Shown here: positions 1 through 33,772 of the stretch, piece by piece
How positions within the stretch are numbered: the stretch's first letter is position 1
How the letters are laid out: each line of letters begins with the position of its first letter
NCBI RefSeq assembly: GCF_018598185.1
Contig: NZ_JAHESC010000061.1
Coordinates: 1 to 33,772, forward strand
Length of the DNA stretch: 33,772 bases
Direction: 5' to 3'
Source: Dawidia soli
GTDB taxonomy: Bacteria; Bacteroidota; Bacteroidia; Cytophagales; Cyclobacteriaceae
Translations under genes and position numbers: made by a program
The notes under the pieces: generated by a model
The model's input: only the letters and a program-made list of their open reading frames with translations
Told to the model about the DNA's origin: nothing
Database searches by the model: none

Positions 1-1200
1 TTGCGGCATAGGCTGTGTGGGCCAAAGTTTTTCGCCTTCCAGATGCGTGACCGTATCGACAGGTGTTTCCACGATGTCGAACAGGGGTTCGCCGGTTTCG
101 CGGTTAAATAAAAAGACAAAGCCCGTCTTGGTGGTCTGCACCACGGCGTCGATCTTTTTACCTGCGTGTGTTACGGTGACCAGCACCGGGTACGACGAGG
201 GATCCCAATCCCAGGTATTGTGATGTATATATTGAAAATGCCACAGGCGCCGGCCGGTGTTGGCGTCCAGGGCGAGCAGGCAGTCGGCATAGAGGTTGGC
301 GCCGGTGCGCTTGCCGCCATAGAAGTCCATCGATGCAGAGCCGGTGGGGATGTAGGCAATGCCGCGTGCGTGGTCGATGGTCATGCCCATCCAGTTGTTG
401 GCGCCGCCGGTCAGCGTATAGGCTTCGGGGTTGTCCCATGTTTCGTGGCCGGGCTCGCCGGGTTGGGGAATGGTGTGAAAGATCCACTTCAGCTCGCCCG
501 TGCGCACGTCGAAGGCGCGGATGTGGCCCGGGGCGGCATCCATCGCTTCGGATACACGGGTGCCCGTCAGGATCAGGTCTTTATAAACAGAAGGCGCGGA
601 TGTATGCGTGATAAAGAGGTCCTGAAAGGCTTCCCCGAGCCCTGTGTGCAGGTCCACCTGGCCGTTATGACCAAAGCCGGCGATGCGTTTGCCCGTTGTG
701 GCATCGATCGCCTGCAGATACGGGCCTACGGTATACACGATGCGATGGTCGTGGCGGCCATCGGTCCAGTAGGTTACGCCGCGGTTGTTGTTGAGGATAA
801 AGTGCCCGGTCTTGTCGCCGGCAATCGTATCGAACGGTGTATAGCGCCACTTCTCGCGGCCCGTGGCGGCGTCTATAGCAAACAACGTCAGTTTCGGCGA
901 CGTGCCGTATAACACGCCGTCAACGATAATGGGGTTACACTGGATCTGCGAATGCGCGGCCGTATCGGCATCGCCCGCGTGATACTCCCAGGCCACACGC
1001 AGCTGCTGTACATTGGTGGTATCGATCTGTCGCAGCGACGAATATTTGTTCCCCGAAGCGTTTCCGCCCACGACATCCCACCGGGTGTAGGCGTCGTCCG
1101 GAGGACTGCATCCGCACCACACGGACAGTAAAACCAACAGATGGAAGAAGGTCGATAGGCCGGCACGGTGCCGGCAATGGCGGTAGCGTTGGGACATCAT
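1..1200 (-). CDS. PQQ-dependent dehydrogenase (quinoprotein), N-terminal 400 codons, cut by left edge
   Basis: Reading the minus strand from the double ATG at 1200/1197 gives 400 uninterrupted codons with no stop before base 1, so the gene continues to the left. After a hydrophobic N-terminus ending in a Cys-Gly-Cys (signal peptide or imperfect lipobox), the protein has the repeated beta-propeller blades of the quinoprotein glucose/alcohol dehydrogenase family: GKxxWRYTPFD-like and AIDAATGREKW-like segments, then SASMDFYGGKRTGANLYA and LWHFQYIHHNTWDWD, which match the PQQ and metal-binding core of these enzymes. Family members oxidise sugars or alcohols in the periplasm and pass electrons to the respiratory chain. 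Whether a cytochrome c domain follows cannot be seen. The substrate is unknown. The permease gene at 1378 is divergent. No convincing Shine-Dalgarno is present. Confidence 0.9.
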   Translation of the reverse strand, partial: MMSQRYRHCRHRAGLSTFFHLLVLLSVWCGCSPPDDAYTRWDVVGGNASGNKYSSLRQIDTTNVQQLRVAWEYHAGDADTAAHSQIQCNPIIVDGVLYGTSPKLTLFAIDAATGREKWRYTPFDTIAGDKTGHFILNNNRGVTYWTDGRHDHRIVYTVGPYLQAIDATTGKRIAGFGHNGQVDLHTGLGEAFQDLFITHTSAPSVYKDLILTGTRVSEAMDAAPGHIRAFDVRTGELKWIFHTIPQPGEPGHETWDNPEAYTLTGGANNWMGMTIDHARGIAYIPTGSASMDFYGGKRTGANLYADCLLALDANTGRRLWHFQYIHHNTWDWDPSSYPVLVTVTHAGKKIDAVVQTTKTGFVFLFNRETGEPLFDIVETPVDTVTHLEGEKLWPTQPMPQ

Positions 1201-1377
1201 GACGGGTTGTGGGTTCCGGAAACGATGGAATATACTTCTTTTTCGACTTTCCCGGAAGTTAGTCGTGATAACTCCCGTCGTTTTTGACATTCAGCGGCGC
1301 GGGCGTGAACGATAATTTATATTTTGGAGTTAAGGAATCTTACACGAAACCATATCCTATGCGGGTAAAACTTTACC

Positions 1378-2709
1378 ATGGCTGAACAGGCACAAGATCG
1401 ACGGCTGGGGCTGCTGCAAGCCACGGCCATCAACATGACCGACATGGTCGGTATCGGCCCGTTCATCACGCTGCCGATGGTTATCGCCACCATGAACGGC
1501 CCCTATTTCTTATACGCCTGGATGGCCGGCGCATTTCTGTCGTGTATCGATGCCATGGTCTGGAGCGAGCTGGGCGCAGCGTTCCCCCGCGCCGGCGGCT
1601 CCTATAATTTCCTCAAAGAAACGTACGGCACCCGCGGCCCCGGTAAGATCATGAGTTTCCTGTTCGTGTGGCAGACCATGATCCAGGCACCCCTGGTGAT
1701 TGCCTCCGCGGCCATCGGCTTCTCCGACTATTTCTCGTACCTCGTTCCGCTTTCGCCCGTGGCCGCCAAGGTCGTCAGCGGCACCGTCGTCATCGCCATT
1801 GTATTCCTGCTGTTCCGGCGTATCGAGGCGATCGGCAAGATCAGCGTCTTCCTCTGGGTGGCGGTGATCGGCACGATGCTCTGGATCATCGGCGGTGGTA
1901 TTGCGCACGGCAACTTCATCGCACCGATGCAACACATCAACGACGGCCTCACCTTCAACTTTGCGTTCGTCGCCGCCATCGGTTTTGCCTCTGTCAAAAC
2001 GGTCTACAGCTACCTCGGGTATTATAACGTATGCCACCTGGGTGGTGAGATCGTCAATCCTTCCCGCAACATCCCCCGCAGCATGTTCTTCTCCATCGCG
2101 GGCATCTTCCTGCTGTATATGATGATGAACATCAGCGTTGTCAGCGTCATTCCCTGGCACGAAGCCAAAGACAGCAAATTTGTGGTAAGTCTCTTCATCG
2201 AAAGGCTGCTTGGCCCGAATGCCGCCAACATTGCTACGTGTCTCATCCTGCTGGTGGCTTTTGCTTCCGTCTTTTCCGCCACCCTCGGCTACAGCCGGAT
2301 ACCCTATGCCGCTGCTGCCGACGGCGCATTCTTCAAACCGTTTGCACGCCTGCACCCGCAAGGCAACTTTCCCTACGTGTCGATCTTATCGCTGGGTGCC
2401 GTGGCCTTTGTCTTCAGCCTGCTCTTTAAACTGCACGATGTCATCAGCGCCATCCTGGCCATGCGCATCCTGGTGCAGTTTATCGGCCAGGCTACCGGTC
2501 TTTTACTGCTCCGCGAAAAACGCAAGAGCTTTCCCTACAAAATGCCGTTCTTCCCCGTACCGGTATATATTGCCATTGCCATGTGGGCCGGCATCTTAAT
2601 TTCCACCGGCTATCAAATGGTCCTCAGCGGCCTGATCGTCATTGGCCTGGGCATCGTGGTGTATATCGTCAAGGAAGCCGTCGCCCGTCGTCGCCAACAG
2701 CCTTCCTGA
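1378..2709 (+). CDS. APC-superfamily amino acid permease
   Basis: 443 aa with about 12 hydrophobic segments and short loops. The first helix carries VGIGPFITLP (residues 24-33), the Gly-rich unwound TM1 substrate-binding motif of the APC (amino acid-polyamine-organocation) superfamily, followed by a second helix with SELGAAFPRAGGSYNFLKE, also typical of the family. It should be an inner-membrane secondary transporter for an amino acid, amine or related solute; the substrate cannot be read from sequence. The ATG at 1378 places TM1 at the expected distance from the N-terminus. It is divergent from the quinoprotein gene across a 177-bp spacer and convergent with the NmrA-type gene, whose stop lies 30 bases downstream. 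An AT-rich TATATTTT near 1318-1325 resembles a -7 box but has no good -33 partner. Confidence 0.88.
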   Translation: MAEQAQDRRLGLLQATAINMTDMVGIGPFITLPMVIATMNGPYFLYAWMAGAFLSCIDAMVWSELGAAFPRAGGSYNFLKETYGTRGPGKIMSFLFVWQTMIQAPLVIASAAIGFSDYFSYLVPLSPVAAKVVSGTVVIAIVFLLFRRIEAIGKISVFLWVAVIGTMLWIIGGGIAHGNFIAPMQHINDGLTFNFAFVAAIGFASVKTVYSYLGYYNVCHLGGEIVNPSRNIPRSMFFSIAGIFLLYMMMNISVVSVIPWHEAKDSKFVVSLFIERLLGPNAANIATCLILLVAFASVFSATLGYSRIPYAAAADGAFFKPFARLHPQGNFPYVSILSLGAVAFVFSLLFKLHDVISAILAMRILVQFIGQATGLLLLREKRKSFPYKMPFFPVPVYIAIAMWAGILISTGYQMVLSGLIVIGLGIVVYIVKEAVARRRQQPS

Positions 2710-2738
2710 AGTCACGCTATAACCCGGGGCGCAAGGCA

Positions 2739-3587
2739 TTAGGCCTCCGGCGCCGGGTTCCAAATACCGGTAGCAGCGGTCTTGCGAACAAACTCTGTGA
2801 AGTCGGTCGGTTTGCGACCCAGCGCACGTTCCACGCCGTCGGCAATATATTCGTTGCGGCCGTCCAGCACTTCGGTGAACAAATAGCGCAGCAGCCAGAT
2901 CAGATCGTCGGGCAGGCCATACTGCGACAGTGCAGAGGCATACGACTCCATAGGGATTTGCTCATACACGATCTCCCGGCCGGTTGCCGTGGCGATCTCC
3001 TGCGTTGCCTCGCGGAAGGACAGCAGTCGCGGGCCGGTCACTTCATATACCTGTCCGTCGTGACGCGGATCGCTCAGCGCTGCCACCACCACATCGGCAA
3101 TGTCATCGGTGTCGATAAATGGCTCCTTGATATCGCCCGCCGGGAGTGCCACATACCCCGCCTGTACCGGCTCCCCCAAATGTCCTTCGCTAAAGTTCTG
3201 ATTAAACCAGCTCGCCCGTACGATCGTCCAGCGCATGCCGGCGTCGATCACTACCTTTTCGCACAGCTGGGCTTCCGTCTCGCCGCGTCCCGACAACAGC
3301 ACCACCTGCTGTACCTTGTTCTGCCTGGCCAGCTGCGTCAGCGCGTGAATCGCCTCGACCGATCCCGGCACGGCCAGGTCCGGCTGAAAGGTAATATAGA
3401 TGGCCTGTACACCCTCCATTGCCGGCTGCCACGTCTGCTGGTCATTCCAATCAAACCGGGTCTTGCCCGACCGCGACGCGGCCCGCACGCCATACCCTAA
3501 TGCTTCCAATCGCTGCACCACTCTTGCGCCGGTCTTGCCATTACCCCCGATAACCAAAACTGTCTTTGTTTCTTTTGTTGTGTTCAT
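2739..3587 (-). CDS. NmrA-like NAD(P)-binding protein (atypical SDR)
   Basis: 282 aa from the ATG at 3587. An in-frame ATG at 3614 would add nine residues, but the shorter start sits right in front of the first beta strand. The N-terminus VLVIGGNGKTGARV contains the GGNGKTG dinucleotide-binding loop (residues 14-20), and the body has the NmrA/atypical SDR pattern (VQAIYITFQPD, VVLLSGRG, WTIVRASWFNQNF, FIDTDDIADVVVAAL, YEVTGPRLLSFREA). Relatives include NmrA redox sensors and NAD(P)H:quinone reductase 2-like proteins; many are annotated only as NAD(P)H-binding. The classical SDR Tyr-x-x-x-Lys pair is not obvious, so catalysis is uncertain. Substrate unknown. Confidence 0.87.
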   Translation of the reverse strand: MNTTKETKTVLVIGGNGKTGARVVQRLEALGYGVRAASRSGKTRFDWNDQQTWQPAMEGVQAIYITFQPDLAVPGSVEAIHALTQLARQNKVQQVVLLSGRGETEAQLCEKVVIDAGMRWTIVRASWFNQNFSEGHLGEPVQAGYVALPAGDIKEPFIDTDDIADVVVAALSDPRHDGQVYEVTGPRLLSFREATQEIATATGREIVYEQIPMESYASALSQYGLPDDLIWLLRYLFTEVLDGRNEYIADGVERALGRKPTDFTEFVRKTAATGIWNPAPEA

Positions 3588-3681
3588 AGTTTTAATGTTT
3601 AAATGATACATCAAAACTACTTTCCCCGGGGTCCGGGGAATAGAACAAAACCGACAAGTTCAGGGCTCGGTGCGGTGCGGC

Positions 3682-4278
3682 TTAGGGGTTATGGTCTGGG
3701 ATCGTACGATCACGCAGGATTGTTTTTGTCAGGCTCCAGAGCTGGAGGGATTCGTAGTTTTTTAAGGATGTCCGGGCGTGTAGCGCGGGAGCGTCGGTTT
3801 TGTGGACGGTAAAATAACTGTGGTATTCTTTTAGGCTGACGTCGCACCAATCCAGGTGGTTGCCGTTCGGGAGGGTGATGCCCTGCCGGTTGAGTGTATG
3901 GTTGTGTAAGATTACGTCCTGGTTGTCGAGGAATGTGTCGTACAGGCTCTCGATGAGGGGGACGCAATAATTGTCCCAGCAGGTGTTCAGGATGTCGTTG
4001 AAGATACTTTGCTGTGATGCTCCGAAGTAGCTTCTCAGGGTGATTTTCAGCTCCGAGTTGTTTTGGGTTTTGAAGGCTATGACGTACCGTGTGCCGACGG
4101 AAAATTCATACCAGACGATCCGTTCAACGTAGCGCCGGAAGTCGACGATGTCTGCTTTCTCTATTCGCGTGAACTCCTGACCTTTCAGGTCCTTGTTTTC
4201 AAAGGCAATATAATCGGGTGTCAGGATCAGCTTTCTTGACCGGTCGAGTAAACGTGTTTTGAGTATGTATTCTTTCAA
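3682..4278 (-). CDS. Hypothetical protein, possibly two PH-like modules
   Basis: 198 aa, no signal peptide and no membrane helix. I do not recognise a named family. Residues about 15-90 (strand-rich, with KLILTPDYIAFENKDL and a conserved-looking aromatic run) and about 120-190 (DVILHNHTLNRQGI then a DWCDVSLKEYHSYF stretch) both read like small beta-barrels of the PH type, in which a strand giving the recognition surface is followed by an I..I/V switch-like segment. This is a visual resemblance only. It lies on the minus strand with two other small genes (4457-4999 and 5045-5515), the latter a more convincing bacterial PH-domain protein. The REP-like cluster at 4400-4464 lies just upstream. 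The coding strand has the same composition as its neighbours and no frame interruptions. Confidence 0.75.
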   Translation of the reverse strand: MKEYILKTRLLDRSRKLILTPDYIAFENKDLKGQEFTRIEKADIVDFRRYVERIVWYEFSVGTRYVIAFKTQNNSELKITLRSYFGASQQSIFNDILNTCWDNYCVPLIESLYDTFLDNQDVILHNHTLNRQGITLPNGNHLDWCDVSLKEYHSYFTVHKTDAPALHARTSLKNYESLQLWSLTKTILRDRTIPDHNP

Positions 4279-4399
4279 TGCGGAATCGATAGGGATTCAA
4301 ATATAGTTTAAAGGCTATAATATTTTGGTCGGATCGGGTGCCGAATGTCAGCTTCGGTACGAGACTCAGGCGGTTTATTTGTTGCCGTCAGCCTTCTGC

Positions 4400-4464
4400 C
4401 CGCCAGTTATAAACTGGCAACCTAGAGGCACTCCCGATAGCCATCGGGATTCTGCGCTACGCGC
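4400..4464. repeat. REP-like cluster of three short hairpins
   Basis: Three inverted repeats lie in 65 bases: GCCAGTT-ATA-AACTGGC (4402-4418), TCCCGAT-AGCC-ATCGGGA (4432-4449) and GCGC-TAC-GCGC (4454-4464). The last overlaps the stop of the HEAT-like gene. Closely spaced perfect short stems of this kind resemble REP elements mobilised by RAYT (IS200-like) transposases in Bacteroidota. None of the stems has a T-run, so a simple terminator is less likely. Copies elsewhere in the genome cannot be checked here. Confidence 0.55.
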
Positions 4465-4999
4465 TTAAACTTGCGCCAGTTGCATGTCTTTCGCCGGGCA
4501 GCGTGTCGCGTAGTTTTCGGATGCGTGCTTGCAGCGATGGGATGGGTTCGTGTGTGACGGCTGTCAGTGTTTCCTGGAAGGGTTCGCGAAAGTCGGGGTA
4601 TATGCGGGACAGGTCGTAGAGGCTTTGCAGGGCGTGTACGCGGACGAGTTTGCTTTCGTGTGGGTTGCGTGTCCAGTATTGTAATGTTTTCCAGACTTCT
4701 TCGGCTTCATCCGGGAGTAAGGTGACGCGTGTGATGAGCTGGGCCAGGCGGCCTTTTAGTTCGGGATGGTCGGAGGTGGTGAAGAGGCGGAGCAGGTCGA
4801 GCTTATGGGTGCGGAGGAGTTCCTGGTGTTTGGTCGTCACTTTTTCGATGGCTTCGGCTGCGCGGAGTACCAGGGGGCGTTCGTGGTGGTATAGCAGCTC
4901 GAAGAGCGAGTCGAACGAAAGCTGGTCTTTGATCCGCGCACGCAATGTGCGGGTCTGCAGGTTGCCGCGCATGAGCCACTGTGTCAACGACGGGTCCAT
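4457..4999 (-). CDS. Hypothetical all-helical protein, HEAT-repeat-like
   Basis: 180 aa, soluble, almost entirely predicted helical. Repeating helix pairs such as SFDSLFELLYHHERPLVLRA, ELKGRLAQLITRVTLLPDEA and LVRVHALQSLYDLSRIYPD look like HEAT or armadillo units of roughly 35-45 residues, a scaffold usually used for protein or nucleic-acid contacts. No catalytic motif is visible. It lies 45 bases downstream of the PH-like membrane protein gene (5045-5515) on the same strand, so the two could be co-transcribed. The ATG at 4999 is the first in the frame and fits the helical start. The function cannot be named. Confidence 0.72.
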   Translation of the reverse strand: MDPSLTQWLMRGNLQTRTLRARIKDQLSFDSLFELLYHHERPLVLRAAEAIEKVTTKHQELLRTHKLDLLRLFTTSDHPELKGRLAQLITRVTLLPDEAEEVWKTLQYWTRNPHESKLVRVHALQSLYDLSRIYPDFREPFQETLTAVTHEPIPSLQARIRKLRDTLPGERHATGASLSA

Positions 5000-5044
5000 A
5001 GTTTACAAGGGCCTTTGTAAAAATCATGCCGTGTTGCGTACGTT

Positions 5045-5515
5045 TCAGGCATCCTTCCACCGGATGACTACATGTTTGTTGCATTGCCGTACGGCATCGA
5101 CAAATAATTCGAGATCCTTTTTTCTCACCAGCAATATTTCCTGGTCGTCCAGGTCGATCGCAGGATCGAAGGCAATGGAATACCGGTCGAATCGCATGCC
5201 GCCGATCGGCGACGAACGGTAGCTCCACTGCATATTGCTGACGGCGTAGATGCGCTTGATGCTGGCCAATGGTACGGATTTACTTTTTCGCAACCCTTTC
5301 AGGTATATAAACTCCCGGTCGTAGTATAGATCATAGGTTCGGTTGATGACACCGTACATCCAGGCGACCAGCACCAGCAGGAAAATAAATGCTACGATGT
5401 TTGCCGAGCTGGAGTGTTTGTAGTCGGTTGTCGCGAACAGGATCATCAGGGCCAGCAGCAGCGCTACGGGTACGATGAGCGCGTGTAGAATATTGATGGG
5501 GCTTAACAATCGCAT
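5045..5515 (-). CDS. Membrane protein with bacterial PH domain (bPH_4-like)
   Basis: 156 aa from the ATG at 5515. Two hydrophobic helices (about residues 8-28 and 38-56) are followed by a cytoplasmic domain that fits the bPH_4 (DUF1200) pattern: a YDLYYDREFIYLKGL strand pair, SVPLASIKRIYAV, the SSPIGGMRFDRYSIAFD segment, then EILLVRKKDLELFVDAVRQ ending in a helix. Such proteins are common in Bacteroidota and have no established activity. The frame stays open upstream to 5980, but that part overlaps the divergent lipoprotein gene and has no coding character, so the methionine just before the first membrane helix was chosen. A GTG near 5578 is a possible alternative start. Confidence 0.78.
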   Translation of the reverse strand: MRLLSPINILHALIVPVALLLALMILFATTDYKHSSSANIVAFIFLLVLVAWMYGVINRTYDLYYDREFIYLKGLRKSKSVPLASIKRIYAVSNMQWSYRSSPIGGMRFDRYSIAFDPAIDLDDQEILLVRKKDLELFVDAVRQCNKHVVIRWKDA

Positions 5516-5629
5516 AATCCTGTCTGCTAATAATACCGGAAGCTCCCGGCAGGTAACATCGCCGATTTTTACATTCACCTGAAATTTTGTCCGAATGGGG
5601 CATTGTCTCCTGTTAGTGGACGGACTTTT

Positions 5630-5661
5630 TTTGCGTTGCGCGACAAGATCGTGCATTTTTG
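5630..5661 (+). promoter_or_regulatory. Candidate Bacteroidota-type promoter of the serine hydrolase gene
   Basis: TTTG at 5630-5633 is followed after 20 bases by CATTTTTG at 5654-5661. This agrees with the Bacteroidota primary sigma consensus (TTTG at -33, TAnnTTTG at -7) with one mismatch. It ends eight bases before the ATG at 5670, so the mRNA would have a very short 5' leader. Confidence 0.5.
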
Positions 5662-5669
5662 ATAGTACT

Positions 5670-7055
5670 ATGAAAACGACCCGCCTGTTTTTCTTTGTTC
5701 TTTCGGTCACGTCGGGTGTCAGTGTGCTGTTGTCGTGCCGGGACGACGCGGGGCCAGGCGTATTCGCCACGGTGAAGACTGCGGCTATGTCCGACGTCAC
5801 ACCGCTGTCGGCGACGGGTGGCGGTACCGTGGTCGACGCGGGTGGTTCGCCGGTTTCGTCGCGGGGGATTGTGTGGAATACGCAACGCCATCCCACGGCC
5901 GACCTTCCGACCAAGACAGACGACGGTACGGGCGAGGGCACCTTTGTCAGTTTACTGACGGATCTTGTACCGGGCACCACGTATTATGTGCGGGCGTATG
6001 CCACCAACGGTACAGGCATTGCCTACGGCGAGGAAGTAACATTTGTCGCGGCCGATCCTTACACGACGCTGGACGATGCCATGAAAGTTAACATGGAGGC
6101 ACTTTCCATACCGGCGGTGTCGCTGGCCATCGTTTGCCAGGAAAGGCTTGTATACGCAGCGGCCTATGGGTATGCCGACAAGGAAGCAGTCCAGGTCGCC
6201 GCGAACAGTGACCGGTATCGCATTGCGAGCCTGTCAAAACCGATCACGGCCATTGCCGCGTTGAAACTGTCGGAAGCGGGTATGCTTTCGTTAGACGATG
6301 CTGTCTTCGGAGACGGCGGTATCCTGGGCAACGACTTCGGCGCTCCGCCGGACGGTTCTCTGAAAGACCAGATCACGGTGCGTCATTTGCTGAACCATAC
6401 TTCGGGATGGATCAATTCGCCGGATGACCCGATGTTTCGCGCGAACGATCTGACACAGGCGCAGCTTATCCGTGACCTGCTGGCGAATCGGCCGTTGGTA
6501 TATACTCCCGGTACACAGGAGTCGTATCTCAACTTTGGATACTCGGTGCTGGGCCGGGTGATCGAGAAAGTTACGGGCACGTCGTATGAAACGTACATCA
6601 AAGAAATGGTCGCGCCGATGGGAATCTCGACGCTGGAGATCGCCGGAAATACATTGGAAGAACGGCTGCCGGGAGAGGTGAAGTATTACCAGGCCGGGTT
6701 CAGCCCGTATAGCATGAATGTTGCGCGCATGGACGCGCATGGTGGCTGGGTGGCGACGGCCACTGATCTGGCCCGCTTTATGGTGCATATCGATCGCAAT
6801 ACGCATGTGCCCGATATTGTCTCGTCGTCGTTGCAGGCGATGTATTTTGGTGACAGCTTCTGGGTGCATAGCGGTTCGCTGCCGGGCACGTCGTCTTTGC
6901 TCGTGCGGTTGGATAACACGTTTAGTTTTGTGGTGCTGGCGAATACGCGTACGGAGGATGATTATGACCGGATCCTGGAAGAACTGTATACCGTTGTGCG
7001 CGATCATATTTTGATGCGGAGCAAGTGGCCTTCGTATGATCTGTTTGATCAGTAG
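5670..7055 (+). CDS. Lipoprotein with Fn3-like domain and class C beta-lactamase/serine hydrolase domain
   Basis: 461 aa from the ATG at 5670. The N-terminus is a lipoprotein signal with VLLSC (lipid-attachment Cys23). Residues about 30-127 form a fibronectin-III-like beta-sandwich (ending PGTTYYVRAYATNGTGIAYG), common as a spacer in Bacteroidota surface proteins. The rest is a serine beta-lactamase-like (class C/EstB/DD-peptidase) domain with SxxK as S187-L-S-K190, YxN as Y286-L-N288 and a KTG-equivalent HSG at 400-402. The triad is complete, so it should be an active envelope-anchored serine hydrolase. HSG in place of KTG is usual for esterases and D-amino-acid peptidases of this family, so resistance should not be assumed. 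It is likely transcribed from the promoter at 5630-5661. Confidence 0.92.
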   Translation: MKTTRLFFFVLSVTSGVSVLLSCRDDAGPGVFATVKTAAMSDVTPLSATGGGTVVDAGGSPVSSRGIVWNTQRHPTADLPTKTDDGTGEGTFVSLLTDLVPGTTYYVRAYATNGTGIAYGEEVTFVAADPYTTLDDAMKVNMEALSIPAVSLAIVCQERLVYAAAYGYADKEAVQVAANSDRYRIASLSKPITAIAALKLSEAGMLSLDDAVFGDGGILGNDFGAPPDGSLKDQITVRHLLNHTSGWINSPDDPMFRANDLTQAQLIRDLLANRPLVYTPGTQESYLNFGYSVLGRVIEKVTGTSYETYIKEMVAPMGISTLEIAGNTLEERLPGEVKYYQAGFSPYSMNVARMDAHGGWVATATDLARFMVHIDRNTHVPDIVSSSLQAMYFGDSFWVHSGSLPGTSSLLVRLDNTFSFVVLANTRTEDDYDRILEELYTVVRDHILMRSKWPSYDLFDQ

Positions 7056-7345
7056 GTTGCGCTGTTGACATTCTCCACGGTATGCTGCCGGCCGCGCGAA
7101 ACCGGGATCCCGCAGGTCCTGATCGCCTCGCTTATCTTTTGTGCTTTGTAAGGCCTGCGGGCATGGTATTTTCACTTGCTTTCCTGTGGATGTTGTCACA
7201 TGCAGACGATGAAATGATGTGTCGGGGTTGATTCTCAGTGATTCTTCCCGTAGATTCAGGTGTATAGGCGTAGACGGTGTCGTTGTCAGGAATGGTTTTT
7301 GGAGCGTTGGGGTGAGGAGTGTTTTACGAGTGAACACTATGGGTT
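7056..7345. other. 290-bp spacer with a long-range inverted repeat
   Basis: No reading frame here has convincing coding character. The only structure noticed is CCCGCAGG at 7109-7116 with its complement CCTGCGGG at 7154-7161. The loop is about 37 bases and there is no T-run, so this is not a standard terminator. The promoter of the phosphoribosyltransferase gene must lie here, but I see no clear TAnnTTTG box. Confidence 0.35.
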
Positions 7346-7987
7346 ATGAAAGCCATCGAAATCAAGAATTATATATATGCAGATCGGCATGAGGCTGGCG
7401 CGACCGTGGCGCAGATGCTGGAAAAGAAATACAAGGATAAACATGTATTGGTTTTGGGTATTCCGCGAGGTGGCGTGGTGATTGCCTATGAAGTCGCGCG
7501 GCGCTTGCATGGAGAGCTTTCGGTGGTGGTCACGAAAAAGCTGCCACACCCTGAGCAAGAGGAGTTGGCCGTGGGGGCGATGGCGGAGGATGGCTCTGTG
7601 TTTTTGACTTCGCTGGCGCGCGAGGTGCGTGAAGAAGTCTTGCGGGATGTAGTGTGTACGCAGCGGCAAGAGATCCTGCGGCGCGTGGAGCAGTTTCGGC
7701 ATGGCAAGGCTTTGCCTGCCATGGAAAATAGAATTGTTATTCTGGCGGATGATGGGATCGCGACCGGCTCGACGTTGGTGCCGGCGATCCAGTTGTGCCG
7801 GAAGAAGAAGGCTGCCGTGATCGTCGTGGCCGCGCCGGTGTCGGGGGAATATTATGTGTCCGAAATCGATGATCTGGCGGATGAAGTTGTGATTGCGCAG
7901 CAGCCGGAAGGGTTTCAGGCGGTAGGACAGGTGTATGACGATTTTCGGGCAGTCGAAGACGAAGAGGTGCTCGCGTTGTTGAAATAG
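7346..7987 (+). CDS. Phosphoribosyltransferase family protein
   Basis: 213 aa, cytoplasmic. The PRPP-binding loop of type I phosphoribosyltransferases is clear: VILADDGIATGST at residues 131-143, with the two acidic residues (D135, D136) and the following small-residue/Thr loop. The upstream LGIPRGGVVIAYEVARRL (residues 37-54) is the matching PPi-loop region, followed by VVTKKLPHP. Proteins of this type are often fused or adjacent to dienelactone-hydrolase or erythromycin-esterase-like domains in other bacteria; this copy is stand-alone. The nucleobase or other acceptor cannot be predicted. The next gene starts 34 bases downstream and is probably in the same transcript. Confidence 0.9.
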   Translation: MKAIEIKNYIYADRHEAGATVAQMLEKKYKDKHVLVLGIPRGGVVIAYEVARRLHGELSVVVTKKLPHPEQEELAVGAMAEDGSVFLTSLAREVREEVLRDVVCTQRQEILRRVEQFRHGKALPAMENRIVILADDGIATGSTLVPAIQLCRKKKAAVIVVAAPVSGEYYVSEIDDLADEVVIAQQPEGFQAVGQVYDDFRAVEDEEVLALLK

Positions 7988-8021
7988 CATTCGTACGGAT
8001 ACAACACAACTCAGACGATAT

Positions 8022-8978
8022 ATGAAAGCAGTTACGATCCATGAATTTGGCGGCCCTGAGGTGCTGCAGGTGGAAGAGGTGAAGAAGCCTTTGCCACGCG
8101 ATAACGAAGTGCTCATTGAAGTGCATGCTTCGAGCTTGAATCCGGTGGATGCGAAGTCTATTGAGAAAGATTCGCGGTACCGGTCGGAGTTGCATTTGCC
8201 GACTACGCTGGGAATGGATGTAGCGGGTGTGGTGGAGATGGTGGGGGATCACGTAAAACACGTTAAGGTGGGCGACAAAGTATTTGGCCAGGCGAGTGTT
8301 TTACGCGATGGTTCGGGGGCCTTTGCCGAGTATGCTGTGACGGCGGAAGATTCGGTTGCGCGGATGCCGGAGAGCCTTGGTTTCCTGGAGGCGGCCGCGG
8401 TGCCTTTGGCAGCGACGAGCGCCTACGAGGCAATTTTCGAGCACATGAAACTGCAAAAGGGGCAACGCGTTTTGATTCATGGTGGATCCGGAGGAATCGG
8501 TTCGTTCGCCATTCAAATGGCCAGGCATGTGGGTGCTTACGTCGCCGCGACTGCATCGGGTGATGGTGTCGAGTTTGTCGAAAGCCTGGGTGCCGACGAG
8601 GTGATCGACTATCGCAAGGATGCCTTTGAATGGAGCTTACGCAACTACGACGCTGTGCTCGATACGGTGGGCGGTGGCATTTATAGTCAATCATTCCATG
8701 TGCTGAAGCGGGAAGGTATCATAGTGTCGATGCTGATGAAACCCGACGAGGATCGGATGCGGCAATTTGGTGTACGGGCGGTGCTGGAAATGACGCGCAT
8801 CGATCGCCGGGTGCTGTCGAAGGTCGCGAAGCTGATCGACGAGGGTGTACTAAAGGTGCATATCTCGGCGATCTACGCGTTGACGGAAGCCAGGGAGGCG
8901 TATCGCGCAAAAGAAGAACAGCAGATCCTGGGTAAAATTGCGATTGACGTGAAACAGGGCAACTATGTAAGTGGATAG
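8022..8978 (+). CDS. NADP-dependent oxidoreductase, quinone-oxidoreductase-like MDR family
   Basis: 318 aa. Medium-chain dehydrogenase/reductase of the zinc-independent quinone oxidoreductase type. It has the HEFGGPEVLQVEEV start, the SSLNPVDAK segment, LGMDVAGVVEMVG in the GroES-like domain, and a Rossmann nucleotide-binding loop HGGSGGIGSFAIQMAR (residues 153-168; three-glycine-rich AxxGxxG variant). The Cys/His ligands of zinc alcohol dehydrogenases are absent. The likely reaction is NADPH-dependent reduction of a quinone or enone; the actual substrate is unknown. It follows the phosphoribosyltransferase gene by 34 bases on the same strand. The gene is complete, and the family's usual length is about 310-330 aa. 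Confidence 0.92.
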   Translation: MKAVTIHEFGGPEVLQVEEVKKPLPRDNEVLIEVHASSLNPVDAKSIEKDSRYRSELHLPTTLGMDVAGVVEMVGDHVKHVKVGDKVFGQASVLRDGSGAFAEYAVTAEDSVARMPESLGFLEAAAVPLAATSAYEAIFEHMKLQKGQRVLIHGGSGGIGSFAIQMARHVGAYVAATASGDGVEFVESLGADEVIDYRKDAFEWSLRNYDAVLDTVGGGIYSQSFHVLKREGIIVSMLMKPDEDRMRQFGVRAVLEMTRIDRRVLSKVAKLIDEGVLKVHISAIYALTEAREAYRAKEEQQILGKIAIDVKQGNYVSG

Positions 8979-9199
8979 CCTTTTGTAGAAGATCGTAGGC
9001 AGCCGGGAAAAGCGCTACACGGTAAACGTGCTTGTATGATTGTTTTTTGCGGGCACGCTATTTATGTCTGTACGAATGTCGATCTGGAAAATAGTATCGG
9101 TAAATGCATCCCGAGATGAGAATTTCCGGATACTGTATTTATTATCGAAACTATCTTTGACAACCTTGCCCATCTATGGGAAAGTGTACGATCGATACC
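8979..9199. other. Convergent intergenic region with a lone promoter-like box
   Basis: This lies between two converging genes. A 60-codon frame at 9040 has no homology-like features and I do not call it. An exact TAnnTTTG match (TATCTTTG, 9152-9159) points right. A transcript from there would run about 70 bases into the hairpin at 9200-9240. No clear -33 element is present, so this is weak. Confidence 0.25.
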
Positions 9200-9240
9200 A
9201 GAGGCTGTTTTTTTTGAAATAAAAAGAACAGCCTCTTCTT
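9200..9240. terminator. Long hairpin terminator, copy 1 of a pair shared with 32553-32591
   Basis: AGAGGCTGTT (9200-9209) pairs perfectly with AACAGCCTCT (9227-9236), and the inner T-run against A-run extends the stem. It is followed by a T-rich stretch. It lies between convergent genes (stop at 8978 on plus, stop at 9290 on minus). The same outer stem and TTTTGAAATA core recur at 32553, also between convergent genes. Confidence 0.7.
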
Positions 9241-9289
9241 ATTTCTACACTGTTCAACTTTCTTGTGATCAACTGTAGTGTAACGGTGA

Positions 9290-9853
9290 CTACTTCAGAA
9301 AGCGTTCATACGCTTTGATCTTGCCGGCCAGGCGTTCTGCCAGATAGCGGTTGCCTTCCTTCAGTTCGTGGTAGATCAGCTGCGCTTCGGCCTGGTAGGC
9401 TTTTTTCTTTTCGTTGTCCCAGTAGAACGGCGGTGCGTAGAGGTTCGTGATGCGGTCGGCCATTTTTACGGCCCAGATCTCTTTGGGTTGTTTTTTGATA
9501 CGGGCCAGGCTGTCGTGCATCTTCGCTTGCTTGTCGGCGATGGTGTTGCTTTTGGTGAGGGCGCGGACGCCTTCGGCTACGGCGGGGCCAAACCGGTGGA
9601 CCAGCTCGTCGTACGTGAGTGCGGTATCTTCCAATGTGTCGTGGAGGATGGCGCAGTGTATGGCGAGGTGGGTATCAAAGTCTTTTTCGAGGGCAGCCGC
9701 CGTCAATACTTCGAAGGCAACACTGCCGATATGGTTCATGTATTCAATTTGTTCGCCGGGGTCGGCCCCGCCGTACTTTTGCCCGTCGTGCATGCGGGTG
9801 GCAAGCTGCCAGGCGTCTTGCAGCGCGTCAATGGGCCAAGGGTTGTTGGTCAT
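9290..9853 (-). CDS. HD-domain phosphohydrolase, MESH1/SpoT-hydrolase-like
   Basis: 187 aa, cytoplasmic. The metal-binding set of HD hydrolases is present in order: H41 (YMNHIGSV), H71-D72 (AILHDTLED) with the following acidic pair, and D133 (KMADRITNL). The N-terminal MHDGQKYGG segment and the LHDTLEDT wording match the (p)ppGpp hydrolase domain of RelA/SpoT and stand-alone MESH1-type enzymes. There is no synthetase, TGS or ACT domain, so it would be a small alarmone hydrolase or a related nucleotide pyrophosphohydrolase. The activity is inferred from the motif set only. The ATG at 9853 is the natural start. Its 3' end faces the hairpin at 9200-9240. Confidence 0.87.
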   Translation of the reverse strand: MTNNPWPIDALQDAWQLATRMHDGQKYGGADPGEQIEYMNHIGSVAFEVLTAAALEKDFDTHLAIHCAILHDTLEDTALTYDELVHRFGPAVAEGVRALTKSNTIADKQAKMHDSLARIKKQPKEIWAVKMADRITNLYAPPFYWDNEKKKAYQAEAQLIYHELKEGNRYLAERLAGKIKAYERFLK

Positions 9854-10117
9854 ATGTTAAGAGTTTTGGGGATTCTGCCGGGAATTGCCGTTGGCAGGCG
9901 GGATGTGGATGTTGGATCTTCGTATATCAGTGTATACGTAAAAACTTAGTGTTATGTTCACTGGATCCTACTGCCCTTTGGCTTTTTGCTGGTGTAGAAG
10001 AATCAGAGCATAAAAATTATCGGTACGGCGCTTTCATTTTATGACGGTACCTCGTCAGGACCACAGACCTCCGTGTAAATATTTATACCGGAAGTGACCT
10101 TGAACGGGAAATTGCGT
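9854..10117. other. Spacer between the HD-domain gene and the candidate sRNA
   Basis: 264 bases in which I see no gene, hairpin of note or good promoter. It must hold the start region of the minus-strand HD gene. TAAGTTTT on the minus strand near 9945 resembles a -7 box with one mismatch. Confidence 0.3.
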
Positions 10118-10125
10118 TACCTTTG
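10118..10125 (+). promoter_or_regulatory. -7 box TACCTTTG
   Basis: Exact match to TAnnTTTG at 10118-10125. A TTG at 10100-10102 lies 15 bases upstream, a shorter gap than usual, so the -33 element is weak. Transcription would start close to 10130. Confidence 0.45.
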
Positions 10126-10129
10126 TGGC

Positions 10130-10278
10130 ATGAAAGTCGTAGCACTTCTTATTTTAAATGTAAAGGATTCCGCAGATCTGATCTGCGTGTGGACTATTCG
10201 TGCCCGGCGATACCGAAGTCTATAAGCAGAGAAAAGTATATTGAGATAAAGCCCGGGCCAATAAAGCCCGGGTTTTTT
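10130..10278 (+). ncRNA. Candidate small RNA (about 150 nt), promoter box to terminator
   Basis: The stretch begins right after an exact -7 box and ends in a rho-independent terminator (10247-10278). It holds no long gene. Inside it is the near-palindrome GCAGATCTGATCTGC at about 10173-10187. A 31-codon frame (10130-10225, starting MKVVALLILN) begins almost at the predicted start of transcription, so it would be leaderless if translated. It could therefore be an sRNA, a tiny gene, or the terminated leader of the gene at 10334. The sequence alone cannot separate these. Confidence 0.35.
10247..10278 (+). terminator. Rho-independent terminator
   Basis: CCCGGG at 10252-10257 pairs with CCCGGG at 10267-10272, flanked by A-run and T-run pairs (ATAAAG against the TTTTTT tail at 10273-10278). 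It lies 56 bases before the next start codon. Confidence 0.75.
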
Positions 10279-10333
10279 GTTTAAGGGCGAAATTTTATAC
10301 GGAATTAAATGTGTTGCGTAAAAATGTAAAACT

Positions 10334-10747
10334 ATGATGACACCTGTAACCTTGTACAGGCCTGTAGGAGCGAATGAGCTGATGCGTATTATTGAAACAG
10401 GCATGGCTTTCTTCCCGCCGAGGCTTTATTGGGAACCTATCTTTTATCCGGTATTGAACGAGCTGTACGCTTGTGAGATCGCCGAGCGCTGGAATATGCG
10501 CGAGGTTGAAGGTGATGATGCCGGATTTGTTACGGCATTTGAAATTCCTTCGTCATACCTTAGTCAGTTCGAAGTGCAGACGGTAGGACTTGCGCATCAC
10601 CAGGAGCTCTGGGTACCTGCGGAGGAACTTGCTGTGTGGAACAGCTACATACTGACTGGGATTCGTGTGACCAGGGCTTATTGTGGTAAGCAGTATAGTA
10701 TGCCGGATAAGATTCGAATTTGTTTGGTTCAAGGCGGACTTTTATGA
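10334..10747 (+). CDS. Conserved-looking hypothetical protein (LYRPVG family)
   Basis: 137 aa, soluble, no signal peptide. It begins TPVTLYRPVGANELMRI, then FFPPRLYWEPIFYPVLNE, AERWN, and a VTAFEIPSSYLSQF strand, ending with a beta strand-turn run. I recall similar Bacteroidota proteins with the LYRPVG..EL and FPPRL..QPIFYPV patterns being annotated ADP-ribosylation/crystallin J1, and the layout could fit a small ART-like fold. I cannot verify that and see no certain catalytic triad. It lies between two terminators (10247-10278 and 10926-10955), so it may be transcribed alone or by read-through from the upstream leader. ATG codons at 10334 and 10337 are equally good starts. Confidence 0.72.
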   Translation: MMTPVTLYRPVGANELMRIIETGMAFFPPRLYWEPIFYPVLNELYACEIAERWNMREVEGDDAGFVTAFEIPSSYLSQFEVQTVGLAHHQELWVPAEELAVWNSYILTGIRVTRAYCGKQYSMPDKIRICLVQGGLL

Positions 10748-10755
10748 GCCGGTGC

Positions 10756-10786
10756 TTGCTATATTCTTAAGATGGTTCTATTTTTG
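10756..10786 (+). promoter_or_regulatory. Promoter of the EF-G paralogue leader
   Basis: TTG at 10756-10758, 20-base spacer, then TATTTTTG at 10779-10786, an exact TAnnTTTG. Transcription would begin near 10793. I see no good promoter between the last terminator (ending 11124) and the EF-G start at 11162, so this is the most likely promoter for the gene. Confidence 0.5.
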
Positions 10787-10810
10787 TGCTGTAGATAAAG
10801 AACGACAATC

Positions 10811-10903
10811 ATGTCAACTATTCTGAAATTCATTATTGCCGCGAGCCACATCATCTTGATAGTAGATGGGGAGGCACGGGTATTTCCGGATGAACGAGGA
10901 TAG
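10811..10903 (+). CDS. Putative leader peptide 1 (30 aa)
   Basis: ATG at 10811 opens a 30-residue frame (start MSTILKFIIA) that ends at TAG 10901-10903, 22 bases before terminator 1. The N-terminal ILKFI is repeated in the second short frame at 11007. Translation is not proven. The placement between promoter and terminator is that of an attenuator peptide. Confidence 0.35.
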   Translation: MSTILKFIIAASHIILIVDGEARVFPDERG

Positions 10904-10925
10904 TTACTACAATAGTATACTGCGA

Positions 10926-10955
10926 AAGCCCCTCCCATCCGGAGGGGCTTTTTTG
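10926..10955 (+). terminator. Leader terminator 1
   Basis: AAGCCCCTCC (10926-10935), five-base loop, GGAGGGGCTT (10941-10950), then a T-run. Perfect 10-bp stem. Confidence 0.85.
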
Positions 10956-11006
10956 TTGCTTCCCCACTATTGATCTCAATTATTATTCAATCACAGAACG
11001 CATGCG

Positions 11007-11063
11007 ATGAGACGTATCTTAAAATTTATAGTCGACAATACTGCAAATATGCCGGAGCGATAA
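11007..11063 (+). CDS. Putative leader peptide 2 (18 aa)
   Basis: ATG at 11007 opens an 18-residue frame beginning [10 protein letters not shown] and ending at TAA 11061-11063, 29 bases before terminator 2. It shares ILKFI-I/V with leader peptide 1, which suggests a duplicated unit. Its short length makes it low confidence by itself. Confidence 0.3.
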
Positions 11064-11092
11064 GGCTAGGGGGAAGATCTGTGCTTACCCGA

Positions 11093-11124
11093 AAGCCCCT
11101 TACTGCCGGTGAGGGGCTTTTTTG
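11093..11124 (+). terminator. Leader terminator 2
   Basis: AAGCCCCTTAC (11093-11103) pairs with GTGAGGGGCTT (11109-11119) with one T-G wobble, followed by TTTTTG. It ends 37 bases before the EF-G ATG, so full-length mRNA needs read-through. Confidence 0.85.
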
Positions 11125-11161
11125 TTGTGTTTTGACAATACTACAAAATGACAATTCTATT

Positions 11162-13234
11162 ATGAAACAACATACAAACATTCGGAATATAGGTATCATG
11201 GCGCACGTTGACGCCGGTAAGACGACCGTTACGGAGCGCATATTATATTATACGGGCATGATCCACAGGATGGGAAATATCGACGACGGTAATACCGTGA
11301 TGGATTCCGATCCGCAAGAATCGAAGCGGGGGATTACAATCTCTTCGGCGGCGATCACGACGTTCTGGTCGCGGGAGGGTACACAGTATCAGGTTAACTT
11401 GATCGATACACCAGGCCACGTTGATTTTACGGCTGAGGTAGAGCGTTCGCTGCGCGTACTGGATGGTGCGGTGGCTGTGTTTTGTGCGCGGTCGGGTGTA
11501 CAGCCTCAGTCAGAAACGGTGTGGCGGCAGGCTGATAAGTACGGTGTGCCGCGTATCATCCTGGTCAACAAGATGGACCGGCAAGGTGCTGACTTCCTGC
11601 GTGTAGTCCGGGAGATCGAATCACGGCTTCATACTGTGCCAGTGCCCGTTCAGTTGCCGCTCGGGGCCGAGGACACTTTTGTGGGCGTGATCGATTTGAT
11701 TGCTTTGAAGGCGCTGGTATGGAATGCTGACGACGGCAAGGCCTATACGACGATGGTCATACCGGAATCTCACCTCGCGGAAGCGATGCATTGGCGAACG
11801 TACTTGCTGGAGCAACTTTCGCTGGTGGACGAGTCCATCTTTGCGAAATATACAGCGGGGGAAGCAGTGAGCGAAAGCGAGATCCGTCAGGCGCTGCGCC
11901 GGGCTACGGTCGGGTTGCAGCTGGTGCCGGTGTTATGCGCGGCGGCGTATCGCAACCGTGGTGTGCAGCCTTTGCTGGATGCCGTCGTGTCGTATTTGCC
12001 GTCGCCGGCGGACAAGGCTGAGGTAAAGGGCGTTGTGCCGGAGAGCGACGACGTGGTTGTTCGCGAAACGTCCCTGGATGCTCCTGTGGCCGGGTTGGTC
12101 TTTAAGGTCGTGACCGACGATTATGTCGGCCGGTTGGCGATGGTGCGGATCTATGCCGGGGTGTTAACGAGTGGCGGTTATGTGGTGAATAGTCGTACGG
12201 GCCGACAGACGCGTGTAAGCCGGTTGTTGCGTGTGTTGTCTGACCGGTTCGAACCCGTCGATTCGCTCGATGCCGGTGACATCGGTGCGTTGGTCGGATT
12301 GAAAGATGTAAAGACGGGCGACTCGTTATCACATCCCGAGCATCCAGTTCAGCTTGAACGTATGGACTTTCCGGTGCCGGTGTTTGGGTATGCTATCGAG
12401 GCGAAGGCTTCGAAGGATACGGGCAGGCTCAGCGAGTCGCTGGCACGGTTGCTGGACGAAGATCCGACGCTGGCGTTGGAGGTCGATCCGCAGTCAGGTC
12501 AGACCATTCTGCGTGGTATGGGAGAGCTTCACCTGGAGGTTGTGCTGGAGAAACTGGCGACGACGTACGGTGTGGACGTCAACAAGGGTGAGCCGCAGAT
12601 TGCCTACCGCGAGGTGTTGACGCACGCGGTTATACATCGCGAGGTTTTTAAACGACAGAATGGCGGCAGTGGTAATTTTGCCGATATACAGTTTGAGCTA
12701 TCGCCTGCCGCGAATGGTGCAACGGGGCTCGAGTTTGTTAGTGACATCAAGGGTGGTGTTATTCCAAAGGAGTTTGTTGTTTCCGTACGAAGAGGTTTTG
12801 AGGAGGCGATGAAGAACGGTGCGCTGGCGGGGTATCCTGTCGAGTCTATGCGGGTGCGCCTGTTCGAGGGTAGTATACACGAGAAAGACTCGCATGCGCT
12901 GGATTTCGAAACAGCGGCCGTCATGGGCTTTAAAGAAGCTGCTCCGCAGGCGCGGCCGAAACTGATTGAACCGATCATGCTGGTCGATATCCTTACGCCG
13001 GAAGAGTTCACCGGCGCGGCAACGGGTGATTTGAACCGGCGACGGGGCGTTATCCTGGAGATCGGTACAAAGGGTGGCGCACAGTGGATACGGGCAGAGG
13101 TGCCATTGGCCGCTTTGTTTGGATATGTCACAGCGTTGCGTACGTTGTCTTCCGGCCGCGCATCAGCATCTTTGACGTTCAGTCGCTATCAGTTAGTGCC
13201 GGAGAATGTTTTGGAGAAGGTGCTGCCGGGTTAG
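11162..13234 (+). CDS. fusA: Elongation factor G paralogue
   Basis: 690 aa from the ATG at 11162; the frame is open further upstream, but that part runs through the leader terminator. All GTPase motifs are intact: AHVDAGKTT (residues 14-22), RGITI, DTPGH, NKMD and the C-terminal CAA/S-type G5. Domains II-V are present in order, and domain IV keeps the GSIHEKDS tip region, including the His used in translocation. Length matches canonical EF-G. Compared with Bacteroidota main EF-G (start MARDLxLTRNIGI, EHDGAATMDWM) it has a distinct start and [19 protein letters not shown], so it looks like a second EF-G rather than the housekeeping copy. It should act in ribosome translocation or recycling, perhaps under special conditions. 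It differs from the GTPase-deficient EF-G2 of Bacteroides. Ribosome-protection (Tet) homologues are an alternative, but the fit to EF-G is better. Regulation is likely through the leader at 10756-11124. Confidence 0.9.
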
Positions 13235-13240
13235 GGTGAT

Positions 13241-13267
13241 GGTTCCGACAAGTCGGAACCGCCCAAT
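13241..13267 (+). terminator. Hairpin after EF-G gene
   Basis: GGTTCCGAC-AA-GTCGGAACC at 13241-13260, then GCCCAA and a run of seven T. Six bases separate the stem and the T-run, so this is a weak terminator; the next hairpin backs it up. Confidence 0.5.
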
Positions 13268-13284
13268 TTTTTTGGCTAATCATG

Positions 13285-13318
13285 ACGGGTTCCCGGTTTC
13301 GGGAGCCCGTTTTTTTTC
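13285..13318 (+). terminator. Rho-independent terminator
   Basis: ACGGGTTCCCG (13285-13295) pairs with CGGGAGCCCGT (13300-13310) with one wobble, followed directly by eight T. It separates the EF-G gene from the BON-domain gene. Confidence 0.85.
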
Positions 13319-13440
13319 TTTTTGTGGGGTTAGTATTCTATTGTCGTGCCTGATGGCGAGATTCCCCACGGGTGGGCACAATATTTAACGGCTGTCATCA
13401 TGGCTATGGCAGTTTATCGGAAACCAAAATGCAATGTCTT

Positions 13441-14016
13441 ATGAGAACTTACAATCAGCAGATCGAAGATGCGTATGCCAGCTCGCGGCGCGAAGGCGAC
13501 AGCATGCGCAATCGTGAAATTGAACGAAGCTCCGGACAGGACCGCCGGAACCGCTACCGGGACGATCAATACGAGTATAAATATGCGTCCTCGTATGAGC
13601 CCTTCCAGGATGAGATAGAACACACGGCGGGGCGTGACGCGATGCGGGGCACCGATGAGCAGCATGCCGGCATACACCGCGGCAAAGGCCCTCGCAATTA
13701 TCGCCGCTCGGACGAGCGCATATTGGAGGATGTCAGCGAGCGCCTGGCAGAGGATGCGTACGTGGATGCTTCCGGTATTGCGGTGGAAGTCAAGCAAGGT
13801 GAGGTGGTGTTATCGGGCACCGTGCCGGACCGCATGACCAAACGTCGTGCTGAGGATATTGTGGAAGCGGTCTCGGGGGTGTCGCACGTCGAGAATAAAA
13901 TTCGGGTGACGACTACTTTTGAGCAACAAGGTGCACCCGATACTTCTGGTAAGATCCCGAAAAAGTCGAATAAAGGCCCGAGTGAAATGGACATTCGCCG
14001 TACGGCAACGGCTTAG
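13441..14016 (+). CDS. BON-domain protein with charged N-terminal region
   Basis: 191 aa from the ATG at 13441; ATG at 13429 is an alternative. Residues 1 to about 95 are very rich in Arg, Glu, Asp, Tyr and Gly and look disordered. Residues about 100-165 form one BON domain: ERILEDVSERLAEDAYVDASGI, then VEVKQGEVVLSGTVPDRMTKRRAED and a VSGVSHVENKIRV ending. BON domains bind phospholipid or peptidoglycan-related surfaces and often occur in envelope stress proteins. No signal peptide is visible, so the location is uncertain. The stop codon lies inside the first copy of a 24-bp tandem repeat. The gene starts a same-strand run that continues to 17263. Confidence 0.85.
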   Translation: MRTYNQQIEDAYASSRREGDSMRNREIERSSGQDRRNRYRDDQYEYKYASSYEPFQDEIEHTAGRDAMRGTDEQHAGIHRGKGPRNYRRSDERILEDVSERLAEDAYVDASGIAVEVKQGEVVLSGTVPDRMTKRRAEDIVEAVSGVSHVENKIRVTTTFEQQGAPDTSGKIPKKSNKGPSEMDIRRTATA

Positions 14017-14055
14017 ATGAGCCGTAGTAGTACGGCTTAGATGAGCCGTAGTAGT
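14008..14055 (+). repeat. Two tandem copies of a 24-bp hairpin unit
   Basis: 14008-14031 and 14032-14055 are identical, ACGGCTTAGATGAGCCGT plus AGTAGT. Each contains ACGGCT-TAGATG-AGCCGT, a 6-bp stem and 6-base loop. A third, partial unit (GCGGCGTAG) follows. The first copy includes the stop codon of the BON gene. There is no T-run. Confidence 0.8.
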
Positions 14056-14091
14056 GCGGCGTAGAGAATATAAACCGTGAGAAGAACCGTG

Positions 14092-15129
14092 ATGACAAAC
14101 GATCAGCAAAAATTAGGCGTAGCGCTGGTGGGGCTGGGCCGGTACAGTGAGGGGCAATTGGGTCCGGCGCTGACAGAAACACAACACTGTTACCTCGCCG
14201 GGGTTGTCTCCGGCAGCGAGGAAAAGCGTAGGCAATGGCAGGCGCGGTACGACCTGCCGGGGAGTAATTTGTATCATTATGATACGCTGGAGGCGATGGC
14301 GGGCAACCCCGCGATCGATATTGTATATGTAGTGTTACCTAATGCGTTGCATGCGGAGTATGTTATTCGCGCGGCAAAAGCGGGCAAGCATGTTATTTGC
14401 GAGAAGCCGATGGCTACGTCGGTGGAGGAATGCCGACAGATGATCCATGCCTGCCGGGAGGCGGGTGTTTTGTTGTCCATGGGGTATCGGCTTCACTTCG
14501 ATCCGTTTAATAAGGAGATGATGCGCCTGGGGCAGGATGAAATTTTTGGTAAAGTGAAACGCATTGTTGCCGACGATAGCATGACGATCGAAAAAGAAGA
14601 ATGGCGGCTTGATGGTGCGCTGGCGGGTGGCGGGCCGTTGATGAACAACGGTGTGTATTGTGTACAGGCTGCATTGTTCGTGACGGGCGAACTGCCCGTT
14701 GCCATCCGGGCGGAGTTTTCGCCGAAGACCCGGCCGGACCTGTTCCGTACGGTGGAAGAAGGCATTCAGTGGGAGATGGAGTTTGCCAGCGGGAAGAAGG
14801 CGATCTGCGAGAGCAGCTATAGTAAAGACGGTAATTTGCTGCGGGTGACGGCGGAACGGGGTTGGTTCGAGCTGGATCCCGCCTACGAATACAAAGGCTT
14901 GAAGGGGCGCACATCACAAGGGCCGATGGAGTTTCCGGCGATCCGTCAGCAAGCTGCGCAGCTGGATGATTTTGCGTCGTGTGTCAAACGGAGTGGGGCC
15001 TCCCGGGTGCCGGGTGAAATGGGTATGCGTGATGTGGAAATTATGATGGCGATCTACGAGTCGGCCCGGAAAGGTGGAGAACGGGTAACGTTGCATCTGG
15101 AAGCATACCAGGATATGATCGAGGTATAG
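14092..15129 (+). CDS. Gfo/Idh/MocA-family oxidoreductase, glucose-fructose oxidoreductase-like
   Basis: 345 aa from the ATG at 14092 (a GTG at 14077 is in frame but less likely). N-terminal Rossmann domain with VALVGLGRYSEG; the EKPMA motif gives the catalytic Lys105. The C-terminal alpha/beta domain resembles glucose-fructose oxidoreductase: EWRLDGALAGGGPLMNNGVYCVQ (residues 170-192), VEEGIQWEMEF. At the usual Asp (GGGxxxD) this protein has Asn185, and Tyr189 sits at the His/Tyr position; Tyr is normal for the GFOR branch but Asn is unusual and could affect activity. No Tat or Sec signal, so cytoplasmic. It should oxidise or reduce a sugar-type alcohol with NAD(P); substrate unknown. It starts the tight cluster 14092-17263. 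Confidence 0.9.
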   Translation: MTNDQQKLGVALVGLGRYSEGQLGPALTETQHCYLAGVVSGSEEKRRQWQARYDLPGSNLYHYDTLEAMAGNPAIDIVYVVLPNALHAEYVIRAAKAGKHVICEKPMATSVEECRQMIHACREAGVLLSMGYRLHFDPFNKEMMRLGQDEIFGKVKRIVADDSMTIEKEEWRLDGALAGGGPLMNNGVYCVQAALFVTGELPVAIRAEFSPKTRPDLFRTVEEGIQWEMEFASGKKAICESSYSKDGNLLRVTAERGWFELDPAYEYKGLKGRTSQGPMEFPAIRQQAAQLDDFASCVKRSGASRVPGEMGMRDVEIMMAIYESARKGGERVTLHLEAYQDMIEV

Positions 15130-15137
15130 AGAAACAC

Positions 15138-16337
15138 ATGCGAGAGTGGATTAATTGGTCGGGGTCGTTGCGTTTTACGCCCCGGGAATACGTATGTCCG
15201 GAAAGTGAGGATGCACTGGCCACGGCGATCCGTCACGGTCACGCGGCCGGCAAGAAGGTGCGGCTGGCGGCGGCCGGGCATTCGTCGTCGCCGTTGGTAG
15301 CGACTCCGGATGTTTTACTTCACTTACATCATTTCAAGGGACTGGTATCGTATGATGCCGCGCAGCGAACGGCGACGTTCCGCGCGGGCACACTTGTACA
15401 TGAAGCAAACGCAGCATTGCAACAGGTGGGGCTGGCGTTGTTCAATACCGGCGACGTGGATGTGCAGACGCTGGCGGGCGCTATCGCTACGGGCACGCAT
15501 GGCAGCGGTCGTGCGTTGCAGAACCTGGCGTCGATGTTACAGGCGGTGCGGATGATCGACTATGAGGGCGATGTGCGGCTTTTCTCGGAAGGTGAGCATG
15601 CGGATGCGATGCGTGCCCTGCGGGTGTCATTGGGGGCGTTGGGGATCTTCACGGAGATTACCGTCAGCGTGCTGCCGTTGTTCCGACTACGCCGGCTGGA
15701 GTTATGCACCGATACGGAGTCCTGCCTGGAGCATTTTGATGCGTTGGCCGACGAAAACCGGAATGTAGATTTTTATTGGTATCCGCGTAGTGATGGAACA
15801 AAGATCCGTGTGTTAAACGAACCGGGTCGCGGCACGGCGTCGTTTCCAGCCAACTTTCGTTGCGTGGACGATGAGGAGGGTTTTGTGGGTGAGATATTGC
15901 CGCGCAAACGCACACTGAAGTTCGACGAGATGGAATATGCATTGCCGCGTGACGCGGGGATGGCGTGTTTTCAGGCGGTGCGGAAACGCATAAAAGATAA
16001 ACACCGTCGTGTGGTGGCCTGGCGTGTGTTATACCGGACCATTGCCGCCGATCAAAATTATCTGAGCCCGCACTATGGCCGCGAGAGCGTTTCCATCTCG
16101 CTGCACCACAACGCCGGGTTGCCGTTCGAGGCGTTCTTTAACGATATCGAGCCGATCTTCCGGGCGCACGGTGGCCGGCCGCATTGGGCCAAGAAACACA
16201 ACCTCCGGGCTGCAGATCTGCGAGGTTTATACCCGGAGTGGAATACTTTTCAGGCGATCCGGAAATCATTCGACCCGGAGGGTTGTTTTATCAGCAGTCA
16301 TTTGAGTGAACTACTTGACCCCGATCACGATGGCTGA
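15138..16337 (+). CDS. FAD-linked oxidase, D-arabinono-1,4-lactone oxidase/L-gulonolactone oxidase type
   Basis: 399 aa. The N-terminal FAD-binding PCMH-type domain has VRLAAAGHSSSPLVATPDVLLHL (the His in GHS is the usual covalent flavin site) and AGAIATGTHGSGRALQNLASML. The C-terminal ALO domain ends with PHWAKKHNLRAADL, where the HWxK motif is typical, and FDPEGCFIS. This family oxidises aldono- or gulono-lactones and related polyols with oxygen. It starts eight bases after the MocA-type gene, and its end overlaps the ASRT gene by eight bases, so the three are probably co-transcribed and act on related sugar acids. Substrate not determined. Gene length is near the family norm of about 400-440. 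Confidence 0.9.
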   Translation: MREWINWSGSLRFTPREYVCPESEDALATAIRHGHAAGKKVRLAAAGHSSSPLVATPDVLLHLHHFKGLVSYDAAQRTATFRAGTLVHEANAALQQVGLALFNTGDVDVQTLAGAIATGTHGSGRALQNLASMLQAVRMIDYEGDVRLFSEGEHADAMRALRVSLGALGIFTEITVSVLPLFRLRRLELCTDTESCLEHFDALADENRNVDFYWYPRSDGTKIRVLNEPGRGTASFPANFRCVDDEEGFVGEILPRKRTLKFDEMEYALPRDAGMACFQAVRKRIKDKHRRVVAWRVLYRTIAADQNYLSPHYGRESVSISLHHNAGLPFEAFFNDIEPIFRAHGGRPHWAKKHNLRAADLRGLYPEWNTFQAIRKSFDPEGCFISSHLSELLDPDHDG

Positions 16338-16713
16338 ACAGGCACTGGGTAAAAAGACATGGGCGTTTGCCGCCGGGCATATCCCGTTGACATCGACGGG
16401 GCACGAGCCGACATTTACCAGCCACGATAAGATCGCTATTGTAAATACGGCTACGCAGGACGCCGAGGTTACGATCACCATCTTTTATGAGGACGGCGAG
16501 CCGGTGCAAGATCATGCGGTGCGCGTGAAGGCACGACGCGTGCGCAAGATCCGTTTCAACGACCTGATCGACCCGTTGCCGCTTCCGTTGGACAAACCGT
16601 TTGGGTTTCTCGTACGGGCCAACGTACCGGTTGTCGTGCAGTTTAGTCGTATGGATACAGGCTCACGCCGCGCGACGGGGTTTTGTATAACACCTTTCCC
16701 CGCATCCGCGTAA
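16330..16713 (+). CDS. ASRT-family (sensory-rhodopsin-transducer) small-molecule-binding protein
   Basis: 127 aa from the ATG at 16330, overlapping the previous gene by eight bases; starts at 16306 are unlikely. The pattern GKKTWAFAAGHIPLTSTGHEP, SHDKIAIVNTATQDAEVTITIFYEDGEP, RVRKIRFNDLIDPLPLP and VPVVVQFSRMDT matches the Anabaena sensory rhodopsin transducer family (PF07100), a beta-sandwich tetramer also proposed as a carbohydrate or small-molecule binding domain. No rhodopsin gene is visible in this window. Coupling to sugar-lactone enzymes fits the sugar-binding idea rather than light sensing. The family match is strong; the ligand is unknown. Confidence 0.88.
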   Translation: MAEQALGKKTWAFAAGHIPLTSTGHEPTFTSHDKIAIVNTATQDAEVTITIFYEDGEPVQDHAVRVKARRVRKIRFNDLIDPLPLPLDKPFGFLVRANVPVVVQFSRMDTGSRRATGFCITPFPASA

Positions 16714-16720
16714 TATAGGT

Positions 16721-17263
16721 ATGGACGAAACAAACCCCGCCCTTGGCATTCTTACCAGCATGATCACCCCGGCGGTATTGATCATGGCCAGTGGATCTTT
16801 GATCATGACGACATCGCAGCGGCTGAGCCGTGTTATCGAGCGTGTGCGCAAGACGTCGCAGGAGTTTATGCAGATCGAGAAGAGCCATGATAAAGAGTCG
16901 GCGAACGAGGCCAAGCGCCGGATCCTGTATACACTATTGGAAAAGAGCGCGCGTCGCAGCAAGCTGCTGACGCGGGCGATGACGTTTTTATACGTCAGTC
17001 TCGGTCTTTTTATTACGACCAGCCTGGCCATCGGCGTGGTGGCGATCACACACCTGCGGCATACGTGGATTCCGACGGCGTTGGGTATGATCGGCGCGGG
17101 TTTTCTGTTCTGTGCGTCGGCGATCCTGATCATCGAGTCACGGCTTACCTACAGCGTCATTGCCGACGAGGTTGACTTTGTGATCGAGACCAGCCGGCCC
17201 AATGCACCGGAGTTCGTCAAGAAAGCCGTGCGCCGAAGCTGGCGTAATCTGTTTAAACTCTAA
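16721..17263 (+). CDS. DUF2721 membrane protein
   Basis: 180 aa, starting seven bases after the ASRT stop. The N-terminal hydrophobic segment ITPAVLIMASGSLIMTTSQRLSRVIERVR, a charged stretch with EARRILYTLLEKSARRS-type helices, and two further membrane segments (about residues 85-110 and 115-145) match DUF2721, a small family of unknown function. It is probably part of the same transcript as 14092-16713. No catalytic motif is visible. Confidence 0.82.
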   Translation: MDETNPALGILTSMITPAVLIMASGSLIMTTSQRLSRVIERVRKTSQEFMQIEKSHDKESANEAKRRILYTLLEKSARRSKLLTRAMTFLYVSLGLFITTSLAIGVVAITHLRHTWIPTALGMIGAGFLFCASAILIIESRLTYSVIADEVDFVIETSRPNAPEFVKKAVRRSWRNLFKL

Positions 17264-17341
17264 GCGACGTGCCCGTCGGCATGGCACCGGTATAGCCGGC
17301 CCCTACATTTCATCACGGTAGAGGAATTGTTATCTTGGTAC

Positions 17342-17683
17342 ATGGTTACATTCGACTATTTCCGCGAGGTGTCGCTCTCTTTTCCGGAGGTCACGGAAGA
17401 GCCGCACTTTGAGAAAGTATCGTTCCGGGTGCGGAAGAAGATCTTTGCGACATACGATGCAGCGGAGAACCGGGCGTCGATGAAGTTGTCGGAGATGGAC
17501 CAGGATATTTTTTCGAAGGCGGATAAGGCTGCAATCTATCCGGTCCAGAACAAGTGGGGCAAGCAGGGCTGGACGTTGGTGGAGCTGAAAAAAGTTAAAA
17601 AGAAACTGTTTCAGCAGGCGTTGCTGACTGCCTATTGTGCCGTGGCGCCGCCGAAACTGGTGGAGCAGTTGCACGGAGAATAG
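17342..17683 (+). CDS. MmcQ/YjbR-like protein
   Basis: 113 aa from the ATG at 17342. FREVSLSFPEVTEEPHFEKVSFRVRKKIFATY is the typical N-terminal half of the MmcQ/YjbR family, followed by ASMKLSEMDQ and KWGKQGWTLVELKKV. Members have a small two-layer fold related to DNA-binding proteins (double-wing/CyaY-like), but the role is not established. TATCTTGG at about 17331 resembles a -7 box (two mismatches), immediately upstream, so the mRNA leader would be very short. Confidence 0.88.
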   Translation: MVTFDYFREVSLSFPEVTEEPHFEKVSFRVRKKIFATYDAAENRASMKLSEMDQDIFSKADKAAIYPVQNKWGKQGWTLVELKKVKKKLFQQALLTAYCAVAPPKLVEQLHGE

Positions 17684-17789
17684 GCTCTTTTTGAGGGAGT
17701 TATAATTTTTTTTAGAAAAAAATGCCAGCGTATGTCCAGAAGCGCTAAGTTGATTGTCAACGGAATATAAAATCAAACTTTATAACATT

Positions 17790-18242
17790 ATGAACAATCG
17801 ACTTAGTTTTTGGGAAAAAGGACAAGCCGCGGTCAAAACGCTTTTTGGCATCGGTACTTATTTAAAGAAGTCAAAGATCGAGGCTTCGCTTCGCGAGCTT
17901 ATCGAATTCCGGTTGTCGCAGATCAATGGTTGCGCGTACTGTCTCGACATGCACTACAAAGATGCGCGTGCTCATGGCGAGACCGAGCAACGGCTGTACG
18001 GCCTGAGCGCCTGGCGTGAATCTCCTTATTATACCGACCGCGAGCGGGCTGCCTTTGCCTGGGCAGAAGCCGTTAACAAATGCGACGTGCCGGATGCGGT
18101 CTATGCGGAGGCGTTGAAGCAGTTTTCGGAAGAGGAGCTGGTGGACCTTACACTGGTGGTGGTATCGATCAATGCCTGGAATCGATTCAACATCGCTTTT
18201 CCGAATGGGATCGGTACCTATCAAGTGGGCCAATTCAGTTAA
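17790..18242 (+). CDS. AhpD-like alkylhydroperoxidase / carboxymuconolactone decarboxylase family protein
   Basis: 150 aa from the ATG at 17790 (an upstream ATG at 17754 is in frame but the shorter start matches the family). The redox motif is INGCAYCLDMHYKDA: C48-x-x-C51 with H55. That is the AhpD-like catalytic CxxC-xxx-H arrangement. The C-terminal helix ending VVSINAWNRFNIAF is also typical. Likely role: peroxide or thiol redox protection in the cytoplasm. It lies 45 bases before the YciI gene and the ECF sigma gene; such CMD/AhpD genes are often linked to ECF factors of this general kind, which suggests common regulation. GTTGA-TTG-TCAAC near 17750-17762 is a small inverted repeat upstream. 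Confidence 0.88.
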   Translation: MNNRLSFWEKGQAAVKTLFGIGTYLKKSKIEASLRELIEFRLSQINGCAYCLDMHYKDARAHGETEQRLYGLSAWRESPYYTDRERAAFAWAEAVNKCDVPDAVYAEALKQFSEEELVDLTLVVVSINAWNRFNIAFPNGIGTYQVGQFS

Positions 18243-18286
18243 TTTTGAGTTTAGTGAAACATGAACTTGAACCTTAATCCTTACCT

Positions 18287-18637
18287 ATGAACGAATTCTT
18301 ATTGATCATCCACCGGGACCTGATCAGCAAAGACGCAACGCCGTCGCCAGAGCAAATGCAGCAGTCGATCAAACCTTTTCAGGATTGGCTGGGCGGGATT
18401 GCCGCGCAGAACAAGCTCGTGGCGCCCCCCCGGCGTTGGGACGTGACAGGGTGCCGTATCGTAAAGCAAGACAATGTCGTGCTGAACGGACCGTATGCGG
18501 AAATCAAGGAATCTGTCGGCGGGATGATCTTAATACGTGCGAACGACTACGAAGAGGCGGTGGAGATAGCCAGGGGTTGCCCCATTATTCAATGGGGTGC
18601 TGTAGTCGAAGTGCGTATGGCAATGCCCACGATGTGA
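18287..18637 (+). CDS. YciI-like (DGPF-type) protein
   Basis: 116 aa. FLLIIHRDLIS start, middle LNGPYAEIKESVGGMILIRANDYEEAVEIARGCP, ending WGAVVEVRMA. This is the YCII-related domain with NGPYAE in place of DGPFAE and the ExxGG that follows. It starts 45 bases after the AhpD-like gene and stops 17 bases before the ECF42-type sigma gene. YciI/DGPF proteins are the established genomic partner of ECF42 sigma factors, so it is probably under or linked to that regulator. Biochemical role unknown. Confidence 0.9.
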   Translation: MNEFLLIIHRDLISKDATPSPEQMQQSIKPFQDWLGGIAAQNKLVAPPRRWDVTGCRIVKQDNVVLNGPYAEIKESVGGMILIRANDYEEAVEIARGCPIIQWGAVVEVRMAMPTM

Positions 18638-18654
18638 GATCTGAGTAAAGGAGG

Positions 18655-19893
18655 ATGGACGACAATGCCCTGATACCGCATTTGTTCAGAACGGAGTACC
18701 GGAACATCGTTTCGGTACTTTCGTATTTGTTCGGTATTCAACACATCGAGGTTGCCGAAGACCTCGTCAGCGATACCTTTCTGACGGCCACCGAACACTG
18801 GAGCCTGCACGGCGTGCCGGACAACCCCACGGCCTGGCTCTATACGGTCGCGAAAAACAAAACACGCAATTACCTCAAGCGAAATACGCTCTTTGAGCAG
18901 CGGCTGTCGCCGGAGTTGCGTTATACCGCCGAAAAAGCCGAGGAGCTCGACCTGGACCTGTCCGTTAAAAACATCGCCGACAGTCAACTCGCCATGATGT
19001 TTACCATCTGCAATCCGGTCAACTCCGGAGAGTCGCAAGTGGCCCTGGCGTTGAACCTGCTGTGCGGTTTTGGTACGCAGGAGATTGCCGACGCTTTCCT
19101 GACAAACAAGGAGGTGATCTATAAACGGCTGAGCCGCGCCAAGGAGAAGTTGAAGGAAGCGAACATCAGGATCGAGCAGCCTACGTTGACGGAAATAAAT
19201 GCCCGGCTCAGTACAGTCCTTACGACGTTATACCTGTTGTTTTCCGAAGGGTATTATTCTACGTCTCAGAACACTACGTTGCGCAAGGGCCTCTGTGCGG
19301 AGGCCATGCGGCTTTGCGCGCTGTTGATCGATAATGCCATTACCAATAAGCCGCCGGTAAATGCCTTGCTGGCGTTGATGTGTTTTCACGCGTCGCGGTT
19401 TGATGCCCGGGTGGATGAGCATGGCGATTCCATTCTATACCAGGACCAGGATGTGACGTTGTGGAATCGCGAATTGATCGATCGCGGTACGTATTTTTTG
19501 AATGCGGCGTCGACGGGTACGGAAGTAACGCGGTATCATTTAGAGGCGGGTATCGCCTATTGGCATACGCAGCGGGAAGATACCGCCGAAAAATGGGAGA
19601 ACATCCTGAGCCTGTACAATGATCTGCTGATCCTGGAATATTCTCCCATTGCTGCCTTGAACCGCACGTTTGCACTATCCAAGGCCCACGGCAAGGAAGT
19701 AGCCATTGTGGAGGCGGAGAAGCTAAAACTAACCACTAATCCGTTTTATTACTCGTTGCTCGGCAATCTGTACACGGGCATCGACAACGGTCTGGCGTTG
19801 CAACACTTCGAAAAGGCCGCCAGCCTGTCTACCTCTGTCGCGGATAAGGCGACGCTGCAACGTACCATTGCGCGACTACCAGAAAGCCAGTAG
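18655..19893 (+). CDS. ECF42-type RNA polymerase sigma factor with C-terminal extension
   Basis: 412 aa. Region 2 (residues about 10-75: IVSVLSYLFGIQHIEVAEDLVSDTFLTA, NPTAWLYTVAKN) and region 4 (about 115-170: LCGFGTQEIADAFLTNKEVIYKRLSRAKEKL) are followed by a roughly 240-residue extension with YLLFSEGYYST (about 193-203) and helical TPR-like repeats, the DUF6596/ECF42 layout. Family work links this extension, rather than an anti-sigma factor, to control of activity, and YciI genes are typical targets. The ribosome site AAAGGAGG directly abuts the ATG, an unusual zero spacing. The start is kept because it matches the family N-terminus. Confidence 0.9.
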   Translation: MDDNALIPHLFRTEYRNIVSVLSYLFGIQHIEVAEDLVSDTFLTATEHWSLHGVPDNPTAWLYTVAKNKTRNYLKRNTLFEQRLSPELRYTAEKAEELDLDLSVKNIADSQLAMMFTICNPVNSGESQVALALNLLCGFGTQEIADAFLTNKEVIYKRLSRAKEKLKEANIRIEQPTLTEINARLSTVLTTLYLLFSEGYYSTSQNTTLRKGLCAEAMRLCALLIDNAITNKPPVNALLALMCFHASRFDARVDEHGDSILYQDQDVTLWNRELIDRGTYFLNAASTGTEVTRYHLEAGIAYWHTQREDTAEKWENILSLYNDLLILEYSPIAALNRTFALSKAHGKEVAIVEAEKLKLTTNPFYYSLLGNLYTGIDNGLALQHFEKAASLSTSVADKATLQRTIARLPESQ

Positions 19894-19907
19894 TCCGGGT
19901 GTAGCCG

Positions 19908-20354
19908 TTATCGATTGGAAGTGACGGCCTGGTCGATGCTATAGGGGTATATGGGCAACACGCTCAACAGGAATGACGCGGCGGCCGCGGTCCACACCGA
20001 GTAGTTCAGCGGCGCTTTGATGCCGAAGCTGATGGTCATGGCTACGGCAAACAGGAGTAATAAAATGCCGGACGCCACCGACGCGAGACGTGTTTTATAG
20101 CCGATCAACAGCAGTACGGGTAAGATTACTTCCAGGGCCGTGGCCACGGCGGCGAGTATGTTGCCCAGTGACGGGGGTAAAAATCCGTTGACTGAATTTG
20201 AATATGCGAGGAAATTCTGCCAGTTGCCCCAGCTCACGCCCGGACTACCCGGTGCGCCCCACAGGCCAAACCTGTCGGCGACGGCCGACAGGTACGATAT
20301 AGACAGGGCCAGGCGCAGGAACAGTTGCGGGAGGATTGTTGTCGTTGTTTTCAT
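19908..20354 (-). CDS. DoxX family membrane protein
   Basis: 148 aa from the ATG at 20354 (20372 also possible). Four hydrophobic segments, with LRLALSISYLSAVADRFGLWGAPG at the N-terminus and ALEVILPVLLLIGYKTRLAS in the middle, as in DoxX-like proteins. These are small inner-membrane proteins; some relate to thiosulfate:quinone oxidoreductase, others to unknown redox roles. It converges with the sigma gene (stop at 19893). A cysteine pair of the thiosulfate-oxidoreductase type is not evident. Likely membrane protein of unknown substrate. Confidence 0.85.
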   Translation of the reverse strand: MKTTTTILPQLFLRLALSISYLSAVADRFGLWGAPGSPGVSWGNWQNFLAYSNSVNGFLPPSLGNILAAVATALEVILPVLLLIGYKTRLASVASGILLLLFAVAMTISFGIKAPLNYSVWTAAAASFLLSVLPIYPYSIDQAVTSNR

Positions 20355-20530
20355 ACGTAAAAAGATATACACAAAGGTCTGCTGCAGGCGAGCTTTATTT
20401 CTTCAACTAGTTTAAGAAATGTCGTGATAGGCGGAATGCGTGGGAATTTTGCCTGCGTACCATTTTTAGGGAAAAAGATACGAAAACGGGGCATGGGGCC
20501 AGTATTTTTACCCGTCAACCTATTGCCTAT

Positions 20531-22270
20531 ATGTCCAAGAGAGTTATTCTTATTTCGTTCGCCTTTGCCCTGGTGGGATTATCGGCCGAATTCCTGATGT
20601 TTTTTTTCAACAAAGAGTCTCTATTCACTGTCGTTTCTGAAATGCAGCATGTATTGAGCATTGTACAGATACGGACGAGTGGATTCCTGGAATATTCCCT
20701 GGCCTGGAAAGGGCCGACCCTCGGCTACCCGGATATGATCTGTTACCTGATGCTCCTGGCCGGCGCTATTCTATACATGCGGTCAACGGGGCGGGAAACC
20801 CGTCTCATCCGGTTTGTGCTGGCGATTATTTTGATGAGCAACGCATTGACTGCTTTTTTTTCGATCCTGATGCCTTCTTCTTTTCGCAGTGAATTTCAGG
20901 TCGCTTCCTCCTGGGGCTGGGGCATTTACGGGATTACGCTGGCAAAGAACGTAGCGCTGGCATATCTCTCGTATCTGGCGTTGCGTGTGATGCATCGGGG
21001 AAAGGTGTTGGTTGCTGTGCCGCCGGATGCTGACGATGCGTCTCAGCCGGTATGGCAGAAGGCTTCGGGAGAACAACGATTTACCAATGTGGTATTGGAT
21101 ATCATCGTATGTGTGCTGATCTTTTTGCCGTTGGGTACTCGTCTTGCTCCGGATTGGCTGTCGTGGATGGAACATACATTCGGCAGTCGCATGGGCGTTT
21201 TTCTGCTGCTGGTGATCGCCCGGACATTCTACTATTTTCTCTTTGAAACAACGCTGGCAGCAACGCCGGGTAAACTGATGACCGAGTCGCGGGTGGTGGA
21301 TGTAGACGGTGACCGGCCGACGCCGGGGCTGATCGTCAAAAGGACGTTTGCGAGGTTTATACCGTTCGAACCGCTTACGTACTTTGTAGAAGGGTTGTGG
21401 CACGATGAGCTTTCGTATACGCGGGTAGTCCGCGAGAAGCAAACCGGTGTGGAGGGAATGCGCTATTGGCTCGTAGTGCCGTCGATCGTTGTGCTGGTGA
21501 GCCTGGGGCTGGCAGCGGATAACGTATATAAACGTCATCTGGAAAATGTCCGCGAGGAACGTTTGCACGACCGGGATGTTGCCTATATGCAATACGAGCT
21601 CAGTAAGCTTGATACGGATCATATTATCGAGCTTTACGATACGGATCCATCTTCATCGCCACGGTCTTTCTATTTGAAGGTCGAAGAAGTGAATGGGGGT
21701 GATGTGACAGCAACGCTGATTAAAAAGAACTCCAGTTACTATGAATCGCTTGTAGAGATCCGGGAAGCTTTTTATAACAATGCCTTAATCCGTGAGCTTA
21801 CTTTGGTTAAATTTAAGCGTACGGTGTTGGAAGCGGCTTATACGCCTGATATAAGCGATGTGGAACGCGGTGAGTTTCGCGTAGCCGATGTGTTGGGAGA
21901 TGGTCGTAAGTTTCGGATGGTGCGGCTTGACCGGCTGGGATGCAGCAGCATTTTTGAGCAAGGGATGAATGAAGGATCAAACTTAACGGGCACACTTACC
22001 TTGCGACTTGGCAACCACGGTGTGCGGGGATACGTGACCTCTATCGAGATCCTGGAAGGTTCACTTCATTGGGAGCGGGCGGAAACCGACAACGAAGCGC
22101 CCACACGTGAATCGGTGACGATGCCGGATTTTTTTGTGAAGTTCTCCGGGTACCATTCCGACGAACGTTACAAAATGAAAATGATGGTGACGGAAGCGGG
22201 AGGAACGGAACGATTCTATTTGATCGAAGGTGAGGGTGAAGACGTCACGATACGCCGGCTGGACGAATAA
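20531..22270 (+). CDS. RDD-family membrane protein with large unassigned C-terminal region
   Basis: 579 aa. Residues 1-155 have about four membrane segments (e.g. RVILISFAFALVGLSAEFLM). Residues about 180-300 are an RDD domain: QRFTNVVLDIIVCVLIFLP with the Arg and Asp, a second helix, then AATPGKLMTESRVVDVDGDRPTPG and FARFIPFEPL. One more membrane helix (about 312-330, LVVPSIVVLVSLGLA) leads into about 250 soluble residues with no family I recognise. RDD proteins include transporters and membrane proteins of unknown function. The C-terminal part is strand- and loop-rich (LTGTLTLRLGNHGVRGYVTSI) and would be cytoplasmic or periplasmic depending on topology. Confidence 0.85.
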   Translation: MSKRVILISFAFALVGLSAEFLMFFFNKESLFTVVSEMQHVLSIVQIRTSGFLEYSLAWKGPTLGYPDMICYLMLLAGAILYMRSTGRETRLIRFVLAIILMSNALTAFFSILMPSSFRSEFQVASSWGWGIYGITLAKNVALAYLSYLALRVMHRGKVLVAVPPDADDASQPVWQKASGEQRFTNVVLDIIVCVLIFLPLGTRLAPDWLSWMEHTFGSRMGVFLLLVIARTFYYFLFETTLAATPGKLMTESRVVDVDGDRPTPGLIVKRTFARFIPFEPLTYFVEGLWHDELSYTRVVREKQTGVEGMRYWLVVPSIVVLVSLGLAADNVYKRHLENVREERLHDRDVAYMQYELSKLDTDHIIELYDTDPSSSPRSFYLKVEEVNGGDVTATLIKKNSSYYESLVEIREAFYNNALIRELTLVKFKRTVLEAAYTPDISDVERGEFRVADVLGDGRKFRMVRLDRLGCSSIFEQGMNEGSNLTGTLTLRLGNHGVRGYVTSIEILEGSLHWERAETDNEAPTRESVTMPDFFVKFSGYHSDERYKMKMMVTEAGGTERFYLIEGEGEDVTIRRLDE

Positions 22271-22375
22271 CAGCCGGTATTGAAGCAGGTGTGCCGGTGA
22301 CACGCAGGCGGGTGTCGGCGTGCGGGTCATAGGAATTGAGCGGCAAAGTTTGAATATTTGGCCGAATATTCATTT

Positions 22376-22654
22376 ATGTACTCCAGGAACTGGCTGATAT
22401 TAAAAGACGATGCCAAAAAGACCTTTGAGGTCTGCGGGCAGGAGACCAATACAAATGCTTTTATGAACCGAACGATCGGCATGCAGCGATTGGGCATGAT
22501 GGTGAGTGCTATTACGCCTCCGATCTCGAATACGAATTCAAACCGGGCGTCGGTGAAGGTGCCGGGCTATACGCCGGAAGAAGGGCTGGAGGAACGGCTG
22601 ATGAGCCAATACCGCACGCTGATGATGGGACCCATAGATATCGACGAAGAATGA
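22376..22654 (+). CDS. Small hypothetical protein coupled to nhaA
   Basis: 92 aa from the ATG at 22376. It starts MYSRNWLILKDDAKKTFEVCGQETNTN and ends PIDIDEE. No known domain recognised; no signal or membrane helix. Its stop overlaps the nhaA start in ATGA (22651-22654), the usual mark of translational coupling, which supports it as a real gene and suggests a link with the antiporter. Good coding composition in the frame and no competing frame on the other strand. Confidence 0.6.
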   Translation: MYSRNWLILKDDAKKTFEVCGQETNTNAFMNRTIGMQRLGMMVSAITPPISNTNSNRASVKVPGYTPEEGLEERLMSQYRTLMMGPIDIDEE

Positions 22655-23808
22655 AATTGACAAAGCTGTTCCATGATTTTTTTCAGAGCGAAAAGTCTTC
22701 CGGACTCGCGCTGATGGCGTGTACGGTGATTTCGCTGGTGCTTGCCAATTCGGGTTTACGAGACGGCTACCTGGCGTTTTGGGATTATCACATCTTTGAA
22801 CACACTCTTTCCCACTGGATCAACGACGGGCTCATGGCGATCTTCTTTTTGCTGGTCGGCCTGGAACTGGAGCGTGAAGTTTACATTGGCGAGCTTTCGT
22901 CTCTCAGACATGCATTGTTGCCGGTCGTCGCCGCCCTTGGCGGCATGCTCGTGCCGGCGGGGTTTCACTTTGTTTTTAATCACGGAACGGATACCCAGGC
23001 CGGCGCGGGGATCCCGATGGCTACGGATATTGCTTTTGCGCTGGCTGTGCTGTCGCTGCTGGGCAACCGTGTACCGGCATCGTTAAAGATCTTCCTGACG
23101 GCGCTCGCCGTCATCGACGATCTCGGGGCGATATTGGTCATTGCCATTTTTTACACCGGCACGCTGGTATGGATGAACCTATTGGTTTCGCTGGCGGTGT
23201 TCGGGGTGTTATTGATACTGAATCGGTTGAAGGTACGCAATCTCATACCTTACCTGGCGGGTGGTATCGTGATGTGGTATTTTATGCTGCACTCGGGCAT
23301 TCATGCCACTATTTCGGGTGTGCTGCTTGCCTTTGCCATTCCCTTTGGGAACGGTGACGAGAAATCAACTTCATACATCCTGCAGCACTTCTTACACAAG
23401 CCGGTTGCTTTTTTTATCCTGCCGGTGTTTGCGCTGGCCAACACGGCGGTGACGCTGCCGGCGGATTGGGTGCATTCCCTGGTGGAAGCCAACAGCCTGG
23501 GGATCTTTTTCGGTCTCTTCGTTGGCAAGCCGTTGGGCATTTCGGTGTTCTCGTATGTTTCGGCGCGGTTGAAACTGACCCGTCTTCCGGATGACCTTGT
23601 CATCGGGCACGTGATCGGCGCGGGTTTCCTGGGCGGCATCGGATTTACGATGTCGATCTTTATTACGTTACTGGCATTCCAGGATCCACATCTTATCAAT
23701 GAATCCAAGATCGTTATATTACTGTCGTCGGTAATAGCCGGCATCACCGGCTTTTTATTGCTGCAAATGTTCTGTCGCACAGCGTTGGCGGGAGCGAATG
23801 ACGAGTAA
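22651..23808 (+). CDS. nhaA: Na+/H+ antiporter NhaA
   Basis: 385 aa, the family's usual length, with about 11-12 membrane segments. ALAVIDDLGAILVIAIF carries the ion-binding Asp156-Asp157 pair (the D163/D164 of E. coli NhaA), and PMATDIAFALAV (residues 122-133) carries the conserved TD of the unwound TM4/TM11 core. ERxxYIGELSSLRHALLP and the later HATISGVLLAFAIPF match the family as well. It exchanges Na+ or Li+ for protons at the inner membrane. It is coupled by ATGA to the small gene at 22376. No truncation. Confidence 0.96.
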   Translation: MKLTKLFHDFFQSEKSSGLALMACTVISLVLANSGLRDGYLAFWDYHIFEHTLSHWINDGLMAIFFLLVGLELEREVYIGELSSLRHALLPVVAALGGMLVPAGFHFVFNHGTDTQAGAGIPMATDIAFALAVLSLLGNRVPASLKIFLTALAVIDDLGAILVIAIFYTGTLVWMNLLVSLAVFGVLLILNRLKVRNLIPYLAGGIVMWYFMLHSGIHATISGVLLAFAIPFGNGDEKSTSYILQHFLHKPVAFFILPVFALANTAVTLPADWVHSLVEANSLGIFFGLFVGKPLGISVFSYVSARLKLTRLPDDLVIGHVIGAGFLGGIGFTMSIFITLLAFQDPHLINESKIVILLSSVIAGITGFLLLQMFCRTALAGANDE

Positions 23809-23855
23809 ATTGCTATACTGCGTTCATTCTCCGAGGTTGCCTGTTCGTACTATTT

Positions 23856-24221
23856 TTATTCTATTGTTTTTGTTATTCCTAATTTGTTCACGGCATCCCT
23901 AAGCGTTGCGGTAAATACGATCGTAGTGCCGCGGTTGTTTTCGCGGATGAAGTCGTGCAGGCTTTTACTGGTATAGCGGGTGAAGTCGCCGACAATGGCC
24001 AGGCGCCGCCCGTAGTTCACTACTTTTTGGAGGATCTCACCCGCCAGTCCGGTGCGGAGATCGAAGAATGACTCGTGCAGTGTTTCCTGGTGGATGACAA
24101 TGGTATCGGCAGGCAGGTTCATCATGATCTCGAGAAAATCCTGGGCGGTTTGGATGGCCGGGGTGTTCTTCGGTATCTCTGCGATGAGCTCGCCCTGGAT
24201 GATGTGCAATACGGGGTTCAT
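23856..24221 (-). CDS. DUF4180 protein
   Basis: 121 aa. The C-terminal half contains FFDLRTGLAGEILQKVVNYGRRLAIVGDF and TSKSLHDFIRENNRGTTIVFTATLRDAVNKL, the recognisable DUF4180 signature; the N-terminal half gives IPKNTPAIQTAQDFLEIMMN. Soluble, no catalytic motif known. Its 5' end faces an untranslated stretch that holds two hairpins. TACATTTT on the minus strand near 24235 is a weak -7 box. Confidence 0.9.
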   Translation of the reverse strand: MNPVLHIIQGELIAEIPKNTPAIQTAQDFLEIMMNLPADTIVIHQETLHESFFDLRTGLAGEILQKVVNYGRRLAIVGDFTRYTSKSLHDFIRENNRGTTIVFTATLRDAVNKLGITKTIE

Positions 24222-24340
24222 TTGTTTGTTTAAAAATGTATTGTGGCGCGGAGGGCTTTAACCTCGATCTTCCACTTCGTAGTGTGAGTGGACGCATTTT
24301 TCGGCGACTATGCTATCGCGCCACCGGCATAACCTAAGCG

Positions 24341-24438
24341 CCGGGTATAATTACCCGGGCATACGGGCTGCCCTATGTGGAGATTTCTGGTAATGCTCCA
24401 GTCCTTCGCGTTGATCCCGATCGGGGACCGGGATCAAC
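24341..24438. repeat. Cluster of hairpins (REP-like)
   Basis: CCGGGTA-TAAT-TACCCGG at 24341-24358 and GTTGATCCCG (24410-24419) against CGGGATCAAC (24429-24438); inside the second, CCCGATCGGG (24416-24425) is itself self-complementary. No T-run follows, so these do not look like terminators. They lie in a 540-bp spacer without an intact gene. The first hairpin shares GGGTA..TACCC with the stem at 33713-33724. Confidence 0.45.
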
Positions 24439-24492
24439 GGGACGCTTCTACTAAGTTAGCTTAATCTCCAAAATAAAACGACTATAAACAAA

Positions 24493-24523
24493 AAAGCCCC
24501 GGAAACAGTGCCGGGGCTTTTAT
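24493..24523. terminator. Bidirectional terminator
   Basis: AAAGCCCCGG (24493-24502) pairs perfectly with CCGGGGCTTT (24511-24520) with A-run and T-run flanks, so it can act on either strand. On the minus strand it would lie about 25 bases past the stop of the gene remnant at 24546-24735. Confidence 0.85.
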
Positions 24524-24545
24524 ATTTATTAAAACCTGATGCGAT

Positions 24546-24735
24546 CTATAATAAATAGTATTTCCCCCGGGGGATATGACAATCCGCAAACTCGCCGCCG
24601 CTGGTATACCGCAGGCTGATCGCTAAGATGTTGTTACCGGGTTTCATACTCGTTTATTGTGTGCGTTGTCTGATGCTTTACGGAAAAGCTGCCTGCAAGG
24701 TTTGGGAATTTGTTGTGGTCCGCGAAGATTTTAGG
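24546..24735 (-). pseudogene. 3' remnant of a minus-strand gene, frameshifted
   Basis: Reading the minus strand, one frame from about 24735 gives FADHNKFPNLAGSFSVKHQ..INEY and then runs into a stop. A second frame beginning around 24647 continues KPGNNILAISLRYTSGGEF..RGKYYLL to TAG at 24546-24548. Joined with one frameshift near 24650 they read as one sequence, HTINEY/KPGNNILAI, of the kind seen at the end of beta-sandwich modules of glycosidases and related secreted proteins. Immediately beyond lies a terminator. The rest of the gene is missing; the promoter and 5' part of the PRC gene now occupy that place. A sequencing error is possible, but the upstream part is absent anyway. Confidence 0.5.
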
Positions 24736-24760
24736 TACGATTTTTTTACGTTTCAAGGGT

Positions 24761-25198
24761 ATGAAAACCATGAAAGACAGCTACGATGCGGATAATGCCA
24801 CGGGCATTAACCACGAAGGCCCCCGGGCCAATATGCCGGTGCGGCGGTTAACGGCCACGTCAATCATCGGTGACGACGTGGAAAATCGCGTGGGAGAGAA
24901 GCTGGGTACGATCGATAATCTCATGATCAACATCGACTCCGGCGAGATCGAGTATGCGGTGTTGGAGTTTGGCGACTTTGCCGGTATCGGTGGTAAGCTC
25001 TTTGCCGTGCCTTTTGGTGAACTGACGGTACAACCCGATAAGAAGGTCTTCATATTAGACCGTGATAAAGAATATCTGAAGAAATCGCCGGGGTTTGAAA
25101 AGACACACTGGCCCGACACGAACGACCGCGGTACGTCGCGGTATTTTGAGGATGTTACCACGTACTATCGACCGGTGTTCCCGTTTCCGTTTGATTAG
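24761..25198 (+). CDS. PRC-barrel domain protein
   Basis: 145 aa from the ATG at 24761 (another ATG at 24770). Residues about 30-110 make one PRC-barrel: LTATSIIGDDVENRVGEKLGTIDNLMINIDSGEIEYAVLEFGDFAGIGGKLFAVPF, then LTVQPDKKVFILDRDKEYLKKSPGF. The barrel is followed by an aromatic tail (RYFEDVTTYYRPVFPFPF). PRC-barrel proteins bind RNA, as in RimM, or occur in photosynthetic reaction centres and stress proteins; for this short form the role is unclear. Its 5' region overlaps the end of the gene remnant on the other strand. Confidence 0.9.
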   Translation: MKTMKDSYDADNATGINHEGPRANMPVRRLTATSIIGDDVENRVGEKLGTIDNLMINIDSGEIEYAVLEFGDFAGIGGKLFAVPFGELTVQPDKKVFILDRDKEYLKKSPGFEKTHWPDTNDRGTSRYFEDVTTYYRPVFPFPFD

Positions 25199-25249
25199 CG
25201 TACCGTATGAAAAGACAAGCCGCGCAGGGTCAGGCTGCGCTAGAGATCG

Positions 25250-25552
25250 TTACAGGGGGACTCCCGCGGTGCAGGCGAGGCACTGGTTGGCGAATGCGTC
25301 GTATTCGTCATAGGCAGCGCCGGGCTTGCCAAACAGCGTAATGATGCGGTCGATGCGGATCCGGGCGTCGGTGTCGAGGGTTATGAACATGCCCTGTCCC
25401 GGGATCTCTTCCAGCTTTTCCACACGGCCGATCTGCTCATCGACCGTTTGTCCTTCTCCCCAGAAAAAGATCTTGCCGTGCGTGCGCTTGGCGATCTGGT
25501 CTTCAATGACTTCGCGGACGTCGTAGGATACCGGTGTGTATGAGGTGCTCAT
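25250..25552 (-). CDS. Small hypothetical protein, Rof-like (Rho-binding antiterminator type)
   Basis: 100 aa. MSTSYTPVSYDVREVIEDQI, a central KIFFWGEGQ segment, and MFITLDTDARIRIDRIITLFGKPG resemble the layout of the Rof family, a small beta-barrel that binds Rho, with Y-x-P near the start and a Lxx(G)xxIRxDxI late strand. The C-terminus (YDEYDAFANQCLACTAG) is extra and has two Cys. The Rof relation is a visual guess; otherwise it is an unknown soluble protein. Upstream (right) lies the response-regulator gene in the same orientation, with a 65-bp spacer. Confidence 0.65.
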   Translation of the reverse strand: MSTSYTPVSYDVREVIEDQIAKRTHGKIFFWGEGQTVDEQIGRVEKLEEIPGQGMFITLDTDARIRIDRIITLFGKPGAAYDEYDAFANQCLACTAGVPL

Positions 25553-25617
25553 AGTCGTATTATGCTACACTGATAACGGCGAAGGTATTGAAAAAATTCC
25601 ATTGTAGTGGCAGGATG

Positions 25618-26322
25618 CTACGTCGCTGTGACACGTTTCAGGATGTATCCTACGGCGCGGATGTTCTCAATGCGCAGGGCGGTGTCGTGGCTGAGGTATT
25701 TGCGCAATCTCGAAACAAATACGTCCATGCTGCGGGCTACAAAAAAGCCGTCGTCTTCCCAGATGGTTTTGAGAAAAACGTCGCGCTCGATGACCTTGTC
25801 GGGGTGACGGAAAAACAGTTGGAGCATGCTGCACTCTTTGTAGGTGAGGCGCGTCGGGATGCCGCCGGCGGTCAGCAGTAAATTATGGATGTCGAGGGCG
25901 GAGTCGGCGATCTGTAACACAGACGCCTTGTCGGCCGGTGTTGTTTGACTGCCGGTGCGTTTCAGGATGGCTTCGATGCGGTATTTGAACTCTTCCAGGC
26001 TGAAGGGTTTGCTGACGTAATCGTCGGCGCCGATCTGAAAGCCTTTGATGCGGTCTTCGGTTTGATTCTTTGCCGAGAGGAATACAATGGGGATTCCCTG
26101 GTTGTACTTGCGAATCTCGCGGGCGAGGTCGAAACCATCTTTCTCGGGTAGCATGACGTCGAGGATGCAGAGGTCGAAGGTGTTGTTATGAAACGCGGTC
26201 AATCCTTTTTCTCCGGTGGTATATAATTGCACGGCCCAGCCGTGGGTGCTGAGCGAATCCTGGATAAGGAAGCCCAGGCTTTCGTCGTCTTCGACGACCA
26301 TGATCTGTTTGGCTGCGCTCAT
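25618..26322 (-). CDS. OmpR-family response regulator (RprY-like)
   Basis: 234 aa. The receiver domain has the acidic pair near the start (VVEDDES), phospho-acceptor Asp55 (CILDVMLP), Ser83 (FLSAKN) and Lys105 (YVSKPFS). The C-terminal winged helix (LTYKECSMLQLFFRHPDKVIERDVFLKTIW, VARSMDVFVSRLRKYL, ENIRAVGYILK) binds DNA as an OmpR-type dimer at direct repeats. Its ATG overlaps the stop of the sensor kinase gene (26319-26322), so the two are coupled. The wording (LAREIRKYNQGIPIVFLSAKNQTEDRIKGFQIGADDYVSKPF) matches the RprY branch of Bacteroidota. See the phased repeats at 27601-27639 as a possible target. Confidence 0.93.
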   Translation of the reverse strand: MSAAKQIMVVEDDESLGFLIQDSLSTHGWAVQLYTTGEKGLTAFHNNTFDLCILDVMLPEKDGFDLAREIRKYNQGIPIVFLSAKNQTEDRIKGFQIGADDYVSKPFSLEEFKYRIEAILKRTGSQTTPADKASVLQIADSALDIHNLLLTAGGIPTRLTYKECSMLQLFFRHPDKVIERDVFLKTIWEDDGFFVARSMDVFVSRLRKYLSHDTALRIENIRAVGYILKRVTAT

Positions 26323-27551
26323 AGGGCTGGTAGAATGATCTGTACGGCGGTGCCTTTGTGCAGCTCGCTAAAGAGGTTGACCTGGCCGCGGTGTGAACGG
26401 ACCACGCTTTTTACAAAGCTCAGTCCCAGGCCGAAGCCTTTTACGTCGTGTACATCGCCTGTGCGCACGCGGAAGAATTTTTCAAACACTTTGGTGCGCA
26501 TGCTGCGGTCTATGCCGATGCCTTCGTCGATAATGTGTATAGCGATGCCTTCCGGGCAATCGCTGGTGCGCACGAGGATGTTGGGTCGCTGCCGCGAATA
26601 CTTTTCGGCGTTGTCGATGAGGTTGTTGATGGCCTGCATCAGGAGCTCCCGGTCGGCCAGGATGGCGGTATTACGTTCGGCGTGCAGCTCGACAACAAGC
26701 GACCCGTTGCGTTCCTGCACTTTGAGCTGGAAGGCTTCGACGCACTCGCGTATAAGCTGATGTACCTGCACGACCTCGAGCGCCGGTTTGCGCATGTAGT
26801 CGGCAGAAGCTCCCAGCAGGACCTGGTCGATCTTGCGTCGCAGGGTTTCGTTTTCTTTGAGCAGGATGTCGACATATACCTGCAGGTTGTCAGGCTCGGG
26901 AATTTTTTTCTTGAGGATCTCGCCTGCGATGCGCACGTTGGTTACGGGAGTTTTGAATTCGTGCGTCATGTTGTTAATGAAGTCATTTTTAAGGGCTGCA
27001 AATTTTCGTTCGCGTAGCAAGGTATAGATCGCGTAAGCAAAGAAGCCCATCATCAGCAACAGGGCGAGGGTGGAGAAGATCCAGATGTCCAGCTGGGCGG
27101 CGACAAAACTGTTCTTTTTCGGAAAGTATACGGCGAAGTTCTTTTCGTCGGTGGAGGCTTCGTGTGCGGTCTCTTCCTGCGCCGGTGTGGGCCGGGTGGC
27201 AGAGATATAGTTGCCATAGACCAGCGTGTCGTCGTGGGCGTTGTAGACGCCCAGCTCGTAGTCGAGGTTGAGGCTTCGGATGAGGAACTCTTTTTGGAGC
27301 TGGTCGTTCAGCAGCTCGCTGTCGAGCTGGCTGCCGGTGACGACGAAGTAAAAGTTGGAGGAGAGCTTGCGCACTTCCGGGTTGCGGGCCACGGAGTCGG
27401 CTACACGTTTCAGCGCCACTTGCACGCTGTGGTCGAATTGTTTTTCGGCTACGTCAAAGGCCTTGCGGAACCAGTATACCTGCAGAATGAGCAGGCAGGC
27501 GAGTACGCAGGTGCCAAAAAGAATGATGCGGCCGAGGTGTTTATTATTCAT
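26319..27551 (-). CDS. Sensor histidine kinase (RprX-like)
   Basis: 410 aa. Membrane helix about residues 8-28, an extracytoplasmic domain of about 125 residues, second membrane helix about 155-178, HisKA with phospho-accepting His197 (NNMTHEFKTPVTNVRIA), then the ATP domain with N box NNLIDNAEKYS (309-319), G1 DEGIGI (342-347) and G2 GFGLGLSFVK (372-381). No HAMP domain is obvious. It is upstream of, and coupled to, the response-regulator gene. The signal detected is unknown. TATCTTGA at about 27559-27552 on the minus strand resembles a -7 box. Confidence 0.94.
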   Translation of the reverse strand: MNNKHLGRIILFGTCVLACLLILQVYWFRKAFDVAEKQFDHSVQVALKRVADSVARNPEVRKLSSNFYFVVTGSQLDSELLNDQLQKEFLIRSLNLDYELGVYNAHDDTLVYGNYISATRPTPAQEETAHEASTDEKNFAVYFPKKNSFVAAQLDIWIFSTLALLLMMGFFAYAIYTLLRERKFAALKNDFINNMTHEFKTPVTNVRIAGEILKKKIPEPDNLQVYVDILLKENETLRRKIDQVLLGASADYMRKPALEVVQVHQLIRECVEAFQLKVQERNGSLVVELHAERNTAILADRELLMQAINNLIDNAEKYSRQRPNILVRTSDCPEGIAIHIIDEGIGIDRSMRTKVFEKFFRVRTGDVHDVKGFGLGLSFVKSVVRSHRGQVNLFSELHKGTAVQIILPAL

Positions 27552-27600
27552 ACTTCAAGATACCTCTTTATCGTGTCTGTTGTATATCATGCTGATCCCC

Positions 27601-27639
27601 TTAACACTCCATTAACACTTCTTTACACTCGTTAACGTG
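27601..27639. promoter_or_regulatory. Helically phased TTAACACT-type direct repeats, possible response-regulator operator
   Basis: TTAACACT at 27601-27608 and 27612-27619, TTTACACT at 27622-27629 and TTAACGTG at 27632-27639 start 11, 10 and 10 bases apart, one turn of the helix. OmpR-family regulators bind tandem direct repeats with this period. The site lies between the two-component operon and the divergent DUF2723 gene, so it could control either or both. Confidence 0.5.
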
Positions 27640-27687
27640 GCGGTGCGTTGTGTTTTGGTAGCCTTACGGTCATAAAATTTACACCCT

Positions 27688-30600
27688 ATGTTCACTGCTA
27701 AGGACTACCGCATTTTGCTTTTGTCGCTGGGATTTCTCGTGGCCGGGTATGGCTGTATGCTGTACGATCCGGTAGCCCAGGGTTTTGGACCGCTCACCCG
27801 CTGGGTAGCACCGCCGCTGCTGGTAGCAGGGTTTATGCTGCCCGTGTTTGCGATCCTGGGTGCGGGTTTTACCATCCCGGTGTCGTGGTCGTCCCTGCGA
27901 AGAGAAACGTGGAAACACCTGTCGGGGTTTACGGTTTTTGTTGTGGCCCTGACCACCTATTTGTTGACGCTGGAGCCGACGGCGAGTGTGTGGGACTGTT
28001 CGGAGTTTATTGCCACGGTCTATAAGCTGCAGGTGCCGCATACGCCGGGTACGCCGCTGTTGTTGCTGGTCGGTCGTTTGTTTTCGATGGCGGCCGGCAG
28101 CGATGTTTCGCGCGTGGCCGTGTGCGTAAATGCCATGAGCGCGCTGTTCTCTGCCCTGACGATATACATCGTTTTTTACCTGATCGTTTATTTTGGCGGG
28201 AAGATGACCGCGGCGTGGCAGGTGTCGCGGAGTGTTATCGTGATGGCGGCCGTGGGCGGTAGTTTATGCCTGGCATTTTCGGACTCTTTTTGGTTTTCGG
28301 CCGTGGAGGCGGAGACGTACGGTCCCGCGTGTTTTTTCACGGTGCTGCTGTTGTGGCTGATGCTGCGCAGTTATGACATACCGGAGGCGCTCCGCGACCG
28401 CTGGCTGGTGTTGATCTTTTACATCACGGGGCTGGGTTATTGTATCCACCCGATGAGCGTGTTGATCCTGCCCGTGTTGCCACTGGTGTGGTATACGCGC
28501 GACCGCCGGCTTACGTGGCGGAATGCGCTGGTGACAGCAGCGGCGGGGATGGCCCTGATCATGGTGGTGAACCGCGTGGTGGCGATCGGCATCTTCGAGT
28601 TTGCTTTTGCGTGGGACCGGTTCCTGGTCAACGTAGTACACCTGCCGTTTTACACCGGGGTGTTTGCATTGCTAGCGGTACTTGCCGGCTTGGTGGCCTG
28701 GAGTGTGAGGCGATTCCCGCGCGCGCGGCCGTATATATGGGCAACGGTGTTTTTGCTGCTCGGCTTTGCGCCGTACCTCATGCTTTTTATCCGGTCGAGC
28801 CACAACCCGCCGATCGACGAAGGCAACCCCGAGAACCTGCCGCTCAGCAAGGCTTATATGAACCGGGAGTCCTATCCTACCAGTCCGTTGCTCACGGGGC
28901 CTTATTTTGACGCGCAGGTTACCGAAGTTACGGCAGGCCGGAGCATGTACTACAAGACACCGACGGGTTACAAGATCGCGGGGACGTTGTCTGATTACCG
29001 GTATGACCCTGCACGGACGACTTTTCTGCCAAGGATGTATAGCAACGATCCTGACCACATCAAAAGTTACCGGCGGCTGGCCGGCCTGGCGGAAGGCGAG
29101 GTGCCACACTTCAGCGACAACATCAGGTTTCTGTTTTCGTACCAGCTGGGCTATATGTACTTCAGGTATTTCCTGTGGAATTTTGCCGGCCGGGAGAGTG
29201 ATGTGCAGGGCAGCGATTGGCTGCGGCCGTGGGATGCACGGCGGGTTGCTGCGCAACCACAATATGAAAACAGAGCCCGCAATCAATATTGGGCGATCCC
29301 GCTGTTGTTGGGCATCGTGGGACTTGTGGTTCAGCAGCGGACGGACCGCAAGGGGTTTGTGATCAACCTTTTCTTCTTCCTGCTGACGGGTGTCATCCTG
29401 GTGCTGTATCTCAACTCCCCTCCGAGCGAACCGCGCGAGCGCGACTATATCTATGTGGGCTCGTACATGGCTTTTGCGTTGTGGGTGGGGCTGGGCATGC
29501 TTGCGCTGGCGCGCATCCTGCCCCGACGCATGGCGCTTGTGCTTGTGAGTATGCTGGCGCTCGCGATGCCCGCGTGGATGGCCTGGCAGAACTGGGACGA
29601 TCACGACCGGACGGGTAGGACCTTTCAGATGGCGAATGCCCGTAACGTGCTGGATAGCTGTGCACCGGGTGCGATCTTATTCACAGGTGGCGACAACGAT
29701 ACCTTTCCACTGTGGTATTTGCAGGATGTAGAAGGCTTCCGGACGGATGTGCGGGTGGTGGTGCTGAGCTATTTTAATACCGACTGGTATGTCAACCAGT
29801 TGCGTCGTTCGTACTATGATTCGCCGCCCTTTGCGCTTACGCTGACGGAAAAGGACTATTTGCAGTATGGCATCAACGATGTGCTGTATGTTCGCCCGTC
29901 GGTAAAGGGGGCGATCGATCTGGAAAAATATCTTCAGTTGCTGCACGAGGAGCATCCCGCGTTGCGTGTGCAGTCGGTCGGTGGCGACGCCTATAACATT
30001 GTGCCGTCGTCGTTCGTACGGTTGAGCGTTGACACGGCCGGTATGATGCATCAGGCCGGTTACACGCCGTTGCCAGCGGTAACGTTCAAGGTGAAGGGCA
30101 GCTACATGACCAAGAATACGCTGGCGTTTTTAGACGTCGTCGCTTCCAACCACTGGAAGCGCCCGGTGTATTTCAATTTTACTTCCTTGCACTCGCTTGA
30201 TCTGGAGTTAACGGAGCATGTAATTCAGGAAGGGCAGGTATACCGGTTGGCGCCGATCGAGCAAGCAGGCGAAGAGCCCGTGGTGGATACGCAACTGGCG
30301 TACCGAAACCTGATCGAACGTGCGGACTATACCAATCTGGCGGACGCGAATGTCTATTTTAATACAGAGGACTATCAGGCGCGGATGATTGCGCCGGTGC
30401 GGATGTCGGTAAATGCATTGGCCATAACGTTGCTTCGGCAGGGTGATCGTGACCGGGCAAACAACGTGCTGCAGGCTGCACTTGATAAATTATACCCGCC
30501 GCACCTCGACCCTGGCTATGCAGGCTTGCAGGCGGCTGACCTGTTACAGGCTGTTGGGGAGCCCGATTCGGCCCGGATGCTGTGCGCCAGTTTATTCAAT

Positions 30601-30747
30601 TACCAGTATGCTCGTGTACAGGCGAGCTTGCGGGAGCACCGGGAGGTGGATCCGTTGGATCGGTACCTGGCGTATCAGTCGGCGGAGTTGTTACATCAGC
30701 TGGGACAGGAGGAGTATAAGGTAAGGCTCGCGGGCCTGGGTGTATAG
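27688..30747 (+). CDS. DUF2723 protein O-glycosyltransferase-like membrane protein
   Basis: 1019 aa. About 12-14 N-terminal membrane segments, first loop with WDCSEFIATVYKLQVPHTPGTPLLLLVGR (D103 and E106; the family's catalytic-loop type motif), then PPSEPRERDYIYVGSY and GGDNDTFPLWYLQ, both DUF2723 signatures. DUF2723 belongs to the GT-C/PMT-like group; its eukaryotic relative TMEM260 is a protein O-mannosyltransferase, so transfer of sugar to envelope or secreted proteins is likely, but the donor and acceptor are not known. The soluble C-terminal part (about 870-1019) is helical and TPR-like. It is divergent from the sensor/regulator operon with the phased repeats in between. Confidence 0.92.
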   Translation: MFTAKDYRILLLSLGFLVAGYGCMLYDPVAQGFGPLTRWVAPPLLVAGFMLPVFAILGAGFTIPVSWSSLRRETWKHLSGFTVFVVALTTYLLTLEPTASVWDCSEFIATVYKLQVPHTPGTPLLLLVGRLFSMAAGSDVSRVAVCVNAMSALFSALTIYIVFYLIVYFGGKMTAAWQVSRSVIVMAAVGGSLCLAFSDSFWFSAVEAETYGPACFFTVLLLWLMLRSYDIPEALRDRWLVLIFYITGLGYCIHPMSVLILPVLPLVWYTRDRRLTWRNALVTAAAGMALIMVVNRVVAIGIFEFAFAWDRFLVNVVHLPFYTGVFALLAVLAGLVAWSVRRFPRARPYIWATVFLLLGFAPYLMLFIRSSHNPPIDEGNPENLPLSKAYMNRESYPTSPLLTGPYFDAQVTEVTAGRSMYYKTPTGYKIAGTLSDYRYDPARTTFLPRMYSNDPDHIKSYRRLAGLAEGEVPHFSDNIRFLFSYQLGYMYFRYFLWNFAGRESDVQGSDWLRPWDARRVAAQPQYENRARNQYWAIPLLLGIVGLVVQQRTDRKGFVINLFFFLLTGVILVLYLNSPPSEPRERDYIYVGSYMAFALWVGLGMLALARILPRRMALVLVSMLALAMPAWMAWQNWDDHDRTGRTFQMANARNVLDSCAPGAILFTGGDNDTFPLWYLQDVEGFRTDVRVVVLSYFNTDWYVNQLRRSYYDSPPFALTLTEKDYLQYGINDVLYVRPSVKGAIDLEKYLQLLHEEHPALRVQSVGGDAYNIVPSSFVRLSVDTAGMMHQAGYTPLPAVTFKVKGSYMTKNTLAFLDVVASNHWKRPVYFNFTSLHSLDLELTEHVIQEGQVYRLAPIEQAGEEPVVDTQLAYRNLIERADYTNLADANVYFNTEDYQARMIAPVRMSVNALAITLLRQGDRDRANNVLQAALDKLYPPHLDPGYAGLQAADLLQAVGEPDSARMLCASLFNYQYARVQASLREHREVDPLDRYLAYQSAELLHQLGQEEYKVRLAGLGV

Positions 30748-30851
30748 GGGACATTTCACATTTTCTTAACGGCAGATTTTTTTTTGGGTGGTACCTGGCG
30801 AAAATGCCAATTCCGTATCTTTCGCCCGCAAATTATTAAAGCCTAAGAAAC

Positions 30852-31694
30852 ATGAGCATCAAAAGAATGTCCATTGCCCTTCTGTCCGCGGTGGTATTGT
30901 TGGCGGCCTGCAGCCGTCCGAAGCCTGCCGAAGAGACTGCGTCCCCGCAGCCGGTAGAACCGAGCTATGCCCAGGAAGCGGTAAGCTATAGCCTCGATAC
31001 GACGACCCTGAACGGGTATGTTGCCTACAATCAGACGGATTCCGCCAAACGCCCGGGTATCATTGTCGTGCCGGAGTGGTGGGGTGTAACCGACTATGTA
31101 AAGACCCGGGCCAACGAACTGGCGAAGCTGGGCTATGTAGCCCTGGTGGCCGATGTATATGGCAACGGTAAAACAGCTGATAATCCGACCGATGCGGGCG
31201 CGCTGGCGACTCCTTTCTATCAGAACCCTGTGTTGGCAAAGGCACGCATCGACGCGGCGATTGCCAAGCTGAAAACATACAGCCAGGTCGATACGACGAA
31301 GATCGGCGCGATCGGTTACTGCTTTGGCGGTGGTGTGTTGCTGAACACGGCCCGCCTGGGCAATGCCGATCTGGACGCGGTGGTGAGCTTCCACGGTACC
31401 CTGATGGGTGGCGTGCCTGCGAAGAAGGAAACGCTGACGGCCAGGATCCTGGTGTGTCATGGCAACGCCGATCCGCTGGTGCCGGCAAAAGAAGTGGACG
31501 CCTTCAAGAAAGAGATGGATGCTGTCGGTGCTACGTATACCTTCAAGGCGTACGACAGCGCACAGCACGCCTTCACCAACCCGGGCGCTACGGAGCTAGG
31601 TAAGAAGTTCAACATGCCGATCTCTTACAATGCCGCGGCAGACTCCGCTTCGTGGGACGAAATGAAGAAATTCCTGGCAGACGCTTTGAAATGA
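30852..31694 (+). CDS. Dienelactone hydrolase family lipoprotein
   Basis: 280 aa. Lipoprotein signal with LLAAC (Cys20). The alpha/beta hydrolase domain has the dienelactone-hydrolase motifs: PEWWGVTDYVKTRANELAKLGYVALVADVYGNGK, nucleophile elbow GYCFGGG with Cys157 rather than Ser, Asp207 (CHGNADPLVP) and His239 (AQHAFTNP). The Cys-Asp-His triad is complete. As a lipoprotein it works outside the cytoplasm, on esters or lactones that cannot be named. Its transcript ends at the terminator 31719-31749. Confidence 0.92.
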   Translation: MSIKRMSIALLSAVVLLAACSRPKPAEETASPQPVEPSYAQEAVSYSLDTTTLNGYVAYNQTDSAKRPGIIVVPEWWGVTDYVKTRANELAKLGYVALVADVYGNGKTADNPTDAGALATPFYQNPVLAKARIDAAIAKLKTYSQVDTTKIGAIGYCFGGGVLLNTARLGNADLDAVVSFHGTLMGGVPAKKETLTARILVCHGNADPLVPAKEVDAFKKEMDAVGATYTFKAYDSAQHAFTNPGATELGKKFNMPISYNAAADSASWDEMKKFLADALK

Positions 31695-31718
31695 TTTTAG
31701 GGGCTTGCCCGATGTACG

Positions 31719-31749
31719 AAAGGCCGGTGTGATCCGGCCTTTTGTTTTT
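31719..31749 (+). terminator. Rho-independent terminator
   Basis: AAAGGCCGG (31719-31727), loop TGTGAT, CCGGCCTTT (31734-31742), then TGTTTTTA. Lies 25 bases after the dienelactone-hydrolase stop. Confidence 0.85.
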
Positions 31750-31783
31750 ATAGACATCTGGTTCCTTCCGTGTATTTTGCGTC

Positions 31784-32245
31784 ATGTTTGCACGGGACGA
31801 AGCATCGCGAATGAAAGAAGAATTCTGGACTACGTTTGGCCGGTATATGAGTCCGATACCTTCTGCCGAGGGGTTTAAGATCAACTGGGTGAACTATCAT
31901 ACCAAGCTGAAGGATGTTTACTTCCGGATGGATGCAGGGCGGAAGGCGGCCGTGATCAGTATATCGATCGAGCAACGTGATCAGGCCATTCAGGAGTTAT
32001 ACTTCGAGCAGTTCCTGGAGTTAAAAAATATTTTGCACACGACGCTGGAGGAAGAATGGGTGTGGCAACTGCATGTGCCGGTAGAGGATGGGAAGATTGT
32101 TAGTCGGATCTATACGGAGTTGGCGGGGGTATCGGTCTTTAACAGGGATCAATGGGCGGAGTTGATCTCTTTTTTTAAACCCCGGATCATCGCATTGGAT
32201 GCATTCTGGGAGAATGCCAGGTATAGTTTCGAAGGCTTGAAGTAA
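31784..32245 (+). CDS. DUF4268 protein
   Basis: 153 aa, soluble. FARDEASRMKEEFWTTFGRYMSPIPSAEGFKINWVNYHTKLKDVYFRMDAGRK, EEEWVWQLHVPVEDG, and ISFFKPRIIALDAFWENARYSF are the clear DUF4268 pattern. Its role is not established in general; related domains occur in restriction or DNA-end nuclease-like proteins, but this stand-alone form lacks an obvious active site. TATTTTGC at 31773-31780 is one base off a -7 box and would give an almost leaderless mRNA. Confidence 0.9.
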   Translation: MFARDEASRMKEEFWTTFGRYMSPIPSAEGFKINWVNYHTKLKDVYFRMDAGRKAAVISISIEQRDQAIQELYFEQFLELKNILHTTLEEEWVWQLHVPVEDGKIVSRIYTELAGVSVFNRDQWAELISFFKPRIIALDAFWENARYSFEGLK

Positions 32246-32552
32246 GGGATGGAAGCCGATGACAAAACGCTGTGATTGCGGCTTCAACGGAGGCTTTGCA
32301 GGGAACACTTTCGCAACCGCACATTGGGAATCGCGATCATCAATCTGTAGAACTGGCAGGGCAATTGAAAAAACGGGGTGGTTGCAAATGAGCTCGATTT
32401 AAGGCGTTTTTCTCATTGGCACGGGTTTGGTATTTGTGACGGTGTGATTGATTAAGTTTTGAATAGCCAGGCAAGACGCAAGTTTTGCACACACTGTTCA
32501 AATTCTTAAATACATCGATTGAATAAGATTCAGAGTTGTAAACAATCACCAT
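32246..32552. other. Spacer between convergent genes
   Basis: 307 bases. No frame has convincing coding character on either strand; a 70-codon frame on the minus strand is not supported. I see no other structure until the hairpin at 32553. Confidence 0.3.
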
Positions 32553-32591
32553 AGAGGCTGTTCTATTTTGAAATAGGGCAGCCTCTTATTG
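32553..32591. terminator. Long hairpin terminator, copy 2 of a pair shared with 9200-9240
   Basis: AGAGGCTG (32553-32560) pairs with CAGCCTCT (32579-32586). The inner TTCTATTT/AAATAGGG pairing extends the stem to about 16 bp with a tiny loop. It is followed by TATTG. It lies between the DUF4268 gene and the minus-strand gene ending at 32674, both converging on it. Confidence 0.7.
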
Positions 32592-32673
32592 TGTTTAAAG
32601 CGTTTTGTGCGTCAGGATCTTGTTCAGACTGTCTTCGCTTTCTTGACGGGGCCGGCATTCTGCGCGGTCATTT

Positions 32674-33528
32674 TTATCGCGCAGTCATGGCGATCGAAGG
32701 TGTAACCTCTTCGGTATAAAAAACGGCATTATAAGGTCCGGCGTTTTTATCCAGCGTCGAGAAGTACATTTTGAAGGGCACGGCTTCGGAGAAGCTTGTC
32801 GGCGCAGGTTCGATCTTGTGTATGCCAAAACCTTCGCTGGTAACGTTTTCCATGGCGCCAAATTTGAACTGGTGATTAATGGAGAGCACACCTGCCGGCG
32901 TTAGCAGGGTTGTATCTTGCTGAAGATAACAGGCCAGCGTTTTGCCGCCACTAAACGGTATCAGGCGGTTGTGAATATTGCCCGAGAGCAATACGGTTGT
33001 AGCCTCGGCATGCTGCATCATGACGTTGCGGACAACAGCATGCATATGCTTATCATAATCGATCGTGCCCGCATCGGGGTCGGAATCGAAGAAAAACAGG
33101 TGAACGTCTTTGTTGCCGATATACATATCGATCAGGTTAAACCAGGCACTCCCCGGCCGTCCATCGGGAAACCCAGTGCGAAAGAATGCCGATTGCTTCA
33201 GGCTTTTTGCAGACGGTGCAGCGGTGAAATCCTGCATCTGTACCGCGGGAATCTCAAGACCGAGATTAATGGTTTTTCCTGCTTTTAGGAGTTGATCGAC
33301 CGCGTAGGAGACAAAACGGGCCGGCTCTTGCGTGCCGTGCATTTCGCCCATCATGATAATGCGGTGTGGCCCGAATATCTCCAGCAGTCGTTTATTCAGC
33401 GTGGTATCCGAAATGTCTAATGCAAAGGCGTTGGCTTTGAGAGCGGCCTGGGTGGATTGAGCATGCGCGCAAAAAGCGAAGAGCGTCGTGATGCCGATGA
33501 CAGGAAGTACGCAGCGGGGGAATCTCAT
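32674..33528 (-). CDS. Secreted ChaN/EreA-like protein
   Basis: 284 aa. Sec signal peptide ending around AFCAHA|QS. The mature part begins with IIMMGEMHGTQEPARFVSYAVDQLL (E62, H64), the GE-x-H-G motif of the EreA/ChaN (Tiki superfamily) fold, and a later LLSGNIHNRLIPF contributes a second His. In the family this site binds metal or haem in ChaN or acts in ester or peptide hydrolysis in EreA/Tiki. Substrate cannot be assigned. Exported or periplasmic. A 12-bp stem terminator lies upstream, on the far side of its promoter. Confidence 0.82.
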   Translation of the reverse strand: MRFPRCVLPVIGITTLFAFCAHAQSTQAALKANAFALDISDTTLNKRLLEIFGPHRIIMMGEMHGTQEPARFVSYAVDQLLKAGKTINLGLEIPAVQMQDFTAAPSAKSLKQSAFFRTGFPDGRPGSAWFNLIDMYIGNKDVHLFFFDSDPDAGTIDYDKHMHAVVRNVMMQHAEATTVLLSGNIHNRLIPFSGGKTLACYLQQDTTLLTPAGVLSINHQFKFGAMENVTSEGFGIHKIEPAPTSFSEAVPFKMYFSTLDKNAGPYNAVFYTEEVTPSIAMTAR

Positions 33529-33669
33529 AAAACTGTTTTAATGTCCAATGTGAACATAAGGATTTCCGGCAGACATGTGCAAGGAAATATAGATGATCTG
33601 ACGGAGGCGTCGAAAATTATTGGTCGTTGAACCGATTTATACAACAATTAACTATCCGGCTATACATTG

Positions 33670-33702
33670 AAAAAGCCTGCTTGTTAAGAGCAGGCTTTTT
33701 TT
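33670..33702. terminator. Bidirectional terminator
   Basis: AAAAAGCCTGCT (33670-33681) pairs with AGCAGGCTTTTT (33689-33700) over 12 bp with A and T runs on the two sides. It may end a transcript entering from the right. Confidence 0.88.
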
Positions 33703-33712
33703 ATTCACGTTC

Positions 33713-33772
33713 GGGTAAATACCCCGCGGCTTGCCGCGTACGAAGAAAATAGTAAATTCCGGGCGTGAGCCC
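33713..33772. repeat. Three hairpins at the right edge (REP-like)
   Basis: GGGTA-AA-TACCC (33713-33724), CGCGGC-TT-GCCGCG (33725-33738) and GGGC-GTGA-GCCC (33761-33772) lie in 60 bases. The minus strand also reads as a 23-codon tail (ending PERE, stop at 33701-33703), placed right before the terminator, so a gene end is the alternative. Three perfect stems make a repeat more likely. Confidence 0.45.

Follow-up and report, generated by a model that had tools for sequence, protein, structure and literature searches.

A conserved tandem leader with the features of ribosome-mediated transcription attenuation precedes an EF-G paralogue gene in Dawidia soli and relatives

What role could two short reading frames and two terminators play in front of a gene for a translation factor? 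The question was raised by the window, i.e. the whole stretch of 33,772 nucleotides analyzed here (contig NZ_JAHESC010000061.1, assembly GCF_018598185.1), which belongs to the Dawidia soli genome of 7.5 Mb in 122 contigs. After a 137-aa ORF, the order of elements in 5' to 3' direction was a TAnnTTTG promoter-like site, ORF1, a first terminator (T1), ORF2, a second terminator (T2), and the ATG of an EF-G paralogue (Table 1). We refer to ORF1 and T1 as unit 1, and to ORF2 and T2 as unit 2. The preliminary description of the locus had listed a promoter-like pair, a 30-codon frame, a terminator, an 18-codon frame and a second terminator at 10756-11162, and all of these parts were found again. The ATG of the EF-G gene, placed there 37 bases past the last stem, actually lies 40 nt past the T2 stem and 38 nt past the U run. 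The sequence ILKFI, described as common to both frames, is indeed present in both in this genome, but most relatives have IKAII or IRAVI in ORF1 instead, so that the repeat as described is not conserved. Both strands of 4 kb contained 8 terminator-like sites, versus 4.2 (sd 2.0) in shuffled sequences. By itself, this excess is weak evidence, and the case therefore rests on conservation.

Table 1. Elements of the leader and the downstream gene, with bounds read by eye from the sequence, a terminator scan and an ORF listing.
Feature	Position	Strand	Remarks
Promoter-like pair, Bacteroidota type	10756..10786	+	TTG 10756-10758, 20 nt, TATTTTTG 10779-10786
ORF1, leader peptide MSTILKFIIAASHIILIVDGEARVFPDERG, 30 codons	10811..10903	+	ATG 10811 to stop 10903
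ORF1 conserved peptide core LKFIIAASHIILI, probable stall region	10823..10861	+	41 of 41 leaders; family form IRAVIAST[CRH]IV[LF]I
S1, GGGGAGGC inside ORF1	10868..10875	+	potential pairing with T1 5' arm or S1'
Antiterminator strand 1, TTCCGGATGAACGAGG, ORF1 end	10884..10899	+	complementary to T1 5' arm and loop
Intrinsic terminator T1 with U run	10924..10954 (stem 10924-10952)	+	found in 38 of 41 leaders
S1', GCTTCCCC, 3' of T1 U run	10958..10965	+	complementary to S1
ORF2, leader peptide, 18 codons	11007..11063	+	ATG-started ORF2 in 39 of 41 leaders
Antiterminator strand 2 (CCGG and TAAGG), ORF2 last codons and stop	11052..11065	+	by eye and pairing analyses; partners within T2 are CCTTA 11098-11102 and CCGG 11106-11109
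Intrinsic terminator T2 with U run	11091..11123 (stem 11091-11121)	+	found in 39 of 41 leaders
EF-G paralogue, 690 aa	11162..13234	+	TIGR00484 match

The protein encoded downstream of the leader is a full-length EF-G. It matched TIGR00484 (EF-G) over residues 5-687 with 849.5 bits, above the cut-off of 659.4, and it was 53% identical to the other EF-G of the same genome. It scored well below the cut-offs for the Bacteroidota EFG2 family (NF058620, 431.1 versus 1000 bits) and for the tetracycline ribosomal protection proteins (NF012153, 365.3 versus 775 bits). In phylogenetic trees, the paralogues formed a clade separate from 19 canonical Bacteroidota EF-Gs, with support of 98/96 for 14 members and of 100/100 for 16 members, the latter tree to be read with caution due to one long branch (L181). 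The window protein retains NKMD and 17 further motif residues, which we take to be the GTPase (G) motifs. The differences H41D, A45T, M50D, E55K and T61S from the canonical set were each present in 14 of 14 paralogues, and W49 was replaced by S or T; these positions presumably fall in the switch I region. The domain IV tip loops, which meet the decoding centre, differed as well. R503 was lost (S in 12, N in 1 and A in 1 paralogue), K505 was changed to N or S, V575 to K, E or N, and D578 to H or S, and S581D was found in 14/14. Further differences between paralogues and canonical proteins were seen elsewhere in the protein.

The distribution of the paralogue was patchy. It was found in 2 of 7 genomes sampled from the genus, 6 of 196 from the family and 1 of 395 from the phylum (the own genome), in 7 of 294 genomes from the family of Chitinophaga sp. 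S165, and in 43 of 79 from that genus. These counts include the own or centre genome and, except for the genus sample of seven, in which identity was read, they were obtained under strict E-value limits that would miss divergent members such as L181. All 87 records of plasmid relatives were below 60% identity.

The leader accompanied the paralogue wherever we looked. It was present at all 14 distinct paralogue loci read first, from which we built an RNA model of unit 1 (R1), and R1 matched 27 of 27 further paralogue loci outside model building, the weakest with an E-value of 1.6e-12. In total, 41 distinct paralogue loci were retrieved, and none of them lacked ORF1 with its surroundings (12 further paralogue loci, all from the genus of Chitinophaga sp. 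S165, lie outside this set). Linkage was also seen in the opposite direction. An R1 search over 341 genomes of the order, made without reference to the gene, identified three genomes at E <= 1e-6, and over 395 genomes of the phylum the window alone at this threshold, both under the stricter filters used for searches of more than 40 genomes, under which weak leaders may be missed. Apart from the own genome, the matches in the order were L178 and L179, from other families, where the gene immediately after the leader encodes an EF-G paralogue (65% and 55% identity, respectively); both proteins have most of 12 checked sites in common with the other paralogues. In a search of 20 chosen genomes, the 14 that matched at E <= 1e-6 were exactly the 14 with a paralogue. 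Comparison of positions confirmed that every R1 match at E <= 1e-6 adjoins an EF-G paralogue on its upstream side. The preliminary description had made its reading depend on conservation in relatives; the leader was found at all 41 paralogue loci and at two more that were reached from the leader alone. As neighbouring ORFs were common to close relatives only (14 loci, 1.5 to 3 kb of flank), leader and EF-G gene appear to be the unit that has been kept.

The weaker matches that were read gave no clear indication of a leader before other genes. Nine R1 matches of the 20-genome search had E-values from 0.0026 to 0.078, and four of them were read: L130 and L134 were located after a gene end, and L133 was ambiguous. 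The fourth, L131, is a different attenuator. Four weak matches from the phylum (E 1e-4 to 1e-3) covered model positions 72-142 only, i.e. the tail and terminator portion; we rejected them as leaders. Three come after the end of an open frame and one (L141) after a short Cys/Met-rich ORF, judged by eye.

We then asked of each short ORF whether the peptide or the RNA was conserved. In the ORF1 core, I-R-A-V-I-A-S-T-[CRH]-I-V-[LF]-I, divergence over the 41 leaders was 0.091, 0.077 and 0.398 at codon positions 1, 2 and 3. None of 20000 column permutations was as extreme (2 of 20000 for the first 14 leaders), although the rows are related and the count is not a clean probability. This codon phasing indicates that the core is under selection at the protein level. 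ORF1, located between promoter and terminator like the short ORFs of ribosome-mediated transcription attenuators (tet(M), ermK and hflXr class), is thus predicted to be translated. The tail beyond the core (...CCCGGATATGAGAGG...) behaves differently: it is read as PDMRG* in some relatives and as PSRI* in others, and at three loci ORF1 ends right after the core. Because the frame differs in part of the relatives, the tail, including antiterminator strand 1, is conserved as RNA. The distance from the first base of the core V/I codon to the start of S1 was 15 nt in each of the 14 leaders measured, and the same holds in the 41 rows. For ORF2, permutation tests gave no signal of codon-phased selection (3072/20000 for the first 14 leaders, 2220/20000 for the larger set), and we dropped the idea of a selected ORF2 peptide. 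The ATG-started ORF2 frames (28 found by script and 11 by eye) are rich in Ile and Leu, and the anchor lysine in [IL]K is encoded by AAA in all 38 anchored cases; L177 is without such a lysine.

This composition could suggest an amino-acid-starvation attenuator, in which the Ile/Val/Leu-rich cores of ORF1 and ORF2 would delay ribosomes when charged branched-chain tRNAs are scarce. Ile occupies four of the 13 positions of the ORF1 core in at least 39 of 41 leaders, and ORF2 is Ile/Leu-rich as noted above. Yet the fixed Ala (41/41) and Ser (39/41) are equally conserved, and an effect of composition alone would need neither. The core has fixed A, S, T, I and V in place of the one-amino-acid codon run of amino acid biosynthesis leaders, and the gene behind the leader encodes a translation factor instead of a biosynthetic enzyme. 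We therefore regard this explanation as improbable.

The end of each ORF is complementary to the terminator that comes next, as expected for a ribosome-mediated attenuator. For the ORF1 end and T1, at most 10 of 200 shuffles were as strong in 11 of 14 leaders; for the ORF2 end and T2, this was the case in just 6 of 14, which do not include the window. Cognate partners were also compared with permuted ones. For the ORF2 tail and T2, 4 of 5000 permutations were as good over all 14 leaders, 63 of 5000 in the Chryseolinea group and 697 of 5000 in the Chitinophaga group alone. For the ORF1 tail and T1, 1332 of 5000 were as good over all 14, and a cognate preference was seen only within the Chitinophaga group (7/5000). 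Pairing of S1 with the T1 5' arm, considered as main antiterminator, gave good energies and no cognate preference (4544/5000 permutations as good) and was discarded.

Antiterminator 2 was also compared between relatives. In an alignment of 8 Chitinophaga-group leaders, 92.9% of cells were paired, and 3 cells had changed on both sides (20 of 500 shuffles had as many; counted by pairs, 2, with 127/500). Among the 33 Chitinophaga-group leaders with T2, the ORF and terminator motifs were GGTAACG/CGTTACC in 13, GGTAATG/CATTACC in 11 and GGTAATG/CGTTACC in 3. Pair 6 was C-G in 14, U-A in 11 and U-G in 4 of 29 full-length cases, and the combination of C with A, which the motifs permit, was found in 0 of 29; other positions were partly fixed by the motifs used for extraction, which left three loci without an ORF-side match and one with a bulged partner. 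The T2 base of pair 6 also pairs with the 3' arm of T2 itself, so that three positions covary. At two loci, the stop codon of ORF2 is UGA instead of UAA, together with an altered partner. As judged from these sequences, unit 2 shows compensatory change.

All 14 leaders examined had a TAnnTTTG motif, the Bacteroidota consensus (TAnnTTTG/TTTG) quoted in PMC7366714, upstream of ORF1; it was identified in 13 by script under a loose criterion (TTG or TTT at 17-23 nt) and in one (L097) by eye. A sigma-70 scan, which does not cover Bacteroidota promoters, gave no match here. The absence of a promoter after terminator 2, noted previously, extended to the relatives: a simple motif scan of the stretch from the unit 1 end to the EF-G ATG found TAnnTTTG in 0 of 14 leaders. 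T2 lies only 21-52 nt from the ATG in the 39 leaders that have it, placing a terminator before the gene as in ribosome-mediated attenuators. These observations bear on the simplest alternative, namely that two plain terminators insulate the EF-G gene from upstream transcription and that the gene has an unrecognized promoter of its own. Intrinsic terminators are common, and our promoter searches were simple motif scans, so such a promoter could have escaped them. Against this stand the placement of TAnnTTTG before ORF1 and not after unit 1, the short distance between T2 and the ATG, the conserved ORF1 peptide and the covarying antiterminator 2, and we consider insulation very improbable.

A second potential duplex, S1:S1', spans T1. 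A duplex of -16.4 kcal/mol or better was predicted in 41 of 41 leaders, including the three without T1 (values for which no null was computed), and 94.6% of cells were paired in 14 sequences. The pairing is re-matched, by eye, in L178 (GGGGAGGTAAAC with GTTTACCTCCCC) and in L179 (GGTGGGG with CCCCACC). Covariation by count was rejected, as pairing was not above that of shuffled partners (196 of 500 as paired); in the permuted duplex test, 122 of 5000 were as good over all and 3537 of 5000 in the Chitinophaga group. Since S1' lies 3' of the T1 U run, S1:S1' can form only in RNA that has already passed T1. As a guess, the duplex may keep ribosomes at the core once the mRNA is finished, or it may protect that mRNA. 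The long conserved leader and this duplex, which simple attenuation does not explain, are what could favour direct binding of a ligand or of EF-G protein by the leader RNA (riboswitch or autogenous control), with incidental short ORFs. The codon-phased conservation of ORF1 and the location of the antiterminator strands on ORF ends argue against it. A search of Rfam 15 with the window, moreover, returned sub-threshold matches only and none at gathering score (the best within the leader was Phe_leader, 25.4 versus 55 bits). Like insulation, this type of control has very little probability in our estimate.

Leaders that have lost parts fit the division into two units. No leader of the 41 lacked both terminators. 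In the three without T1 (L172, L173, L175), ORF1 terminates directly after the core; the two without T2 (L165, L169) are also without an ATG-started ORF2. L179 consists of one unit only. A single event in a lineage probably accounts for each of these cases.

Can the position of a ribosome decide between terminator and antiterminator? In equilibrium ribosome-scan folding with the full T1, 7 of 14 leaders, the window being one of them, kept the terminator at 0.87 or higher wherever the ribosome was placed. In the absence of an equilibrium switch in these leaders, the mechanism would have to be kinetic, during transcription. Attenuators usually act during transcription. We then folded incomplete RNA that ended before the terminator 3' arm, with an assumed stall site and an assumed ribosome footprint of 12 nt ahead of the A site. 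In this co-transcriptional model, the T1 5' arm of unit 1 was sequestered to a mean of 0.82 with the ribosome at the core versus 0.09 at the stop, and sequestration exceeded 0.5 in 14/14 versus 0/14 leaders. For unit 2, the means were 0.69 with a stalled ribosome versus 0.20 at the stop, with 12/14 versus 1/14 leaders above 0.5. A ribosome-position switch is thus obtained in the model, and the mutually exclusive antiterminator expected of a ribosome-mediated attenuator is supported by the folding of incomplete RNA and by the unit 2 pairing, the equilibrium switch being absent in 7/14. The 14 leaders pooled outperformed synonymous recodings in sequestration (naive Fisher 9e-6 for unit 1, 0.007 for unit 2) and in energy (0.001 and 0.05). 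The window alone had no advantage over its recodings, either in unit 1 (23 of 200 as high in sequestration, 160 of 200 as low in MFE) or in unit 2 (99/200 and 125/200). A weak point of the model is that a leader free of ribosomes should antiterminate too.

Taken together, conservation, antiterminators at the ORF ends, compensatory change in unit 2 and the expected switch in the co-transcriptional model support the attenuation reading of the preliminary description. We conclude that tandem ribosome-mediated transcription attenuation, with two units in series, very probably controls this reserve EF-G. RNA polymerase would start at the TAnnTTTG promoter, and a ribosome would follow on ORF1. If it quickly reached the ORF1 stop, it would cover the 5' strand of the antiterminator, T1 would form, and transcription would stop. 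If it were held at the core, the ORF1 end would stay free and capture the T1 5' arm ahead of synthesis of the 3' arm, and the polymerase would pass. The same test would follow at ORF2 and T2, where the antiterminator lies over the ORF2 end and stop codon, and the EF-G paralogue would be made only once both terminators had been passed. Two serial gates would keep basal expression low. The scheme presumes that the leader ORFs are translated and that ribosomes stall on them. Stalling would most likely be due to an inhibitor that binds the ribosome or to a fault in translocation, and the paralogue would presumably help to keep translation going.

A more specific version is conceivable, which we regard as rather unlikely, though less so than the alternatives above. 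IRAVIAST[CRH]IV[LF]I could be a new nascent-chain arrest sensor, with the stall triggered by poisoned housekeeping EF-G or by a translocation-blocking 30S inhibitor. The spare EF-G, with its changed switch I and domain IV tips, would work where the main one cannot, resolve the stall on its own leader and thereby shut itself off, and leader and factor would form one transferable inducible module.

The tet(M) protein is EF-G-like. In Enterococcus faecalis, the tet(M) ribosomal protection gene is listed behind a leader transcription attenuator (Su et al. 1992, tabulated in PMC5418344). By this description, the window differs in its two serial units, conserved leader peptide core, true EF-G and Bacteroidota host. 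In Listeria, hflXr/rli80 is described as a short ORF, antiterminator and terminator that control a ribosome-acting factor and respond to stalled ribosomes (PMC6310831). The likeness to our leader lies in these elements; the RLR motif described there is absent from the ORF1 core and the window peptides, and in the window the product is an EF-G paralogue and there are two units. Within the phylum, Bacteroides fusA2/EF-G2 is likewise a second EF-G gene that is turned on in adverse conditions. According to the account in PMC6989115, however, it is activated at the promoter by BT4338 under carbon limitation, and it belongs to another EF-G family (the window protein reaches 431 bits versus 1000 for NF058620). 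The Chryseolinea lacunae genome carries a separate NF058620 member (1018.5 bits). The Bacteroides tetQ leader also places a ribosomal protection gene of this phylum under leader control, listed as translation attenuation (Wang et al. 2005, tabulated in PMC5418344), whereas the window leader contains terminators. Thus, the attenuators of tet(M) and hflXr are nearest in kind, and the nearest gene of the phylum, fusA2, represents a different EF-G family. Leader-peptide attenuation as such has been mentioned in the phylum for amino-acid operons of a flavobacterium (PMC9723704), and unvalidated short ORFs are mentioned in this context for Bacteroides (PMC7366714).

Within the open-licence PMC literature, we found no publication on the leader or on the EF-G paralogue. 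A conserved, frame-dependent leader peptide, coupled by two serial units to an EF-G of a third kind, would amount to a ready-made reporter of translation faults. As 43 of 79 genomes in the genus of Chitinophaga sp. S165 carry the paralogue, what induces the factor and what it does can be addressed directly in soil bacteria that grow in culture. Should the factor confer protection from a ribosome inhibitor, it would add a resistance mechanism to that of the tetracycline protection proteins.

The segment S1, inside ORF1 of the leader, is complementary to S1', located 3' of the U run of terminator T1, and this complementarity across the terminator is kept. The pairing can form only once T1 has already been passed. 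Complementarity is retained also at three loci of relatives that have no T1 (L172, L173 and L175).

Besides a canonical EF-G and the leader-linked EF-G paralogue, the Chryseolinea lacunae genome carries a third gene, which belongs to the Bacteroides EF-G2 family (L107; NF058620, 1018.5 bits against a cut-off of 1000). The EF-G match contains one in-frame stop at each of the relatives' paralogue loci L110, L172 and L177; that of L110 is codon 688, near the usual end of EF-G.

At L141, a weak match of the RNA model of leader unit 1 (ORF1 and T1), reading by eye identified a short Cys/Met-rich ORF (MKNQKTNITCMCMMKTALSGEG) followed by a terminator, an arrangement resembling an independent leader-peptide attenuator, in a different Bacteroidota family.

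A search of the family genomes gave a match in nine, four of them terminator-only, leaving 5 of 196 genomes with a leader ORF (for example MNKRHSHSSYRQPQPLQKDREDELCMPE) and a terminator before the array.

Leader features and their positions
Feature	Locus	Position	Strand
S1	window	10868-10875	
S1'	window	10958-10965	
Cys/Met-rich ORF, terminator	L141	about 1440-1560	
tRNA-array leader	L131 (same as L142 in genome G163)	1484-1650	
tRNA-array leader	L143		-
tRNA-array leader	L144		
tRNA-array leader	L145		
tRNA-array leader	L146		

The L143 array has the order Pro, Tyr, Gln, His, Arg, Ser, Ser. Exactly its six amino acids (Pro, Tyr, Gln, His, Arg and Ser) make up the leader stretch RHSHSSYRQPQP; at the other four tRNA-array loci, agreement is only partial. 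A literature search found no case of a tRNA operon attenuated by scarcity of its own tRNAs. The arrangement looks like such an operon, in which attenuation would act via the ribosome when these tRNAs are scarce.
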